DNA of 64,000 nt, taken from the NCBI RefSeq assembly GCF_000722875.1, contig NZ_JFHR01000014.1, forward strand, positions 1-64,000, read 5' to 3'. This document shows positions 1 to 64,000 of the stretch, piece after piece; position 1 is the first letter of the stretch, and each line of letters opens with the position of its first letter. The stretch is from Sphingobium chlorophenolicum. GTDB taxonomy: Bacteria; Pseudomonadota; Alphaproteobacteria; Sphingomonadales; Sphingomonadaceae. Made by a program: the position numbers and the translations under genes. The notes under the pieces were generated by a model, which was given only the letters and a program-made list of their open reading frames with translations, was not told the DNA's origin and searched no databases.

Positions 1-206
1 GACGATCGTCCTGCGTATCTTCCCCAATGAAGACAGCTGTTTGCGCCTCATACGCTCGCTTGCTGTCGAGACCCACGAAAACTGGCTCGAAGCCAACCGC
101 TATCTCAACATGAACGACCTTAAGGAGATGAAGAAAGCCGATCTACGTCAAGCCGCCTAGCCAGCATGCCCGCCGCTATTTGCAGAACTTGACGCACACA
201 ACCTGG
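1..206 (+). mobile_element. Right end of an IS256-family insertion sequence (truncated by window edge)
   Basis: The first 160 bases encode the tail of a mutator-type transposase. About 20 bases past its stop is a sequence (about 179-206, core aacttgacgcacacaacc) that looks like a terminal inverted repeat: read inward it starts ggttgtgtgcgtcaag. The left end lies outside the window, so neither the repeat pair nor a target duplication can be verified. Bases 207-360, between the element and the next gene, show nothing recognisable. Confidence 0.5.
2..160 (+). CDS. IS256-family transposase, C-terminal fragment
   Basis: The frame is open from the window start and ends at a TAG at 158-160. It encodes about 52 residues containing RIFPNEDSCLRLIRSLAVE and ETHENWLEANRYLNM. 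These match the conserved C-terminal end of IS256/mutator DDE transposases (…R.FPN…S..RL…..E..E.W….RYL.M). The catalytic residues would be upstream of the window. Because the 5' part is not visible, I cannot say whether the gene is intact. It would catalyse copy-out transposition of the element. Confidence 0.8.
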   Translation, partial: TIVLRIFPNEDSCLRLIRSLAVETHENWLEANRYLNMNDLKEMKKADLRQAA

Positions 207-360
207 CCGAGCGACGGATTCCGCTGCGCTGGTGGCTGGGGGACAAGGCTGCCGGTCTGGTCCGGCAGCCATGGCGTCCCGTCGGCCTGAAGGGCGCGGC
301 GGAGGGCTGATCCTCGTTCGACCTGCCATGTTCCAGCCTTCGCGGGAACACAGGGGGTGC

Positions 361-1080
361 CTATACGAAGAGCGTCAATATGCCGACCTGATGATCCACG
401 ACGCCGTCATAGATCATCTTGATCGCGACATAGACGATCACGGCAAGGCCCAGATAGGCGATCCAGCGGAAGCGTTCGATATATTTGGCGATGAGGTTCG
501 CGGCGATGCCCATCAGCGCGACCGACAGGATCAGGCCGATGATCAGGATGCCCGGATGGTCGCGGGCCGCGCCCGCGACCGCCAGCACATTGTCCAGGCT
601 CATCGAAACGTCCGCGACCGCGACCGCCCAGGCCGCGCCAGCGCAGCTCTTCGCGGGGCGCAGGCCGGATATGTCGTCGTCGCTGGTGTCGGGCGTGTCC
701 CCGCCCCGCTTCGGGTGCAATTCGCGCCACATCTTGAACGCGACCCACAGCAGCAGCAGTCCGCCCGCCAGGATCAGGCCGACGATCTGCATCAACTGCG
801 TCACCACCAGCGCGAAGCCGATGCGCAGCACCAGCGCGGCGATGATGCCGATCAGGATCACCTTCTTGCGCTGTTCCGTCGGTAGCCCGGCCGCCAGAGC
901 GCCGACGACGATGGCGTTGTCCCCGGCCAGCAGCACGTCGATCATCAGCACCTGTCCGAAGGCGGACAACGCGGCGGGCGAGCCGATATTGCTGAAATCA
1001 TTGACGATATGCGCCCAGATGCTGGCGAGCGATCCCGGCCCCTGGGCAGCGGCGGCGGCGGTTGCGATGAGGTCGAGCAT
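361..1080 (-). CDS. TerC/YjbE-family integral membrane protein
   Basis: 239 residues, hydrophobic, with about seven membrane segments. Two repeats carry the acidic motifs of the TerC fold: VLMIDVLLAGDNAIVV near residue 46 and AVADVSMSLDNVLAVAGAA near residue 155. A charged loop (HPKRGGDTPDTSDDD) separates the halves. TerC-like proteins are implicated in metal ion (often Mn) export or tellurite resistance, but the substrate cannot be read from sequence. The ATG at 1080 is preferred to the adjacent upstream GTG at 1083. The gene lies between rho and an IS256 end, so it borders a rearranged junction. Confidence 0.85.
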   Translation of the reverse strand: MLDLIATAAAAAQGPGSLASIWAHIVNDFSNIGSPAALSAFGQVLMIDVLLAGDNAIVVGALAAGLPTEQRKKVILIGIIAALVLRIGFALVVTQLMQIVGLILAGGLLLLWVAFKMWRELHPKRGGDTPDTSDDDISGLRPAKSCAGAAWAVAVADVSMSLDNVLAVAGAARDHPGILIIGLILSVALMGIAANLIAKYIERFRWIAYLGLAVIVYVAIKMIYDGVVDHQVGILTLFV

Positions 1081-1201
1081 CACGGCCTGACATGTCCCCT
1101 GAAAATAACGGCCGCCAGACCGGAGTCCGACGGCCCTGAAAAATCGTCGCGCTTGAGGTGCGAAGCGGTCGCCCCTTTCAGGAGCAAAACCGCCCTGCCG
1201 C

Positions 1202-2458
<1,257 letters not shown>

Positions 2459-2714
2459 TCGTGTTGAGTCCGATGGAATGAGAGACGAGGAGAAATAGGG
2501 GGAAGGCTGACCCGGCAATGACTCGGGAGAACCCGCGCCGGACGGGCGGGATGGAATGTCTGGCGTTTAGCGATCCGACCCCGCCAAAGTCAAGGTCGCT
2601 GAGCCATTAGGACCGACAGAAAATTGCCGATCTGCGCCCTGCCGCGAATGAAATGGGATGGGCGGAACACGCCCCCTCATGCTATACAGGGATAAAATAT
2701 GGAGGTTATGGGAG

Positions 2715-3671
2715 ATGGGACGCCTGCGCGCCGCTCTGGGCATCGCCGTTGCGATCGCCGGCCCCTCTTTCGCCGCGCAGAACGGCACGGCGCTGGACCC
2801 CGGCGATCCGCCCGCCGTCGTCCGCACAGTCCCCGACGCCGATTCCCGCATCACCATCCCGATCCGGATCGACGGCAAGGGGCCGTGGAACTTCATCGTC
2901 GACACCGGGTCGCAGCGGACCGTCATCGCCCGCGACCTGGCCGAACAACTGGCGCTGCCGGTGCGGGAGCGGGTGACGGTGATCAGCATGACCGGCCGGG
3001 CTGACGTGCATACGGTCGCGGTGCCGCGCCTGGGCTTCGGCAAGACGGTGGTGGACGATATCGAAGCGCCGGTGCTGGAGGGCGAGAATATCGGCGCGGC
3101 GGGGCTGCTGGGGCTGGACGGGCTGCATTCCAAGCGGCTGCTGCTGAATTTCCGCACCGGCCGGATGGAGATCGGCAACAGCAAGCAGGGTCTGCGCGAT
3201 CCCAACGCCATCATCGTGGAGGCGCGGCGGCGCAAGGGCCAGTTGATCCTGCTCGATTCCGACGTGAACGGGTCGAAGGTTTCCATCATCCTGGATACCG
3301 GCACGACGATCAGCGTCGGCAATATGGCGCTGATGAACAAGTTGGCGCGCAAGAAGAAGGCGCCTGCCTTGAGCCTAGTGACGCTGACCAGCGTGACGGG
3401 CGAGGCGCTGACGGGCCAGTTGGGGCTGATCGACCGGGTGCGCATGGGGCAAGTGACGCTGAAGGACACGCCGGTGATGTTTGCCGACGCCCGGCCTTTC
3501 GCGGAACTGGACCTTCAGGACAAGCCCGCCTTGCTGCTGGGCATCGACGCGCTCAAGGTGTTCGACAGGGTGGCCATCGATTTCGGGCGGGGGAAGGTGG
3601 ACTTCCTGCTGCCGGATACCGGGGCGCTGGAGCGGGCGCGCTATGCGGCGGCGCAGGGCGCGGGGGGTTAG
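2715..3671 (+). CDS. Periplasmic retropepsin-like aspartyl protease with two DTG motifs
   Basis: 318 residues, starting at ATG 2715 behind ggagg (2701-2705). The N-terminus (MGRLRAALGIAVAIAG..FAAQ) is a signal peptide, so the enzyme should act in the periplasm. Two catalytic-type motifs are present in one chain: IVDTGSQRTVI (D at about 63) and ILDTGTTISVG (D at about 194), each in a half of similar length. The single polypeptide can therefore form a pseudo-dimeric pepsin/retropepsin site. Related alphaproteobacterial proteins include the PerP-type periplasmic proteases, but the target here is unknown. It is flanked by the minus-strand rho and PBP genes, so it is probably transcribed alone. 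Confidence 0.8.
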   Translation: MGRLRAALGIAVAIAGPSFAAQNGTALDPGDPPAVVRTVPDADSRITIPIRIDGKGPWNFIVDTGSQRTVIARDLAEQLALPVRERVTVISMTGRADVHTVAVPRLGFGKTVVDDIEAPVLEGENIGAAGLLGLDGLHSKRLLLNFRTGRMEIGNSKQGLRDPNAIIVEARRRKGQLILLDSDVNGSKVSIILDTGTTISVGNMALMNKLARKKKAPALSLVTLTSVTGEALTGQLGLIDRVRMGQVTLKDTPVMFADARPFAELDLQDKPALLLGIDALKVFDRVAIDFGRGKVDFLLPDTGALERARYAAAQGAGG

Positions 3672-3692
3672 GCGCGCTCCATACAAGCTGCT

Positions 3693-3782
3693 CGTCATGC
3701 TGAACTTGTTTCAGCATCCATTCCTCCCCAGGCACGGCGGCTTGTGGGGCGCGATGGATGCTGAAACAAGTTCAGCATGACA
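3693..3782. repeat. Two-armed palindromic intergenic repeat
   Basis: The left arm (tcatgctgaacttgtttc…) and right arm (…gaaacaagttcagcatga) are inverted copies of about 27 bases. They are separated by about 35 bases and sit between the convergent protease and PBP genes. The structure would fold into a long hairpin and may terminate both transcripts, although there is no clear T-run. It is one of several two-armed REP-like elements in the window. Confidence 0.8.
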
Positions 3783-3787
3783 GGTTT

Positions 3788-5860
3788 CTAACGTTGCGCT
3801 GGTTGCTGCTGCCGGTTGCGGCCCAGCACATTGTCGATCCATTGCTGGTCAAGGCGCGGCGGCTGGGGGCGGTCGGCGGGGTTGGGGGCGGCCTGGTCGC
3901 TGTCGTCGGGCTGTGAATCATCCTCCGGCTGCTGCTGGCCTCGTTCGATGGGCAGGCCGTTTTCGTCGACCATCATGCCGCTGTCCGTTCCGCTGTCGGG
4001 CTGGCCGTAATAGGCTTCCTCGTCCGGTTCCAACTGCCATTCGGGCAGCGTCACCTGGGTTTCGAACTGTTCGACCGGGCGTTTGGCGACGGCGACCTTC
4101 ATATAGTCGGCAAAGGCATGGGCGGGGGCGCGGCCGCCTTGCAGCACGCCCACGGCGCGGGCGTCGTCGCGGCCCATCCAGACGCCGGTGGTGATGCCGC
4201 TGGAAAAGCCCAGGAACCAGCCGTCCTTGTTGCTGCTGGTGGTGCCGGTCTTGCCCGCGACGGGGCGGCCGATCTGCGCCGCCCGGCCGGTGCCGGTGCT
4301 GACGGCGGTCTGCATCAGATCCGTCATCCCCGCCGCGACCCAGGGGGCGACCAGCACGCGGCTGGTGTCGTCCTGATGTTCGTAGAGCAGGCGGCCTTCG
4401 GCGGTCGTGACCTTGGTGATGCCATAGGGCGTCACCGCCACGCCCTTGCGCGCGATGGAGGCGAAGGCGCGGGTCATGTCGATCAGCCGCACGTCGGACG
4501 TGCCCAGCACCATCGATGGATGCGTGTTGATCGGCGTGGTGACGCCGAAGCGGCGGGCCATGTCCGCCACGGTGGGGAAGCCGACCTCGACTCCCAGCTT
4601 CGCCGCCACGGTGTTGACCGAATAGGCGAAGGCGGTGCGGATATCGATGTCGCCGGAAAAGCGGCCGTTGCTGTTGCGCGGCTTCCACCCGTTGATGTCG
4701 ACCGGGCTGTCGGTGACGCCGGTGTCGGGGGTATAGCCTGCCTCCAGCGCCGCCATATAGACGAAGATCTTCCAGGAGGAGCCGGGCTGGCGCGTCGCGG
4801 TGGTGGCGCGGTTATAGTTGGAACTCACATAGTCGAGGCCGCCGACCATCGCCCGCACCGCGCCGTCGCGGTCGAGCGAGACCAGCGCGCCCTGGGTGCC
4901 GCCGGGCACGTTCGCCTGGATCGCGGCGGTCGCCGCCTTCTGCATGTTGAGGTCGATGGTGGTGTAGACCTCCAGCGGCTCGTTCGGCTCGTCGATCAGC
5001 GTGTCGAGTTGCGGCAGCGCCCAGTCGGTGAAGTAGCGGACGCTGTTCTGCGGCGGCTCCGGGGCCATCTTCACGTCCTGGAGATTGGCGGCGGCGCGTT
5101 CGGCCGCGCTGATCTTGCCGTTTTCCTGCATCAGGTCCAGCACAACCCCGGCGCGGCCGATGGCGGCTTCCGCGTCGGCGGTGGGGGAATAGCTGGAGGG
5201 GGCCTTCACAAGGCCCGCGACAATGGCGGCTTCGGGAAGGTTCAGGCCGGTCGCGGGATGGCCGAAAAATTTGCGGCTGGCGGCGTCGATGCCGTAAGCG
5301 CCGCCGCCGAAATAGACCTTGTTGAGGTAAAGTTCGAGGATCTGCCGCTTGGAGAATTTGCGCTCCAGCGCGAGGGCCAACACCATTTCCCGGACCTTGC
5401 GGCCCCAGCTATAGCTGTTGTTGAGGAAGATGTTGCGCGTCACCTGCTGGGTGATGGTGGACGCGCCCTGCCAACGGCGGCCGCTGCCGCGCCGCTCCAT
5501 CGCCACCCAGGCGGCGCGGGCCATGCCGATGGGGTCGACGCCGGGGTGCAGATAGTAACGCTTGTCCTCGGTCGAGATCATCGCGTCGACCATGACGTTG
5601 GGAATCTGGTCATAGCTCATCCAGCGGCCAAAGCTGGGGCCGAGCGATACGATGACGCTGCCGTCCGCCGCATGGACGCGGATCATCTGGCCGTTGGGGG
5701 AGGATTTCAGCGATTCATAATCGGGCAGCGACTGATAGGCGATGACCACCGCCACGACGAGGGCGACCGCCGCGCTCAAAAAGCCGACGAGGCCGATTTT
5801 CACGCCCCTTATCAGCCATTTCCTAAGCCTGCTTCGCGGTTTGCTGCTCGATTTTGCCAT
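3788..5860 (-). CDS. mrcA: Class A penicillin-binding protein (PBP1A-type transglycosylase/transpeptidase)
   Basis: 690 residues. A basic N-terminus and one membrane anchor (about 20-42) are followed by a GT51 transglycosylase domain with catalytic Glu98 (STEDKRYYLHPGVDP) and the QGASTITQQVTRN and RKFSKRQILELYLN motifs. The transpeptidase domain has SxxK (PGSSWK, about 360) and KTGTT (about 537). It polymerises and cross-links peptidoglycan in the periplasm. The C-terminal 80 residues are rich in P, Q and D and probably disordered. Length and domain order are normal for PBP1A-like proteins; assignment to 1A rather than another class A subtype is by overall resemblance. Confidence 0.93.
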   Translation of the reverse strand: MAKSSSKPRSRLRKWLIRGVKIGLVGFLSAAVALVVAVVIAYQSLPDYESLKSSPNGQMIRVHAADGSVIVSLGPSFGRWMSYDQIPNVMVDAMISTEDKRYYLHPGVDPIGMARAAWVAMERRGSGRRWQGASTITQQVTRNIFLNNSYSWGRKVREMVLALALERKFSKRQILELYLNKVYFGGGAYGIDAASRKFFGHPATGLNLPEAAIVAGLVKAPSSYSPTADAEAAIGRAGVVLDLMQENGKISAAERAAANLQDVKMAPEPPQNSVRYFTDWALPQLDTLIDEPNEPLEVYTTIDLNMQKAATAAIQANVPGGTQGALVSLDRDGAVRAMVGGLDYVSSNYNRATTATRQPGSSWKIFVYMAALEAGYTPDTGVTDSPVDINGWKPRNSNGRFSGDIDIRTAFAYSVNTVAAKLGVEVGFPTVADMARRFGVTTPINTHPSMVLGTSDVRLIDMTRAFASIARKGVAVTPYGITKVTTAEGRLLYEHQDDTSRVLVAPWVAAGMTDLMQTAVSTGTGRAAQIGRPVAGKTGTTSSNKDGWFLGFSSGITTGVWMGRDDARAVGVLQGGRAPAHAFADYMKVAVAKRPVEQFETQVTLPEWQLEPDEEAYYGQPDSGTDSGMMVDENGLPIERGQQQPEDDSQPDDSDQAAPNPADRPQPPRLDQQWIDNVLGRNRQQQPAQR

Positions 5861-5971
5861 GGTTCGCCCGGATATGCGCTAATCAGAAAGGCGGCCAGTG
5901 GAAAAGCCGTGCAGGCCGCATAAATCTGCAGGGATTTTCAAGAGAAGCGGCGGTTTACGGGCGATGAACGA

Positions 5972-6376
5972 TCATTCGGCTTCGTCGCGGGATTTGAAAT
6001 CCAGCGACGCGCTGTTCATGCAATAGCGCAGGCCGTTGACCCCCGGCCCGTCAGGGAAGACATGGCCCAGATGCCCGTCGCAGTTGGAACAGCGCACTTC
6101 GGTGCGGATCATGCCGTGGCTGGTGTCGCGGATTTCGTCGACCGCGTCGATGTCCACCGGCGCGGTGAAGCTGGGCCAGCCCGATCCGCTGTCATATTTT
6201 TCCTCGGCGTCGAACAGCTCCGCGCCGCAGCCCGCGCAATAATAGAGGCCGTCGGCCTTGTTGCTGTTATATTTGCCGGTGAACGCCCGTTCCGTGCCGC
6301 CCTCCCGCAGGACATGATATTGTTCGGGGGAAAGGCGCTCGCGCCATTCGGCGTCGGTCAGGTTGAGCTTGTCCAT
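5972..6376 (-). CDS. msrB: Peptide-methionine (R)-S-oxide reductase MsrB
   Basis: 134 residues from ATG 6376 ([15 protein letters not shown]); upstream in-frame sequence runs into a repeat and is not conserved. It has the zinc-binding CxxC pairs (CAGC, CSNC), the GSGWPSF substrate motif, and the [10 protein letters not shown] and [11 protein letters not shown] blocks with the catalytic Cys near the C-terminus. It reduces methionine-R-sulfoxide in proteins using thioredoxin. There is no signal peptide, so it is cytosolic. It stands between mrcA and holA in the same orientation but is separated from holA by a palindromic repeat. Confidence 0.96.
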
Positions 6377-6429
6377 GCGCGGCAATATGGCGATGGGCGG
6401 GCGCGCGATCAAGCGGTTAGGATAGGGAA

Positions 6430-6523
6430 GTCGTGTTCCTGCGAAGGCAGGAACCCAGTTCCGGCCTTGCCTGATCGGATGGAGCGTCGACCTGGGCTCC
6501 TGCCTTCGCAGGAGCACGTGGAA
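6430..6523. repeat. Two-armed palindromic intergenic repeat
   Basis: The left arm gttcctgcgaaggcaggaac and right arm gctcctgccttcgcaggagc are each a self-complementary hairpin and are inverted to one another around a 35-base centre. It lies between holA and msrB. The arms match a repeat seen again at 18364-18383. Confidence 0.75.
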
Positions 6524-6529
6524 TGAGAA

Positions 6530-7567
6530 CTAACGCTCCCGCGCTGCCTGGCGGGCGATGGCGAGCAGTTCGTGGCGGACCATCAGGTCGCCAAGGCCCC
6601 TGCCCGACCGGCTGGCGCGTTCGGCCTGGGCCAGGCGCTGGATGACGCGGGCGATGCCGGTCGCGTCCCAGATGCGCACCTGACGGGTGACGACGCCCTT
6701 TTCCTTCCAGAAGACCGCCTTGCCCGCTGCCTCCACCGCGCCCTCCAGCCGGCCGCTGTCATCGAAATCGGCGCGGATATTGGCGAGCAGCATGGCGCGG
6801 GTCAGCAATGGGCGCAGCACCGCCGCCATGGCCGTGCCCGCCTCCGCCAGACGCCCCAGTTCGCGGTGCATGCCGCGCAGGTCGCCGCCCAGCACCGCGT
6901 TCACCAGCGGCGCGGCGTCGCTGTCGGGATTGTCGGCGGAGAGCGCGTCCAGCGCTTCCCCGGTCGCTTCGCGGGGCCGGTCGGGGGCGGCATCCAGATA
7001 GAGGATCAGCTTTTCCACCTCCCCCGCCATCAGCGTGCGGTCGCCATTGGTGAGGTCGGCGATGCGGCGGCCCAAGTCGGACGAGAGGCGCAAGCCCCCT
7101 TCCCGCGCGATGGCGACGGCGATCTGTTCCGCCTCCCGCGCGTCGGGCTGGTAGGAGGCGAAGGCCATGGTCTGCTTGTGGTCGAGGGCGAGCTTGAGCA
7201 GTTTCGACGTGGGCTTGAGCGCCCCGGCCACGGCGATGACGGGATTGCCCGCCGCCTCCGCCTCCAGCAGGGCGGTCAGCGCGGGGAGCGATTCCTCCCC
7301 CATGCCGTTGATGCGAATCCAGCGCTTGTCCCCGAACATGGAGAAGGACGCCGCCTCATCCGCCAGCCGGGCCGGATCGTCGCGCAGGGTCGGGCCGTCC
7401 AGGTCGATCCGCTCCGCATCCGGCCCCATGGCGCGTTCCAGCCGTTTGGCGAGGGTGGTGCTGCCCGCCTCGTCGGGACCGTAGAGCAGGAAGAAGCGGC
7501 AGTCGGCGGCCGATCCCTGGCCTGCTGCGTCGAGCGCCTTTTCGATCTGGCCGCGATTGGCCTTCAA
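6530..7567 (-). CDS. holA: DNA polymerase III delta subunit
   Basis: 345 residues. The start is a TTG at 7567 that overlaps the lptE stop (TTGA), implying translational coupling. It shows the delta-subunit layout: an AAA+-like N-terminal domain (FFLLYGPDEAGSTTLAKRLE), a central helical region (LGRRIADLTNGDRTLMAGEVEKLILY, typical of HolA) and a C-terminal collar domain. It works in the clamp-loader complex that places the beta clamp on DNA. The leuS-lptE-holA arrangement is conserved in alphaproteobacteria. Confidence 0.93.
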   Translation of the reverse strand: MKANRGQIEKALDAAGQGSAADCRFFLLYGPDEAGSTTLAKRLERAMGPDAERIDLDGPTLRDDPARLADEAASFSMFGDKRWIRINGMGEESLPALTALLEAEAAGNPVIAVAGALKPTSKLLKLALDHKQTMAFASYQPDAREAEQIAVAIAREGGLRLSSDLGRRIADLTNGDRTLMAGEVEKLILYLDAAPDRPREATGEALDALSADNPDSDAAPLVNAVLGGDLRGMHRELGRLAEAGTAMAAVLRPLLTRAMLLANIRADFDDSGRLEGAVEAAGKAVFWKEKGVVTRQVRIWDATGIARVIQRLAQAERASRSGRGLGDLMVRHELLAIARQAARER

Positions 7568-8058
7568 CGGCCCTTATCCCTGGTCGCAAAGCGGGCGAGC
7601 CGGGCGACGATCTGGTCGGCGATGGTCTGCGACAGGCGTTCCAGCGCCGTGTCCTCCGCCGCAATGGTCGCATATTCGCTGGAGACCACGTCGATGCCGA
7701 CGTCCGATCCGGCGGTGTCGTCCAATATCTGCGCGCCGGTGGCTTCGTCGATCAACTGGTAACGGGCGCGCAGGGTCCGCCGCTCGCGGGTGATGGCGGC
7801 GTCGGAACGCAGGCCGAAGCCGCTGATATTGTCGTCCAGCTTGACCACCAGCCTGTAGCCGGGGCCAGTGCCGCGCATCGCCGCCAGCCGGTCGTTCAGC
7901 GCGTTGCGCACCAGCCAGCCGCCCTTGCCCTCGATCGGCTGCACCGCGACATTGCCCAGCGCCTGCGCGACCGCGCCCTGGCTGCCCCCGCTGTAGACGG
8001 GGCGGAGGCCGCAGGCGGAGAGGGACAGGGCGACAAAGAGCAATGGCCAGAACTTCAT
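7564..8058 (-). CDS. lptE: LPS-assembly lipoprotein LptE
   Basis: 164 residues. A lipoprotein signal (MKFWPLLFVALSLSACGLRPVYSGG) has its lipobox LSAC at residues 13-16, with the mature protein starting at Cys16; CGLRPVY is characteristic of LptE/RlpB. The rest is a mixed alpha/beta fold (VQPIEGKGGWLVRNALNDRL). It sits inside the LptD barrel at the outer membrane and helps insert lipopolysaccharide. It is encoded between leuS and holA, as in other alphaproteobacteria, and overlaps holA by 4 bases. Confidence 0.88.
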   Translation of the reverse strand: MKFWPLLFVALSLSACGLRPVYSGGSQGAVAQALGNVAVQPIEGKGGWLVRNALNDRLAAMRGTGPGYRLVVKLDDNISGFGLRSDAAITRERRTLRARYQLIDEATGAQILDDTAGSDVGIDVVSSEYATIAAEDTALERLSQTIADQIVARLARFATRDKGR

Positions 8059-8074
8059 AAGACCTACCCTTAAC

Positions 8075-8106
8075 CGTTCGCCCTGAGCTTGTCGAAGGGC
8101 TGTTCT
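8075..8106. repeat. Single-arm sphingomonad-type repeat
   Basis: The sequence gttcgccctgagcttgtc followed by gaagggctgttctt is a palindromic unit common between genes in sphingomonads. It lies between leuS and lptE. A diverged half-copy (attcgggctgagctttgtcc) is present at about 10674-10693, just upstream of leuS. Either could form an mRNA stem between the cistrons. Confidence 0.5.
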
Positions 8107-8134
8107 TCTTCAACGAGAAGAAAGACGGAAGTTG

Positions 8135-10651
8135 TTAGATTACCAGATTCACCAGACGATCCGGCACCACGATCACCTTTTTCGGCGTAGCGCCGTCCAG
8201 CGTCCGTACGACATTGGGCGCGGCGAGGGCGAGGCGTTCCAGTTCATCCTTCGCCGTGCCCTTGGGGACGGTGATGGTGTCGCGCAGCTTGCCCATCACC
8301 TGGCAGGCGATGGTGACCTCATCCTCGACCAGCAATGCGGGATCGACGGCGGGCCAGGCGGCCTCCGCGATCAGACCCTGCTCGCCCATGTCGGCCCATG
8401 CCTCCTCGGCGAGATGCGGGGTCATCGGCGCGACCAGCAGCGCCAACGCCCGGATCGCCGCGCTGCGGCTGGCGGAAGGCTTGGCCTTTTCGACCGCGTT
8501 GGTGAGTTCGTAGATTTTCGCCACCGCCTTGTTGAAGGACAGGGCCTCGATATCCTTCGCCACGCCGTCGATGGTCTGGTGCAGCTTGCGGTCGAGAGTC
8601 TTGTCCTGGCCCTCTGCGGCCCTGTCGGCTTCCCCGAACAGGCGCCACAGGCGGTTGATGAAGCGCCACGACCCCTCGATGCCTGCTTCGGTCCAGGGCA
8701 GGTCGCGTTCCGGCGGGCTGTCGGACAGCATGAACCAGCGCACCGCGTCCGCGCCATATTGGGCGATGATGTCGTCGGGATCGACGACATTCTTCTTCGA
8801 CTTGGACATTTTCTCGACACGGCCGAGCGTGACCGGCGCGCCGGTTCCGACCATGACGATCCTGTCCCCCTGCCGCTCCACATCCTGCGGGGCGAGCCAG
8901 ACGCCTTCGGGCGACTTGTAGGTTTCGTGCGTCACCATGCCCTGTGTGAAGAGGCCGGTGAACGGCTCGGTAAAGCCGATCTGCCCCATATGCTGGAGCG
9001 CGCGGGTCCAGAAACGGGCGTAGAGCAGGTGCAGGATCGCATGTTCGACGCCGCCGATATATTGGCCGACCGGCAGCCATTTTTCGACGGTTTCGCGGTC
9101 GAACGGCTTGTCCTTGGGCTGGCTGGCGAAGCGGATGAAATACCAGCTTGAATCGGCGAACGTGTCCAGCGTGTCGGTTTCGCGCCGGGCGGGCTTGCCG
9201 CATGTGGGGCAGTCGACATGCTTCCAGGTCGGATGCCGGTCCAGCGGGTTGCCGGGAATGTCGAAGCTGACGTCTTCGGGCAGCACGACGGGCAACTGGT
9301 CCTTCGGCACGCCCACGGGGCCGCAATCCTCGCAATGGATGACCGGGATCGGCGTACCCCAATAGCGCTGGCGCGATACGCCCCAGTCGCGCAGGCGGAA
9401 CACGGTGGTGCCGGTGCCCCAGCCCTCGCTCTCAGCGCGGCGGATGACCTCCGCCTTGGCCTCTTCCACGCCGAGGCCGTTGAGGAAGTCGGAGTTCACC
9501 AGCTTGCCGGGGCCGGTATAGGCTTCATCACCGATGCCCTTGGCTTCGTCACCCTCTGCGGCGACGACGCGCTCGACCGGCAGCATATATTTGCGGGCGA
9601 AGTCGAGGTCGCGCTGGTCATGGCCCGGAACCGCCATGACCGCGCCGGTACCGTAATCCATCAGCACGAAATTGGCGACGAACAGCGGCAGCTTGCGTCC
9701 CGTGAAGGGGTGGATCACCGACAGGCCGGTGTCATAGCCCTTCTTTTCCTGCGTCTCGATCTCCGCCGCGGCGGTGCCGGACTGGCGGCATTCGTCGGCG
9801 AAGGCGTGCAGCGCGGCGTCCTTTTCCGCCAGCGCCAGCGCGATCGGGTGGTCGGCGGCGATGGCTGCGAAGCTGGCGCCGAAGATGGTGTCGGGGCGGG
9901 TGGAGAAGACCTCCAACTCGCCGATCTCGCCTACCGGCGCGTCCAGCTTGAAGCGGAATTGCAGGCCGACCGACTTGCCGATCCAGTTTTCCTGCATCAG
10001 CCGGACCTTTTCAGGCCACTGATCGAGCGTTTTCAGGCCCGCCAGCAGATCGTCGGCAAATTGCGTTATCTTCAGGAACCACTGGGAAAGCTTGCGCTTT
10101 TCGACCGGCGCGCCGGAGCGCCAGCCCTTGCCGTCGATCACCTGCTCATTGGCCAGCACGGTCATGTCGACCGGGTCCCAATTGACCGCCGATTCCTTGC
10201 GATAGACCAGACCCGCTTCCAGCATGTCGAGGAACAGCGCCTGTTCATGGCCGTAATAGTCGGGGTGGCAGGTCGCCACTTCCCGGCTCCAGTCCAGCGC
10301 GAAGCCCAGTTTCTTGAGCTGCGCCTTCATGTTGGCGATATTCTCGTAAGTCCATTTGCCGGGATGGACATTCTTTTCCATCGCGGCATTTTCGGCGGGC
10401 ATGCCGAAGGCGTCCCAGCCCATCGGGTGCAGCACTTCATGGCCGGTCATGCGGCGGAAACGCGCAAGCACGTCGCCCATCGAGTAATTGCGCACATGGC
10501 CGATATGGATGCGCCCGGACGGATAGGGGAACATCTCCAGCACATAGCTGCGCGGCTTTTCGCTGCTGTCTGACGCCTTGAACGTCTGCTTCTCGTCCCA
10601 GGCGGCCTGCCAGCGGGCATCGGCCTCAAGCGGATTGAAGCGCCTTTGCAT
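8135..10651 (-). CDS. leuS: Leucyl-tRNA synthetase
   Basis: 838 residues, a class I synthetase. It has the HIGH motif at residues 49-52 ([12 protein letters not shown]), a CP1 editing insertion, a zinc-like cluster (HCEDCG…CPTCGKPAR), the KMSKS loop at about 615 ([10 protein letters not shown]) and a C-terminal anticodon-binding domain. It charges tRNA-Leu in the cytosol. It is followed by lptE after a gap of about 75 bases containing a repeat, and preceded by the DUF3576 lipoprotein gene on the same strand. Confidence 0.98.
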
Positions 10652-10734
10652 GAAATTCGGTCCTCAAAAATGCATTCGGGCTGAGCTTTGTCCAAGCCCA
10701 GCCCCGTGGTTCAAAAACAAGTGACGGATAGAGC

Positions 10735-11184
10735 TTAACCGGCGATGGCCATGCGGCGGAGGTCGCGGGCCTTGGTCAGGATGATCTCTTCCAGCTTCTG
10801 CACGGTCGCCGCCTGCACCGGGGCGTCGACCCACTGGCCGCCCTGGCTGACCTGACGGCTGGCGGCGACGCGCAGGGCGTCGGCGCGCAGATCCTGGTCG
10901 AGGATCGAGACGGTCAGCTTCATCCGCTCATTGGGGCTGTTCGGATTGGCGTACCAGTCGGTGACGATCACGCCGCCGTTCGAATCCGTCTGCACCATCG
11001 GCATGAAGGACAGGGTGTCGAGCGTGGCGCGCCACAGATAGGCGTTGACGCCGATGGTCGTCACCTTCGACGCGGCCAGATCGGCCTTGGGACGGTCCTT
11101 GGCCCCGCCCCCGCAAGCGGCGAGCGGCAGAACAGCAGCCAGCAGCAGACCGGCGGAAAGGGTTTTCGGAAGGCGGCGGACCAT
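10735..11184 (-). CDS. DUF3576-type lipoprotein
   Basis: 149 residues from ATG 11184 (MVRRLPKTLSAGLLLAAVLPLAACGGG); an ATG at 11199 is also possible. The lipobox LAAC gives an outer-membrane-associated lipoprotein. The rest includes TTIGVNAYLWRATLDTLSFMP and VTDWYANP…ERMKLTVSILDQDLRADAL. I recognise the conserved alphaproteobacterial DUF3576 family, which typically sits next to leuS/lptE. Its role is unknown; proximity to lptE suggests an envelope function, which is only inference. Confidence 0.8.
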   Translation of the reverse strand: MVRRLPKTLSAGLLLAAVLPLAACGGGAKDRPKADLAASKVTTIGVNAYLWRATLDTLSFMPMVQTDSNGGVIVTDWYANPNSPNERMKLTVSILDQDLRADALRVAASRQVSQGGQWVDAPVQAATVQKLEEIILTKARDLRRMAIAG

Positions 11185-11434
11185 CAATCTATGTCCCATC
11201 AAACGAGAAAAACGCCTCGCTTCTATAGAGAAGCCGCGCCAATCGGCAAGAGGGAGTCGGGTGGAGCCGGGCACGCGCCGCGGGAGGCCTGTCACGCTTC
11301 ACCGCCGCAACCGGCGAGTCCTGTGTATTCCGTGCAACAGCCCGGACAAAATCATGGCGGCGCTCTACCAATTTCAGAGTCTTGCGTGTAGAAGAAGGGC
11401 AAGAAAACTCGTCGGTGGGGAAGAGATTCGGAAC

Positions 11435-12166
11435 ATGCGCCTGAAAAGGGGACATATAGCATTGGCAGGCTCGGCGATTGCCATGGCCGGCTTCATGCTG
11501 TCTCCCGCAATCGGCGCGGCGACCGATCTTGTCCGGATGCGCGCCGAAACCCCGGTATCGCTGGGCGCATTGGGCAGCATTTCCTCCTTCACCCCGGCGA
11601 CCAAGGACCAGCGCCTGGCTGCCGCCTATGCGAAGATCGCGGCGTCCGCGAGTCGGCAGAATTTCCGCTTCACCCCCACCAGCGGTTCGCTGAGCGGCCA
11701 GCGGTCGGTCACGGTCATGGTGCGCGCCGCCGACCTCAACGACCGGGTGGCCGTCAGCCGGACGCTCGATCCGGTGAATATCGCGCCTGTCGCCTTTAGC
11801 CTGAACAACGCGCATAACTGGCGCAAGTTCGCCCTGCCCGATGCGGTGGGCCGCAAGGAACTGGACCCGGTGGCGGTCGAGCCTGTTGCCGGCGCCCGGA
11901 ATTTCTCGCTGGATCAGGGCCGCAAGGACCGTTTCAGCACGAAGGTGCTGATCGAAAGCCGCCGCGAACCGGCTGCGTCGATCCGCAATCCCAGCGCGGA
12001 CAGGGATTATTCGCTTGATCTGGCGAGCAGCTATTCGCTGACGCGCAACCTGAACGTCACGGCGGGCGTGCGCTATAATAACAGCTTCGCCGGGCGGCTG
12101 ACGCCGATGACCGACGACCGGCAGGACGCGCAGGCCGTTTATCTGGGCACTATCTTCAAATTCTAA
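11435..12166 (+). CDS. Putative outer-membrane beta-barrel protein, function unknown
   Basis: 243 residues. The signal peptide is MRLKRGHIALAGSAIAMAGFML…AIGAATD. The C-terminal third has alternating polar/hydrophobic strands (YSLDLASSYSLTRNLNVTAGVRY) and the chain ends in Phe (YLGTIFKF), the usual mark of an outer-membrane barrel. The middle carries poorly conserved segments. The start is ATG 11435 after gtggggaag. I do not recognise a named family. The 235 bases upstream hold a short palindrome (cttctatagagaag, about 11219-11232) and nothing else I can interpret. Confidence 0.65.
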   Translation: MRLKRGHIALAGSAIAMAGFMLSPAIGAATDLVRMRAETPVSLGALGSISSFTPATKDQRLAAAYAKIAASASRQNFRFTPTSGSLSGQRSVTVMVRAADLNDRVAVSRTLDPVNIAPVAFSLNNAHNWRKFALPDAVGRKELDPVAVEPVAGARNFSLDQGRKDRFSTKVLIESRREPAASIRNPSADRDYSLDLASSYSLTRNLNVTAGVRYNNSFAGRLTPMTDDRQDAQAVYLGTIFKF

Positions 12167-12254
12167 AGGCGGCGGTTTTGAAGACGCGGCTGCATGCTGA
12201 CCCAGGTGGTTTGCGTGGGGTTGGCTTTGTGGGTTGCTGGCCATTAGAGGACAT

Positions 12255-12299
12255 TAAATCCTCCCCATCGGGAGATGGGGAGGAATAGGATAGGTCCGT
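12255..12299. repeat. Short copy of the composite palindromic repeat (family A)
   Basis: The sequence aaatcctccccatcgggaga continues into tggggaggaataggataggt. It is a single-arm copy of the repeat found in longer form at 21151, 40818, 41463, 56247 and 60330, and as a short form at 53244. It lies just past the end of the convergent thiamine-phosphate-synthase-like gene. Confidence 0.8.
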
Positions 12300-12315
12300 T
12301 TTCCACCCAAAACCG

Positions 12316-12882
12316 TCACTGTGGCGCCTGAACCGACAGGCCGTCGATTGCTGCCCAGCCGGATGCGCCTATTCCCTTCAGCATCGGCCGATGTGCCGGG
12401 CGAACGCCGCCCAGGGCGATGACCGGCATATCGGCCAGACGCGCCAGGGCTGCGAATCGCGTTCGCCCCAGCGCCGGCGCACCGGGATGCGAACGCGTCG
12501 GGAATAGTGGTGAGAGGAAGACCAGATCGGCGCCGCATCGCGATGCGATGACCATTTCACGTTCATTATGCGCTGGCATGCTGTGGAATAGCGTCTTTCC
12601 TTTCCGCCGACGGTCGCGGCCGTGCCAGCCGTCGGCGCGCCAGGCCTGCGCCTGTGCCGCCGTTCCGCCCAGCATCAGCGCCAGCCGCCTTTTTCGGGCG
12701 ATGCACGCGACCCGATCGAACAGGGTCCGGCGTTCCTTTGCCGCTGTGCGATAGTGTCGGAATATGATGCCCGCTTTCCCCTTCGGCAGTTTCGCGAGGG
12801 CGGCCAGCAGGTCGGCTTCCCCAACACGCTCGTCGGTCATCAGCCAGATCATCGGCAGTTTTTTGCGGTGGCGGCGTTGCAT
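12316..12882 (-). CDS. Thiamine phosphate synthase-like protein
   Basis: 188 residues with a TIM-barrel pattern: an N-terminal strand (IWLMTDERV), GIIFRHYRT, HNEREMVIASRCGADLVFLSPLFPTRSHPG and PVIALGGV near the end. The FLSPLFPT.S and IALGG.. blocks resemble ThiE/TenI proteins. Thiamine phosphate synthase joins HMP-PP and thiazole phosphate. ThiE also needs a DD-type pyrophosphate site that I cannot place with confidence, so a TenI-like or regulatory role is possible. The start is ATG 12882, divergent from the PLP-protein gene with only 23 bases between start codons. Confidence 0.7.
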   Translation of the reverse strand: MQRRHRKKLPMIWLMTDERVGEADLLAALAKLPKGKAGIIFRHYRTAAKERRTLFDRVACIARKRRLALMLGGTAAQAQAWRADGWHGRDRRRKGKTLFHSMPAHNEREMVIASRCGADLVFLSPLFPTRSHPGAPALGRTRFAALARLADMPVIALGGVRPAHRPMLKGIGASGWAAIDGLSVQAPQ

Positions 12883-12905
12883 GACCCTCGCCTATAGCAG
12901 CGCTC

Positions 12906-13637
12906 ATGACGACCGACAGCATCGAAGCCGCAGACCGGCTTGCCCAAGTGCGCGACGCCATGGGGCGCGCCGCGCGCCTTAGCGCGCGCACCGCCGACGA
13001 CATCCGCCTGATCGCCGTGTCCAAGACTCAAGGTGCGGACGCCATCCGCCCGCTGATCGAGGCTGGCCAGCGGGTCTTCGGCGAAAATCGGGTGCAAGAA
13101 GCGGAAGGCAAATGGCCCAGCCTGCGGGAGGAATTTCCCGATCTGGCCCTACATCTGGTGGGGCAGCTCCAGTCGAACAAGGCGGGTGATGCGGTCGCGC
13201 TGTTCGATGTCATCCATTCGCTGGACCGGCCGTCGCTGCTGACCGCGCTCGCCAAGGCTATGGACGCGGCGGGCAAGCGCGTGCCCTGCTATATTCAGGT
13301 CAATATCGGCGCGGAGGAGCAGAAAGGCGGCTGCGCCATCGCCGACACCCCCGCGCTGATCAGGGCGGCGCAGGCCGCCGATATTCCGCTGCTGGGCCTG
13401 ATGTGCGTGCCGCCTGCCAATGTCGAGCCTGCACCCTTCTTCGCGTTGCTCGCCAAAATGGCGCGGGAGGAGGGGCTGGAGCGGCTCTCCATGGGCATGT
13501 CGGGCGATTTCGAGACGGCGATCATGCTGGGCGCCACCGACATTCGCGTCGGCACGGCTTTGTTCGGGGAGCGCCCTGCCGCCCGCCCGACACCGGGGAG
13601 CGGCAGGGGCATGATCAGAAACTCCCGCGCAGGGTGA
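12906..13637 (+). CDS. YggS/PLPBP-family pyridoxal phosphate homeostasis protein
   Basis: 243 residues. The PLP-binding lysine is in IRLIAVSKTQ (Lys about 39), followed by GQRVFGENRVQEAEGKW and HLVGQLQSNKA; the phosphate-binding region near the C-terminus is LSMGMSGDFETAIMLGATDIRVGTALFGER. These are hallmarks of the YggS fold type III family, which buffers and delivers pyridoxal phosphate rather than catalysing a known reaction. The last 23 bases overlap the 3' end of the convergent TonB-receptor gene. Confidence 0.93.
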   Translation: MTTDSIEAADRLAQVRDAMGRAARLSARTADDIRLIAVSKTQGADAIRPLIEAGQRVFGENRVQEAEGKWPSLREEFPDLALHLVGQLQSNKAGDAVALFDVIHSLDRPSLLTALAKAMDAAGKRVPCYIQVNIGAEEQKGGCAIADTPALIRAAQAADIPLLGLMCVPPANVEPAPFFALLAKMAREEGLERLSMGMSGDFETAIMLGATDIRVGTALFGERPAARPTPGSGRGMIRNSRAG

Positions 13638-16359
13638 TGCCGTAGGTGCGCGGTTCGCCCAGATAGGCGGAGATCAACTGGTTCGCCATGGGCGCTGTCG
13701 GAAATTGTCCCACAGTGGATGTCGCAGGGCTGCTCGACTGGAGCGGGCTGCTGAAGGCGACCTGGGTATAATCCTGGTTGAAGATGTTCTGGCCCCAGAA
13801 TTCCACCGCCCAGCGCTGCTGCGGCCCACGGATGCCGATGCGGGCGTTGAACAGGGCATAGCCGTCCTGCCGCTTTTCCGGGAACAGGTCTGAACCGGTG
13901 TTGAAGTCGCTGCTCATGCGCCCGTCGACATAGAAGAGCGCGGTCAGGCCGCCGCTGCCCAATGGCGGGGTCCAGGAGGCGCTGACCGTGGTCACCGCTT
14001 CCGGGGCCTGGGAGTTGATCGATCCCGGCAGCAGGAACAGCGCCGGGTCGAGCGGCACCGCGCCGTTGCCGCTGCCGACCAGCCGGTTGGCGAACTTCGC
14101 GCGGGCATAGGTGAAGCCGCCGGCGAAGCGGACGTTGCGCACCGGCGTCGCCGACAGTTCCAGTTCCACGCCCTGGCTGATCAGGCCCGGCCCGACATCG
14201 TCGCTGGCGCAGGTCCGCGCCGTCGTCAGCGCGCTATCGCACCCGTTGATGTTCTGGACGACGAAGCTGGTGCCGTTGAAGGTGTTCAACTGGAAATTCT
14301 TGAACTCCTGGCGGAAGGCGGCGATGTTCACGCTCCATTTGGGCTGGTTGTATTTCAGGCCGATTTCGAAGGCGTCGACCTTCTCCGCCGCGAAGCGCAG
14401 GCTGGTCACGTCGGCATCGGTGCGCGGCGCGAAGACGGCGGGCACCTGATTGAGGCCGGTCGATCCCAACTGGAAACGGTCCAGATTATAGCCGCCCGCC
14501 TTATAGCCCTTCGAATAGCTGCCGTAGAGCAGCACATGGTCGACCGGTTTCCAGGACAGGACAGCGGTGCCGGAGAATTGGCCATCGCTGATCTTGTCGC
14601 GAAGGTTGAGCGCGTTGAGGCTGGTGGAACCGTTGCCCAGGCAACCCAGGGTCAATATGCCCCCGGCCAGCGCCGCGGCGGACGACCCCAGCGGCGCGCC
14701 CGGAATCTGGCCGGTGGCCAGTTCATAAAGGTCCGGCCCGGCGGGGCGGGCCTGCAACAGCGCGCATGTGCCGTTATCATTTTCGAAAGAGGAGGAGAAG
14801 CGCTTGCTTTCATGGGTGTAGCGCAGGCCCAGCGTCAGATCCAACCGGTTGGTCAGATGGACGATATTATGGGTGAACAGCGCCCAGTTCTCACTCTTCT
14901 GGAAATAGCGCGCATGATCGTCGCCGACATTGCCGATGCCGTAGAGCAGGTCGAGCGAACCGTTCAGCAGCGGCGCGAGCGGCCCGAAGGAACCGGTCGC
15001 CGCCGCCCGGCCCGTCGGCGTCAGGCAGCGCTGCTGCGCCGGGTCCATGAAGGCGATGAGCGGACTGGGGGTCGCCCCCGTGCCCAGCAGCAGGCGGCAG
15101 GTGGCGAAAGCCCCATAATCCGCGCCGAACCGGACATCATCCTCCAGCGTCAGCTTTTCATGGGCGTAATAGCCGCCCACCAGCCAGTCGAGCGCCTCGT
15201 TGAAGGCCGAACCCTGCGCCCGCAATTCCTGGGTGAAGGTCTTGAACTGGCGATAGGTGTTGGGATCGCGATAGAGCAGGTCGGCGCCGGTATAGTCGTA
15301 ATCGCCGTAATCCTGGCTCTTATAGTCGCGATAGGCGGTGATGCTGGTCAGCTTGACCCCGTCCAGATCGTAATTGATTTCGCCCGAAACGCCCCAATCC
15401 TTGAGCTTGCTGACATAATTGCGGCCCGGCGTAATGGTGAGATTGCGGTCATAGGGGTCGGCGGCGAAGACGCTGCCCTGCCGGGACAGGATGGTCATGA
15501 TGCGGTTGGCGGAGGCGGTCGAATAGGTTCCGCCCGCCCCCGGCAGGCGTTCGCGCGTCTCGATATAGGCGGCGCCGCAGCAGCTTTCGTCGCGGTTGGT
15601 ATAATCGCCGATCAGGCGGATGGAGAGCGCGTCCGTGGGTTCCAGCAACGCCTGCCCGCGCACGAAATAGCGGTCGCGGTCATTGGTGTCCCCGACCTTC
15701 CGGCCGGTCGTGTCGACCAGATCGTAAAATCCGTCCCGCTTCGACCAGACGCCGTCCAGGCTGAGCGCCAGCTTGTCGGTGACAGGGCCGGTGACGCGGC
15801 CCGCCAGGCGCCAATAATCATAATTGCCGTAGGTGACTTCGGCTTTCCCGCCCAGGGTGAATTCCGGCGCCTTGCTGACAATGTTGATCAGGCCGGCGGA
15901 GGCGTTGCGGCCGAATAGCGTGCCCTGCGGCCCGCGCAGCACCTCCACCCGTTCGATCTCCCCCAGTTCGTTGAGGCCCGCGCCTGTGCGGGAACGGTAA
16001 ACGCCATCGATGAACACCGCGACGGAGCTTTCCAGCCCCGGATTGTCGCCGACCGTGCCGATGCCGCGAACGCGCGCCGAGGCGTTGGCCTCGCTGCCCG
16101 TGGAGGACAGCAGCAGCGACGGCGCCAACTGGTTGAGGGAACGGATGTCGGTGGCGCCGCTATTCTGCATCGCCTGCGCCGTCACGGCGGACACGGCGAT
16201 CGGCACGTCGGACAGCGGGCTGGCGCGCCGCGTGGCCGTGATAATGATGTTGACGCTTTCCTGATCGGCGGCGGTGGCGCTGTCCTGCGCCCATGCAACG
16301 GGAACATAGCTGCCCAATGCGATGGCACCGGCAGAAATCAGCCACAGGCTTTTATGCAT
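13615..16359 (-). CDS. TonB-dependent outer-membrane receptor
   Basis: 914 residues from ATG 16359, with a good ribosome site (aggagaggga). The signal peptide is followed by a plug domain (about 45-160) with VNIIITATRRASPLSDVPIAVSAV and IRSLNQLAPSL, RVRGIGT, and VEVLRGPQGTLFGRNASAG. A 22-strand-type barrel ends in the terminal aromatic motif (YGITLRGSF). It imports a ligand across the outer membrane using TonB energy. No neighbouring transport or catabolic genes reveal the ligand. The DESCCGAAYIETRERLP segment is an odd Cys-Cys pair in an extracellular loop. Confidence 0.92.
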   Translation of the reverse strand: MHKSLWLISAGAIALGSYVPVAWAQDSATAADQESVNIIITATRRASPLSDVPIAVSAVTAQAMQNSGATDIRSLNQLAPSLLLSSTGSEANASARVRGIGTVGDNPGLESSVAVFIDGVYRSRTGAGLNELGEIERVEVLRGPQGTLFGRNASAGLINIVSKAPEFTLGGKAEVTYGNYDYWRLAGRVTGPVTDKLALSLDGVWSKRDGFYDLVDTTGRKVGDTNDRDRYFVRGQALLEPTDALSIRLIGDYTNRDESCCGAAYIETRERLPGAGGTYSTASANRIMTILSRQGSVFAADPYDRNLTITPGRNYVSKLKDWGVSGEINYDLDGVKLTSITAYRDYKSQDYGDYDYTGADLLYRDPNTYRQFKTFTQELRAQGSAFNEALDWLVGGYYAHEKLTLEDDVRFGADYGAFATCRLLLGTGATPSPLIAFMDPAQQRCLTPTGRAAATGSFGPLAPLLNGSLDLLYGIGNVGDDHARYFQKSENWALFTHNIVHLTNRLDLTLGLRYTHESKRFSSSFENDNGTCALLQARPAGPDLYELATGQIPGAPLGSSAAALAGGILTLGCLGNGSTSLNALNLRDKISDGQFSGTAVLSWKPVDHVLLYGSYSKGYKAGGYNLDRFQLGSTGLNQVPAVFAPRTDADVTSLRFAAEKVDAFEIGLKYNQPKWSVNIAAFRQEFKNFQLNTFNGTSFVVQNINGCDSALTTARTCASDDVGPGLISQGVELELSATPVRNVRFAGGFTYARAKFANRLVGSGNGAVPLDPALFLLPGSINSQAPEAVTTVSASWTPPLGSGGLTALFYVDGRMSSDFNTGSDLFPEKRQDGYALFNARIGIRGPQQRWAVEFWGQNIFNQDYTQVAFSSPLQSSSPATSTVGQFPTAPMANQLISAYLGEPRTYGITLRGSF

Positions 16360-16416
16360 GATGATGGTCCCTCTCCTCATCCGCGCGACTTTCCGTCGTG
16401 TCGGCATTAACTTCGG

Positions 16417-16445
16417 ACTATGAAGATACGGCAGGACGAAGGCAA
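16417..16445 (-). promoter_or_regulatory. Candidate sigma-70-type promoter for the TonB-receptor gene
   Basis: On the minus strand TTGCCT (16445-16440) and CATAGT (16422-16417) are separated by 17 bases, about 60 bases before the receptor start codon. The match is modest and untested. The remainder of 16360-16561 shows no other recognisable feature. Confidence 0.3.
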
Positions 16446-16561
16446 GAATAGCCTTTGTTTTTTAAACCCTTGGCTGCCCAGCACGACCGGATTTTCATAC
16501 CCTGTTGCTTAATGGCGACAGCTTAATTTCCGGTTTCCGTTACGTCCCTTTTGCTTTTTGC

Positions 16562-17221
16562 CTAGGGCAGGGGAAATCGCAGCAGGCGGCCCGCCACCGG
16601 CACCAATGCGGTCGCGCCCACGCCCATGACGCGGCGGATCTCACCATGACCTGCATCCAGGCCACCGGTCAGCGCGCCCAGGGCAGGCAGGATCAATTTG
16701 GTGCGCGATCCGACGAAGCAGCGCCGCGACACATGGCGGCCCCGCACAGACAGGCGGAATTTGGGATGGAAATGGCCCGATATTTCCGGCCGGGGGTCGG
16801 CCGCGTCAGCCTGATGCCGCAACCAGATGCCGTCGACCTGCATGTCCGCGCAACGCCGCCCACCGGGCATCTGCGCCATGCCGATATCGTGATTGCCGGT
16901 GATCCAGACCCAGTCGAGCCGGTCCGTCAGCGCCGCCAGCCGCTCCCGCGTCGCCGGATCGAGCCGCGCCGCGCCGTCGGCGTCGTGAAAACTGTCGCCC
17001 AGCGACCAGAGCGCCTTCGCGCCCGTCCGCTCCGCCAGCGCCTCTATCATGTCCAGCGTCGCCCGGCTGTCATGCGGGGGCAGGAACTGGCCGAAACGGG
17101 CGTACCAGCTTGCCTTTTCGAAATGCAGGTCGGCCACCAGCAAGGCCGAATGCGCGGGCCAGAACAGCGCTGCTTCGGGTAGCGCCAGAAATTCGTGACC
17201 CGCGAACGAAAGGGGAACCAT
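16562..17221 (-). CDS. pdeM: Ligase-associated metallophosphoesterase PdeM
   Basis: 219 residues. Calcineurin-type metal motifs are in order: LLVADLHFEK (DxH), LGDSFHD (GD), VWITGNHD (GNHD) and ISGHFHPK (GHxH). SRRCFVGSRTKLILPALGALTGGLDA near the end is typical of the PdeM family. PdeM is usually encoded with an ATP-dependent ligase, an exonuclease and a Lhr-type helicase in a DNA-repair cluster. None of those partners is next to it here, so it stands alone, divergent from trhO. Confidence 0.88.
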   Translation of the reverse strand: MVPLSFAGHEFLALPEAALFWPAHSALLVADLHFEKASWYARFGQFLPPHDSRATLDMIEALAERTGAKALWSLGDSFHDADGAARLDPATRERLAALTDRLDWVWITGNHDIGMAQMPGGRRCADMQVDGIWLRHQADAADPRPEISGHFHPKFRLSVRGRHVSRRCFVGSRTKLILPALGALTGGLDAGHGEIRRVMGVGATALVPVAGRLLRFPLP

Positions 17222-17274
17222 GACCTGCCTATGCGCCCTTGCCCTCCGGCTTTCAAGAGGGCGGCGAAGCGGCT

Positions 17275-18123
17275 ATGGGCGCAGCCATGGAATCCGCTTT
17301 CACGATTGCCGCGCTGTACCGCTTCGCATCCTTCTCCGATCCGGATGCGATCGCGCGGGATTTGCGGCTGCTCTGCGCCGAACTGGGCACTTGCGGCACG
17401 CTGATCGTCGCGGGCGAGGGGATTAACGGCACGGTCGCGGGGAGCGGGGCGGCGATCGCGGCGCTGGTTGCGCATATCCGCACCCTGCCCGGCTGCGCCG
17501 ATCTGGACGTCAAATATGCCGATAGCGATGAAGCGCCCTTCGCCCGGATGAAGGTGAAGGTGAAGACGGAGATCGTGACTTTGGGCGCGGGCGATCTGGA
17601 CCCGGCGAACCGGGCCGGGACGTATCTCGACCCGCCGGAATGGAATGCGCTGATCGCCGATCCCGATACGGTCGTCATCGACACGCGCAACGCCTATGAA
17701 GTGTCGGTGGGTAGCTTCGAAGGGGCGATCGATCCGGGCACGCGCTCTTTCCGCGATTTTCCCGCCTGGTTCGACGGTTTCGCTGAAAAATTGCGGGAGG
17801 AAGGGCGGGAGCCGCGCATCGCCATGTTCTGCACCGGCGGCATAAGGTGCGAGAAATCGACCGCGCTGGTGCGTGCGCGGGGATTTGACGAGGTCTATCA
17901 TCTGCGCGGCGGCATTTTGCGCTATCTGGAGGAAATGCCCGAAGCGGACAGCCGATGGCAGGGCGATTGCTATGTCTTCGACGAGCGGGTGGCGGTGGGC
18001 CATGGGCTGAAGGCGGGCGATTATGTCACCTGCCGGGGCTGCGGGCTGCCGCATGTGCGGGATGCGGCGCATGAGTGCGCGGCGGACGGGTCGGGGGTCT
18101 GGCCGCATCGGAAGCAAGGGTAG
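17275..18123 (+). CDS. trhO: tRNA uridine(34) hydroxylase TrhO (rhodanese-like)
   Basis: 282 residues from ATG 17275 (MGAAMESAFTIAALYRF); ATG 17287 is an alternative. The N-terminal UPF0176-type domain (GTCGTLIVAGEGINGTVAG, FARMKVKVKTEIVTLG) is followed by a rhodanese domain with DTRNAYEVSVGSFEGAIDPGTRSFRDFP and the active Cys in MFCTGGIRCEKST (about 186), then a C-terminal Cys cluster (YVTCRGCGLP). TrhO/YceA installs 5-hydroxyuridine at wobble position 34 of tRNAs using oxygen. It is monocistronic and followed by a palindromic repeat region. Confidence 0.93.
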   Translation: MGAAMESAFTIAALYRFASFSDPDAIARDLRLLCAELGTCGTLIVAGEGINGTVAGSGAAIAALVAHIRTLPGCADLDVKYADSDEAPFARMKVKVKTEIVTLGAGDLDPANRAGTYLDPPEWNALIADPDTVVIDTRNAYEVSVGSFEGAIDPGTRSFRDFPAWFDGFAEKLREEGREPRIAMFCTGGIRCEKSTALVRARGFDEVYHLRGGILRYLEEMPEADSRWQGDCYVFDERVAVGHGLKAGDYVTCRGCGLPHVRDAAHECAADGSGVWPHRKQG

Positions 18124-18184
18124 AAAAGCAGGAGCTTGGCCAGTCTGGATAAATTCGGAATGTTGGGAAATGGTCATTTCTAGA

Positions 18185-18320
18185 CATTCCCCCTCCCGTA
18201 AACGGGAGGGGTTAGGGGTGGGCGCGAGCGGAGCGAGCTTCCGGCTTAGCCGTTGCAAAACAACGCTGATGTTGCGCTAACCCACCCCCTAACCCCCTCC
18301 CGCCTGCGGGAGGGGGAATG
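18185..18320. repeat. Two-armed palindromic repeat (cattccccctcccg type)
   Basis: The left arm cattccccctcccgtaaacg and right arm cgcctgcgggagggggaatg are inverted copies about 100 bases apart. Inner inverted arms are ggttaggggtggg and cccaccccctaacc. Together they fill the gap after trhO. The neighbouring hairpin gctcctgtcttcgcaggagc (18364-18383) is a separate short repeat of the type found at 6430. No gene is visible in 18124-18397. Confidence 0.8.
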
Positions 18321-18397
18321 ACGGCAATCCACCCAATGATCTCAATTTGTTCACGCGGCCTAGGCTCCTGTCTTCGCAGGAGCGCGATGCGCTTTCT

Positions 18398-18664
18398 TCA
18401 ACCCTTGGCTGGCGTCTCGACCAGTTCGGCTATCTCGAACGCGTAGCTTTTCCAGCCGCGCATCCGGGCGCCGTCTTCCGCTGCGGCGCGTTTTTTCTTC
18501 GCCTCCGCCAGGGATCGGGTGTGGCCCCAGAAGACCTCGGTCCTGCCATTCTCCAGTGCGGCCACGATCCGCCAATAATGGGTGAAGGCGTCCGCAGTCG
18601 GCCCGATGGTCTTCACATAGCCGTCGGGCATGGTGGCCGTCAGATAGCGCTTCTTCCGGCCCAT
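18398..18664 (-). CDS. Small conserved-looking hypothetical protein
   Basis: 88 residues from ATG 18664 (MGRKKRYLTATMPDGYVKT). It starts 4 bases after the stop of the upstream YgjP-type gene, so it is co-transcribed and probably coupled. It has no signal peptide or membrane segment and is basic in the middle (SLAEAKKKRAAAEDGARMRGW). Codon use matches its neighbours. I do not recognise the family; the pairing with a zinc metalloprotease is the only contextual clue. Confidence 0.6.
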   Translation of the reverse strand: MGRKKRYLTATMPDGYVKTIGPTADAFTHYWRIVAALENGRTEVFWGHTRSLAEAKKKRAAAEDGARMRGWKSYAFEIAELVETPAKG

Positions 18665-18668
18665 CCCG

Positions 18669-19403
18669 TCAGCCCGTGAAGCGGTGCAGCGCGGTGCCAT
18701 TCGCGCGCAGCCATGCCCGCGCCGGGCGGGGATCTTCGCCCAATATCCGCTTGTGCGCCGCGTGGAAGGCCGGGCTGTGGTCCATATGCAGCAGATGCGC
18801 CAGTTCATGCGCCACGGTCGCCCGGCGCACCTCCGGCGGGCAGAGGATCAGCCGCCAGCTATAGCGGATCGCGCCGTTGGAGGCGCAACTCGCCCAGCGG
18901 CTGCGCGGGTCGCCAATGCCGACGGAGGCGACGATCAAGCCATTGTCCCGCGCCATTGCATGGCTTTCGGTCTCCAGCACCGCCTTCGCCCGCGTCTTGA
19001 GCCAGCGCAGCACCCGGGGGCCGACCGATTCCGATGCGCCGCCGAGCAGCAGCCGGTCGCCATCCAGCCGGATCGTGCGCGACGCGCCCTCCACCCAGCA
19101 GATGCGCACCTCCCGCCCCTCCAGCGGGAAGATGACGCCGTCGCCCAGCATGACCTGCGCCGGTTGCCGCGCCATTTGCGAGCGGACCCAGCCTTCATGC
19201 TCCTGCGCCCAGCCGAGGGCGCGCTTCAGATTGGCGCGGGTCGGCAGGGAGAGCCTGAGTTCGCCCCGCGCCTGATCCAGCGACAGGCGATAGGCCTTGG
19301 CCCGCGCCGACCGGCGGATCCGCACCGGAACGGCGATGCCGTCGATCAGGATTTGCGCGTCAAAGCTCTCGGTCGACAAGATGGTTTTCCCAATCGCCCG
19401 CAT
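18669..19403 (-). CDS. YgjP/DUF45-type M48-like zinc metallopeptidase
   Basis: 244 residues from ATG 19403, with ggagg just upstream; a TTG at 19415 is also open. The zinc motif is TVAHELAHLLHMDHSPAFHAAH (HELAH plus a downstream H), preceded by RSRWASCASNGAIRYSWRLILCPP, the typical YgjP block. The N-terminal half is the beta-rich domain of DUF45 proteins. It is predicted to be cytosolic with unknown substrate. Its 5' end overlaps ycgN by 44 bases and it ends 4 bases before the small ORF, giving a tight four-gene operon with the SCO gene first. Confidence 0.85.
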   Translation of the reverse strand: MRAIGKTILSTESFDAQILIDGIAVPVRIRRSARAKAYRLSLDQARGELRLSLPTRANLKRALGWAQEHEGWVRSQMARQPAQVMLGDGVIFPLEGREVRICWVEGASRTIRLDGDRLLLGGASESVGPRVLRWLKTRAKAVLETESHAMARDNGLIVASVGIGDPRSRWASCASNGAIRYSWRLILCPPEVRRATVAHELAHLLHMDHSPAFHAAHKRILGEDPRPARAWLRANGTALHRFTG

Positions 19404-19785
19404 CGGCCTCCGCAATGGTCCAGCCCCGCACGGATTCCTTCGCCCGGTGCACCGCTCCCCGGTCGCCGCAGATCAGATAATGCCATTGCGGCAGCGGCTT
19501 GCCCTCGCCGCGCAGCCGATAGGCGCAGGTGCGGGGCAGCCAGCTTATCGTCCTCACCTTGGCGGGGGTCAGGCGCACGCAATCGGGGACGAAGCTGCGG
19601 CGTTCCTTATAATTGGTGCATTGGCCGCTGTGCCGGTCGAGCAGGCGGCAGGCGACGTTGGTGGGGTAGATCCGCCCCGTATCCTCATCCTCGGCCTTGT
19701 GCAGGCAGCATTTGCCGCAGCCGTCGCACAGCGCCTCCCATTCGGCGCGGTCCAGCTTGTCGAGGGGCTTTTCCCAGAAGTCCAA
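19360..19785 (-). CDS. YcgN/UPF0260 family cysteine-cluster protein
   Basis: 141 residues. It uses a TTG start at 19785, because the only codons upstream lead straight into the in-frame stop of the SCO gene. Conserved features are MDFWEKPLDKLDRAEWEALC, CDGCGKCCLHK, CRLLD, CTNY, FVPDCVRLTP and LPRTCAYRLRGEG. The cysteines suggest a metal or Fe-S cluster. It is a member of the UPF0260 family, which has no established biochemical role. It directly follows the SCO-family gene, making a link to metal handling plausible but unproven. Confidence 0.9.
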   Translation of the reverse strand: MDFWEKPLDKLDRAEWEALCDGCGKCCLHKAEDEDTGRIYPTNVACRLLDRHSGQCTNYKERRSFVPDCVRLTPAKVRTISWLPRTCAYRLRGEGKPLPQWHYLICGDRGAVHRAKESVRGWTIAEADAGDWENHLVDREL

Positions 19786-19788
19786 CCG

Positions 19789-20430
19789 TCACTTCACCCA
19801 TTTTTCGAGGAAGGCGATCACCTTGGCGGGATCGCCCTCATCCACGTCCGGCGTCGCGGGATCGTCCACCGGCACCAGCGCGACCGGCGCGCCGTTGCCG
19901 TCGAACAGATAGGGCGTGCGGCTGTGGCTGACCAGATAGCCGCTCGCGCCCTTCGCCTCTTCCTTATTATAGATGACGACGAAATCCTTGGCCACCTTCG
20001 CGATCTCGTCCGGCGTGCCGGTCAGGCCGATCAGGCGCGGGTGAAAAGCCGCAACATAGGTTTTGAGGACGGCGGGCGTGTCCCGCTCCGGATCGAGGCT
20101 GATGAGCATCGGCTGGACCTTGGCCGCCAGAGCGGGCTTGTCCTTCTCGAACTTCGCGAAGCCCTGCATGATGCGTTGCAGGTCGACCGGGCAGACGTCG
20201 GGGCAATAGGTATAGCCGAAATAGACCAACCGGTACTGGCCCTTATAATCGTCCCAGCGGACCTTCTTCCCGTCCTGGTTCGTCAGGGTGAAGGGCGCGC
20301 CGATGCTGGCCCCGTGCAGGTCGCCCTGGACATTGTCGGGGCCGCTTGATGCGTTGCCGCCAGCCCCCATATTGCAGGCTGCCAGCAGGGTGGCGAACGG
20401 CAGGGCGAGCGAAATCAGCGCTTTGTTCAT
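19789..20430 (-). CDS. SCO1/SenC family lipoprotein (copper chaperone for cytochrome oxidase)
   Basis: 213 residues from ATG 20430. The lipobox is in MNKALISLALPFATLLAACNMG. The thioredoxin-like fold carries the copper-binding CxxxC (YFGYTYCPDVCPVDL) and a distal His in the SHSRTPYLFDG region (VSHS). SCO proteins deliver copper to the CuA site of cytochrome c oxidase, or act as thiol reductases, on the periplasmic face. It is first in a run with ycgN, ygjP-like and a small ORF, and is divergent from the ankyrin gene (53 bases between starts). Confidence 0.92.
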   Translation of the reverse strand: MNKALISLALPFATLLAACNMGAGGNASSGPDNVQGDLHGASIGAPFTLTNQDGKKVRWDDYKGQYRLVYFGYTYCPDVCPVDLQRIMQGFAKFEKDKPALAAKVQPMLISLDPERDTPAVLKTYVAAFHPRLIGLTGTPDEIAKVAKDFVVIYNKEEAKGASGYLVSHSRTPYLFDGNGAPVALVPVDDPATPDVDEGDPAKVIAFLEKWVK

Positions 20431-20483
20431 GGCGCCGCCAGCCATGCCCTGCTATGGCCCGATTTGCAAATCCCAACGGGGCT

Positions 20484-21128
20484 ATGGACAAAATGACACG
20501 ACGCTTTCCGGCCTGGATGGGCCTTGGCCGCACCGCCGCTCTGGCCCTGGCGCTGCTGTTGCCCGTCGCGATGCCGATGGTCGCGCACGCGCAGTTTTCC
20601 GACAATTATAATTTCCTGAAGGCGGTCAAGGACGCCGACGGGCAGAAGGTGACCGACCTGATCCAGAAGCCGGGATCGACCGTCATCAACAGCCGGGACG
20701 TGACCACCGGCGACACCGCGTTGCACCTGGTGGTCGCCCGGCGCGACAATACATGGCTGACCTTCCTGCTGGCGAAGGGGGCGAACCCGAACCTGACGGA
20801 CAATAGCGGCAACACGCCGCTGATGGATGCGGTGCAGGCCCGGTTCGAGGAAGGAGCGCGCAGCCTGCTCACCTTCAACGCGCAGGTGGACAAGGCCAAT
20901 GGCAGCGGGGAAACGCCGCTGATCCGGGCGGTGCAACTGCGCGATGTCGGGCTGGTCCGGCTGCTGGTGGCGCAGGGGGCCAATCCCGACAGGCGCGATT
21001 CCATCGCAGGCATGTCCGCGCGGGACTATGCGGAGCGGGACGGCCGTACGCCGGGGCTGGTGGAAGCGTTGAGCGCTGCGAAGACGACGACCGCGCCCAA
21101 GGGGCCGGTGCAGGGGCCTGTGTTCTGA
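20484..21128 (+). CDS. Exported ankyrin-repeat protein
   Basis: 214 residues. The signal peptide (…GRTAALALALLLPVAMPMVAHAQ) predicts export to the periplasm. It has three to four ankyrin repeats: GDTALHLVVARRDNTWLTFLLAKGANP, GNTPLMDAVQARFEEGARSLLTFNAQV, GETPLIRAVQLRDVGLVRLLVAQGANP and a degenerate last repeat (MSARDYAERDGRTPGLVEAL). This is a protein-interaction scaffold whose partner is unknown. The start could be ATG 20484 or ATG 20493. It stands alone between divergent SCO and convergent mmcB. Confidence 0.85.
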   Translation: MDKMTRRFPAWMGLGRTAALALALLLPVAMPMVAHAQFSDNYNFLKAVKDADGQKVTDLIQKPGSTVINSRDVTTGDTALHLVVARRDNTWLTFLLAKGANPNLTDNSGNTPLMDAVQARFEEGARSLLTFNAQVDKANGSGETPLIRAVQLRDVGLVRLLVAQGANPDRRDSIAGMSARDYAERDGRTPGLVEALSAAKTTTAPKGPVQGPVF

Positions 21129-21150
21129 ATTTGGGTAATAGCAGCCATTA

Positions 21151-21327
21151 AAATCCTCCCTACGCGCAGCGTGGGGAGGGTCGAAGAGAGGCACGTGACT
21201 CTCTTCGACGCTCGCGAAGCGAGTGGTGGAGGGGAAATGCGCAGGTCGTGCCCCTTCCCCTCCACCACCGCTTTCAGCGGCGGTCCCCCTCCCCATCTAT
21301 CGATGGGGAGGAATAGGATAGGTCCGC
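21151..21327. repeat. Composite palindromic repeat, family A (long form)
   Basis: The element begins aaatcctccctacgcgcagc and ends cgatggggaggaataggata. It contains an internal arm pair (tcgcgaagcgagtggtggag and ctccaccaccgctttcagcg) around gtcgtgccccttcc. It fills the gap between the convergent ankyrin and mmcB genes. Confidence 0.85.
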
Positions 21328-21339
21328 CTTCGACCCAAA

Positions 21340-21843
21340 TCAGCCGAAATTGCCACCCAGTTCCGCCGCATGGTCGGGGTCGGACAGCGCCGTCAGGCGT
21401 CGCGCCGCCCTTCTCGCGAAGCGCAGCGTTTCCGCCTTGCGCCGTGCCGCCGCCAGCGGTTCCATGGGTGCGGGACGCACCAGTTCGGCGTCATATTGGT
21501 CCGCGACGATCAGCCCGGTTCGCCCCGGCCAGAGCGCTTCGCTTTCGAACAGAGACAGGTCGAAGCCGGACGGCACCGCCCAGAAATAGCGGTCGCAATA
21601 GTCGAAATAATCCGGCCACTTCATGTCGCCCAGCAGGTCGGCGCGGCTGCACTTGATCTCCACGATGGTGATCCGCCCTGCCCCGTCCAGCGCCATGATG
21701 TCGGCGCGTCGGCCGTTCGGCAGCGGCACTTCCAATATCCCGCTCATGTCGTGCCGGAAGAACAGACGCAGCGTGCCCCGCGCCACGGCCAGCGCCGTGC
21801 CATCGGTCAGGGGCGAACAACTGTCGGACAGATCGGATTCCAT
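21340..21843 (-). CDS. mmcB: MmcB family DNA-repair putative endonuclease
   Basis: 167 residues. The PD-(D/E)xK-like core reads GRRADIMALDGAGRITIVEIKCSRADLLGD (D…EIK), followed by KWPDYFDYCDRYFWAVPSGFD. These match MmcB (DUF1052), an alphaproteobacterial SOS-type repair factor. It has no signal peptide. It ends next to a family A repeat and is about 100 bases downstream of the SleB-type gene on the same strand. I see no convincing LexA operator in the short upstream gap. Confidence 0.85.
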   Translation of the reverse strand: MESDLSDSCSPLTDGTALAVARGTLRLFFRHDMSGILEVPLPNGRRADIMALDGAGRITIVEIKCSRADLLGDMKWPDYFDYCDRYFWAVPSGFDLSLFESEALWPGRTGLIVADQYDAELVRPAPMEPLAAARRKAETLRFARRAARRLTALSDPDHAAELGGNFG

Positions 21844-21942
21844 AGTCGGTTATTAGAACAGGAAGGGAACAAAAGGAAAGGGCCGATTCAGGAAATCCCG
21901 AACCGGCCCTTCTTCACCCCCTGCGCGCCTGGCGCGAAAGAG

Positions 21943-22590
21943 TCAGCGATAGAAGACGTGATTGTCGATCGCAGCAAGCTGGCGCTTGCCCCAGCCCGGC
22001 GAGACGCGGCGGGCGTGGAAATACAGCGCGCCTTCCGCCTTGCTGTTCCAGCTATCTTCCATCGCGATCTGGGCGATGGCGACGGCTTCGCGCCAGCTTT
22101 CGCTGCCCATGCGGATCGACGGCATGCCGTTGCCGCGCACGAAGCTGAACTGGCCGGGCTGATAGATCACCCCGCACAGGCTGTCGGCAAAGCGGCCGGA
22201 CTTTGCGCGGTTGATGATGACGCGGGCGACGGCCAACTGGCCTTCCAGGCTTTCGCCCTTGGATTCGAAATAGACGGCGCCGGCCAGGCACTTCATGTCG
22301 CCGGAAACATCCTCGGCCGCGCCCTGCGCGTCCACGAGGGCGGCGAGATTGTCGGCCTTCACATCGTCGGTGCCGGAAAGAGGAGCCAGCGACTGCACGA
22401 CTTCGCGCGGTGCGGCAAAGGTGACGGCGGGCTTTGCGCCGGCCGGAGCTGCATTCAGCTCAGTGGTTCCCGGAAGGGGCAGGACCGACGGAGCCGCTTC
22501 GGAAGCGCTCGACATGTCGGCCGCAGTGACCGCCGCGGTGGCGGAAAGGGCAAATGCCGCGATGATCGCAGCCTTCAAACGAAAACTCAT
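21943..22590 (-). CDS. SleB-type cell wall hydrolase
   Basis: 215 residues. An N-terminal signal peptide (MSFRLKAAIIAAFALSATAAVTAAD) and a low-complexity linker lead to a Hydrolase_2/SleB domain: CLAGAVYFESKGESLEGQLAVARVIINRAKSG with the catalytic Glu in YFE, then VIYQPGQFSFVRG and ALYFHA..VSPGW. It is predicted to cleave peptidoglycan in the periplasm. In sphingomonads such enzymes are common and unrelated to spores. The 180 bases upstream (22591-22767) show nothing else recognisable. Confidence 0.9.
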   Translation of the reverse strand: MSFRLKAAIIAAFALSATAAVTAADMSSASEAAPSVLPLPGTTELNAAPAGAKPAVTFAAPREVVQSLAPLSGTDDVKADNLAALVDAQGAAEDVSGDMKCLAGAVYFESKGESLEGQLAVARVIINRAKSGRFADSLCGVIYQPGQFSFVRGNGMPSIRMGSESWREAVAIAQIAMEDSWNSKAEGALYFHARRVSPGWGKRQLAAIDNHVFYR

Positions 22591-22767
22591 TATTGCTCAA
22601 AATCATGCGGTTCTTGGCCGGGGACGTCAAAAAACCCCAAAAACACCGACGTCCGGCCGCCCCCCGTCTGCGTGTTTACCCGCATCCGCCCCCCATGGAC
22701 GAAACCGGCAACCTGCGCGTTGAAAGCGTCGGGGGCCTGTGCCCGCGCGCGGAACATGAGTCAACGG

Positions 22768-23106
22768 TTAACAGATCGTTTCAGCGGCGAACCGTTCCGC
22801 ATGCGCGATATCAAGCTCCAAAACCCACAGATCGGGGTCTGAAGCGCGACGGCGCGCAAGATATTGGGCCATGGCATCCGCCCCCTTTTCCGGGTCGGGG
22901 CCGCAGCGGGTCAGGCTGTAGCCGCCCGCAAAGTCTGAAACGCGCTCGAACAAGCCCTGTTCCCGGCCATTTTCCAGCGCCTGGATCAATATGACGCCGC
23001 TGATGTCGTCGCCCTTGACCAGCACCGTGGCGAAACCGCCCGCGGCGGCGCAGCGGCGCACCAGCGCGTTGACCAGCAACGCGCTGGTCAACCGGTCAGG
23101 CGGCAT
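22768..23106 (-). CDS. DUF1491 family protein
   Basis: 112 residues from ATG 23106 (MPPDRLTSALLVNALVRRC), overlapping the upstream thioesterase gene by 11 bases. Typical DUF1491 blocks are visible: GGFATVLVKGDDISGVILIQALENG, and DPDLWVLELDIAHAERFAAETI at the end. It is a small cytosolic protein of unknown function, conserved in alphaproteobacteria. It is last in the hpf-ptsN-thioesterase-DUF1491 run. Confidence 0.85.
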   Translation of the reverse strand: MPPDRLTSALLVNALVRRCAAAGGFATVLVKGDDISGVILIQALENGREQGLFERVSDFAGGYSLTRCGPDPEKGADAMAQYLARRRASDPDLWVLELDIAHAERFAAETIC

Positions 23107-23572
23107 AGCCGGGCAGCGAGGAAAGCGGGAATTGCGACCGCATGAAGGTGCCGGTTCCCCGCCCGACCTCCTCCCCATCGGCGTCGATCAGGCTGGCTTC
23201 GGCGACATAGACGCGCCGCCTGCCGCTGATCCATCGCCCTTCGGCGCGGATGCGGCCCGGCGCGATCGGCCGGGTGAAGAGCAGGTTGAAACTGGTGGTC
23301 AGCAGGAAACGGTCGCTGACCAGGCTGTTGGCGGCGTAGAAGGCCGCATCGTCCAGCATCTTGAAATAGACCGTGCCATGCACCGCCCCGGCGGCATGGA
23401 ACTGCGTTTCGTCCACGTCGAACTGGATGATCGACCGGCCTTCCTCCGGAATGGTCAGTTCCGACCGGAACAGCCGGTTGATCGGCGCCGAACGGTAAAG
23501 GCTTTCCAATGCCCGGAAATGCGCCGCTTCGCCGCTGGGCGATGCCTTGGCGCCGGATTCAGGCAGCGTCAC
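23096..23572 (-). CDS. PaaI-type hotdog thioesterase
   Basis: 158 residues if started at GTG 23572 (VTLPESGAKASPSG), which overlaps the ptsN stop by 14 bases; longer upstream starts run deep into ptsN. The hotdog pattern includes FHAAGAVHGTVYFKMLDDAAFYAANSL, with the HG..YF..DD motif of PaaI-like enzymes, and ILFTRP-type and GRRRVYVAEASLIDADGEEVGRGTGTF strands. It is predicted to hydrolyse acyl-CoA thioesters; the substrate is unknown. Confidence 0.82.
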   Translation of the reverse strand: MTLPESGAKASPSGEAAHFRALESLYRSAPINRLFRSELTIPEEGRSIIQFDVDETQFHAAGAVHGTVYFKMLDDAAFYAANSLVSDRFLLTTSFNLLFTRPIAPGRIRAEGRWISGRRRVYVAEASLIDADGEEVGRGTGTFMRSQFPLSSLPGYAA

Positions 23573-24026
23573 GCGCCTCGCCGCCCGCAAGCAGGGCATG
23601 GAGCGCCGCCGCCGATTTCGCGCCGCGCAGCCGGGCGACCTGCCCCTCATCCCGCAGATAGCGCGACACCCGCGCCAGCGTCTTCAGATGCTCGGCGCCC
23701 GAATCGGCCGGGGAAAGCAGGGCGAAGACGACGTCGACCGGCGCTTCGTCCACCGCGTCGAACGGCACCGCCGGATCGAGCAGGACGACCACGCCGCACA
23801 TCTTCTTGAGGTCCACGATCTTGGCATGGGGAATCGCGACGCCGCCGCCGAATCCGGTCGAACCCAGCTTTTCGCGCTCCAGCAGCGCCTCCGCCACCAG
23901 ATCGGCGTCCAGGCCGTAGGCCTGGGCCGCCAGAGCCGCGACCTTTTGAAATAACTGCTTCTTGCCGTTAACGGAAAGGGCCGTGCCCAGCGCTTCCGGC
24001 GCGACGATATCGTTGAAATGAACCAT
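23559..24026 (-). CDS. ptsN: PTS IIA-Ntr nitrogen regulatory protein
   Basis: 155 residues with the fructose-type EIIA fold: HFNDIVAPEALGTALSVNGKKQLF, EREKLGSTGFGGGVAIPHAKI with the phosphoryl-accepting His (about residue 66), and FALLSPADSGAEHLKTLARVSRYLRD. EIIA-Ntr receives phosphate from PtsP/NPr and regulates nitrogen, potassium and envelope functions. It follows hpf, as in many proteobacterial rpoN-hpf-ptsN clusters, but rpoN is not adjacent here. Confidence 0.94.
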   Translation of the reverse strand: MVHFNDIVAPEALGTALSVNGKKQLFQKVAALAAQAYGLDADLVAEALLEREKLGSTGFGGGVAIPHAKIVDLKKMCGVVVLLDPAVPFDAVDEAPVDVVFALLSPADSGAEHLKTLARVSRYLRDEGQVARLRGAKSAAALHALLAGGEARDAA

Positions 24027-24153
24027 GCCGAATCCCAGCCGAGCCGCGCCCAGCTTCGGAAAAATGACGCAATGCCCGGATCTTTAAAGTCCGGCCCCAT
24101 AGGCCGCCAGCCGTTCCAGGTCAACCGGCGGCCAGGGACAGGACTTCAGCGCA

Positions 24154-24750
24154 TCAACCCAGACGCGGTTCCACCCAGCCGATGGTTCCGTCATGCCGGC
24201 GATAGACCATATTGTAGGCGGACGTCCCCGCATTGACGAACAGCAACGCATTGGTGTTGCGCAGGTCCAGCATCATCACCGCGTCGGACACGCTGGCTTC
24301 GGGAATGTCGACGCGGGTTTCCGCGACGATCAGCGGCGCTTCGGCCGGTTCCTCCTCATCGGCGAGGGAAGCGAAAATCGTATAGCCCGCGCCGTCCAGC
24401 CCGTCCGGGCCGAATCCGTTGGACCGGCTGGCTTCGGCGGCGGCGGCCTGGGCGCTGCGGTCCTTCAGGCGGCGCAAATAGCGGCGCAACTGTTTTTCGA
24501 TGCGTTCGGCGGCCTGTTCGAAGGCGGGATGCGCCTCCTGCGCCTCGCCCGCGCCCTTCAGGATCAGGCCGGTCATGACATGGCAGACGATGTCGCAATG
24601 GAAGGCGCCGTGCGGGGCGGGCCGGAAGGTCACCTGGGCGGAAAGCGCGCGGGAGAAATATTTCTCGGCCATGGCCTCCAGCCGGGTCCAGACATGCTGC
24701 TTGAGCGCGTCGCCCGTATCGACCTGATGCCCGGAAACACGAATATCCAT
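24154..24750 (-). CDS. hpf: Long-form ribosome hibernation promoting factor
   Basis: 198 residues from ATG 24750 with an excellent ribosome site (aaggagaagg). The N-terminal HPF/YfiA domain (MDIRVSGHQVDTGDALKQHVWTRLEAMAEKYF) is followed by a linker and a C-terminal dimerisation domain (DAVMMLDLRNTNALLFVNAGTSAYNMVYRRHDGTIGWVEPR). The long form joins two 70S ribosomes into inactive 100S dimers in stationary phase. The 127 bases between it and ptsN carry a hairpin (ccggatctttaaagtccgg, 24077-24095) without a T-run. Confidence 0.95.
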   Translation of the reverse strand: MDIRVSGHQVDTGDALKQHVWTRLEAMAEKYFSRALSAQVTFRPAPHGAFHCDIVCHVMTGLILKGAGEAQEAHPAFEQAAERIEKQLRRYLRRLKDRSAQAAAAEASRSNGFGPDGLDGAGYTIFASLADEEEPAEAPLIVAETRVDIPEASVSDAVMMLDLRNTNALLFVNAGTSAYNMVYRRHDGTIGWVEPRLG

Positions 24751-24847
24751 ATGCCTTCTCCTTATTCTTGCCGGACCGCCCCGGATGGCGACCCGGTGGG
24801 CATGGAGGCTTGAAGGCAGCGCTCCCGTAAAACGGGAATGGCTGTGA

Positions 24848-25540
24848 TCAGGCCTCCTCCAGCCAGAGCGGCTTTTCCAGCGTCGCGACGAACGCTGCAT
24901 GCCTCTCCAACTCTTCCGCGCTGGCCGCGAAAACGCGCGCGGGACGAACAGGGCGAACCGCGGCCTTCGCCGCAAGTTCCATGTTTACAATGAGTTTCTC
25001 TTCCTCCTGTGCAAGACCAAGGCCGATCTGACGGCCGCCGGTCAGTTCGATGTAAAGCTGGGCCAGCAATTCGGCGTCGAGCAAGGCGCCATGCTTGATG
25101 CGATGGCTGCGGTCGATGCCGTAGCGGGTGCAGAGCGCGTCCAGGCTGTGCTTGGCGCCTGGGTGAATCTGCCGGGCGATGGCGACGGTGTCGATCATCC
25201 GGTCCATCGACACTTCGGGCAGGCCGCACAGTTTCAGTTCGTGATTGAGGAAGCCGAAGTCGAAGCGCGCATTATGCGCGACCAGATGGCTGTCCTCCAG
25301 AAAGGCGAGCAATTCCTGCACGCCATGCCCGAACAGCGGCTTGTCCCTCAGGAATCCGTCCGACAGGCCGTGCACGGCTTCCGCGGCGGCGGGCATGGAC
25401 CGCTGCGGATTATAATAAGCGTGGAAGGTGCGGCCCGTGGGCACCCGGTTGAGGAGTTCAATGCACCCGATCTCGACCAGGCGATCGCCTGAGGCAGGGT
25501 CGAAGCCAGTCGTTTCGGTGTCGAAAATAATCTCGCGCAT
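24848..25540 (-). CDS. dnaQ: DNA polymerase III epsilon subunit (3'-5' proofreading exonuclease)
   Basis: 230 residues from ATG 25540. The DEDDh exonuclease motifs are present: MREIIFDTETTGFDP (ExoI), AHNARFDFGFLNHEL (ExoII) and HGALLDAELLA (ExoIII, with H and D). The C-terminal tail (RPVRPARVFAASAEELERHAAF) should contact the alpha subunit. It edits replication errors. It is last in the ppsR-maf-aroE-coaE-dnaQ block that flanks the origin in many alphaproteobacteria. Confidence 0.96.
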   Translation of the reverse strand: MREIIFDTETTGFDPASGDRLVEIGCIELLNRVPTGRTFHAYYNPQRSMPAAAEAVHGLSDGFLRDKPLFGHGVQELLAFLEDSHLVAHNARFDFGFLNHELKLCGLPEVSMDRMIDTVAIARQIHPGAKHSLDALCTRYGIDRSHRIKHGALLDAELLAQLYIELTGGRQIGLGLAQEEEKLIVNMELAAKAAVRPVRPARVFAASAEELERHAAFVATLEKPLWLEEA

Positions 25541-25583
25541 CGCCCTCTTCAACGACTCTTTCCGGCCAGCCGCCGGACCCTTC

Positions 25584-26177
25584 TTATCGGACTCTCTTCG
25601 CGCCAAGGCAAGCGACCAAGCGGCGAACCTGATCGCGGGTCTGGGCGAAGGTCGTCCCGGTATGGATGATATAGTCGGCCCGCCGCCGCTTTTCAGCATC
25701 GGGTGTTTGCAGATGGACAATCCGGCGGAATTTTGCAGCGGTCATGTCGGGCCGGGCCAGGACTCGCTTGCGCTGCTTCCAGCCAGGGGCGGTGACGACG
25801 ATGACGCCCGCCAGCTTGCGATAGCCATGGGTTTCGAAGAGCAGCGGAATATCCAGCACGACGAATTTGCGCGAGCGATGACGGCGCAGGAACGCCTTGC
25901 GGCTGTGCTGCACGGCGGGATGGATGATGGCTTCCAGTGCTTTCAACTCCTGCGGATGGCCGAAGACCGCCGCGCCCAGCTTTGCCCTGTCGACGCCCCT
26001 GGGGCCGGTGGTGCCGGGAAAGCGGGCCTCTATGGCGGGCAGGAGGGGGCCGCCCGGCCCTTGCAGCCGGTGCACTTCGGCGTCCGCGTCGAACAGGGGC
26101 ACCCCCTCCCGCCGCAACATGGCCGCGACGGCGGACTTGCCCATGCCGATGGAGCCGGTGAGGCCGTAAATCTTCAT
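25584..26177 (-). CDS. coaE: Dephospho-CoA kinase
   Basis: 197 residues. A P-loop (LTGSIGMGKSAVAAMLRREG, residues about 6-13) is followed by VPLFDADAEVHRLQ, HPAVQ and VVLDIPLLFETHGY, the expected CoaE blocks. It adds the 3'-phosphate in the last step of coenzyme A synthesis. It starts 5 bases after the aroE stop and ends 43 bases before dnaQ. Confidence 0.96.
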   Translation of the reverse strand: MKIYGLTGSIGMGKSAVAAMLRREGVPLFDADAEVHRLQGPGGPLLPAIEARFPGTTGPRGVDRAKLGAAVFGHPQELKALEAIIHPAVQHSRKAFLRRHRSRKFVVLDIPLLFETHGYRKLAGVIVVTAPGWKQRKRVLARPDMTAAKFRRIVHLQTPDAEKRRRADYIIHTGTTFAQTRDQVRRLVACLGAKRVR

Positions 26178-26182
26178 ATATC

Positions 26183-27004
26183 TCAGGCGGCGAGCAGCAG
26201 GGCGCGCAATTCCTCGTCCCGCTCACGCGGCGCTTGCGCATCGAAGAAGATGTCGAAGGCCAGCGCCGCCTGGCCGATCAGCATTTCCAACCCGTCCAGC
26301 GTGTTGAGGCCCCTCGCCCGCGCCGCCTTGAGCAGGGGCGTTTCCAGCGGCGCATAGACGATGTCATAGACGGTCGCGTCGTCCGCCAGCGGCTTGAGGT
26401 CGAGGTCCAGCGCGGGCTGGCCCACCATGCCGAGCGAACTGGTGTTGACCAGCAGGTCGGCCTTGGGCAGCGCATCGGCCATGCCGATCACCCTGCCCTT
26501 GGTCCCGGCGCGGTCGAGCAAGGCCTGTCCCTTGGCCGCGTCGCGGACCATGACGGTGATGTCGGCCACGCCCAGGCTGGTGAGCGCGAACAGGATCGCC
26601 CGCGCCGCGCCGCCCGCGCCGACCAGCACCGCGCTCTGCCCCTTCCACTTGTCGCGCAGCAAGGGTTGCAGGAAGCCGCCCGCATCGGTGTTGGTGCCGA
26701 TCAGCGGCCCGCCGGTCTCGCTGGCGATGGTGTTCATCGCGCCGATCCGTTCCCGCACGCCGCCCGGATCGTCGGTATAGTCCATCACCGCGATCTTGTG
26801 CGGGATGGTGACGCTGCATCCCAGCCAGTCGGGATCGGCCCGCCGGGCGAGGAAATAGGCGGCCAGCCCCTCGCTGGTGACGTGGGTCTTCTTATATTCC
26901 GCCTCTATCCCCAGCGCATCGAGCCAGAAATTGTGGATCAGCGGGGATTTGCTGTGCGCGATCGGATCGCCGATCACCTCGGCATAGGGGAGCTTGTCGG
27001 TCAT
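26183..27004 (-). CDS. aroE: Shikimate dehydrogenase
   Basis: 273 residues. The shikimate-binding N-terminus (YAEVIGDPIAHSKSPLIHNFWL, with SKS), the catalytic Lys region (GCSVTIPHKIAVMDY), NTDAGGFLQPL, and an NADP-binding Rossmann loop (VLVGAGGAARAILFAL) are present. It catalyses the fourth step of the shikimate pathway. The start overlaps the maf stop by 4 bases (ATGA), indicating coupling. Confidence 0.97.
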   Translation of the reverse strand: MTDKLPYAEVIGDPIAHSKSPLIHNFWLDALGIEAEYKKTHVTSEGLAAYFLARRADPDWLGCSVTIPHKIAVMDYTDDPGGVRERIGAMNTIASETGGPLIGTNTDAGGFLQPLLRDKWKGQSAVLVGAGGAARAILFALTSLGVADITVMVRDAAKGQALLDRAGTKGRVIGMADALPKADLLVNTSSLGMVGQPALDLDLKPLADDATVYDIVYAPLETPLLKAARARGLNTLDGLEMLIGQAALAFDIFFDAQAPRERDEELRALLLAA

Positions 27005-27594
27005 GACTCCAGAACGCCCCTGACGCGCAGAAAGTCAAGCAGGGGCAGCAGCGGAAGGCCCTGAATCGCGAACTGGCTGCCCTCCACCTTCGCGAAAAGC
27101 TGCGCGCCCGGCCCCTCTATTCGGTAGCAGCCGACGCACCAGCGGCATTCATCCCAATCGCCGTCGAGATAGGCGGCAATGAATGCGTCAGACAAGGGGC
27201 GCACCGTCATCCGCACGCGTTCGATATGCCGCCAGATCGGTTCGCCGTTGAGCGCGATCACCGCCGCGCTGTGCAGATGATGGACCCGGCCGGAGAGCAG
27301 CTTCAATATGCGCTCCGCATCGGCGCGGTCGACCGCCTTGTCGATCATCGCGCCATCGTCCAGGCTGAGCGTCTGGTCGCAGCCCAGCACCAGCCCGCCC
27401 GGCACCCGGCGCGACACGCGCAGCGCCTTCAGTTCCGCCAGCGCGTCGGCCAGTTGCCGCGCGTCCAGCCCGTCGGCACGCAGGGCTTCCTTGGCCGCTT
27501 CCTCATCGACGCCGGGGGAGAGCGCCTCGAACGGCACCCGCGCCGCTTCCAGCAGCGCCCGGCGGCTCGCGCTTTGCGATGCCAGCACGATCAT
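27001..27594 (-). CDS. maf: Maf-family nucleotide pyrophosphatase
   Basis: 197 residues from ATG 27594 (MIVLASQSASRRALLEAARVPF); upstream in-frame sequence lies within ppsR and is spurious. The conserved SQSASRR.LL start, VLGCDQTLSLDDGAMIDKA, SGRVHHLHSAAV and C-terminal IQGLPL.PLLDFLR are typical. Maf proteins hydrolyse non-canonical or excess nucleoside triphosphates. Only 2 bases separate it from ppsR upstream, and it overlaps aroE downstream. Confidence 0.94.
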   Translation of the reverse strand: MIVLASQSASRRALLEAARVPFEALSPGVDEEAAKEALRADGLDARQLADALAELKALRVSRRVPGGLVLGCDQTLSLDDGAMIDKAVDRADAERILKLLSGRVHHLHSAAVIALNGEPIWRHIERVRMTVRPLSDAFIAAYLDGDWDECRWCVGCYRIEGPGAQLFAKVEGSQFAIQGLPLLPLLDFLRVRGVLES

Positions 27595-27596
27595 GG

Positions 27597-28418
27597 TCAG
27601 GCTCCTTCCGCCAGCACGCGGTCGTTGAACAGGTTGATGATGGCGGCGGCAGCTTCCTCGATGGAGCGGCGGGTCATGTCGATCACCGGCCAGCCATTGT
27701 CCGCGAACATGCGCCGGGCGAAGGCCAGTTCCTCCTGCACCTTCTCTATGTCGACATAACTGGTTTCCGGGGCCTGATTCAGGGACAGCAGCCGGTTGCG
27801 GCGAATCTGCACCAGCCGTTCCGGGCTGACCGTCAGCCCCACCACCATCGGATGCTTCAGCACGTAAAGCGCCTGCGGCGGCGGCGACTGGATCACCAGC
27901 GGGATATTGGCGGTCTTGTACCCGCGATTGGCGAGATAGATGGAGGTCGGCGTCTTGGAGGCGCGGGACACGCCCGCCAGCACGATGTCCGCCTCCTCCC
28001 AATTTTCATGACCCACGCCGTCGTCATGGGCGATGGTGAACTGGATCGCCTCGATCCGGGCGAAATAGGCTTCGTCCAATATATGCTTGCGGCCGGGACG
28101 GTTGCGGGTTTCCTGTCCCAATATGTTGGACAGGGCGTCGGTCACGCTGTCCAGCGCGGCGACATGCGGCAGGCCGAGCGCCCGGCAGCGCGTCTCCAGC
28201 CGCCGCCGAAGCTGGTGGTTGGACAGGGTGAAGAGCACCAGGCCCGGATTGGCGGCGATTTCCTCCATGATGCGGTCGAGATGGACGTCGGACCGGACCA
28301 TCGGCCAAAAATGGCGCACCGCCTCCACATTTTCGAACGCGCCGATGGCCGCCTTGGCGATATTCTCCAGCGTTTCGCCGGTGGAGTCCGAAAGCAAGTG
28401 GAGATGGATGCGCGACAT
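27597..28418 (-). CDS. ppsR: Pyruvate, water dikinase regulatory protein (DUF299; RP001 homologue)
   Basis: 273 residues from ATG 28418 (MSRIHLHLLSDSTGETLENI); ATG 28427 would add three residues and neither has a clear ribosome site. The DUF299 signatures are HLLSDSTGETLE, a P-loop-like ADIVLAGVSRASKTPTSIYLANRG, and YVDIEKVQEELAFARRMF. The family phosphorylates or dephosphorylates PEP synthase/PPDK. In Rickettsia and Caulobacter this gene flanks the replication origin together with hemE, exactly as here. Confidence 0.93.
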   Translation of the reverse strand: MSRIHLHLLSDSTGETLENIAKAAIGAFENVEAVRHFWPMVRSDVHLDRIMEEIAANPGLVLFTLSNHQLRRRLETRCRALGLPHVAALDSVTDALSNILGQETRNRPGRKHILDEAYFARIEAIQFTIAHDDGVGHENWEEADIVLAGVSRASKTPTSIYLANRGYKTANIPLVIQSPPPQALYVLKHPMVVGLTVSPERLVQIRRNRLLSLNQAPETSYVDIEKVQEELAFARRMFADNGWPVIDMTRRSIEEAAAAIINLFNDRVLAEGA

Positions 28419-28441
28419 GAGGAACATCTCTGTGGGGAGGC

Positions 28442-28450
28442 TGTGGATAA
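28442..28450 (+). promoter_or_regulatory. DnaA box (perfect)
   Basis: TGTGGATAA, the exact complement of the consensus TTATCCACA. It is the leftmost box in the putative origin. Confidence 0.75.
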
Positions 28451-28510
28451 AGCAAGGGATAGGTTGCGGGGAAAATCAGGCGCTTGTCGCCCTCCCCGAT
28501 TCCAGGAATC

Positions 28511-28519
28511 TTGTCCACA
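28511..28519 (-). promoter_or_regulatory. DnaA box (one mismatch)
   Basis: TTGTCCACA, differing from TTATCCACA at the third base. Its orientation is opposite to the perfect boxes. Confidence 0.6.
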
Positions 28520-28553
28520 GCCCGCCAACAGATGGAAATTAAAATCCACAGCC

Positions 28554-28562
28554 TGTGGATAA
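28554..28562 (+). promoter_or_regulatory. DnaA box (perfect) paired with a weaker inverse box
   Basis: TGTGGATAA lies three bases from the inverted near-match aaatccaca (28542-28550), so the pair forms an inverted arrangement around gcc. Confidence 0.75.
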
Positions 28563-28705
28563 GGGGGATAAGCGGACTGACTCGGACCGGAATCGGCGAC
28601 TCCGGAGAGTCAAGTTGTTGGCAAATCGGGGCACAGCGCATAAACCCCGCTGCCAACCGCCCTACTATCTCCATCATCCTTTTGAATCTAAATATAAGAG
28701 AGTTT

Positions 28706-29767
28706 ATGACGGGACCAGATGACGCGCTTTCCAACGGCCGGACGCTCAAGCCGTTGCTTTCGGTCCTGAAAGGCGCTTGCCCTGTTGTGCCGCCCATGTG
28801 GCTCATGCGCCAGGCGGGACGCTATCTGCCTGAATATCGCGCCTTGCGAGCGGAAAAGGGCGGATTCCTCGAAATGGTCTATGACAGTGCGGCGGCGGCA
28901 GAAGTGACCGTTCAGCCGCTGCGCCGTTTCGGTTTCGACGGGGCGATCCTGTTTTCCGACATTTTGATCGTGCCCTATGCCATGGGGCAGGATTTGTGGT
29001 TCGAGGCGGGAGAAGGACCGCGTCTGGCGCCGATCCTGGCCGAGACGGACCTGTCGGCCCTGAAACCCGATTTCAGCCGCTATGAGGCGGTGTATGAGAC
29101 GGTCCGGCAGGTGAAGGCCGCGCTGGACCCTCAGGTGACCTTCCTGGGCTTTGCAGGCAGCCCCTGGACCATCGCCACCTATATGGTCGCTGGTCAGGGC
29201 AGCAAGGATCAGGGCGCGGCCCGCCGCATGGCCTACAGCCAACCCGAAAAATTCGGCGCGATCATCGATGCGATCATCGATGCGACGGTGGTCTATCTGT
29301 CCGGCCAGATCGAGGCCGGGGTCGAGGCGGTGCAGCTTTTCGACAGTTGGGCGGGCAGCCTGGCTCCGCTGGAGTTCGAGCGCTGGGTGATCCGGCCCAA
29401 CCGGCGGATCGTGGAGAGGTTGAAGGCGATTCATCCGGACATTCCGGTGATCGGCTTTCCCAAAGGCGCGGGCGCGAAATTGGCCGATTATGCGGCGGGG
29501 ACCGGGGTCGATGCGGTCGGCGTCGATGAAACGGTCGATCCGCACTGGGCCAACCGGGTTCTGCCGCAAGGGCTGCCGGTGCAGGGGAATCTGGATCCGC
29601 TGGCGCTGATCGCCGGGGGCAAGGCGGTGGAAGAGGCGGTCGACAATATCCGCGCCGCCTTTGCCGGGCGGCCGCATATCTTCAACCTGGGGCACGGGAT
29701 ATTGCCCGACACCCCCATTGATCATGTCGAAGCGCTGCTTAGCTATGTGCGGGCAGCGGGAGACTGA
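28706..29767 (+). CDS. hemE: Uroporphyrinogen decarboxylase
   Basis: 353 residues from ATG 28706, which follows the AT-rich end of the origin. Signatures are PPMWLMRQAGRYLPEYRALR near the N-terminus, FSDILIVPYAMG, GFAGSPWTIATYMVAG and GAKLADYAAGTGVDAVGVDETVD. It decarboxylates uroporphyrinogen III to coproporphyrinogen III in heme synthesis. hemJ follows after 4 bases, so the two form an operon. Proximity to oriC gives it a high gene dosage during growth. Confidence 0.97.
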   Translation: MTGPDDALSNGRTLKPLLSVLKGACPVVPPMWLMRQAGRYLPEYRALRAEKGGFLEMVYDSAAAAEVTVQPLRRFGFDGAILFSDILIVPYAMGQDLWFEAGEGPRLAPILAETDLSALKPDFSRYEAVYETVRQVKAALDPQVTFLGFAGSPWTIATYMVAGQGSKDQGAARRMAYSQPEKFGAIIDAIIDATVVYLSGQIEAGVEAVQLFDSWAGSLAPLEFERWVIRPNRRIVERLKAIHPDIPVIGFPKGAGAKLADYAAGTGVDAVGVDETVDPHWANRVLPQGLPVQGNLDPLALIAGGKAVEEAVDNIRAAFAGRPHIFNLGHGILPDTPIDHVEALLSYVRAAGD

Positions 29768-29771
29768 ATAT

Positions 29772-30212
29772 ATGGCTTATCTGGGAGCAGCCTATTTGTG
29801 GGTCAAAGCCGCGCATGTCATCTTCGTCATCTTCCTGATGGCGGGCCTTTTCATGATGCCGCGCTTCTTCGTCTATCACCAGCAATGCCCGGTGGGATCG
29901 GATGAGGACAGGAAGTGGATCGACCGGGAAAGGCGGCTGCTCAAGATCATCCTGAACCCGTCCATCGTCCTGGTCTGGGTATTCGGCCTGATGCTGATGG
30001 TGGAGATCGGCGCGTGGCATTTCGGCTGGTTTCACCTGAAATTGCTCTTCGTGCTGGGCCTGTCGGGCTATCATGGCTGGATCGCGGGTTATGCGAAGAA
30101 GCTTGCCAGGGGGCTGCGGCCGCTCAGCGAGAAGCGGTTGCGGTTGCTGAACGAGATTCCGGGGGTTGCCGCCGCGGTGATCGTGATCGCGGTGATCGTG
30201 AAGCCGTTTTGA
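29772..30212 (+). CDS. hemJ: HemJ-type protoporphyrinogen IX oxidase (CopD-like membrane protein)
   Basis: 146 residues from ATG 29772. Four membrane segments are visible, with the conserved N-terminal His in YLWVKAAHVIFVIFLMAGLFMMPRFFVYH, then KIILNPSIVLVWVFGLML, WFHLKLLFVLGLSGYHGWIAG and RLLNEIPGVAAAVIVIAVIVKP. HemJ oxidises protoporphyrinogen IX in bacteria lacking HemG/HemY, the penultimate heme step. It directly follows hemE. A two-armed repeat follows its stop and may end transcription. Confidence 0.93.
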   Translation: MAYLGAAYLWVKAAHVIFVIFLMAGLFMMPRFFVYHQQCPVGSDEDRKWIDRERRLLKIILNPSIVLVWVFGLMLMVEIGAWHFGWFHLKLLFVLGLSGYHGWIAGYAKKLARGLRPLSEKRLRLLNEIPGVAAAVIVIAVIVKPF

Positions 30213-30220
30213 CATAGCCG

Positions 30221-30298
30221 TCATCCCAGCGAAAGCTGGGATCTCGTGAGGCTATGCTGTGCCCTATCGCCTGAGATCCCAGCCTTCGCTGGGATGAC
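30221..30298. repeat. Two-armed palindromic intergenic repeat
   Basis: The left arm gtcatcccagcgaaagctgg and right arm ccagccttcgctgggatgac are inverted copies around a centre of about 40 bases, between the convergent hemJ and panC genes. It is the same architecture as the elements at 3693 and 45154 with a different arm sequence. Confidence 0.8.
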
Positions 30299-30303
30299 GG
30301 ACA

Positions 30304-31149
30304 TTAAATTGGGTCGACCGGGATATTGTCGATCAGCCGGGTTTTGCCGAGCTTTGCCGCGCCCAGCAGCCTTGCGGGACGGTCCAGCACCGTCATCGGT
30401 TCCAGAGTCACCGTGTCGCACAGCGTCACATAGTCGATGGGGTCAAAGCCATGCGCCGTCAGCAGCGCTATGGCCTTGGCGACGGCGGACTCGACACTTG
30501 CGCCCTTTTCCATCTGCCGCGCCGCTTCGCCTAGGGCGCGGGGCAGGGCCAGCGCGTCCTTGCGCTCCTCCTCGCTGAGATAGGCATTGCGCGAAGACAG
30601 CGCCAAGCCATCCTCTGCCCGTTGGGTCGGCACGCCGACAATCTCGATCGGCACGTCCAAATCGCGGACCATGCGCCGGATCAAGGCGAGCTGCTGATAA
30701 TCCTTCTCCCCAAACAGGGCGACGTCCGGGCGGACCTGGTTGAACAATTTCGTCACCACCGTAGCCACGCCGTCGAAATGGCCGGGCCGCGCCGCGCCGT
30801 CCAGCCCCTCCGTCACGCCCGAAACGGAGATGTTGGTGGCATAGCCGGCCGGGTACATGACATCGACCGTCGGCGCCCAGAGGATGTCGACTCCGGCCGC
30901 CTGCAACATCTGCGCGTCCTTCGCCTCCCGCCGGGGATAGGCGTCCAGATCCTCGTTCACCCCGAACTGCCGGGGATTGACGAAGATCGACACCGCCACA
31001 TGCCCGGCATGGCGGCGCGCTTCCTCCACCAGCGCCATATGTCCGTCATGCAGCGCCCCCATGGTGGGCACCAGCGCCAGCGGTTTTCCGTCGCTTTTCA
31101 GCGCATCGACGGCGGCGCGCAGCGAAGGCAGGTCACGGAGGATTTGCAC
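30304..31149 (-). CDS. panC: Pantothenate synthetase
   Basis: 281 residues from GTG 31149 (VQILRDLPSLRAAVDAL). The codons upstream lack conservation, and ggag lies about 10 bases before this GTG. Motifs are LVPTMGALHDGHMALV (HIGH-like), SIFVNPRQFGVNEDLDAYPR, VTKLFNQVRPDVALFGEKDYQQLALI and LSSRNAYLSEEER. It condenses pantoate and beta-alanine with ATP, en route to CoA (coaE is also in this window). It is divergent from mipZ. Confidence 0.95.
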   Translation of the reverse strand: MQILRDLPSLRAAVDALKSDGKPLALVPTMGALHDGHMALVEEARRHAGHVAVSIFVNPRQFGVNEDLDAYPRREAKDAQMLQAAGVDILWAPTVDVMYPAGYATNISVSGVTEGLDGAARPGHFDGVATVVTKLFNQVRPDVALFGEKDYQQLALIRRMVRDLDVPIEIVGVPTQRAEDGLALSSRNAYLSEEERKDALALPRALGEAARQMEKGASVESAVAKAIALLTAHGFDPIDYVTLCDTVTLEPMTVLDRPARLLGAAKLGKTRLIDNIPVDPI

Positions 31150-31258
31150 GACAGGAACGGCTCCGATAAGGGCATGAACAGGGGTATATCCTGCTAAGGC
31201 ATGACCGGTTCGAACGGTCAACACACAATGCGACAATCAACGGGGTTATAAAGGTCCG

Positions 31259-32065
31259 ATGGCGAACGCCCAAACGCACCATATCGTCTTCGCCAATGAG
31301 AAGGGCGGAACCGGCAAGTCGACGACCGCCGTGCATACGGCCATCGCGCTGACGGTGTTGGGCCATCGCGTCGGCATGATCGACCTCGACCCGCGCCAGC
31401 GCACCATCACCCGCTATATGGAGAACCGGGCAGAGACCGCCCGCCGCCGCGGCATCGACCTGCCGACTCCGGATTTCGAAGTGTTCAAGGGCGACAGCGT
31501 CGAGGCGCTGGAGGAACAGGCCGCCGCCATGGCCGAGGGGAAGGATTTCCTGGTGGTCGACACGCCCGGCCGCGACGACGACTATGCCCGCCACATGGCC
31601 GCCCGCGCCCATACGCTGGTGACGCCGATGAACGACAGTTTCGTCGATTTCGACCTGATCGGGCAGGTGGACGCGGAAACATTCAAGGTGAAGCGCCTGT
31701 CCTTCTATTCCGAACTGATTTTCGAGGCGCGCAAGACCCGCGCCAAGGCGGATGGCGTCAGCATCGACTGGGTGGTGCTGCGCAACCGCGTCCAGCATCA
31801 TGACGCCCGCAACAAGAAGCGCGTGGGCGACGCGTTGACGGAGCTGTCCCGCCGCGTGGGATTCCGCGTGATTCCCGGCCTTTCGGAGCGGGTGATCTTC
31901 CGCGAACTCTTTCCGTCGGGTCTGACCCTGCTGGACAAGGGACATCTGGGCGAACTGGGCGTCAGCCATATCGCCGCCCGGCAGGAACTGCGCGAGATGG
32001 TGTCGGGCCTTGCCCTTCCCTCCCGCGCAGAGGTCGCGCCGCTGGATCTGCTCGGCGCCGCCTGA
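31259..32065 (+). CDS. mipZ: Division-plane positioning ATPase MipZ
   Basis: 268 residues. A ParA/MinD-type deviant Walker A (FANEKGGTGKSTTA, residues about 11-24) is followed by IDLDPRQRTITRYMENR and FLVVDTPGRDDDYARHMAARAHTLVTPMNDSFVDFDLIGQ, diagnostic for MipZ. In Caulobacter MipZ binds ParB near the origin and blocks FtsZ assembly at the poles, so division happens at midcell. Its position about 2.6 kb from the putative origin fits this role. The stop and the next start share a base (TGATG). Confidence 0.95.
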   Translation: MANAQTHHIVFANEKGGTGKSTTAVHTAIALTVLGHRVGMIDLDPRQRTITRYMENRAETARRRGIDLPTPDFEVFKGDSVEALEEQAAAMAEGKDFLVVDTPGRDDDYARHMAARAHTLVTPMNDSFVDFDLIGQVDAETFKVKRLSFYSELIFEARKTRAKADGVSIDWVVLRNRVQHHDARNKKRVGDALTELSRRVGFRVIPGLSERVIFRELFPSGLTLLDKGHLGELGVSHIAARQELREMVSGLALPSRAEVAPLDLLGAA

Positions 32066-32496
32066 TGGGGCTGCTTGCCTTGGCTTTGATCGGGCTTGCG
32101 GCCTGGCTGATCTGGACGGGACGATTGCAACGCATGAGCGCGAAGGATGGCATGGCATTGGGCGCCGCTCTGGTCGGCGCGGTTGTGGCCGCCAAGGGCA
32201 AGCCGCTGATCGGCGCGCCGCTACTGATCGGTGCCACGCTATTCTTCCTTGCCAGAGGCCGACGGGACAAGGGCAAGGCGGGCAAGCCTGCGCCGCAGCC
32301 CGTTTCGTCTCATGCGGTGATCGACGCCAGGAAGCTGCTGGGCGTTGGGCCGGACGCGGACGCCCGCGCCATCCGCGCCGCGCATCGCCGCCTGATCGCC
32401 TCCGTCCATCCGGACAAGGGCGGCACCGAAGCGCTGGCGGCCCAGATCAACGCGGCCCGCGACCTGCTGATCGGGGAAGTCGAACAGCGCCGTTGA
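32065..32496 (+). CDS. Membrane-anchored J-domain protein
   Basis: 143 residues. Two N-terminal membrane segments (LLALALIGLAAWLIWTG; ALGAALVGAVVAAKG…LIGATLFFLA) precede a C-terminal J-domain with ARKLLGVGPDADARAIRAAHRRLIASVHPDKGG, including the HPD motif. The layout resembles Tim14/DjlA-like co-chaperones that recruit DnaK to the inner membrane. Coupled translation with mipZ suggests an operon. Confidence 0.85.
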   Translation: MGLLALALIGLAAWLIWTGRLQRMSAKDGMALGAALVGAVVAAKGKPLIGAPLLIGATLFFLARGRRDKGKAGKPAPQPVSSHAVIDARKLLGVGPDADARAIRAAHRRLIASVHPDKGGTEALAAQINAARDLLIGEVEQRR

Positions 32497-32515
32497 AGCC
32501 GAGGGAGAGGATGCC

Positions 32516-33898
32516 ATGGCCCATCGCTTTCATCCCACGCTGCTGCGCGAATATGACATTCGCGGGGTGGTCGGCCGGACGCTGGGCGAGGCGGACGCCT
32601 ATGCCGTGGGCCGCAGCTTTGGAACGATTGTCAGGCGCCGGGGGAGCGGTCGGACGCGCGGATCAAGGGTCGCGGTCGGCTATGACGGGCGGCTGAGTTC
32701 CCCGGCGCTGGAACAGGCGGTCGTGCAGGGCCTTCAGGATTCCGGAACCGATGTCGCGCGCATAGGCCTCGGCCCGACGCCCATGCTCTATTATGCCGAA
32801 GCGGTGCTCGACGTTGATGGCGGCATTCAGATAACCGGCAGCCACAATCCCTCCGATCATAACGGCTTCAAGCTGGTATTTCAGCATGGGGCTTTTTTTG
32901 GCCCGGACATCGCGAATCTGGGCGTCATGGCGGGGACGGGCGACTGGAGCGAAGGCAGCGGCGGAGTCGAGAGCGTCGACATCATGGACCGCTACGCCGC
33001 CCGGCTGGTGGAAGGATTCGACGGCGCCGCCTGGCGCATCGGATGGGACGCGGGCAATGGCGCGGCGGGGCCGGTGGTGGATAAGCTCGTCAAGCTCCTG
33101 CCAGGTGAGCATCATGTGCTTTTCACCCAGATAGACGGACATTTTCCCCATCATCACCCCGATCCCACTGTCGAGGCCAATCTGGCGGAGCTGAAGGCGC
33201 TTGTCCGCGCAAAGAAGCTCGATTTCGGACTGGCTTTCGACGGCGACGGCGACCGCATCGGCGTGATCGACGGCAAGGGGCGGGTGATCTGGGGCGACCA
33301 GTTGCTCGGCATCTTCGCCGAACTGGTGTTGAAGGACCGGCCGAACGCCACGGTCGTCGCCGACGTGAAGGCCAGTCAGGCCCTGTTCGACCGCATTTCG
33401 GCCTTGGGGGGCAAGCCGCTGATGTGGAAGACGGGCCACAGCCTCATCAAGTCCAAAATGAAGGAAATTGGCGCTCCGCTGGGCGGCGAGATGACCGGCC
33501 ATATCTTCTTCGCGGACGAATATTATGGTTTCGACGATGCGCTTTATGCCGCGGTGCGGCTTATCCGGGGTCTGACGCGGCTACGCCGGAGCGTCACCGG
33601 CCTGCGCGACGAGATGCCGGAAATGGCCAATACGCCGGAAATCCGCTTCCCGGTGGACGAAAGCCGCAAATTCGCCGTGGTGGAGGAAGTGCGCGCCCGG
33701 TTGCTGGCGGCGGGCGCGAGGGTCGACCAGACCGACGGGCTGCGCGTCACCACGGCCGATGGCTGGTGGTTGCTGCGCGCCTCCAACACGCAGGATTCGC
33801 TGGTGGCGCGAGCGGAAGCGAAGGATGCGGCCTCCTTGACGCGACTGATCGCGGCCATCGATGCGCAATTGGCCGATTCGGGCGTGATTCGGTCTTGA
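32516..33898 (+). CDS. pgmG: Phosphoglucomutase/phosphomannomutase PgmG
   Basis: 460 residues, the size of sphingomonad PgmG. It has YDIRGVVG and VGYDGRLSS at the N-terminus, the phosphoserine loop TGSHNPSDHNGFK (Ser about 109), the metal loop LAFDGDGDRIGV (about 240), the sugar-binding loop GGEMTGHIFF and a C-terminal phosphate-binding domain (RASNTQDSLVARAEA). It interconverts hexose 1- and 6-phosphates for nucleotide-sugar and exopolysaccharide synthesis. It follows the J-domain gene after 19 bases. Confidence 0.95.
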   Translation: MAHRFHPTLLREYDIRGVVGRTLGEADAYAVGRSFGTIVRRRGSGRTRGSRVAVGYDGRLSSPALEQAVVQGLQDSGTDVARIGLGPTPMLYYAEAVLDVDGGIQITGSHNPSDHNGFKLVFQHGAFFGPDIANLGVMAGTGDWSEGSGGVESVDIMDRYAARLVEGFDGAAWRIGWDAGNGAAGPVVDKLVKLLPGEHHVLFTQIDGHFPHHHPDPTVEANLAELKALVRAKKLDFGLAFDGDGDRIGVIDGKGRVIWGDQLLGIFAELVLKDRPNATVVADVKASQALFDRISALGGKPLMWKTGHSLIKSKMKEIGAPLGGEMTGHIFFADEYYGFDDALYAAVRLIRGLTRLRRSVTGLRDEMPEMANTPEIRFPVDESRKFAVVEEVRARLLAAGARVDQTDGLRVTTADGWWLLRASNTQDSLVARAEAKDAASLTRLIAAIDAQLADSGVIRS

Positions 33899-33983
33899 AA
33901 GGCCCTTCGGTCTCCGAACGGACAGCCGAAATGCCCTGATGGGACGCCGGTTTTCCTTTACGGAAATCGGACAAAAGCGTGAC

Positions 33984-34002
33984 GATTGCATGAAACGCAA
34001 TC
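33984..34002. promoter_or_regulatory. 19-bp palindromic element upstream of sRNA locus 1
   Basis: The sequence gattgcatgaaacgcaatc has 6-base inverted arms (gattgc / gcaatc) around a 7-base asymmetric core. The exact reverse complement occurs at 41146-41164 at the same distance from a homologous RNA locus. This suggests an operator or a shared upstream promoter element. Confidence 0.6.
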
Positions 34003-34016
34003 GGCGGTCCGCTTTT

Positions 34017-34114
34017 CGCATTTGCGGAAATCGTCGCTGCACTGCAAAAGGAAAAGGCCTTTCAGGCATCCTCTCCTAAAACTTTCAAGCCGTCCCTTGG
34101 GGCGGCTTTTTTTT
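34017..34114 (+). ncRNA. Candidate small RNA, copy 1
   Basis: This non-coding block shares with 41179-41278 the segments cgcatttgcgg (start), gcctttcaggcatcctctcc (40 bases further in both) and a terminator at the end. gcct-ttc-aggc forms a small hairpin. It is followed by an unpaired anti-Shine-Dalgarno-like CCTCTCCT, then a strong terminator hairpin. The exact 5' end is unknown. The whole pgmG-fadL gap (33899-34311) has no convincing ORF. Such C-rich loops are typical of alphaproteobacterial trans-acting sRNAs. Confidence 0.65.
34087..34114 (+). terminator. Rho-independent terminator of sRNA copy 1
   Basis: The stem aagccgtccc / ggggcggctt (10 pairs, one G-U) is followed by eight T residues and then a second T-run. 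Confidence 0.85.
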
Positions 34115-34311
34115 GCTTTTTTTACGGCGCGGTTTTCGCTTCATGCCGTAACGTCGTTGCGCATTCCGCCGCCCGGCCTGCCGAAACCCATGCAAATTAG
34201 GGCTTTTCGAACGATTATTTAACCATAATGCTCATAGGGACATGGCCCATGGGGGATCATTCTCCGGGGAAAGCCATTTTGCCCAGATCGAGTTTCAGGA
34301 GTGGAATCATC

Positions 34312-35616
34312 ATGCCTTTGCGTCGTCCCGTCATTGCCAGCCTCCTGCTATCGGGCGCGTTGGCAGCGCCTGTTCCGGCTTTCGCGGGCGGATTCTATTT
34401 GCAGGAACAGTCGCCCAAGGAAACCGGACGCGCTCTTGCGGGCGCGGGCGCGGCGGCGGACGATCCGTCCACCGTCTATTTCAACCCCGCCGCTATGACC
34501 GAATTGCCGGGCATTCAGACCTCCATCGGCGGCATCGCGCTGTTTGCGTCGGCGCATCAGGCCAATCGCGGCACCTATCGCACCGTTCCGACCCTGCCCG
34601 GCGCGCGTGTGCCGGTGACGGGCAATGACGGCGGACAGCCGTTCGAAAAGGTCATTCCCATCCCCAGCTTCTATGTGACCGCGCAAGCGACGGACCGGCT
34701 GTGGCTGGGCCTGGGCGTCAATGCGCCGTTCGGGTTGAAGCTGGATTATGACGACGGCTTTTTCGGCCGCTATGACTCGATCTACACCAACCTCAAAACC
34801 TATAACATCCAGCCCAGCGCCGCTTATAAGCTCAATGACAATTTCTCGGTCGGCGGCGGCGTGGACGTGCAATATGTGAAGGCGACGCTGACCAATGCCC
34901 TGCCGCAGCTTTCGCCCCTGGCACCTGCCGACGGTTTCGCCCGGCTGAAGGGCGACGACTGGACGGTCGGCTGGAATGCGGGCCTGTTCTACACCAACGG
35001 CACCACCAATGTCGGGGTCTCCTACCGTTCGGGCATCAATCACAAGCTGATCGGCACGCAGGCCATTTCCGGCCTTCTGGGTCCGATAGCCTCAGCCAAC
35101 GGCACGCTGGCCGCTTCCGCGCCGCTCGACCTGCCCGATGTCGTCACGGTCGGTTTCATGCACAGGCTGACGCCCAGGCTGCGCGCCATGATCAGCGGCC
35201 GCTGGTACAACTGGTCGAAGTTCAAGGGCATCGCCATCACCTCCGCCGCCGGGACCAGCAACAAGGAACTGGATTACAAGGACAGCTACAGCGTCAGCCT
35301 GGGCGGCGAATATGACGTCAGCCCGGCCCTGACCCTGCGCGCCGGAACGATGTTCGACCGGTCGCCCACCAATCCGCAGCATCTGACGACCCGCGTGCCG
35401 GACGGCGACCGCACCTGGCTGTCGGCCGGCGCGACCTATAATATCTCGCCCGCCTTTGCGCTGAACCTCAGCTATGCCCATAATTTCGTGGAAAAGGCGA
35501 ACATCATCCGTCCGGACAGCTATTATCCCGCGCCCGCGACGGTGACGGCGACCACCCTGTCGCAGACCAGCGGCAATGCGGACCAGATCGGCGCGTCGCT
35601 CACCGCACGCTTCTAA
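34312..35616 (+). CDS. FadL/OmpP1-family outer-membrane transporter
   Basis: 434 residues from ATG 34312 behind aggag. The signal peptide ends in …VPAFA, and the mature protein begins GGFYLQEQSPKETGRALAGAG with the FadL N-terminal hatch and the DPSTVYFNPAAMTEL motif. The rest is a long barrel ending in GASLTARF. FadL-like channels bring hydrophobic compounds (fatty acids, aromatics) across the outer membrane. A terminator follows the stop immediately. Confidence 0.92.
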   Translation: MPLRRPVIASLLLSGALAAPVPAFAGGFYLQEQSPKETGRALAGAGAAADDPSTVYFNPAAMTELPGIQTSIGGIALFASAHQANRGTYRTVPTLPGARVPVTGNDGGQPFEKVIPIPSFYVTAQATDRLWLGLGVNAPFGLKLDYDDGFFGRYDSIYTNLKTYNIQPSAAYKLNDNFSVGGGVDVQYVKATLTNALPQLSPLAPADGFARLKGDDWTVGWNAGLFYTNGTTNVGVSYRSGINHKLIGTQAISGLLGPIASANGTLAASAPLDLPDVVTVGFMHRLTPRLRAMISGRWYNWSKFKGIAITSAAGTSNKELDYKDSYSVSLGGEYDVSPALTLRAGTMFDRSPTNPQHLTTRVPDGDRTWLSAGATYNISPAFALNLSYAHNFVEKANIIRPDSYYPAPATVTATTLSQTSGNADQIGASLTARF

Positions 35617-35637
35617 AGCTCGTCGTAAATCCCTATA

Positions 35638-35666
35638 GGGGCTCCATCATCACGGAGCCCCTTTTT
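35638..35666 (+). terminator. Terminator-like hairpin directly in front of ispG
   Basis: ggggctcc and ggagcccc (8-bp perfect stem, 8-base loop) are followed by five T, ending one base before the ispG ATG. It can end fadL transcription. It also contains the only Shine-Dalgarno-like ggag (35654-35657) for ispG. Confidence 0.75.
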
Positions 35667-35667
35667 C

Positions 35668-36828
35668 ATGTCCGACCATAATCCCGGCCTGCGTCCCTGG
35701 CGCGACATCGCCCGTCGCCAAAGCCGCCAGATCATGGTCGGCAACGTTCCCGTCGGCGGCGGCGCGCCGGTCACGGTGCAGACCATGACCAACACGCCGA
35801 CCGACGACGTCAGGGCGACCGTCGACCAGATTCGCCGCTGCGAGGAGGTGGGCGTGGACATCGTCCGCGTCTCCTGCCCCGACGAGGCGTCTACCGCAGC
35901 GCTCAAGCAGATCGTCCGCGCCGCCCGCGTCCCCATCGTCGCGGACATTCATTTCCACTATAAGCGCGCGCTGGAAGCCGCTGATGCGGGCGCGGCCTGT
36001 CTGCGCATCAACCCCGGCAATATCGGCAGCGAAGCGCGGGTGAAGGAAGTGGTCGACGCGGCCAAGGCCAATGGCTGCTCGATCCGCATCGGCGTCAATG
36101 CGGGCAGTCTGGAAAAGGATCTGCTCGAAAAATATGGCGAGCCTTGTCCGGAGGCTTTGGTCGAAAGCGCGCTCGACCATATCAAGCTGCTCCAGGATCA
36201 GGATTTCCACGACTATAAGGTGGCGGTGAAGGCGAGCGATGTCTTCCTGGCCGTCGCCGCCTATATGCAATTGGCCGAAGCGGTGGATTGCCCGCTGCAT
36301 CTGGGCATTACCGAGGCGGGCGGCCTGATCGGCGGCACGGTGAAGAGCGCCATCGGCATCGGCAACCTGCTCTGGGCGGGGATTGGCGACACGATCCGCG
36401 TCTCCCTCTCCGCCGAGCCGGAGGAGGAAGTGCGGGTCGGTTACGAAATATTGAAGTCGCTCGGCATCCGCACGCGGGGCGTGAAGGTCATTTCCTGCCC
36501 CAGTTGCGCCCGTCAGGGATTCGACGTGATCCGCACGGTGCAGGCGCTGGAGGAACGGCTCCAGCATATCCACACGCCGCTTTCGCTGTCCGTGCTGGGC
36601 TGCGTGGTGAACGGCCCCGGCGAGGCGCGGGAAACCGACATCGGCCTGACCGGCGGCGGCGCGGGCAAGCATATGGTGTATCTGTCCGGCCTGACCGATC
36701 ATACGGTGCAGGACGAGGGGATGATCGACCATATCGTCAGCCTGGTCGAAGCCAAAGCGGCGGAGATCGAAGCGGCGAAGTTGGAAGCCGAAACCACCGA
36801 CGCCGGGAAGGCGGAAGCGGCGGAATAA
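35668..36828 (+). CDS. ispG: 4-hydroxy-3-methylbut-2-enyl diphosphate synthase (IspG/GcpE)
   Basis: 386 residues. The N-terminal TIM-barrel ([35 protein letters not shown]) is followed by [12 protein letters not shown] and the 4Fe-4S cysteines in [16 protein letters not shown] and [16 protein letters not shown]. It reduces MEcPP to HMBPP in the MEP isoprenoid pathway, feeding carotenoid and quinone synthesis. The C-terminus carries an Ala/Glu-rich tail. The start at 35668 matches the family N-terminus, although it sits right behind a terminator-like hairpin. Confidence 0.96.
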
Positions 36829-36844
36829 GTCGCTTCTCACCCCT

Positions 36845-37753
36845 ATGACAGCGCCCCGTTCCCTCGCCCTTCCCTTTGCCGTCTGCTGCCTGGGGGTCGC
36901 GCTGTTTTCCGTGATGGATGCAGCGATGAAGGGTTTGAGCCTTTCCATCGGCCTGTTCGACGCGCTGTTCTGGCGCGCCGTGGCGGGCAGCCTGCTGGGG
37001 CTGGCGCTGATGCTGCTGACCCGGCAGCGCTGGCCGAACCGGGCGGTGCTGCGGCTGCACATGTTGCGCGGGACGGTGGTGGCGGCGATGGCCAGCCTGT
37101 TCTTCTGGGCGCTCATGCGGATGCCGCTGGCCGAAGCCATTGCCCTGTCCTTCGTCGCACCGCTGGTCGCGCTCTATCTTGCCGCGCTGCTGCTGAAGGA
37201 AAGGATCGGGCGGCAGGCCATCGGCGCGTCGCTGCTGGGGCTGGTCGGCGTCGCGGTCATCCTGTCCGGGCGGTTGCGGGGCGATTATGACGCCGACGCA
37301 TTGCTGGGCGCGGGGGCGGTGCTGGTTTCGGCGGTGTTGTTCGCCTGGAACCTCATCCTCCAGCGGCAGCAGGCGCAACTGGCATCCCCCATAGAGGTCG
37401 CCTTCTTCCAGCATGTCGTGATGTTGGGCGTATTCGCGCTTTTCGCCGGGGCCGTCCAACGGATGCCGGTCGTGCCTCAGGCCGAGTCATGGGCGTTGGT
37501 CGTCCTGTCCGCGACCCTTGCCTTCACCTCTCTGGCGGCGCTGGCCTGGGCCTATGCGCGGGCAGAGGCACAGGTGCTGATCCCGGTGGAATATACCGCC
37601 TTCCTATGGGCCGCGATCATCGGCTGGCTGGTCTTTGGCGACCGGCTGACGCTGACGACGGTGGTCGGCGCGCTGCTGATCGTGGTCGGATGCCTGATCG
37701 CGTCCCGCACCGGCCCGGCCGATCCGCCGCATGTCGAACCGTCCGTCGCCTGA
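36845..37753 (+). CDS. EamA-family (DMT superfamily) transporter
   Basis: 302 residues with ten predicted membrane segments in two EamA repeats. Repeat 1 includes VCCLGVALFSVMDAAMKG…LFWRAVAGSLLGLALM and APLVALYLAALLLKERI.; repeat 2 ends in VEYTAFLWAAIIGWLVFGDRLTLTTVVGALLIVVGCLIASR. It is a small-molecule exporter or permease of unknown substrate in the inner membrane. It begins 16 bases after ispG, so it is likely co-transcribed. Confidence 0.9.
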   Translation: MTAPRSLALPFAVCCLGVALFSVMDAAMKGLSLSIGLFDALFWRAVAGSLLGLALMLLTRQRWPNRAVLRLHMLRGTVVAAMASLFFWALMRMPLAEAIALSFVAPLVALYLAALLLKERIGRQAIGASLLGLVGVAVILSGRLRGDYDADALLGAGAVLVSAVLFAWNLILQRQQAQLASPIEVAFFQHVVMLGVFALFAGAVQRMPVVPQAESWALVVLSATLAFTSLAALAWAYARAEAQVLIPVEYTAFLWAAIIGWLVFGDRLTLTTVVGALLIVVGCLIASRTGPADPPHVEPSVA

Positions 37754-37763
37754 AAGGAAAAGC

Positions 37764-38255
37764 ATGTCCGTCACCATCCGCGAGGCCGTTCCCGCCGACA
37801 TCGGTTCAATTCACCACTTCATTCTTGCATTGGCCGATTATGAAAAGCTGTCGCATGAGGTGAAGGCCGACCGCGCCAGCTTGGACAAATATCTGTTCGG
37901 CCAGCGCCCCATGGCCGAGGTGTTGATCGCGGAACATGACGGGGAGGCCATCGGCTTTGCCCTCTTCTTCCACAATTTCTCCACCTTCGAGGGACGGCCG
38001 GGAATTTATCTGGAGGATCTGTTCGTCATCCCCGAAGCGCGGGGTCTGGGCGCGGGCAAGGCGCTGCTCTCCCGCCTCGCGCAACTGGCGCTGGAGCGGG
38101 ATTGCGCCCGGCTGGAATGGTGGGTGCTGGACTGGAACGAGCCGTCCATCGCCTTCTACCGGTCGCTGGGGGCGCGGCCGATGGAAGAATGGACGGTGCA
38201 GCGCGTCGACGGCGAAGCGCTCAGCGCCCTCGCGTCAATGCATCCTGCACGCTGA
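37764..38255 (+). CDS. GNAT-family N-acetyltransferase
   Basis: 163 residues from ATG 37764 behind aaagg. The GNAT fold shows VTIREAVPADIGSIHHFI, EAIGFALFFHNFSTFEGRPGIYLEDLFV, the acetyl-CoA loop PEARGLGAGKALLSRLAQLA and LEWWVLDWNEPSIAFYRSLGA. The IYLEDLFV and W.VLDWN..A..FY.SLGA blocks resemble diamine (spermidine/thialysine) N-acetyltransferases. The substrate is not certain. Its 3' end overlaps a convergent 34-residue ORF by 35 bases. Confidence 0.9.
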   Translation: MSVTIREAVPADIGSIHHFILALADYEKLSHEVKADRASLDKYLFGQRPMAEVLIAEHDGEAIGFALFFHNFSTFEGRPGIYLEDLFVIPEARGLGAGKALLSRLAQLALERDCARLEWWVLDWNEPSIAFYRSLGARPMEEWTVQRVDGEALSALASMHPAR

Positions 38256-38325
38256 CGCCCAGCAGCACGGCGGTGAATGCGCTCAGCGCGATGACGACAA
38301 GGGTGGGATAGAAGGTAGCGATCAT
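38221..38325 (-). CDS. 34-residue single-span membrane protein
   Basis: A short ORF with ATG at 38325 and TGA at 38223-38221. It encodes an N-terminal hydrophobic span (YPTLVVIALSAFTAVLLGV) and a charged tail (VQDALTRGR). Its ribosome site is near-perfect (aaaggag, 8 bases from the ATG), which makes chance unlikely. Its 3' part overlaps the end of the convergent acetyltransferase gene, and its start faces away from ftsK. The function is unknown. It may be a small regulatory or division-related membrane peptide, but nothing beyond position suggests this. Confidence 0.6.
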   Translation of the reverse strand: MIATFYPTLVVIALSAFTAVLLGVSVQDALTRGR

Positions 38326-38476
38326 GGCGAAGTCTCCTTTCGCCGGACTTTTGGGCTGACCGCCCGCCCGCCGACATACGGAATGTTACGGAGTCGGCGG
38401 GACGAGCCGAGGGGCGGAAGTCTTGACGGGGACTCCCCGCTCGGCGCATTGTCCCCGGACGGAACATTTGGGGGAC

Positions 38477-40807
38477 ATGGAGGCCATGGCTGTCAGCCGC
38501 GGAGCCAAACGCGCGCCGGAATGGCGCGAAATGCTGAAACGCAGCCTGATCCGCAGCGGCGCGCTGATCGGATCGATCGCGCTGTTGCTGGCGACCCTGT
38601 TCCTCGCTTTGGCGCTGCTCAGCTATCAGCCGAGCGATCCGTCGATGAACACGGTCGCAGGCGATCATGTGCAGAATATCATGCAGGCCCCCGGCGCATG
38701 GATCGCGGATTTCCTGCTGTGGCTGCTGGGCGTGCCGGTGGCCTTGGTGTTGCCGTTGATGGCGATCACCGCCCGGCGGCTGTGGGGCGACCAGGATATG
38801 AGCGGGTGGAAGGGGCAGTTCGGCAAATGCTTTGCCGGTATCGCGCTGCTGGGCATTGCGCTGGCGCTGTTCCAGACCAATCCGCTGGTGGGCCTGCCTG
38901 CCGGATGGGGCGGCATCATCGCGCTGGTGACGGCGCGGGGCGTTGCCAGCCTGACCGCGCAATTGCCCGCCGCACAGGGGTGGATCACCGGCATCCTGAT
39001 CGTGCTGACGCTGATCGCGGGCACTGCCCTCTGGTACCGCAGCCTGGCGCTGGAAAAGCCGATCATTGCGTTGCGCAGGCCTTCCCTGCCGCGCCTCAGC
39101 CTGCCCAAGCCGACATTCGCTCTGGCCGGTCCCGCGCCGGTTGTCGACGCGGATGAGGAGGATGATGTTTTCGAGCGGGTCGCCACGCCGCGCAAGACCG
39201 TCTCCAATGAACCCAAGCCGCCGATCAACATCCAGACGCCCAAGCCCGCGCCGGTGCAGCGCGCCATGGCCCCGGTGTCGCAGGACGATCTGTTCGGCCA
39301 CAGCTCCCTGCCCTCGCCCGACCTGCTGAACCCGATTCCAGCGAGCCAGGGCGCGAAGATCGACAAGGCGGCGCTGGAACGCAATGCGCGCCTGCTGGAA
39401 AGCGTGCTCGACGACTTCCATGTGAAGGGCAATATCGTCGAGGTCCGCCCCGGCCCGGTCGTTACCATGTACGAACTGGAGCCTGCGCCCGGCATCAAGG
39501 CGAGCCGCGTGATCGCTCTGGCCGACGATATCGCCCGCAACATGTCGGCGCTTTCCGCCCGCGTAGCGACGATTCCGGGGCGCACGGTGATCGGCATCGA
39601 ACTGCCCAATGCGAACCGGGAGGGCGTGTCCTTTCGCGAACTCATCACCAGCGAGCAGTTCGGGGCGGAGGCGACGCTGCCGATCATCCTGGGCAAGAAT
39701 ATCTCCGGCGAGCCGATCATCGCCGACCTTGCGCCCATGCCGCATCTGCTGATCGCGGGCACGACGGGTTCGGGCAAGTCGGTCGGGCTGAACGCGATGA
39801 TCCTGTCGCTGCTCTATCGCATGACGCCGGACCAGTTGCGGCTGATCATGATCGATCCGAAGATGCTGGAACTGTCGACCTATGACGATATTCCGCATCT
39901 GCTTTCGCCGGTCGTGACGGAGCCTGCCAAGGCGATCCGGGCACTCAAATGGGCGGTGGAGCAGATGGAGGACCGCTATCGCATGATGGCGTCGATTTCC
40001 GTCCGCAACCTCGCCAATTACAATGAGAAGGTCCGGGCCGCGAAGGCCAAGGGCAAGCCGCTCGGCCGCCGGGTGCAGACCGGCTACGATCCCGAAACCG
40101 GCAAGCCGATTTATGAGGAGGAGCAACTGGATTTCCAGCCGCTGCCCCAGATCGTGGTGGTGGTGGACGAGCTGGCCGACCTGATGATGACGGCGGGCAA
40201 GGAAGTCGAATTCCTGATCCAGCGGCTGGCGCAAAAGGCGCGTGCGGCGGGCATCCACCTGATCCTCGCGACGCAGCGTCCGTCCGTCGACGTCATTACC
40301 GGCGTCATCAAGGCGAACCTGCCGACCCGCATCAGCTTCTTTGTTACGTCGAAAATCGACAGCCGCACGATTTTGGGCGAGCAGGGGGCCGAGCAACTGC
40401 TTGGCAAGGGCGACATGCTCTACATGCATGGCGGTAAGGGGCTGATGCGCGTCCATGGTCCCTTCGTGTCGGACGATGAGGTGCGCGTGGTGGCGGATCA
40501 CTGGCGCGCTCAGGGCCAGCCCGACTATATCGCCGCCGTTACCGAGGAGCCGGAGGAAGGCAGCTTCGCGCTCGATGGGGTGGATTTGGGCGATGACAGC
40601 CCGGATGCGCAGCTTTTCCGCAAGGCCTGCCAGTTGGTGTTCGAAAATCAGAAGGCGTCGACCAGTTGGCTCCAGCGGCAATTGCGCGTCGGCTATAACA
40701 GCGCCGCCCGTCTGATCGAGCAGATGGAGGAACAGGGGCTGGTGGGTCCGCCCAACCATGTCGGCCGCCGCGAAGTGCTGCGGGATGAGAGCGGGAATCC
40801 GCTTTAG
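38477..40807 (+). CDS. ftsK: DNA translocase FtsK
   Basis: 776 residues from ATG 38477 (MEAMAVSRGAKRAPEW), with ggggg just upstream; ATG 38486 is the alternative. Four membrane segments span about 25-190, then a short linker, an alpha domain, and the RecA-like motor with Walker A AGTTGSGKSVGLNAM (about 430) and Walker B IVVVVDELADLMMT. The C-terminal gamma winged helix reads SWLQRQLRVGYNSAARLIEQM. It pumps chromosome-dimer DNA at the septum and activates XerCD at dif. The linker is short compared with E. coli FtsK, as in most alphaproteobacteria. Confidence 0.97.
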   Translation: MEAMAVSRGAKRAPEWREMLKRSLIRSGALIGSIALLLATLFLALALLSYQPSDPSMNTVAGDHVQNIMQAPGAWIADFLLWLLGVPVALVLPLMAITARRLWGDQDMSGWKGQFGKCFAGIALLGIALALFQTNPLVGLPAGWGGIIALVTARGVASLTAQLPAAQGWITGILIVLTLIAGTALWYRSLALEKPIIALRRPSLPRLSLPKPTFALAGPAPVVDADEEDDVFERVATPRKTVSNEPKPPINIQTPKPAPVQRAMAPVSQDDLFGHSSLPSPDLLNPIPASQGAKIDKAALERNARLLESVLDDFHVKGNIVEVRPGPVVTMYELEPAPGIKASRVIALADDIARNMSALSARVATIPGRTVIGIELPNANREGVSFRELITSEQFGAEATLPIILGKNISGEPIIADLAPMPHLLIAGTTGSGKSVGLNAMILSLLYRMTPDQLRLIMIDPKMLELSTYDDIPHLLSPVVTEPAKAIRALKWAVEQMEDRYRMMASISVRNLANYNEKVRAAKAKGKPLGRRVQTGYDPETGKPIYEEEQLDFQPLPQIVVVVDELADLMMTAGKEVEFLIQRLAQKARAAGIHLILATQRPSVDVITGVIKANLPTRISFFVTSKIDSRTILGEQGAEQLLGKGDMLYMHGGKGLMRVHGPFVSDDEVRVVADHWRAQGQPDYIAAVTEEPEEGSFALDGVDLGDDSPDAQLFRKACQLVFENQKASTSWLQRQLRVGYNSAARLIEQMEEQGLVGPPNHVGRREVLRDESGNPL

Positions 40808-40817
40808 GGCGGACGCT

Positions 40818-40965
40818 AAATCCTCCCTACGCGTAGCGTGGGGAGGGGGACCGTTCGCGAAGCGAATGGTGGAGGGGAAATACGCAGGTCGCGCCCCATT
40901 CCCCTCCACCAGCCTTCGGCCGGTCCCCCTCCCCATCTCTCGATGGGGAGGAACAAGATAGGTCG
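40818..40965. repeat. Composite palindromic repeat, family A (long form)
   Basis: It starts aaatcctccctacgcgtagc and ends cgatggggaggaacaagata. The internal arms are cgcgaagcgaatggtggagg and cctccaccagccttcggccg. It follows ftsK directly. The sequence from 40966 to 41145 has no recognisable gene. Confidence 0.85.
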
Positions 40966-41145
40966 GCTTTTCTGCCATTACGCGCCCCCCGTCCGGACCA
41001 CTGCTCACGGAAAAATTTTCATTTGGGCTGATGCGGAAAAGTCACTGCCCATTTCGCTCTGAAACGGGTTTTTGCGTGGGCGTCGGGGCTGTTATACGAC
41101 CGCAAGATTATGAAGCGGCTCCGAAAATCCCTGTTTTCCAACGTT

Positions 41146-41164
41146 GATTGCGTTTCATGCAATC
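41146..41164. promoter_or_regulatory. 19-bp palindromic element upstream of sRNA locus 2 (inverted copy)
   Basis: gattgcgtttcatgcaatc is the exact reverse complement of the element at 33984-34002 and lies 14 bases before the conserved cgcatttgcgg, as in copy 1. Confidence 0.6.
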
Positions 41165-41178
41165 GTCATTCGGTTCTT

Positions 41179-41278
41179 CGCATTTGCGGCGGGGCGCGAT
41201 TTGGCCGAAGAGGGCCCTGCCTTTCAGGCATCCTCTCCTAAAAACTTTCAGGCTGGTCTTCGGATCAGCCTTTTTTTT
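41179..41278 (+). ncRNA. Candidate small RNA, copy 2
   Basis: Homologous to 34017-34114 with the same spacing: cgcatttgcgg at 41179, gcctttcaggcatcctctcc at 41219, then ctaaaaactttc and a terminator with a UUCG loop. The middle 28 bases differ between the copies, while the 3' seed region (CATCCTCTCCT) is identical. That pattern indicates selection on the loop rather than on protein coding. No ORF covers it. Confidence 0.65.
41250..41278 (+). terminator. Rho-independent terminator of sRNA copy 2
   Basis: The stem aggctggtc / gatcagcct (9 pairs, one G-U) closed by the stable loop ttcg is followed by eight T. Confidence 0.9.
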
Positions 41279-41462
41279 GTCGTCGAGCCCGGCTAAGCAG
41301 AAGCCGCTCACCGCAGCGCCTAAAAAATAAATTGGGAGAGGGGCCGCCGGAAAGACCGGCACTGGCGAAGCGGAAGCAGAGGGGGATTGAGCGGCCATGC
41401 CGCTCTCCCCCTTCCCGTTTTCATTTTCCGATATGGCTGGGATTGGGCATTAATTGTCATTA

Positions 41463-41607
41463 ATTCCTCCCTGCGCGTAGCGTGGGGAGGGGGACCGGCC
41501 GCAGGCTGGTGGAGGGGAAATGGCGTGACCTGCGCATTTTCCCCTCCGTCAGCGCTTCGCGCTGCCACCTCCCCATCTTCCGATGGGGAGGAATAGGATG
41601 GGTCCGC
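41463..41607. repeat. Composite palindromic repeat, family A (long form)
   Basis: It starts attcctccctgcgcgtagcg and ends cgatggggaggaataggatg, with the internal gccgcaggctggtggagggg and ctccgtcagcgcttcgcgct arms. It lies between sRNA copy 2 and lolA, about 500 bases from the preceding family A copy. Confidence 0.85.
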
Positions 41608-41681
41608 TTCCTTCCCAAACCGGGCTACGACGTCGCCGGACCCAACTATATCGAAGCAAACAGCCAATTCGTTGCACCCAA

Positions 41682-41707
41682 GGAACGAGTGGGTTCACAG
41701 CGGGTTC
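41682..41707 (+). promoter_or_regulatory. Candidate general-stress (EcfG-type) promoter for lolA
   Basis: GGAAC (41682-41686) and GTTC (41704-41707) are separated by 17 bases, matching the alphaproteobacterial EcfG pattern GGAAC-N16/17-GTT. It lies 49 bases before the lolA start. The motif is short, so a chance match is possible. Confidence 0.35.
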
Positions 41708-41755
41708 AAGCCCTGCCACCTAGACACTTCATCCTGAACAACCGGAGATGATTGC

Positions 41756-42409
41756 ATGAAGCGCATGTTTGCGCCCGCCACCCTGACGTTGGCTGCCCTG
41801 ACCCTGGTTGCGGTGTCTGTCGCCGTGCCGATGATGCCGGCGGCCGCGCAGGCGGACCAGTCCGACCTGTCCAGGGTCAACGCCTATATTCGCGCCGTCA
41901 CCACCATGACCGCCGACTTTGCCCAGACCGACCGCAACGGCCAGACGCTGACCGGCCAGCTTACGATCAAGCAGCCGGGCAAGATTCGTTTCCAATATCA
42001 GAAGGGCGTGCCGCTGCTGATCGTGGGCGACGGCAAGGCGCTGACCATGATCGACTATGAAGTGCGGCAGGTGCAGCGCTGGCCGATCGGCAATTCGCCG
42101 CTGGGCGCGCTGATCGACCCGTCGAAAGACCTGTCGAAATTCGGCAAGGTGATCCAGACTGGAGATCCGACCGTTCTGTCCGTTCAGGCGCGCGATCCCA
42201 AGCGGCCGGAATATGGCACCATCACCATGATCTTCAAACGCGACGCGGGAAGTCCGGCGGGTTTGCAGCTTTACGGTTGGGTGGCGCTGGATTCGCAGAA
42301 CAACCGGACGGCGGTGAAACTGTCGAATCAGCGCTACGGCGTGCCGGTGGCCGATTCCGCCTTTCGTTGGACCGATCCCCGGCCCAAGGGGCGGGCATCG
42401 GGCGGCTAA
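41756..42409 (+). CDS. lolA: LolA-type outer-membrane lipoprotein carrier protein
   Basis: 217 residues with a signal peptide (MKRMFAPATLTLAALTLVAVSVAV…AAAQA). The LolA fold shows MTADFAQTDRNGQTLTGQLTIKQPGKIRFQYQKG, LLIVGDGKALTMIDYEVRQVQRWPI and TITMIFKR..GSPAGLQLYGWVALDSQNN. It shuttles lipoproteins (such as LptE in this window) across the periplasm to the outer membrane. It stands alone after the repeat/sRNA region and is followed by a terminator about 165 bases downstream. Confidence 0.92.
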   Translation: MKRMFAPATLTLAALTLVAVSVAVPMMPAAAQADQSDLSRVNAYIRAVTTMTADFAQTDRNGQTLTGQLTIKQPGKIRFQYQKGVPLLIVGDGKALTMIDYEVRQVQRWPIGNSPLGALIDPSKDLSKFGKVIQTGDPTVLSVQARDPKRPEYGTITMIFKRDAGSPAGLQLYGWVALDSQNNRTAVKLSNQRYGVPVADSAFRWTDPRPKGRASGG

Positions 42410-42573
42410 ACGAGCGACAGGTGCGACGGGCCGAGAAGTTTTCAGAACCGTTCATCTGAGGCTCATATCCCGGCCCCTAAAAAGAACTCCACGGCGCGAG
42501 ACAAGACCGGGATTTCCCCCCTGTTACCCGGACCCCGCTCTCGCCGCAAAGCGCTTCAAGGGCGCGATCGAGG

Positions 42574-42608
42574 CCCCCGTTCCATGCCCCCGGAGCGGGG
42601 GTCTTTTT
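42574..42608 (+). terminator. Strong intrinsic terminator in the lolA-xthA gap
   Basis: The stem cccccgttcc / ggagcggggg (10 pairs, one mismatched or G-U pair) has the loop atgccccc and is followed by tcttttt. It is 165 bases past lolA, so either lolA has a long 3' UTR or a separate short transcript (about 42480-42608) ends here. Confidence 0.75.
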
Positions 42609-42610
42609 GT

Positions 42611-42750
42611 GATGGGCCGTAATTTGCCCCAGGGAGGGCTGCAAAGGGCAGATTTCTGCGCTTCCGGTGCTCACGACCTTGAAGGTCGCTGCGCGCCGGT
42701 TCTCGAAATCTACCCTTTTCGCTCCACCCTGAGCCAAATTCCAACCCATC
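42611..42750. repeat. Long imperfect hairpin repeat (family C), copy 1
   Basis: The outer arms gatgggccgtaatttgcccc and gagccaaattccaacccatc pair imperfectly. Inside, tttctgcgcttccggtgctc, cgaccttgaaggtcg and gccggttctcgaaat resemble the element at 50773-50914 over its whole length. It lies upstream of xthA and would fold into a stem of about 140 nt. Confidence 0.75.
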
Positions 42751-42793
42751 ACGGGTGCTTGCACGTGACTGCGGACATCCCTAGTGGATCAGC

Positions 42794-43591
42794 ATGTCTC
42801 AGACGCTCAGCATCGCTTCCTGGAATATCAATAGTGTCCGTGCCCGGCTCGACATTGTGGAACGCTTTCTGACTGAGGAAGCGCCGGACATACTTTGTCT
42901 TCAGGAAACCAAGGTGGTGAACGAGATTTTCCCCACCGCGATGTTCCGGCAACTGGGTTATGTCCATCAGGTGCTGAACGGCCAGCGGATGCACCATGGC
43001 GTGGCGATCATGTCCAGGGTGCCGATCCATGAGGACGACCGGTTCGACTGGCAGGCCAATGGCGAAGCGCGTCATGTCGGGGTGCGGCTGGATAACGGCG
43101 TCAGGATAGAGAATGTCTATGTCCCGGCCGGGGGCGATATCGCGGATCGGGAGGTGAATCCGAAATTCGGGCAGAAGCTCGATTTCCTGGAGCGGATGAT
43201 CCAATGGTCCTCCGCGCTGGAGGACAAGCCGACCATATTGACCGGCGATTTCAACATCGCGCCGATGGAATGCGATGTGTGGAGCCACAAGCAGTTGCTG
43301 AACGTGGTCAGCCATACGCCCATCGAGTGCGAGATATTGGCGCGGTTGCAGGCGTCCAACGACTGGGTCGATATCGGCCGCCATTTCCACCCCGCGCCGC
43401 AGCGGCTCTACACCTGGTGGAGCTATCGCGCGAAGGATTGGGCGGAATCGGATCGCGGGCGGCGGCTGGACCATATGTGGATGACCAGGGACGTGGCGGG
43501 CAAGGCGATCGGCCATCGCGTGGTCGAACCGGCGCGCAACTGGGGCAAGCCGTCCGATCATATCCCGATCATCACGGAGTTCGCCTTCTGA
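42794..43591 (+). CDS. xthA: Exodeoxyribonuclease III
   Basis: 265 residues. The EEP-fold motifs are [23 protein letters not shown] (catalytic Glu), [28 protein letters not shown] and a final [11 protein letters not shown] (His). It is an AP endonuclease and 3' exonuclease in base excision repair. The stop codon overlaps the ribA start (TGATG), so xthA, ribA and the L,D-transpeptidase gene form a coupled operon. Confidence 0.96.
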
Positions 43592-44649
43592 TGGGTGCGC
43601 GTGCTGCCGCTCGCGCCATCGATGCGCTGCGCCGGGGCTGGCCGGTGCGGGTGCAGGCCGCCGACGGCGTGTTGCGGCTGATGGCGGTGGAAGGGGCGGA
43701 CGCGGTGACGCTGGCGGGATTCGACCCGGCGGCGAAGGCGGACATATTGATCTCCGCTGCACGAGCGCAGACGCTGAAGCTCGCCAACCAGATCGCGGCG
43801 GCCGATCCCGACATGCCGGTGCTGGTGGCGCGGGGGCCGTGGATTGACGCCGATGTGGCGACAGCGATTTCCGACCCGGTTCTGGACCTTGCCTCGCCGC
43901 TGAAGGGGCCGTTCATGGCGAAGGCGCTCGCCGCGCCGCTGGCGGCCAAGGCGGCGCTGCGGCTGGCGCGGCTGGCGGGAATATTGCCCGCCTATTTCGC
44001 GACGGTGGACGGCGATGTCGAGGCGGAGGTCGGGGCCGAGGATGTCGACGCCTATGACGATGCCGTGCATCTGGACATCGCGACGCGGGCGAGGCTGCCG
44101 GTATCGGCCAGCGAAACCGCCGAGATCGTCGCCTTCCGCAGCCCCGACGAACCGCGCGAGCATGTGGCGCTGATCGTCGGTCAGCGCGATTCATCGCCGC
44201 CGGTGATCCGGCTGCACAGCGAATGCCTGACCGGGGATGTTCTGGGGTCGCTGAAATGCGATTGCGGGCCGCAATTGCATGAAGCGCTGCATCAGATCGC
44301 GGATTCGACCTGGGGCATATTGCTCTATCTGCGGCAGGAAGGGCGGGGCATCGGCCTCGTCAACAAGCTGCGCGCCTATGCCTTGCAGGATCAGGGTTTC
44401 GATACGGTCGACGCCAATGTGCGGCTGGGCTTCGCCATCGATGCGCGGGATTTTTCCGTGGCGGCGCGGATGCTGGACCTGTTGGGCGTGGGGGAGGTAA
44501 GGCTGCTCACCAACAATCCCAACAAGGTGACGGGGCTGGAAGCGGCGGGAATCAGGGTGGCGGAGCGTCTGCCGATCATCCTGCCCGCCAATCCGCATAA
44601 TGAACGCTATCTGGCGACCAAGCGGGACCGGACCGGGCATCAGCTATGA
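43591..44649 (+). CDS. ribA: GTP cyclohydrolase II with extra N-terminal domain
   Basis: 352 residues from ATG 43591. The C-terminal half is a complete Rib[24 protein letters not shown] with three zinc cysteines (about 212-225), [21 protein letters not shown], and [17 protein letters not shown]. The N-terminal 165 residues ([33 protein letters not shown]) replace a normal 3,4-DHBP synthase domain but lack its acidic active-site motifs. This split is usual in sphingomonads. It opens GTP in the first step of riboflavin synthesis, which also feeds F420 via the deazaflavin branch. Confidence 0.93.
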
Positions 44650-45146
44650 GCGTCGTCCGCGTCGATACCGGCGCGGGGCGTCTGACTTTCGGTGAGATCG
44701 AGATGGCCTGCGCCATCGGGCGGGGCGGTAGCTGCGCGGCTGTGGACAAGCGGGAAGGGGATGGCTGCACGCCGCTGGGCGTCTGGCCGATCCGGGGCGT
44801 GTTGCTGCGGCCGGGCAAGGTGGAGGCGGCGGGCATCCGCCTGCCGTGGCGCTGGGTGCGGGAGGGGGATGGCTGGTCCGACGATGGGGTCGATCCGGCT
44901 TATAACCGGCCGGTGCATTTGCCGCGTGCTTTTTCGGCGGAAAATCTGCTGCGGGACGATGATGCTTATGATGTGATCGCCGTGCTGGGGCATAATGACG
45001 CGCCGCCGGTGGCGGGGCAGGGGAGCGCGATCTTCTTCCACCTGTCCGAAGGGAGGACCACGGCCGGATGCGTGGCGGTGCAGCGGGCGGATATGCTGCG
45101 CCTGTTGCCGTTGCTGGCGCCGGGCGATGTGATGGAGATTATCTAA
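44646..45146 (+). CDS. L,D-transpeptidase family (YkuD-like) protein
   Basis: 166 residues with no obvious signal peptide. The active-site region [20 protein letters not shown] has the His and catalytic Cys (about 142) of YkuD domains, and [26 protein letters not shown] fits the N-terminal strand region of this subgroup. Exported members cross-link or anchor peptidoglycan. Absence of a signal peptide is odd and may mean a start-site error or a cytosolic role. The start overlaps ribA by 4 bases (ATGA). Confidence 0.85.
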
Positions 45147-45153
45147 AAGGTTC

Positions 45154-45242
45154 GTCATTCCCGCGAAGGCGGGAATCCATTTCCTGACCGTCCACCAAGC
45201 ACCTTCTTATGGGAGATGGATTCCCGCCTTCGCGGGAATGAC
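45154..45242. repeat. Two-armed palindromic intergenic repeat
   Basis: The left arm gtcattcccgcgaaggcggg and right arm cccgccttcgcgggaatgac are inverted around a 40-base centre, between the convergent transpeptidase and glnD genes. Confidence 0.85.
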
Positions 45243-45251
45243 GGCAGTCTG

Positions 45252-48011
45252 TTAAGCCCGCTCCAGTTCCGCCACCTCACCGCCCGCCGCTTCCAGCAGC
45301 CGCCGCTCCAGCGTTTGCAGCCGGGCCTTGCTCTCGATCTTTCCGGCCAGCAGGTCGGTGACGTAGAAAGTATCCACCGCCCGCTCGCCATAGGTGGCCA
45401 CATGGGCGCTGTGGACCGTCACCTTCGACTGGAACAGCGCGTTGGCCAGGCTGAAGAGCAGCGCCGGGCGGTCCCGCGCATTCACCTCTATCACCGTGAA
45501 CCGGTTCGACGCCTTGTTGTCGATCAGCACATTGGGTTCGATGCGAAACGCTTCGGCGCGAGTGCGGGGCAGGGGGCGCGCCTCCAGCCGTGTGATCATG
45601 CGGTGCCGGTTGGCCAGCGAATCCTCGATCGCCTTGCGGATGCGCGTCAACTGCTCCGGACTGTGGAAGGCGCCGCCCAGCGGGTCCTGCACCAGGAAAT
45701 TGTCGATCGCCACGCCGTCCCGCGTCGTGTGGATGCGCGCGTCGATGATGTTGCCGCCCGCCAGATGGATGGCGCCTGCGATGCGGTAGAACAGGCCCGG
45801 ATGGTCGGCGGCATAGACGGTCACCAGCGTCGCGCCGCGCTGCGGATAATATTGCGCGGCGATGGAGAGGGGGGAATCGCCCGCCTCCAATATATGCTGC
45901 GCATTGTGGATGAGGATGTCCTCCGGCTCCGCGATCCAGTAGCTTTGGGGCAGGCGCTTGCTGAGCTTCGCGAATTCCGCTTCCGACATGCCCATCGCCT
46001 GGCGCAGCGCCTGTTGTTTGTTCGTGACCCGCTCGCTGCGGCCCTTCTGCTTGTGGCCGAGGCGCAGCACTTCTTCGGCAGCCTCATAGAGATCGCCCAG
46101 CAACTGGCGTTTCCAACTGTTCCAGACGCCCGGCCCCACGGCACGGATGTCGACCACGGTCAGGCAAAGCAGCAACCGCAACCGCTCCGGGCTTTGCACC
46201 ACGTCGACGAAATCGAGGATGGTCTTGTAATCGGCCAGATCGCGCTTGAAGGCGGTGGCCGACATCAGCAGATGGTGGCGCACCAGCCAGGACACGGTTT
46301 CCGTCTCCGCCGGGCTCAGGCCCAGGCGCGGGCAGAGATGGTCCGCCACTTCCGCGCCCAATATGCTGTGGTCGCCGCCCCGCCCCTTGGCGATGTCATG
46401 CAGCAGCACCGCGACATAGAGGACGCGGCGCGACACCAGCTTGCCCATCAGCTCCGCCGCCAATGGATGATCCTGATTCAGTTCGCCCTTTTCGATCCGC
46501 GCCAGCAGGCCGACAGCGCGGATCGTATGTTCGTCCACCGTATAATGGTGGTACATGTCGAACTGCATCTGCGCCACGACGCGGCGGAAATCGGGGATGA
46601 AGCGGCCGAACACGGTCGATTCGTTCATCCAGCGCAGCACCGTTTCCGGATCGCGGGGGGAGGTCAGCACCTCCATGAAGAAGGCGTTGGCGCGGGGATC
46701 GCGGCGTATCTTGGCGGTGATCAGGCTGGCGTCGCGGCTGGCGGCGCGCATGGCGCTGGGGTGGATGGCGAGGCCATGCTTGTCCGCCAAAGCGAAGATT
46801 TCCAGCAGCCGGACCGGGTCGTCCTGGAAGAACTGGTCGCTGGGCAGCGCCAGCCGTCCGCGATCCAGCACGAAACCGTCCAGCTTCTTGGGACGGCGGA
46901 AGAAGCTGGGGATATAGCGCCGCCCGCGCTCCGCCATCTGGTCGTCCAGATGGGCCAGGAACACGGCGGTCAGGTCGCCCACCGTCTTCGCGTTCAGGAA
47001 ATAATAGCGCATGAACCGCTCGACGCCCGAACGCCCGGCGCGGCCGGTGAAATGCATGCGCGTGGCGGTTTCGAGTTGCAGGTCGAAGGTCAGCCGGTCC
47101 TCCGCCCGCCCGGTGATCATGTGCAGGTGGCAACGCACCGCCCAGAGGAAATCCTCCGCCTTCTGGAACTGGCGCAATTCGCTTTCGGTGAGCAGGCCGA
47201 CATCGACCAGTTCCGCGACCGACTTCACCCGGTTCACATATTTGCCGATCCAGAACAAAGTGTGCAGGTCGCGCAGCCCGCCCTTGCCCTCCTTCACATT
47301 GGGTTCGACCACATAGCGGCTGTCGCCCATGCGCTTGTGCCGCTCGTCGCGCTCCTCCAGCTTTTCGGTGACGAAGGCGCGGGCCGTGCCCTGCATGATC
47401 TCGCTGTCGAAGCGGGCGGCGGTTTCCTCATAGAGCGCCCGGTCGCCCCAGATGTAGCGCGCCTCCAGCAGGGCGGTGCGCACGGTCAGGTCCGCCTTCG
47501 CCATGCGCATGGTTTCATCGATGGAACGGCTGGAGTGGCCGACCTTCAGCCCCAGATCCCACAGCGAATAGAGCATGGATTCGATGACCTGCTCGGTCCA
47601 GCCGGTGGGCTTCCACGGGGTGATGAAGCCGATGTCGACATCGCTATGCGGCGCCATTTCGCCCCGGCCATAGCCGCCCACCGCGATCAGCACGATCCGT
47701 TCGCCGGTGCTGCGATTGCCCGCCGGATAGAGATGGTGCGTCGTCGCGTCGTAGAGCAGGCGCAAAATCTGGTCGATCAGGAAGGCGAAGGCGGTCACCG
47801 CCTCCCGCCCGCGGGTCGGCTTCTGTCCGAGGCGGTGGGCGACATCCTCCCGCCCCGCGTCCAGCGCGTCCTTCAATTCCTTCACGATCAGGCCGCGCAG
47901 CTTGATCTGGTCGCCCCGATGCTCCTGCGCCAGGGCGGCGATGCTGTCGGAAATGGCGCGCCGGTCGATGATGGCGCGTCTGGACCCCAGTTTCGGAAAT
48001 TGCATGACCAT
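45252..48011 (-). CDS. glnD: [Protein-PII] uridylyltransferase / uridylyl-removing enzyme
   Basis: 919 residues. The nucleotidyltransferase domain (VLIAVGGYGRGEMAPHSDVDIGFI, about 105-130) is followed by the helical GlnD linker, an HD domain (YHHYTVDEHTIRAVGLL and LLHDIAKGRGGDHSILG) and two C-terminal ACT domains (VTVYAADHPGLFYRIAGAIH; NARDRPALLFSLANALF). It senses glutamine and modifies PII. The gene ends next to a two-armed repeat; mutS lies 9 bases beyond its 5' end on the same strand. Confidence 0.97.
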   Translation of the reverse strand: MVMQFPKLGSRRAIIDRRAISDSIAALAQEHRGDQIKLRGLIVKELKDALDAGREDVAHRLGQKPTRGREAVTAFAFLIDQILRLLYDATTHHLYPAGNRSTGERIVLIAVGGYGRGEMAPHSDVDIGFITPWKPTGWTEQVIESMLYSLWDLGLKVGHSSRSIDETMRMAKADLTVRTALLEARYIWGDRALYEETAARFDSEIMQGTARAFVTEKLEERDERHKRMGDSRYVVEPNVKEGKGGLRDLHTLFWIGKYVNRVKSVAELVDVGLLTESELRQFQKAEDFLWAVRCHLHMITGRAEDRLTFDLQLETATRMHFTGRAGRSGVERFMRYYFLNAKTVGDLTAVFLAHLDDQMAERGRRYIPSFFRRPKKLDGFVLDRGRLALPSDQFFQDDPVRLLEIFALADKHGLAIHPSAMRAASRDASLITAKIRRDPRANAFFMEVLTSPRDPETVLRWMNESTVFGRFIPDFRRVVAQMQFDMYHHYTVDEHTIRAVGLLARIEKGELNQDHPLAAELMGKLVSRRVLYVAVLLHDIAKGRGGDHSILGAEVADHLCPRLGLSPAETETVSWLVRHHLLMSATAFKRDLADYKTILDFVDVVQSPERLRLLLCLTVVDIRAVGPGVWNSWKRQLLGDLYEAAEEVLRLGHKQKGRSERVTNKQQALRQAMGMSEAEFAKLSKRLPQSYWIAEPEDILIHNAQHILEAGDSPLSIAAQYYPQRGATLVTVYAADHPGLFYRIAGAIHLAGGNIIDARIHTTRDGVAIDNFLVQDPLGGAFHSPEQLTRIRKAIEDSLANRHRMITRLEARPLPRTRAEAFRIEPNVLIDNKASNRFTVIEVNARDRPALLFSLANALFQSKVTVHSAHVATYGERAVDTFYVTDLLAGKIESKARLQTLERRLLEAAGGEVAELERA

Positions 48012-48020
48012 AGGGCTTAT

Positions 48021-50672
48021 CTAGCCATCCTGACCGGCCGCTGCCAGTTGCTTGAGCCGATAGAGGTGATCGAGCGCCTCGCGGGGGGAAAGCGCATCCG
48101 CGTCGATGCCGTCCAGCGCGGCGCGGAGGGGATCGGCCTTTTCCTCCACCTGCGCGACGGCGGCGGCGAAGAGGGGCAGGTCGTCCAGCCCCGCTGCGAT
48201 GCCGCCGGTCTTCGCCTTGCCCGCTTCGAGGCGGGAGAGGACGTCCTTCGCCCGCTTGAGCACGGCTGGGGGCAGCCCGGCGAGGCGCGCCACGGCCAGG
48301 CCATAGCTGCGGTCGGCCGGTCCCTCCGCGACTTCGTGCAGCAGGACCAGATCGCCCTTCCACTCCCGCGCCCGGACATGGTGGAGCGAGAGGGAGGAGA
48401 GTGTCTCCGCCAGCCGGGTCAGCTCATGATAATGGGTCGCGAACAGGCAGCGGCAGCGATTGACCTCATGCACCGCCTCCACCACCGCCCATGCCAGCGC
48501 CAGCCCGTCATAGGTCGACGTGCCGCGCCCGACTTCATCCAGGATGACGAAGCTGCGTTCGGTCGCTTGCGCCAATATGGCGGCGGTCTCCACCATCTCG
48601 ACCATGAAGGTGGATCGGCCCTTGGCCAGATTGTCCGACGCGCCGACGCGGCTGAACAGCCGGTCGACCAGAGTCAGGGTCGCGGACTGCGCGGGTACAT
48701 AGGCCCCCGCCTGCGCCAGAATCACGATGATCGCATTCTGTCGCAGAAAGGTGGACTTACCGCCCATATTGGGACCGGTGACCAGCCAGAGCCGGTCGCC
48801 CACCCCCAGCCGGCAGTCGTTGGCGACGAAGGGCTGGCCGTCGCGGCGCAGTGCATCCTCCACCACCGGATGGCGGCCGCCGGTGATGTCCAGACATGGT
48901 CCTTCGCCGTCTTCGGGCAGGAAATGGGGCCGTTGCCAGCCGCCTTCCGCCGCGCGTTCGGCCAGCGCCGCCGCCACGTCGAGCCGGGCAAGGGCGTCGG
49001 CGGCGCGGGCGATCTCCGCCTTGCGGGCGAGGGTGGCTTCGATCAGCTCTTCCAGATGCGCGGCTTCGGCGACCAGCGCATGGGCGCCCGCCTGCGCGAC
49101 GCGGCCCGCCTGTTCGTGCAGGTCGATCGAATTGAAGCGCACCACCCCGGCCAGCGTCTGGCGATGGGTGAAGCCGCTGTCGGGCTGCATCAACGGGTCG
49201 GCGGCGCGAGCGGGCACCTCGACATGATAGCCCAGCACGCCGTTATGCCTGATCTTGAGCGAGGCGATGCCGGTCTGCTCGCGATATTTCGCCTCCAGCG
49301 CGGCGATGGCGCGGCGGCCATCCCCAGCGAGGCGGCGCAACTCATCCAGCGCCGGGTCATAGCCGTCCGCGATATAGCCGCCATTGGCGGTTTCTGTCGG
49401 CGGGCTGGGGACGAGGGCGCGGGACAGGCTGTCGACCAGCGCGCCATGGCCGTCGAGCGAGGGAAGGAGTTGGGCCAGCAGCAAAGGCTGGTCGGGCAGG
49501 CGGCCCAACCGCTCCCGCAACAGCCGCGCTTCACCAAGCCCATCGCGGAGTTGACCCAGATCGCGGGGACTGCCCCGGCCCATCGCCAGACGGCCCAATG
49601 CACGCCCTATGTCCGGCAAGGCCCGCAGCGCCACGCGCAACTGGTCGCGCAACATGCTGTCGTCATGGAAGAGTTGCACCAGCCCAAGCCGCGCCTCGAT
49701 GGCGGGCTGATCCATCAGCGGCGCGGACAGATCCTGCGCCAGCAATCGGGCGCCAGCGCCGGTGACGGTCCGGTCCACCGCGCCGAGCAGGCTGCCCGCC
49801 CGCGTCCCGCTCATAGTGGCGGTGATTTCCAGACTCTCCCGCGTGGCCGCGTCGATGGCGACATGCGCGCCTCTGGTCTTGGCGCTGGGCGGGGCCAGGA
49901 AGGGCAAAGTGCCCTTGCCTGCATGGTCGAGATAGCCGAGCAGCCCGCCCATCGCCGCCAGTTCGGCGCGGCTGAACTGGCCGAATCCGTCCAGCGTGGC
50001 GACGCCGAAGATGCGTTTCAGCGCGGCTTCGGCCCGGCCGCTGGAAAAGGCGGCGCGGTCGAACGGGTGGGAATCGGGCAAATCCAGCTCCAGTCCGTCG
50101 GGCAGCACGATCTCGCTCGGCCGCAGGCGCGCCAGTTCGGCGGGCAGATCGGCTGCCCGCAGGGTCAGTGTCTCGAAACGGCCGGTCGAAATATCGGCGG
50201 CGGCCAGGCCATATTCACCCGCTTCCCCGCCGCCGACCTGCGTCAGCGCCACCAGCATATTGTCGCGCCGACTGTCGAGCAGCGTTTCCTCGGTCAGCGT
50301 GCCCGCCGTCACATAACGGACGATGGCGCGGGCGACGAGGGACTTGGAACCCCGCGCCTTGGCCTGCGCGGGCGTTTCGGTCTGTTCGGCGATGGCGACG
50401 CGATGGCCCGCCTTGATCAGCCGCGCCAGATAGGATTCCGCGCTGTGCACCGGCACGCCGCACATCGGGATCGGCGCGCCACCATGTTCGCCCCGGCTGG
50501 TGAGCGCGATATCCAGAGTCGCCGCCGCCGCCTTCGCATCCTCGAAGAACAGTTCGAAGAAATCGCCCATGCGGTAGAAGAGCAGGCAGTCCTGCGCCTC
50601 CGCCTTCAGCGCAAGATATTGCGCCATCATGGGCGTCGCCTGTTGCGTGGATGTGTCGATCGTTCGCGCCAT
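48021..50672 (-). CDS. mutS: DNA mismatch repair protein MutS
   Basis: 883 residues from ATG 50672 (MARTIDTSTQQATPMMAQYL). The mismatch-recognition domain has LFYRMGDFFELFFEDA with the Phe-x-Glu wedge (GDFFEL), and GVPVHSAESYLARLI. The ATPase domain has LVTGPNMGGKSTFLRQNA (about 635-650), FVILDEVGRGTSTYDGLALAWAVVE and ATHYHEL. It binds mismatches and recruits MutL. It is followed by glnD after 9 bases. Confidence 0.97.
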   Translation of the reverse strand: MARTIDTSTQQATPMMAQYLALKAEAQDCLLFYRMGDFFELFFEDAKAAAATLDIALTSRGEHGGAPIPMCGVPVHSAESYLARLIKAGHRVAIAEQTETPAQAKARGSKSLVARAIVRYVTAGTLTEETLLDSRRDNMLVALTQVGGGEAGEYGLAAADISTGRFETLTLRAADLPAELARLRPSEIVLPDGLELDLPDSHPFDRAAFSSGRAEAALKRIFGVATLDGFGQFSRAELAAMGGLLGYLDHAGKGTLPFLAPPSAKTRGAHVAIDAATRESLEITATMSGTRAGSLLGAVDRTVTGAGARLLAQDLSAPLMDQPAIEARLGLVQLFHDDSMLRDQLRVALRALPDIGRALGRLAMGRGSPRDLGQLRDGLGEARLLRERLGRLPDQPLLLAQLLPSLDGHGALVDSLSRALVPSPPTETANGGYIADGYDPALDELRRLAGDGRRAIAALEAKYREQTGIASLKIRHNGVLGYHVEVPARAADPLMQPDSGFTHRQTLAGVVRFNSIDLHEQAGRVAQAGAHALVAEAAHLEELIEATLARKAEIARAADALARLDVAAALAERAAEGGWQRPHFLPEDGEGPCLDITGGRHPVVEDALRRDGQPFVANDCRLGVGDRLWLVTGPNMGGKSTFLRQNAIIVILAQAGAYVPAQSATLTLVDRLFSRVGASDNLAKGRSTFMVEMVETAAILAQATERSFVILDEVGRGTSTYDGLALAWAVVEAVHEVNRCRCLFATHYHELTRLAETLSSLSLHHVRAREWKGDLVLLHEVAEGPADRSYGLAVARLAGLPPAVLKRAKDVLSRLEAGKAKTGGIAAGLDDLPLFAAAVAQVEEKADPLRAALDGIDADALSPREALDHLYRLKQLAAAGQDG

Positions 50673-50772
50673 GGCAAAGCGGATAGCGTGAACCATCCGT
50701 GGAAACCAGAGCTTCGGGAAACAGCAGGAAAATTGCGCTTCTCGCACTTGCCCACAAGATATTCTTGCCGCT

Positions 50773-50914
50773 AGGGCGGTCCGGCATTCAGCCCATGCGG
50801 GCCTGCAAAGCGCAATTTTCTGCGCTTCGGTGCTCACGTACTTGAGTACGCTGCGCTCCGGTGCTCGAAAATCGCCCTTTTCGGCTCTGCCTGAACTGAA
50901 TGCCGGACCGCCCT
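50773..50914. repeat. Long hairpin repeat (family C), copy 2
   Basis: agggcggtccggcattca (50773-50790) and its perfect complement tgaatgccggaccgccct (50897-50914) form an 18-bp outer stem. Inside, gcgcaattttctgcgcttcg / cgaaaatcgc and a central cgtacttgagtacg continue the fold. It sits in the divergent mutS-maeB gap and is the better preserved relative of 42611-42750. Confidence 0.85.
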
Positions 50915-50954
50915 GCGGGCGAACTATTGTGTCAAAAAAGGGGTGGGTGCAGCC

Positions 50955-53216
50955 ATGACCGACAAGTCGAATGTGGAATTTTCCGAGCGCGAGGCGCTGT
51001 TCTTCCACTCGACGGGACGCCCCGGCAAGATCGAGATCATCGCGTCCAAGCCGATGGCGACCCAGCGCGACCTTTCGCTCGCCTATTCGCCCGGCGTCGC
51101 GGTGCCGGTGCGCGCCATCGCGGAAGACCCGGCGACCGCCTATGACTATACCGCCAAGGGCAATCTGGTCGCGGTGATCTCCAACGGCACGGCGATCCTG
51201 GGGCTGGGCAATCTGGGCGCACTCGCCTCCAAGCCGGTGATGGAGGGCAAGTCGGTCCTCTTCAAGCGCTTCGCCGACGTCGACAGCATCGACATCGAAC
51301 TCAAGACCGAGGATGTCGACAAGTTCATCGACGCGGTCGAGCTGATGGAGCCGACCTTCGGCGGCATCAACCTTGAGGATATCAAGGCCCCGGAATGCTT
51401 CATCATCGAACAGACGTTGAAGGAACGGATGAACATTCCGGTCTTCCATGACGACCAGCACGGCACCGCGATCATCGCGGCGGCGGGCGTCATCAACGCG
51501 GCGATGCTGACCGGCCGCGACATGAAGAGCATGAAGGTGGTGGTGAACGGTGCGGGCGCGGCGTCCATTTCCTGCACCGAACTGATCAAGGCGCTGGGCG
51601 TGCAGCATGACAATGTGATCATGTGCGACAGCAAGGGCGTGATCTATCAGGGCCGCACCGAGGGCATGAACCAGTGGAAGTCGGCCCATGCGGTCAGGAC
51701 CGACGCCCGCACCCTGGCGGAGGCGATCAAGGGCGCCGACGTTTTCCTGGGCCTGTCCGTCGCGGGGGCGGTGACGCAGGACATGGTGAAGACGATGGCG
51801 GACAAGCCGATCATCTTCGCCATGGCCAATCCCGATCCGGAAATCGCGCCGCCCGACGTCAAGGCGGTGCGCCCCGACGCCATCGTCGCCACCGGCCGGT
51901 CGGACTATCCCAACCAGGTCAACAATGTGCTGGGCTTCCCCTTCATCTTCCGCGGCGCGCTGGACGTGCGGGCGACCGGGATCAACGAGGCGATGAAGCT
52001 GGCCGCCGCAAAGGCCATCGCCGATCTGGCGCGGGAACAGGTGCCGGAGGAAGTGGCCAAGGCCTATGGCCGGTCGCACAGCTTCGGTCCCGACTATATC
52101 ATCCCCGCGCCCTTCGACCCGCGCCTGATGGAAGTCGTGCCCTCCGCCGTCGCGCAGGCGGCGATGGAAACCGGCGTGGCCCAGCGGCCGATCGCGGACA
52201 TGGCCGCCTATCGCCAGTCCTTGAAGGGGCGGCTCAACCCGACCACTTCGGTCCTCACCACTGCCTACGAGGTGGCGAAGGCCAATCCCAAGCGCGTCGT
52301 CTTCGCCGAGGCGGAAGAGGAAGTGGTGCTGCGCGCCGCGATCCAGTTCCGCACCCTGGGCTATGGCATCCCCGTGCTGGTCGGCCGGGCGCATGTGTAC
52401 GACAAGCTCAAGGAACTGGGCGTGCAGGACCCGGAAAGCTTCGAACTGCACAACAGCGTCAATTCGCCGCTGGTGCCGGAGATGGTCGATACGCTCTACG
52501 CCCGGCTCCAGCGGCGCGGCTATCTGCGCCGCGATTGCGAGCGGATGGTCAATCGCGACCGCAACATCTTCGGCTCTCTGCTGGTGAAGATGGGCCATGC
52601 CGACGCGATGCTGACCGGCATGACCCGCCCCTTCGGCCAGACGCTGCGCGAAGTGAAGCGGGTGCTGGACCCGGCGGCGGGCCGCACTCCCTTCGGCATC
52701 CATGTGCTGGTAACGAAGGACAAGACGGTGTTCTTGGCCGACACCACGGTGAACGAGCGTCCCTCCGCGCAGGAACTGGCGGATATAGCGGAAGGCACGG
52801 TCGCGGTCGCCCGGCGCATGGGGCATGATCCGCGTGTCGCCTTCCTGTCCTATTCCAATTTCGGCAACCCGCCGGGCGGCTTTCTGGAGAATGTGCGCGA
52901 CGCGGTGAAGACGCTGGAAGAGCGGAATGTCGACTTCGAATTCGAGGGCGAAATGACCGTCGACGCCGCGCTCAACCCGGCGGTGATGAAGAATTATCCG
53001 TTCAGCCGCCTGTCGGGTCCGGCGAACATATTGGTGATGCCGGGGCTTCAGTCGGCCAATATCTCGGCCAAGCTGCTGCGCGAAGTGGGCGGCGCGACCA
53101 TGATCGGACCCATGCTGGTCGGCATGGACAAGTCAGTTCAGATCGCCACCATGGCGTCCAACGCTTCGGAATTGCTGACGCTGGCGGTGCTGGCTTCGGC
53201 CGGGGTTGCCGTTTGA
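50955..53216 (+). CDS. maeB: NADP-dependent malic enzyme with phosphotransacetylase-like C-terminal domain
   Basis: 753 residues. The N-terminal malic enzyme domain (to about 430) has ATQRDLSLAYSPGVAVPVRAIAEDP, NGTAILGLGNLGALASKPVMEGK, PVFHDDQHGTAIIAAAG and the NADP loop VVVNGAGAASISC. The C-terminal part (FAEAEEEVVLRAA…MGHADAMLTGMTRPFGQTLREV) is the PTA-like regulatory domain of MaeB. It decarboxylates malate to pyruvate and makes NADPH. The PTA-like domain usually does not catalyse but binds acetyl-CoA. A family A repeat follows it. Confidence 0.95.
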   Translation: MTDKSNVEFSEREALFFHSTGRPGKIEIIASKPMATQRDLSLAYSPGVAVPVRAIAEDPATAYDYTAKGNLVAVISNGTAILGLGNLGALASKPVMEGKSVLFKRFADVDSIDIELKTEDVDKFIDAVELMEPTFGGINLEDIKAPECFIIEQTLKERMNIPVFHDDQHGTAIIAAAGVINAAMLTGRDMKSMKVVVNGAGAASISCTELIKALGVQHDNVIMCDSKGVIYQGRTEGMNQWKSAHAVRTDARTLAEAIKGADVFLGLSVAGAVTQDMVKTMADKPIIFAMANPDPEIAPPDVKAVRPDAIVATGRSDYPNQVNNVLGFPFIFRGALDVRATGINEAMKLAAAKAIADLAREQVPEEVAKAYGRSHSFGPDYIIPAPFDPRLMEVVPSAVAQAAMETGVAQRPIADMAAYRQSLKGRLNPTTSVLTTAYEVAKANPKRVVFAEAEEEVVLRAAIQFRTLGYGIPVLVGRAHVYDKLKELGVQDPESFELHNSVNSPLVPEMVDTLYARLQRRGYLRRDCERMVNRDRNIFGSLLVKMGHADAMLTGMTRPFGQTLREVKRVLDPAAGRTPFGIHVLVTKDKTVFLADTTVNERPSAQELADIAEGTVAVARRMGHDPRVAFLSYSNFGNPPGGFLENVRDAVKTLEERNVDFEFEGEMTVDAALNPAVMKNYPFSRLSGPANILVMPGLQSANISAKLLREVGGATMIGPMLVGMDKSVQIATMASNASELLTLAVLASAGVAV

Positions 53217-53243
53217 CGCGGGTCGTGGTGTTGCGCACATTCT

Positions 53244-53276
53244 AAATCCTCCCCATCGATAGATGGGGAGGATTTA
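53244..53276. repeat. Short family A palindrome
   Basis: taaatcctccccatcg followed by atagatggggaggattta is an almost perfect inverted repeat between the convergent maeB and flavin reductase genes. It is the simplest form of the family A arms and could act as a bidirectional terminator. Confidence 0.8.
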
Positions 53277-53285
53277 AGCCGTCAA

Positions 53286-53786
53286 TCAGCGCAGATTCGC
53301 GAACTCGCCATAGCCGCCCTGGAAGAAGAGCAGCGGCTTGCCCGGCGTCTCCACTTCCAGCGCGATCACCCGGCCCAGCACGATATAATGGTCACCCGCC
53401 TCGTGCACCGCTTCGAGCTGGCAGTCGATCCAGGCCACCACCCCGTCCAGGATCGGCGATCCGTTGGCCGACACATGATGCGTCACGCCCGCGAACTTGT
53501 CGTTCCCGCCCTTGGCGGCGAATTGCTGGCAAAGCGGTTTTTGGTCGCTGGCGAGGATGTTGACGCAGAATTTCCCCGCTTTCTCGATCCGGGGCCAGCT
53601 TTGCGAATTTTTCGCCGGGAAGAAAGCGACAAGCGGCGGATCGAGCGAGACGGAGGTGAAGGAGCCGACCACCATGCCGGTCGGCGCCTGGCTGTCCTCC
53701 ACCGCCGTCACCACGCACACGCCAGTGGGATAATGGCCCAGCACCCGGCGAAAGGTGCCGCTGTCGAAGGCGACCGCTTCGCTCAT
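53286..53786 (-). CDS. Flavin reductase-like FMN-binding protein
   Basis: 166 residues. The flavin-reductase fold includes FRRVLGHYPTGVCVVTAVED, TGMVVGSFTSVSLDPPLVAFFPAKNSQSW, FCVNILASDQKPLCQQFA and DHYIVLGRVIALEV. Such proteins supply reduced FMN/FAD to monooxygenases. It is divergent from cofE with 169 bases between start codons. A functional tie to deazaflavin F420 is possible but not demonstrated; the family is generic. Confidence 0.88.
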   Translation of the reverse strand: MSEAVAFDSGTFRRVLGHYPTGVCVVTAVEDSQAPTGMVVGSFTSVSLDPPLVAFFPAKNSQSWPRIEKAGKFCVNILASDQKPLCQQFAAKGGNDKFAGVTHHVSANGSPILDGVVAWIDCQLEAVHEAGDHYIVLGRVIALEVETPGKPLLFFQGGYGEFANLR

Positions 53787-53955
53787 GCGCGCCCACGCCC
53801 GCGGCGGGGAAAAATATCGTCATTGATCATCATCGCTGTCCCTTTTCTCGACTTGGTGCGCCAGGGCAAGCAAATCCCGCTGATATGTCCATGAGTTTCC
53901 CTGTCCCGAAAATCGGAGCGCTACCTTAACAGGCCTTTGCGCGCTAAAGCATGGC

Positions 53956-54714
53956 ATGATCGCGATTCATCCCCTGTTTGATATTCCCGAAATCCGGACT
54001 GGCGACGATCTGGCGGCGGTGCTGCGCGACAGCCTGACCACGGCGGGCCTGTGGCCGCTGAAAAGCGGCGACGTGCTGGTCGTGACGCAGAAGATCATGT
54101 CCAAGGCGGAAGGGCGGATGGTCGACCTTTCTACCGTCCAGCCGGGGGAGGAAGCGGTGGAACTGGCCGCGACCACGCGCAAGGACGCCCGGCTGGTGGA
54201 ACTGGTGCTGCGCGAAAGCAGCGCCGTGGTGCGGGCGGTCCCCCATGTGCTGATCACCCGCCACCGGCTGGGCCATGTGATGGCGAATAGCGGCATCGAC
54301 CGGTCGAATATCGGGCCGGGGGAGGAAGAGCGGGCCTTGTTGCTGCCGGTCGATCCGGACCGGTCGGCACGGCAATTGCTGAATGCGCTGGCAGGCCCCG
54401 GCGCGGCCGGGATCGGCATCGTCGTTTCGGACAGTTTCGGACGCCCCTGGCGCCATGGCGTGGTGGGCGTCGCGATCGGCGCGGCGGGCCTGCCCGCGCT
54501 GGTGGACCGGCGCGGCGAAGAGGATCGCGACGGCCGACGGCTGGAGGTGACGCAGATCGCGCTGGCCGACCAGATCGCCACCGCCGCGACCCTGGCAACG
54601 GGCGAGGGCGCGGAAAGCGTGCCCGCCGCCCTGCTGCGCGGCCTGACCCTGCCCCTCGGCGAAGCAGGCGCGGCGGCGCTGGTCCGCCCGCTGGAAGAGG
54701 ATCTGTTCCGGTGA
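53956..54714 (+). CDS. cofE: Coenzyme F420-0:L-glutamate ligase
   Basis: 252 residues, the normal size of single-domain CofE. Signatures are LKSGDVLVVTQKIMSKAEGRMVDL, ESSAVVRAVPHVLITRHRLGHVMANSGIDRSNIG and GIGIVVSDSFGRPWRHGVVGVAIGAAGLPALVDRRGEEDRDGR. CofE attaches glutamates to F420-0 using GTP and metal ions. The stop overlaps the GTG start of cofD (GTGA). It is the first gene of a coupled cofE-cofD-cofC cassette, unusual in a sphingomonad window otherwise full of housekeeping genes. Confidence 0.92.
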   Translation: MIAIHPLFDIPEIRTGDDLAAVLRDSLTTAGLWPLKSGDVLVVTQKIMSKAEGRMVDLSTVQPGEEAVELAATTRKDARLVELVLRESSAVVRAVPHVLITRHRLGHVMANSGIDRSNIGPGEEERALLLPVDPDRSARQLLNALAGPGAAGIGIVVSDSFGRPWRHGVVGVAIGAAGLPALVDRRGEEDRDGRRLEVTQIALADQIATAATLATGEGAESVPAALLRGLTLPLGEAGAAALVRPLEEDLFR

Positions 54715-55646
54715 GCGGCCGCATCGTCGTGCTGACGGGCGGCGTCGGCGGCGCCAAGCTGGTGCTGGGGCTGATGCAGGTCCGCCCGCCGCAGGACGTC
54801 ACCGCCATCGTCAACACCGGCGATGATTTCCGCCATCTGGGCCTGGCGATCTCCCCCGATATCGACACTTTGCTCTATACCCTGTCGGGCAAGGCCAATG
54901 CCGCGCAGGGTTGGGGGCGGGAGGGCGAGACGTGGAGCTTCATGGACGCGCTCAAATCGTTGGGCGGGGAGGATTGGTTCCTGCTGGGCGACGGCGACAT
55001 GGCGCTGCATGCGCTGCGCTCGCATCTGTTGGCGTCGGGTGAGACCTTGAGCACGGTGACGGCGCGTTTTGCGGCGGCCTGGGGCCTTGACCTCAAAATT
55101 TTGCCGATGAGCGACGATAGCGTCGCCACCCATGTGTCGACCGATGAAGGCGACCTGCCCTTCCAGCGCTATTTCGTCGAGCGGCGCTGCGTCCCGGCGG
55201 TCCGGGCGATCCGCTTCGAAGGCGCGGACACGGCGCGCCTCGCCCCCGGCGTGGTTGAGGCGATCGCCGATCCCGAAACTCGCGCCATATTGATCGCACC
55301 GTCCAATCCCTGGCTGAGCGTCGACCCGATTCTGGCGGTTCCCGGAATGCGGGAAGCGCTAAAGGCTGCCAGCGCGCCCGTCGTCGCCGTCTCCCCCATC
55401 GTCGGCGGGCAGGCGGTCAAGGGACCGACCGCCAAGCTGATGGGCGAACTTGGCCTCGCCGTCACCAACCGGGCCATTGCAGCCCATTATGCCGGGATCA
55501 TCGACGGGCTGCTGGTCGATGAACGCGATGGCGGCGAAGGACTGGATATTCCCCATGCCGTAACCGACACGCTGATGAAGACGCTGGACGACCGCGCCAG
55601 AGTGGCGCGGGCGGCGCTCGATCTGGCCGAACGGATCGCCGGTTGA
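54711..55646 (+). CDS. cofD: 2-phospho-L-lactate (or phosphoenolpyruvate) transferase CofD
   Basis: 311 residues from GTG 54711. The N-terminus IVVLTGGVGGAKLVLGLMQV and the VNTGDDFRHLGLAISPDIDTLLYTLSG segment are diagnostic of CofD. Later blocks are LDLKILPMSDDSVATHVSTDEGDLPFQRYFVERRC, LIAPSNPWLSVDPILAVPG and VSPIVGGQAVKGPTAKLM. It transfers the phospho-acyl moiety from the GDP-activated donor to Fo, forming (dehydro)F420-0. Which acid it uses cannot be read from the sequence. Confidence 0.94.
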   Translation: MSGRIVVLTGGVGGAKLVLGLMQVRPPQDVTAIVNTGDDFRHLGLAISPDIDTLLYTLSGKANAAQGWGREGETWSFMDALKSLGGEDWFLLGDGDMALHALRSHLLASGETLSTVTARFAAAWGLDLKILPMSDDSVATHVSTDEGDLPFQRYFVERRCVPAVRAIRFEGADTARLAPGVVEAIADPETRAILIAPSNPWLSVDPILAVPGMREALKAASAPVVAVSPIVGGQAVKGPTAKLMGELGLAVTNRAIAAHYAGIIDGLLVDERDGGEGLDIPHAVTDTLMKTLDDRARVARAALDLAERIAG

Positions 55647-55651
55647 CGGCC

Positions 55652-56230
55652 ATGAACTGCTGGATCGTCATTCCGGTCAAGGCGCCCGCCGCCTGCAAGA
55701 CGCGGCTGGCGCCTGTGCTGGACGAAGCGGGGCGGCGCGATCTGGTGGCGAAAATGCTGCACCGGACAGTGACGGCGGCGGCGAAGGCGGTTGGGATGGA
55801 GCGGCTGCGGCTGCTCGGCCCTTCGCGGCATGGATTGCCGGAGAGCGTGGGCTTGCTCGGCGATCCGGGCGGCGGCCTCAATCCTGCGGCGGCGAGCGCC
55901 CGCGACGCGGCGCTGGCGGCGGGAATCGAGCGGCTGCTGTTTCTCTCCGCCGACCTGCCACTGGTGGAGGCGGCGGATGTGGCGGCGCTGCTGGATGCTC
56001 CCGGCATCGCGGTCGCCCCCGATCTTCCCGGACAGGGCACCAACGCCCTGTCACTGCCCCTGCCGCAAGCGGCGGGTTTCCAGTTCCATTATGGTCAGGG
56101 CAGTTTCGCGGCGCATCGGGCGGAAGCGGATCGGCTGGGCCTGCCCTTCTCGGCAATCGTGCGAGGGGGCCTGGGCTTTGACATCGACCAACCGGGCGAT
56201 CTGGCCGATTGGGAACGGCGCGCACCTTAG
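55652..56230 (+). CDS. cofC: 2-phospho-L-lactate guanylyltransferase CofC
   Basis: 192 residues from ATG 55652 (MNCWIVIPVKAPAACKTRLAPVL); a TTG at 55643 overlapping the cofD stop is also possible. The nucleotidyltransferase motifs PVKAPAACKTRLAPVLDEAGRRDLV, FLSADLPLVEAADVAALL and NALSLPLPQAAGFQFHYGQGSFAAHRAEA are typical of CofC. It activates phospholactate, PEP or phosphoglycerate with GTP for CofD. It is the last gene of the cassette, followed by a family A repeat. The Fo-synthase genes cofG/cofH are not in this window. Confidence 0.92.
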   Translation: MNCWIVIPVKAPAACKTRLAPVLDEAGRRDLVAKMLHRTVTAAAKAVGMERLRLLGPSRHGLPESVGLLGDPGGGLNPAAASARDAALAAGIERLLFLSADLPLVEAADVAALLDAPGIAVAPDLPGQGTNALSLPLPQAAGFQFHYGQGSFAAHRAEADRLGLPFSAIVRGGLGFDIDQPGDLADWERRAP

Positions 56231-56246
56231 GGAAGCTCGCCCCACC

Positions 56247-56390
56247 AAATCCTCCCTACGCGCAGCGTGGGGAGGGGGACCGCCGCTGAGCGGTGGTGGA
56301 GGGGAAATTCGGAGGTCGTGCCCGTTCCCCTCCACCAGCCTTCGGCCGGTCCCCCTCCCCATCTCTCGATGGGGAGGAATAGGAGAGGTT
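56247..56390. repeat. Composite palindromic repeat, family A (long form)
   Basis: It starts aaatcctccctacgcgcagc and ends cgatggggaggaataggaga, with the internal cgccgctgagcggtggtgga and tccaccagccttcggccggt arms. It separates cofC from the convergent RTX gene. Confidence 0.85.
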
Positions 56391-56397
56391 CTGCGCC

Positions 56398-59300
56398 TTA
56401 AATGAAGCTGCTGGAATCCACTCCCGTCAGAGTGTTGACCCCCAGCAGCAGCACGCTTTGTTCGAACGCTCCGTCGCCATTGGCGTCGTAGAAGACCCAG
56501 CCGTCGGTTGTCCCGGCGACGAAGGTCACATGGTTGACCCCGGCGGTCGTGTTGGCCGCCGCCAGAGCGTCGGCGAAAATATTGGTGGCGATCGCCTTCT
56601 CGGCATAATCGACAGCGGGCAGGGAGCCGTTCAGGAAATCGAGGTCGATGCGGTCGCCCTCACTCGCCTTGAAATCCGTGATCCGGTCGTAGCTTGCCGT
56701 GTTGAGTGTCGTGTCGCCCCGGTTGAAGACGAACATGTCCGCCTCCGTCCCGCCGGTCAGCGTATCCTTGCCCGCGCCGCCGATCAGCACATCGTTGCCC
56801 GCGCCGCCCTTCAGCGTGTCGCCCGCCGCGCCGCCGTCCAGCAGGTCGTTGCCCGCGCCGCCGTCCAGACTGTCCTGCCCATCCTCGCCATAGAGCCGGT
56901 CGTCGCCCGCATTGCCCAGCATGGTGTCGTTGCCCAGCCCGCCCCAAAGGCCGTTATTGCCGCTGTTGCCGGTGATGGTGTTGGCAAGGTCGTTGCCGGT
57001 TCCGTCGATATTGTCGATGCCGGTCAGGGTCAGCTTCTCGATCTCGGCGGCCAGTTTGTAGCTGACCGAAGCGTTCACCTGATCGGTGCCGCCCCCGGCC
57101 AGTTCGAAGATCAGGTCGTCATTGGCGCTGTCGCCATCATCGGACCAACTGTCGACGATATAGCTGTCGTCCCCGCCGCCGCCGGTCATGCTGTCCGCGC
57201 CGCTGCCGCCATCCAGATAATCATTGCCCAGCCCGCCCGTCAGCACGTCATTGCCGTCGCCGCCGAACAGATTGTCGTTATCGTCCCCGCCGTCCAGCAT
57301 GTCGTTGCCGCCCAAGCCGTAGAGGATGTCGGCGCCCGCGCCGCCGGAAAGCATGTTCGCCGCGTCATTGCCGGTGATATTGTTGGCCAGATCGTTGCCA
57401 AAGCCGTTGATCGCCGCCGCGCCGGTCAGAACCAGCTTCTCCACATTGGCGGCCAGGCGATAGCTGACCGAGGCATAGACGAGGTCGCTGCCCCCGCCCG
57501 CCAGTTCGATCACCTGATCGTCATTCCCGGCAAAGCCGTCGTCCGAATAAGTGTCGACATAGAAGATGTCGTTGCCCGCGCCGCCATCCATATAATCGGC
57601 GCCTGCCCCGCCATCGATGGTGTCGTTGCCCGCCAGCGCATAGATGGTGTCGTTGAGCGCGGTGGTCTGATAGGCGAGCACGCTGGTCGTCGGGCTGATA
57701 CTGTTGTTGCCGGAGGAACCGGTGATGGTCCTGCCCCCCTCCGCCACGTCGGTGACGGTGATGGACAGCATCTGGTCGTCGACATTGCTGCCGTCGGTCG
57801 CGCGGACCATGACCTGATAGACGCCGTCGCCATCGGCATCGAGGCGGTTTTCGAAATCCGGCGGGTTGATGAAGGACAGCGCGCCCGTCACCGCGTCTAT
57901 GATGAAGAGCGCCGCGTCGGCTCCGCCCGATATGGCGTAGGTCGGCGTCGTGCCGTCCGCATCGGCGGCCGCGACGACGGTCACGGCGCTCGCATTTTCC
58001 GCCATGCTGACCGTTGCCGTCGTGCCGCCTCCATTGGAGGTGATGACCGGGGCGTTGTCGTTCGTATTGGTGACCGTGATCGCCAGCGTCTGCGCGACGC
58101 TGGTGGCGCCGTCGCTGGCGCTGACGATGACATTGTAGATGCGGTCGCCATCGCTGTCGTCGGGCGCTTCATAATCGGGCGCGTTGATGAAGGAGAGCGC
58201 GCCGGTCACAGCGTCTATGGCGAAGAGTGCCGCGTCCGCCCCGCCGCTGATCGTATAGCTGAGCGTCGCGCCGTCGGCGTCGCTGGCCTGTATCGTGGCG
58301 GCCAGCAGGCTGTTTTCCGCCACCGACAGGGCTGTGGAGGCCGCCCCGCCATAGGAGGTCAGCACCGGCGCATTGTCGTTGAGATTGGCAATGGTGACAG
58401 CCAGCGTCTGCTGGTCCGTGTTGCTGCCGTCGCTGGCCTGCACGATCACGTCATAGACATTGTCGCTATTGGCGTCGGCGCGGGCTTCATAATCGGGCGC
58501 GTTGATGAAGGAGAGCGCGCCGGTGACCGCATCGATGGCGAAGAGCGCCGCATCCGCCCCGCCGACTATCGCATAGGCGATTGATGGTCCGTCCGCGTCG
58601 GTCGCCGTCACCGTCGTCACGGCGGTCGCATTCTCATCGACCATGATCGCCGCCGCAGCGCCGCCGCCGTTGGAGGTGATGACCGGGGCTGCTCCGTCCG
58701 GCACGTCGTTCACGGTCACCGACAGCGCTTGCGTATCCACCCCGCCATTGCCGTCATTGGCGGCGACGATCACATGATAGACATTGTCGCCATCGGCATC
58801 GGCCGGACTTTCGAAATTGGGCGCGGCGATGAAGCGCAACTCGCCCGTCGCCGCGTCTATGGCGAACAGGGCGGCGTCGTCGCCGCCGACGATGGAGAAG
58901 CCGACAGTCTGCCCGGCGTCCGTATCGGTCGCGGTGACGGTGGTGACCGCCGTGCCATTCTCATCGACGGCCAGCGCGGCAGTAGCGCCGCCGCCGTTGG
59001 AGGTGATGACCGGCGGCGCGTTCAATGCCGTCGAGGACGTCGTCATGTCCGCGAACTGGAAGAATTCGACATTGCGGATCGTCTTGCTGCCCTCCGGCGA
59101 TCCGGCGCGCTGGTCGACCGCGATGAAGCTACCGTCGGTTTGCAGGGTAAAGATATAATCCATCCGGTTGCCGGAAAAGACGACGGTGTCGATATCGCCG
59201 CTGCCGTCGATCACGTCGTTGCCCGCGCCCGCAAGGATCGTGTCGTTGCCCGCGCCGCCATGCATATAGTCGTTGCCGTCGCCGCCATCGAGCAGGTCGT

Positions 59301-60135
59301 CGCCCGTGCCGCCATAAAGTTCGTCGCTGCCCGCGCCGCCATAGAGCCGGTCGTTGCCCGCATCGCCGTTCAGCGTGTCGTTGCTGTTGGTGTCGGCGTC
59401 GTCGCCATAGAGAATATCGTTGCCGCTGCCGCCCGACAGATTGTCGCCGCCCGCCTGGCCGTAGAGGATGTCGTCGTCATCGCCGCCGGTCATCCTGTCG
59501 CTGCCCCGGCCGCCATAGAGGATGTCGTTGCCCGTGCCGCCGTCGATCACGTCGTCCCCGGCGATGCCGTTGAAGCCCAGATCGTCGCCATAGAGCAGGT
59601 CGTTGCCCGCCCCGCCGGAAATAGTGTCGCCGCCGCGCCAGCCGAAGATGATGTCGTCGCCTGCGTCGCCCTGCAGATTGTCCTTGCCCGCGCCGCCGAT
59701 GATGACGTCGTTGCCCAGACCCGCCTGGACCAGCACGTCCTTGGCATAATCGACGCCGCCCGCGCCGTGCGCCGTCAGGTCGATAATGTCGTCGCCATCG
59801 CCCAGCCAGAATTGCTCGATATTGTCGAAGCTGCCGAAGCCGCCGGATATCGCGCCATTGTTGTAGAAGATCGCATCGGACAGATTGGACCCGTAGATGA
59901 CGTCCGTTCCCGTGCCGCCCATCAGCATGTCCATGGAAATCTGGATATTCATCGCGGCCAGTTGATAGGCCGCACCGCCGCCGGTCAGGATCGCGGAATT
60001 CCACACAAGCTGCGCCAGCACCGCGTCGGGACGCACCATGTCCAGATTGGCGAGTCGGGTGAAGGCGAAGAACTGGTCTTTTTCATTACCAGCTATGATG
60101 GTCTGACTGCCCAACGCGTTGAAATAATTCGCCAT
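56398..60135 (-). CDS. Large RTX protein with four cadherin-like repeats (type I secreted)
   Basis: 1245 residues without an N-terminal signal peptide. A short N-terminal region is followed by a first RTX block (about 75-320; GGAGNDLLYGDD, GGTGNDILYGG type nonapeptides that bind calcium). Four cadherin-like repeats of about 105 residues follow (about 375-800; each begins APVITSNGGG or APVLTSYGG, with GGADAALFAIDAVTGALSFI and a calcium-type DADG). A second RTX block (about 800-1130) and a C-terminal type I secretion region (NTLTGVDSSSFI end) complete it. It is probably a secreted adhesin or surface-layer-like protein. No adjacent type I transporter is in the window. Confidence 0.9.
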   Translation of the reverse strand: MANYFNALGSQTIIAGNEKDQFFAFTRLANLDMVRPDAVLAQLVWNSAILTGGGAAYQLAAMNIQISMDMLMGGTGTDVIYGSNLSDAIFYNNGAISGGFGSFDNIEQFWLGDGDDIIDLTAHGAGGVDYAKDVLVQAGLGNDVIIGGAGKDNLQGDAGDDIIFGWRGGDTISGGAGNDLLYGDDLGFNGIAGDDVIDGGTGNDILYGGRGSDRMTGGDDDDILYGQAGGDNLSGGSGNDILYGDDADTNSNDTLNGDAGNDRLYGGAGSDELYGGTGDDLLDGGDGNDYMHGGAGNDTILAGAGNDVIDGSGDIDTVVFSGNRMDYIFTLQTDGSFIAVDQRAGSPEGSKTIRNVEFFQFADMTTSSTALNAPPVITSNGGGATAALAVDENGTAVTTVTATDTDAGQTVGFSIVGGDDAALFAIDAATGELRFIAAPNFESPADADGDNVYHVIVAANDGNGGVDTQALSVTVNDVPDGAAPVITSNGGGAAAAIMVDENATAVTTVTATDADGPSIAYAIVGGADAALFAIDAVTGALSFINAPDYEARADANSDNVYDVIVQASDGSNTDQQTLAVTIANLNDNAPVLTSYGGAASTALSVAENSLLAATIQASDADGATLSYTISGGADAALFAIDAVTGALSFINAPDYEAPDDSDGDRIYNVIVSASDGATSVAQTLAITVTNTNDNAPVITSNGGGTTATVSMAENASAVTVVAAADADGTTPTYAISGGADAALFIIDAVTGALSFINPPDFENRLDADGDGVYQVMVRATDGSNVDDQMLSITVTDVAEGGRTITGSSGNNSISPTTSVLAYQTTALNDTIYALAGNDTIDGGAGADYMDGGAGNDIFYVDTYSDDGFAGNDDQVIELAGGGSDLVYASVSYRLAANVEKLVLTGAAAINGFGNDLANNITGNDAANMLSGGAGADILYGLGGNDMLDGGDDNDNLFGGDGNDVLTGGLGNDYLDGGSGADSMTGGGGDDSYIVDSWSDDGDSANDDLIFELAGGGTDQVNASVSYKLAAEIEKLTLTGIDNIDGTGNDLANTITGNSGNNGLWGGLGNDTMLGNAGDDRLYGEDGQDSLDGGAGNDLLDGGAAGDTLKGGAGNDVLIGGAGKDTLTGGTEADMFVFNRGDTTLNTASYDRITDFKASEGDRIDLDFLNGSLPAVDYAEKAIATNIFADALAAANTTAGVNHVTFVAGTTDGWVFYDANGDGAFEQSVLLLGVNTLTGVDSSSFI

Positions 60136-60329
60136 GCTTGCCCCCTGTCAGCGTCCTTGTGAAAGGTCGCAAAGCTTTAACTGTAATTGGCGCCGGGGCG
60201 GTGGGGGCATCGGGATAATGCTTACTCCATCGGGAGTGCGCCGATGGGTGTAGCGGTGTTCATTCGGGTTTGATGACGTCCTGTCTTCGCAGGAAGGGTG
60301 GGTGGATTGGGTGGAGAGCGGACATCGCC

Positions 60330-60464
60330 AAATCCTCCCCATCATTAGATGGGGAGGGGGACCATGCGGAGCATGGTGGAGGGGAAGTTCGGAGGTCGTG
60401 CCCCTTTCCCCTCCACCAGCCTTCGGCCGGTCCCCCTCCCCACGCTGCGCGTAGGGAGGATTTA
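60330..60464. repeat. Composite palindromic repeat, family A (inverted long form)
   Basis: It starts aatcctccccatcattagat and ends cgctgcgcgtagggaggatt, so it is reversed relative to the copies at 21151, 40818, 41463 and 56247. The RTX gene is therefore flanked on both sides by family A copies in opposite orientation. In the 349-base gap 60136-60484 I otherwise see only the RTX gene leader and a short repeat core (cctgtcttcgcagg, 60281-60294). Confidence 0.85.
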
Positions 60465-60484
60465 TTGCCGAAGCCGACCGCCGA

Positions 60485-61651
60485 TCATGGCCGCAGCGCT
60501 TCGTAGATCGCGCTGACCTGGGCGGCATGGGCGGCTTCGCTGAAGCGGCTGCGCGCATCGGCCTGCGCCGCCAGCGCCATGGGCCGGGCGTCTCCCAGGC
60601 CATCGCAAGCCAGCGCCAGGGCATCCGCATCGTCCGGCTCCACCAATAGGCCCAGACCTCCCTCCAGCGCCTCGATATTGCCGCCGGAGCGGGCCGCGAC
60701 GATGGGCGTGCCGACCAGCATCGCCTCCACCAGCGTCCGTCCGAACGGCTCGCCCACAGCGGGGACGACAAGCTGGTCGCAGGCGGCGATCCAGAAGGGG
60801 CCGGGCGTACGATAGCCCATCAGCTTCACCCGGTCCCCGACGCCCTTGTCCGCGATCCGCCTGCGCAGCGCCACATCCATGGCGGGCAGGCGCGCCTCCC
60901 CGAACATCAGGCCCATGACGGGGCGAGCGGTCATCGCCCGCAGCCGCGCGATCATGTCGACGAACAGCAAGGGGCGCTTTCTTGGCACGAAAGCCCCGAA
61001 ATAGCCCAGAAGAAGCGTGTCCGGCGCTACCCCCAATTCGCGGACCAGCGCGTCGCGAGCCTTGGCCCGGTCCACCTCCAGGCCGGTGTCGAAGGGGCTG
61101 TGCACCACCGACGCCCGGTTCCGCGCCGACCATATCCCCGCAGGCGGCAGCGCGAAGGAGGATACCGCCAGCACCCGGTGGGCGAGGGCAGGGGCCAACA
61201 GGCGCAGGCCCAGCGCCGTGGGATCGCCGCGATGGTGCCAGATCAGCTTTGCCCCGGCCAGCCGCGCCGCCAGCGCCCAGTTGGCGCTGCTCCGCCCGTC
61301 GTTGATGTGGACGATGTCGATCCGGTTGCGTCGCAGGAAGCGCGCGCGGGGCAGCACGCCCGTCAGCGTGCGCCCGAATTTCCGCAGGGTGAAGGCCTCC
61401 CCCGGCACGAACAGGGCCTGGGCGGCGGGATCGTCCATCCGCTCATGCCCGGCGAAGAAATTGGCGATCATGCCGTCGGGCACTTCGGTGACGATGATCG
61501 GCCGGTAGAGCGCCGGATCGAGATGCGCCATCAGCCCCCGCACCGAAATATGGCTGCCGCCGATACTGTCCCCGGAAAAGGGAAAACAGATGCGCAGGCG
61601 GCTATCGTGCGCCGCGTCGGCGGATTTCAGCCGGGGCAGGGGCGCGTTCAT
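60485..61651 (-). CDS. GT4-type glycosyltransferase
   Basis: 388 residues, GT-B fold. The N-terminal half has RICFPFSGDSIGGSHISVRGLMAHL (Gly-rich loop) and IDIVHINDGRSSANWALAARLAGAKLIWHHRG. The C-terminal donor-binding half has LLGYFGAFVPRKRPLLFVDMIARL, KLMGYR and VPAVGEPFGRTLVEAMLVGTPIVAARSGG with the EX7E motif. It probably adds a sugar during polysaccharide or glycolipid synthesis; donor and acceptor are unknown. Its start overlaps the stop of the lyase-like gene by 4 bases (ATGA). Confidence 0.9.
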   Translation of the reverse strand: MNAPLPRLKSADAAHDSRLRICFPFSGDSIGGSHISVRGLMAHLDPALYRPIIVTEVPDGMIANFFAGHERMDDPAAQALFVPGEAFTLRKFGRTLTGVLPRARFLRRNRIDIVHINDGRSSANWALAARLAGAKLIWHHRGDPTALGLRLLAPALAHRVLAVSSFALPPAGIWSARNRASVVHSPFDTGLEVDRAKARDALVRELGVAPDTLLLGYFGAFVPRKRPLLFVDMIARLRAMTARPVMGLMFGEARLPAMDVALRRRIADKGVGDRVKLMGYRTPGPFWIAACDQLVVPAVGEPFGRTLVEAMLVGTPIVAARSGGNIEALEGGLGLLVEPDDADALALACDGLGDARPMALAAQADARSRFSEAAHAAQVSAIYEALRP

Positions 61652-62982
61652 CCCGCACTCCCGTCCATCAGGTCGCGGGAGAGCTGGTCGAGATATTGGT
61701 CGAGATTGGCGACGCCATCGCCATCCGCATCGTCCCAGGGATCGGCCTTGCGCGGATCGGCGCCATGTTGCGCTTCCCAGCGGTCGTCCATGCCGTCGCC
61801 GTCCGCATCGAGATAGGGCGCACCGGGCGCGGGTTCATCGATCAGGCCGGGTTGCTTGACGATATGCCCCTTGCGCTCGCGCACCTGATGGACGATCCGC
61901 CGGTCGAACGGGTCGCGGGGGAAAGCGCCCGCTTCGCCCAGCACCGATTCATAGGCCGCGTCCGCCGGTTCCGCCGCGATGGTGGCGGGGCAGGGGGGCC
62001 TGTCCACCTTCGTCTGTTCGATCAGCGGGGAGATATGGACGAAATCGCCGTCGAACCGGTTGTCGGCCAGATAGACTTTGGCGATCCCCTTCGATCCCGT
62101 GACGTTGCGCGCCACGCCGACCGTGTCGGACCGGGTGTTCTTCCCCGCGATGAAGCTGTTGCCGATCAGGGACACCGGCACGCCGCCGAAACTTTCCCAG
62201 ATTTCCGCGAATTCCGACTGGCCGTTATACAGGATGTTGTTGATCACCTCCGCGCAGGAACCGGGCGGGAAGTTCAGGTCCGGATTGCGGTCGCCATTAT
62301 GGGCGCAGATATTGCCGATGAAGCTCAGATGCTGCGGCCCCTTGGGGTCGCTCGCCAGCAGCGCGCATTTGTCGTGTTTGGGAATCCCCTCCGCGAAGAT
62401 GCTGTTGCTGATCGTGATCCAGTCATTGTCGCCATAGCCGTTGATCAGCTCGTCCCGCGCCCAGCTTGCGCTGACATGGTCGATGATGACCTGGCGGCTA
62501 TTCTCTATGGTGAAGCTGTCCTCCGACCCGCGATGCGTACCGGTGCGGTCGTTGCGCACGCGGATGTGGCGGATGACGATGTCGTGCGTATTCTTGATCA
62601 GGATCGGCGTGCGCCCTTCCGCGCCGCCCGCATGGGTGATGACGATTCCCCCGCCCGGCGCGGTCTGCCCGGCGATGGTCAGCCAGGGATTGGCGATCAC
62701 CGGCGGACGGCTGGTGAAGCGGATCACGCCGCTCACCCGGAATATGCACACGCGCGGTCCGGAGGCGTCGATGCAGGCGCGCAGCGACCCCGGCCCGCTG
62801 TCGGCCAGCGTGTCCACGGCAACGATCCGCCCGCCGCGCCCGCCCTTTGCTGCCGCGCCATAGCCCATAGCGCCCGGAAAGGCGGGTTCGCCCTTCACCG
62901 GCTGCGCCCGCGATTCGCTGCCCGCGCCGGAACAGCCCGCCATCACGACGGGTAATATGATCCCGGCCAGCAGCCACTTCAT
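61648..62982 (-). CDS. Beta-helix (pectate-lyase-like) lipoprotein
   Basis: 444 residues from ATG 62982. The lipobox is in MKWLLAGIILPVVMAGCSG. The mature part begins AFPGAMGYGAAAKGGRGGRIVAVDTLADSGPGSLRACID, the pectate-lyase superfamily start, then beta-helix rungs such as IVIRHIRVRNDRTGTHRGSEDSFTIENSRQVIIDHVSASWARDELI. The C-terminus carries an EF-hand-like segment (YLDADGDGMDDRWEAQHGADP). It likely binds or cleaves an acidic polysaccharide at the cell surface. Catalytic Arg/Lys residues cannot be confirmed from sequence alone. It overlaps both neighbours by 4 bases. Confidence 0.82.
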   Translation of the reverse strand: MKWLLAGIILPVVMAGCSGAGSESRAQPVKGEPAFPGAMGYGAAAKGGRGGRIVAVDTLADSGPGSLRACIDASGPRVCIFRVSGVIRFTSRPPVIANPWLTIAGQTAPGGGIVITHAGGAEGRTPILIKNTHDIVIRHIRVRNDRTGTHRGSEDSFTIENSRQVIIDHVSASWARDELINGYGDNDWITISNSIFAEGIPKHDKCALLASDPKGPQHLSFIGNICAHNGDRNPDLNFPPGSCAEVINNILYNGQSEFAEIWESFGGVPVSLIGNSFIAGKNTRSDTVGVARNVTGSKGIAKVYLADNRFDGDFVHISPLIEQTKVDRPPCPATIAAEPADAAYESVLGEAGAFPRDPFDRRIVHQVRERKGHIVKQPGLIDEPAPGAPYLDADGDGMDDRWEAQHGADPRKADPWDDADGDGVANLDQYLDQLSRDLMDGSAG

Positions 62983-63983
62983 GATGCATCCCCGCTGCGC
63001 AGCGAATAGCCGTATCGGCGCAGCAAGGGCGCGCACAAAAGGGTGAACAGCGCCTGTTTCCATCCCGGCATGTCCCGTTTCCACTTGTCGTCGCCCAGGA
63101 TGGTGAGCGATTTGCGCATCCGGTGGCGGCTGCCCGCGACCTGATGGCGCGGTTCGAAAGGGGCAAGGCCGTCGGCCGGCAGATGCGGCCTTTCCCCCAC
63201 CAGCGTCACGATCCGTCCGATTTCCCGGCGCGGATCGACCACGAAATCCTCATAGCGGACGCGGATGGCGCGCCCCGGCCCGACCCGGCGGCACAGCATT
63301 TCCGCCGCCAGATTTACCATCGACCAGCGCAGCGCCGTGTAGAGCAGCGGCTTTGGCCGCAATTCGCGCTGCACCCCCTTTTCGACGCTGCGCCGATGTC
63401 CCTTCATCAGCGACCAGGCGACTCCGCGCCCATCGCGCACGACATGCACGACATGCAGGTCGATCCCCGGCATCGCCGCCAGCGCGAAGGCGCGCCCCGG
63501 CAGCTTCGATGAATCCACCAATATCGGCCGTCCCGACACCGCCGCCATGCCGCGCAGCAATTTCAGCGTCTGGCGCCGATGATTGCGCCATCCCGGCCAA
63601 CGCAGCCACCGCCCCGGCGCGACCAACCCCTCCGTCCGTTCCTGCGCCCGGCGATAGGCCGCCAGAAATCCCTCCGGCTCGCCCTGGGTCCAGCGGGCCA
63701 CAATGGCCTTCCATTCCGGGCAGTCGCGCACCCGCGCCCCGCAGGCGCAATATTCGTCCCTGTCCCACACATGCCGCGCCAGCGTCGTGACCTCGCCCGC
63801 GCCCATGATCGCCGGATGCTCGCCCAGCGCTATGTCCAGCAGGGTGGTTCCGCTCCGCCCATAGCCCGCCACATAGATCAGCCTGATCGCGCCCCGTTCG
63901 GCGGCGGGGGCGGCGGCTTCGGTAGTCCGGCCCGCCATCGGGGGCGCTTCGGCATCGCGCAGGGGCAGGATCGCATCCGTCAC
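62979..63983 (-). CDS. PAPS-dependent sulfotransferase
   Basis: 334 residues. The 5'-phosphosulfate loop is LIYVAGYGRSGTTLLDIAL (about 41-47), and the 3'-phosphate site is HVVHVVRDGRGVAWSLMKGHRRS (about 186). A Cys-rich stretch (EYCACGARVRDCPEW) lies near residue 80. It transfers sulfate from PAPS to a carbohydrate or other acceptor. The start is GTG 63983, which overlaps an upstream stop (GTGA). With the next two genes it forms a fully coupled operon that may make or process a sulfated polysaccharide. Confidence 0.87.
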   Translation of the reverse strand: MTDAILPLRDAEAPPMAGRTTEAAAPAAERGAIRLIYVAGYGRSGTTLLDIALGEHPAIMGAGEVTTLARHVWDRDEYCACGARVRDCPEWKAIVARWTQGEPEGFLAAYRRAQERTEGLVAPGRWLRWPGWRNHRRQTLKLLRGMAAVSGRPILVDSSKLPGRAFALAAMPGIDLHVVHVVRDGRGVAWSLMKGHRRSVEKGVQRELRPKPLLYTALRWSMVNLAAEMLCRRVGPGRAIRVRYEDFVVDPRREIGRIVTLVGERPHLPADGLAPFEPRHQVAGSRHRMRKSLTILGDDKWKRDMPGWKQALFTLLCAPLLRRYGYSLRSGDAS

Positions 63984-64000
63984 AAGGGGGTCATCCTTCG
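63980..64000 (-). CDS. Possible C-terminal end of an upstream coupled gene (partial)
   Basis: The last 21 bases read as a minus-strand frame ending …RRMTPL-stop, whose TGA (63982-63980) overlaps the sulfotransferase GTG. The 4-base overlap matches the other junctions of this operon, so an upstream gene beyond the window is likely. Only seven codons are visible and no function can be given. Confidence 0.3.
   Translation of the reverse strand, partial: RRMTPL

Follow-up and report, generated by a model that had tools for sequence, protein, structure and literature searches.

The gap between the divergent genes ppsR and hemE is, on sequence evidence, very probably the replication origin (oriC) of the main chromosome of this Sphingobium-like bacterium. 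The window analysed here is a 64-kb stretch of DNA, positions 1–64000 of contig C14, taken from a draft genome of 4,793,101 bases in 129 contigs. The gap carries DnaA boxes and a tract of low duplex stability, is conserved in relatives, and has a defined position relative to the strand-asymmetry switch and the parS sites of related chromosomes. The original prediction had assigned oriC to the same gap, and this assignment is supported by the combined asymmetry in four of four relatives, by parS and by the contig shared with dnaA in 12 of 12, by the conserved boxes, and by two deposited records that open within the gap. A placement beside hemE is the expected one for the Sphingomonadaceae and has already been predicted; the conserved positions of GANTC sites are the only fresh detail.

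The earlier gene names at the locus (PpsR, HemE, MipZ, Maf, AroE, CoaE, and DnaQ) are correct, and the family and domain checks agree with them. Among named records, the closest PpsR proteins belong to Sphingobium, at 98% for Sphingobium sp. 15-1 and 97% for S. fuliginis. The locus is arranged as follows.

27597..28418, minus strand: ppsR (Kinase-PPPase, PF03618, DUF299, RP001 homologue), by the gene-name check
28419..28705, no strand: predicted oriC, intergenic and flanked by the divergent ppsR and hemE; conserved, and coinciding or nearly so with the switch in strand asymmetry in relatives
28706..29767, plus strand: hemE, uroporphyrinogen decarboxylase, by the gene-name check
24848..27570, minus strand: maf, aroE, coaE, and dnaQ, by the gene-name check, a row described in the original prediction as neighbouring the Caulobacter and Rickettsia origin
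31259..32065, plus strand: mipZ (PF09140, E 1.2e-110)

The implied ppsR start at 28418 is plausible, as the PpsR match of 59 of 80 relatives begins no earlier than residue 4 of the longer open reading frame. The site counts for the gap begin at 28428, past this longer frame, and cover 278 bp rather than 287. Of the genes earlier proposed as nearest to the origin, hemE stands, but mipZ and dnaQ do not, with the mipZ start 2.6 kb and dnaQ 2.9 kb away; the two nearest genes are ppsR and hemE. These divergent flanks recur in relatives: all 80 related loci, the best 80 of 570 candidates, have ppsR next to hemE and pointing away from it. The source records of these loci are named, and almost all carry sphingomonad labels.

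Within the gap, TGTGGATAA occurs at 28442–28450 and 28554–28562 and reads TTATCCACA on the minus strand, forming two perfect DnaA boxes. Together with a one-mismatch box at 28511 and a weaker box at 28542, both are situated exactly where the original prediction had placed them. Their conservation was assessed in an aligned Sphingobium-type set of 29 gaps, consisting of the window and 28 relatives.

28442..28450, minus strand: DnaA box R1, TTATCCACA, perfect and identical in 29/29 Sphingobium-type gaps, window included
28511..28519, plus strand: DnaA box R2, TTGTCCACA, one mismatch, with TTATCCACA at that place in 18/29 aligned gaps
28542..28550, plus strand: weak DnaA box R3, AAATCCACA, two mismatches, with a one-mismatch box there in many relatives
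28554..28562, minus strand: DnaA box R4, TTATCCACA, perfect in 18/29 aligned gaps

R3 (28542–28550) faces R4 (from 28554) across three bases. The 64 kb contains two perfect boxes compared with 0.11 expected, and at least two were obtained in 0 of 100 shuffles; boxes within one mismatch amount to 12 compared with 3.66 expected, and three of the 12 are located inside the gap. In the whole 4.79-Mb draft, the total is ordinary, with 11 perfect boxes against 14 for a reversed control pattern. It is the clustering of perfect boxes, not their number, that is unusual: a close pair exists in the draft only in the ppsR–hemE gap and at C12:71734/71744, and the chance that 11 random sites in 4.79 Mb include a pair within 112 bases is approximately 0.003 (hand calculation).

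On the hemE side of the boxes, the gap contains two further elements.

28618..28646, plus strand: conserved block TTGGCA...CATAAACC, candidate hemE promoter, from conservation in the aligned gaps
28666..28706, no strand: AT-rich tract beside hemE, candidate duplex unwinding element, with the lowest calculated stability of any 40-mer in the 64 kb

Stability was calculated as the nearest-neighbour energy of 40-base windows, and the lowest value of the 64 kb begins at 28666, confirming the AT-rich tract that had been noted by hemE. Among the best 80 of 570 loci, which are 3.8 to 20.8 kb long, the least stable 40-mer of the locus sits in the gap in 70, and the gap's own stability minimum has its centre at most 40 bases from hemE in 74. 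A consensus scan for sigma-70 promoters found none. Conserved TGTTGGCAA...ATAAACCCCGCTGCCAAC is observed at 28615–28657, before hemE, where TTGGCA and TGCCAA face each other; the block may be a promoter or a binding site for a regulator. The IHF motif has one-mismatch matches in the gap at 28474 and 28608, with a total of nine in the window compared with 11 expected.

Of 36 same-genus relatives, 35 have a match to the gap DNA, which in three (G017, G031, and G033) is only short and weak; none of 24 genomes outside the family but within the order has one. In the best 80 of 570 related gaps, 227 boxes within one mismatch are found, against 3.8 expected from their own flanks; at least two such boxes are present in 69 of the 80, and at least one perfect box in 48. 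The densest box place in these 80 loci is strictly the gap in 62 and ties with it in 14, while another place is richer in four. Across the class, where the loci are the best 29 of 88 relatives having a PpsR match, hemE and ppsR are divergent in 27 of 29, and the 27 gaps contain 63 boxes compared with 0.92 expected.

Similar structures are described for other origins. An oriC near hemE is predicted for most Sphingomonadaceae in DoriC, and the predicted oriC of Sphingopyxis granuli TFA contains conserved DnaA boxes and a putative DUE (PMC4741004); furthermore, hemE and a COG1806 (RP001) homologue constitute the flanking-gene rule for the Caulobacter and Rickettsia origin (PMC1914354). The hemE–COG1806 origin of Caulobacter crescentus, Cori, shares with the gap the flanking genes, the DnaA boxes, and internal GANTC (PMC1914354, PMC3973325). 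Cori contains five CtrA sites (PMC1914354), whereas TTAA-N7-TTAA occurs zero times in the window gap and is present in 4 of 80 related gaps (best 80 of 570). In Caulobacter, dnaA is close to Cori (PMC2217572), whereas it is far from the gap in the Sphingobium relatives, and the gap has 287 bases compared with more than 400 in Cori (PMC1914354). The predicted oriCs of Sphingopyxis granuli TFA and Novosphingobium PP1Y likewise lie by hemE with DnaA boxes (PMC4741004, PMC4059872), although both organisms are of other genera and the PP1Y origin is also near a dnaA gene (PMC4059872).

In addition to the boxes, the gap holds a cluster of GANTC (CcrM) sites.

28498..28510, no strand: two GANTC, at 28498 and 28506, kept in 4/29 and 21/29 aligned gaps
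28579..28583, no strand: GANTC 25 bp downstream of the R4 start, in 29/29 aligned gaps, where N varies (25 GACTC, 4 GAATC)
28590..28602, no strand: two poorly conserved GANTC, at 28590 and 28598, kept in 6/29 and 5/29
28607..28611, no strand: second conserved GANTC (GAGTC), 28 bp after the 28579 site, in 28/29 aligned gaps
28684..28688, no strand: GANTC in the AT-rich tract, with a GANTC start at gap position 252–260 in 24/28 Sphingobium-type relatives (by hand)

For the 28684 site, the column count of 0/29, window included, is invalid, as the alignment is gapped there. The 278-bp gap contains seven GANTC compared with 125 in the whole 64 kb; six lie within a single 120-base stretch, against at most three per 120 bases outside that neighbourhood. 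Across window positions 1–64000 as a whole, GANTC is strongly avoided, with the 125 sites set against 284 expected from shuffles. In the best 80 of 570 related gaps, GANTC is six-fold enriched (346 compared with 56 expected from the flanks), occurring at least once in 80 of 80 and at least twice in 78. Measured in 150-bp windows, GANTC density peaks in the gap alone in 34 of these 80 loci, equally in the gap and elsewhere in 22, and elsewhere in 24. The class-wide gaps (27 of the best 29 of 88 loci) contain 72 GANTC compared with 15.2 expected.

The first conserved site keeps a particular distance from R4, and a GANTC is situated 24–26 bases after a minus-strand DnaA box of at most one mismatch in 49 of 80 related gaps (best 80 of 570), whereas rotating the sites within each gap gives 6.1 on average and never more than 15. 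As this rotation null ignores kinship, the 25-bp phase shows a conserved layout, not a series of independent events. Among the 27 class-wide gaps (best 29 of 88), with boxes of up to two mismatches, the phase is found in two, one of them from the same family; by this comparison, the 25-bp phase is a family trait. The extracts reached by a literature search contained no description of a GANTC phase in sphingomonad origins. The GANTC cluster is not new in kind, and its fixed phase in the Sphingomonadaceae is the fresh detail.

What these GANTC sites do is a separate question from the placement of the origin. About an even chance is given to their serving hemE transcription, by GcrA binding to methylated GANTC, instead of replication control. 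The second conserved site is located six bases before the promoter-like TTGGCA, the genome encodes GcrA and a CcrM-like methylase with a RAMA domain, GANTC is reported to be generally enriched in intergenic regions (PMC8116508), and CcrM is reported as not required for initiation control in Caulobacter (PMC3973325). The phasing of the first GANTC to a DnaA box (49/80 compared with 6.1) argues against a role in transcription alone, although a rigid layout of the whole gap would give the same count. Further reports concern methylation itself: among the m6A motifs of Sphingomonas sp. AAP5, GANTC ranked first in abundance (PMC8067484), according to a model paper a new round requires methylation of Cori (PMC2217572), and in Agrobacterium, CcrM depletion mainly delayed the second, RepC-dependent origin (PMC11514494).

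Initiation may be gated by methylation. In its specific form, which we regard as speculative and rather improbable, the Sphingomonadaceae oriC would contain a fixed CcrM-sensing module, with a GANTC 25 bp past the DnaA box start and, in the Sphingobium type, a second one 28 bp further on and often a third in the unwinding tract; hemimethylation after firing would delay DnaA re-binding or hemE-promoter activity until CcrM acts. In the Escherichia coli oriC, with its Dam/SeqA system, the methylation motif is likewise clustered in the origin. That origin uses GATC, whereas the ppsR–hemE gap clusters GANTC instead and contains no GATC. If true, the module would be a GANTC counterpart of SeqA/Dam gating where the origin is mostly without CtrA sites.

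As the draft is in 129 pieces, strand asymmetry was examined in sampled 20-kb stretches of near-complete same-genus relatives (42 in G008, 19 in G010, and 20 each in G029 and G003). An initial sampling, which comprised 20 stretches of G008 together with two more at its gap and 20 stretches of G010, among them one of only 2 kb, was noisy, and more G008 stretches and two further genomes were therefore sampled; the 2-kb end piece of G010 (L168) is excluded from the fit. The G008 record is opened inside the gap, and those of G010, G029, and G003 are not. The best-fit origin by the combined GC/AT/GGGNAGGG asymmetry deviates from the gap by 0 kb in G008, −4 kb in G010, 3 kb in G029, and 68 kb in G003. 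With the gap as origin, none of 5000 permutations attains the combined contrast in any of the four relatives, in a test that ignores neighbour correlation and hence gives optimistic p-values. KOPS, which form the background to the choice of GGGNAGGG, are known from E. coli. The oligomer was picked in G008 after viewing 11 oligomers and ranked 8- and 6-mers and was then applied to the three other relatives and to our own contig, so that G008 is no independent test of it.

Taken singly, the measures scatter, with best fits from −106 to +209 kb for GC, from −539 to +24 kb for AT, and from −4 to +319 kb for GGGNAGGG; the largest deviation, 539 kb, is that of AT in G029. GC alone is weak, with a permutation p of 0.081 in G010 and 0.051 in G003. 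The inversion of GC skew that had been anticipated at about 28.5 kb does not appear in the window or on its contig (C14 left +0.015, right −0.001). The GC skew of C40 is +0.057, and the AT skew of the draft contigs is negative on both sides of the gap. The polarity of GGGNAGGG on C14 changes at the gap, with 2 forward and 8 reverse on the left and 22 and 14 on the right (one-sided Fisher p 0.025); when C40 is added to the left side, the counts become 11/20 and p is 0.032.

In 12 of 12 relatives, the gap and the nearest parS are separated by 22.6–34.5 kb (distances by hand); parS lies on the hemE side in G007 and on the ppsR side in the remaining 11. The hemE-side position in G007 (C1:419265–455480) may reflect a local inversion or rearrangement. 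In the draft, parS-like matches of at most two mismatches are found at six places, three on C40:42650–45117 and one each on C12, C21, and C38. By synteny with G003, C40 precedes C14:1, which places the draft's parS cluster approximately 33–35.5 kb from the gap on the ppsR side. Both ends of the records G008:C1 and G011:C1 fall within the gap, the match in G011 ending at the last base of the record, 3351250.

It is very unlikely that the gap is a mere shared regulatory region of ppsR and hemE under DnaA (and GcrA/CcrM), with replication starting nearby, for instance at parS about 33 kb off. Divergent promoters must sit in the gap and a promoter-like conserved block is found before hemE, while 20-kb stretches are too coarse to distinguish the gap from parS by skew, the sampling being unable to resolve 35 kb. 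However, the parS-bearing contig C40 is devoid of perfect DnaA boxes, the least stable tract of the window is in the gap, and the boxes are kept in both related and class-wide loci.

The other close pair of perfect boxes in the draft, C12:71734/71744, is an exceedingly improbable origin and was rejected: the two tandem boxes, 10 bp apart, are kept in G008 and G012, but only a single box is left in the G029 and G024 loci, and in G003 the part bearing the boxes lies elsewhere. The counterparts of the C12 region lie in the terminus half of the relatives' chromosomes: measured by hand from the gap, they sit at about 0.45 (G008), 0.39 (G003), 0.39 (G010), and 0.62 (G029) of the full circle. These tandem boxes (C12:71734–71752; L112:9734–9752) are intergenic and are perhaps a DnaA-titrating site. 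Equally negligible is an origin at dnaA, the conventional opening point of many deposited circles: dnaA is at the first bases in 4 of 12 records (G010, G019, G029, and G016) and the predicted PP1Y origin is close to both hemE and a dnaA gene (PMC4059872), but dnaA, although it shares a contig with the gap in 12 of 12 relatives, is about 0.19–0.98 Mb away (by hand, circular contigs assumed), the combined asymmetry of G010 and G029 turns at the gap, approximately 367 and 905 kb from dnaA, and dnaA is reported as not conserved near ori in the Sphingomonadales (PMC8116508), so that this candidate was rejected on distance and asymmetry.

With the ppsR–hemE gap as oriC, DnaA-ATP would fill R1, R2, and the facing pair R3/R4, oligomerise towards hemE, and melt the AT-rich tract at 28666–28706. 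The helicase would then be loaded, the forks would exit through ppsR and through hemE, and both origin copies would be segregated from parS, approximately 33–35 kb off on the ppsR side. The conserved GANTC between R4 and hemE would be hemimethylated at firing, which may, as a guess, tie hemE transcription or re-initiation to CcrM; should the sites gate initiation, they would provide a control for an alphaproteobacterial origin without CtrA sites. The placement of the origin for this genome also matters for gene-dosage and strand analyses, as the four of 12 near-complete records that start at dnaA (G010, G019, G029, and G016) begin about 0.37–0.9 Mb from the gap, the likely origin.

A secondary replicon is not suggested by the RepA-family matches on C14, where there is no near-full-length one and only the partial match of MipZ; in the 12 relatives, the contig with the gap also carries dnaA and parS. 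In the draft, near-full-length RepA-family matches, all under the family cut-off, are located on C38, C18, C65, and C3. On C65, a perfect DnaA box at 2638–2646 lies approximately 300 bases before the RepA-family frame at 2950–4044, and this region is possibly the origin region of a secondary replicon.
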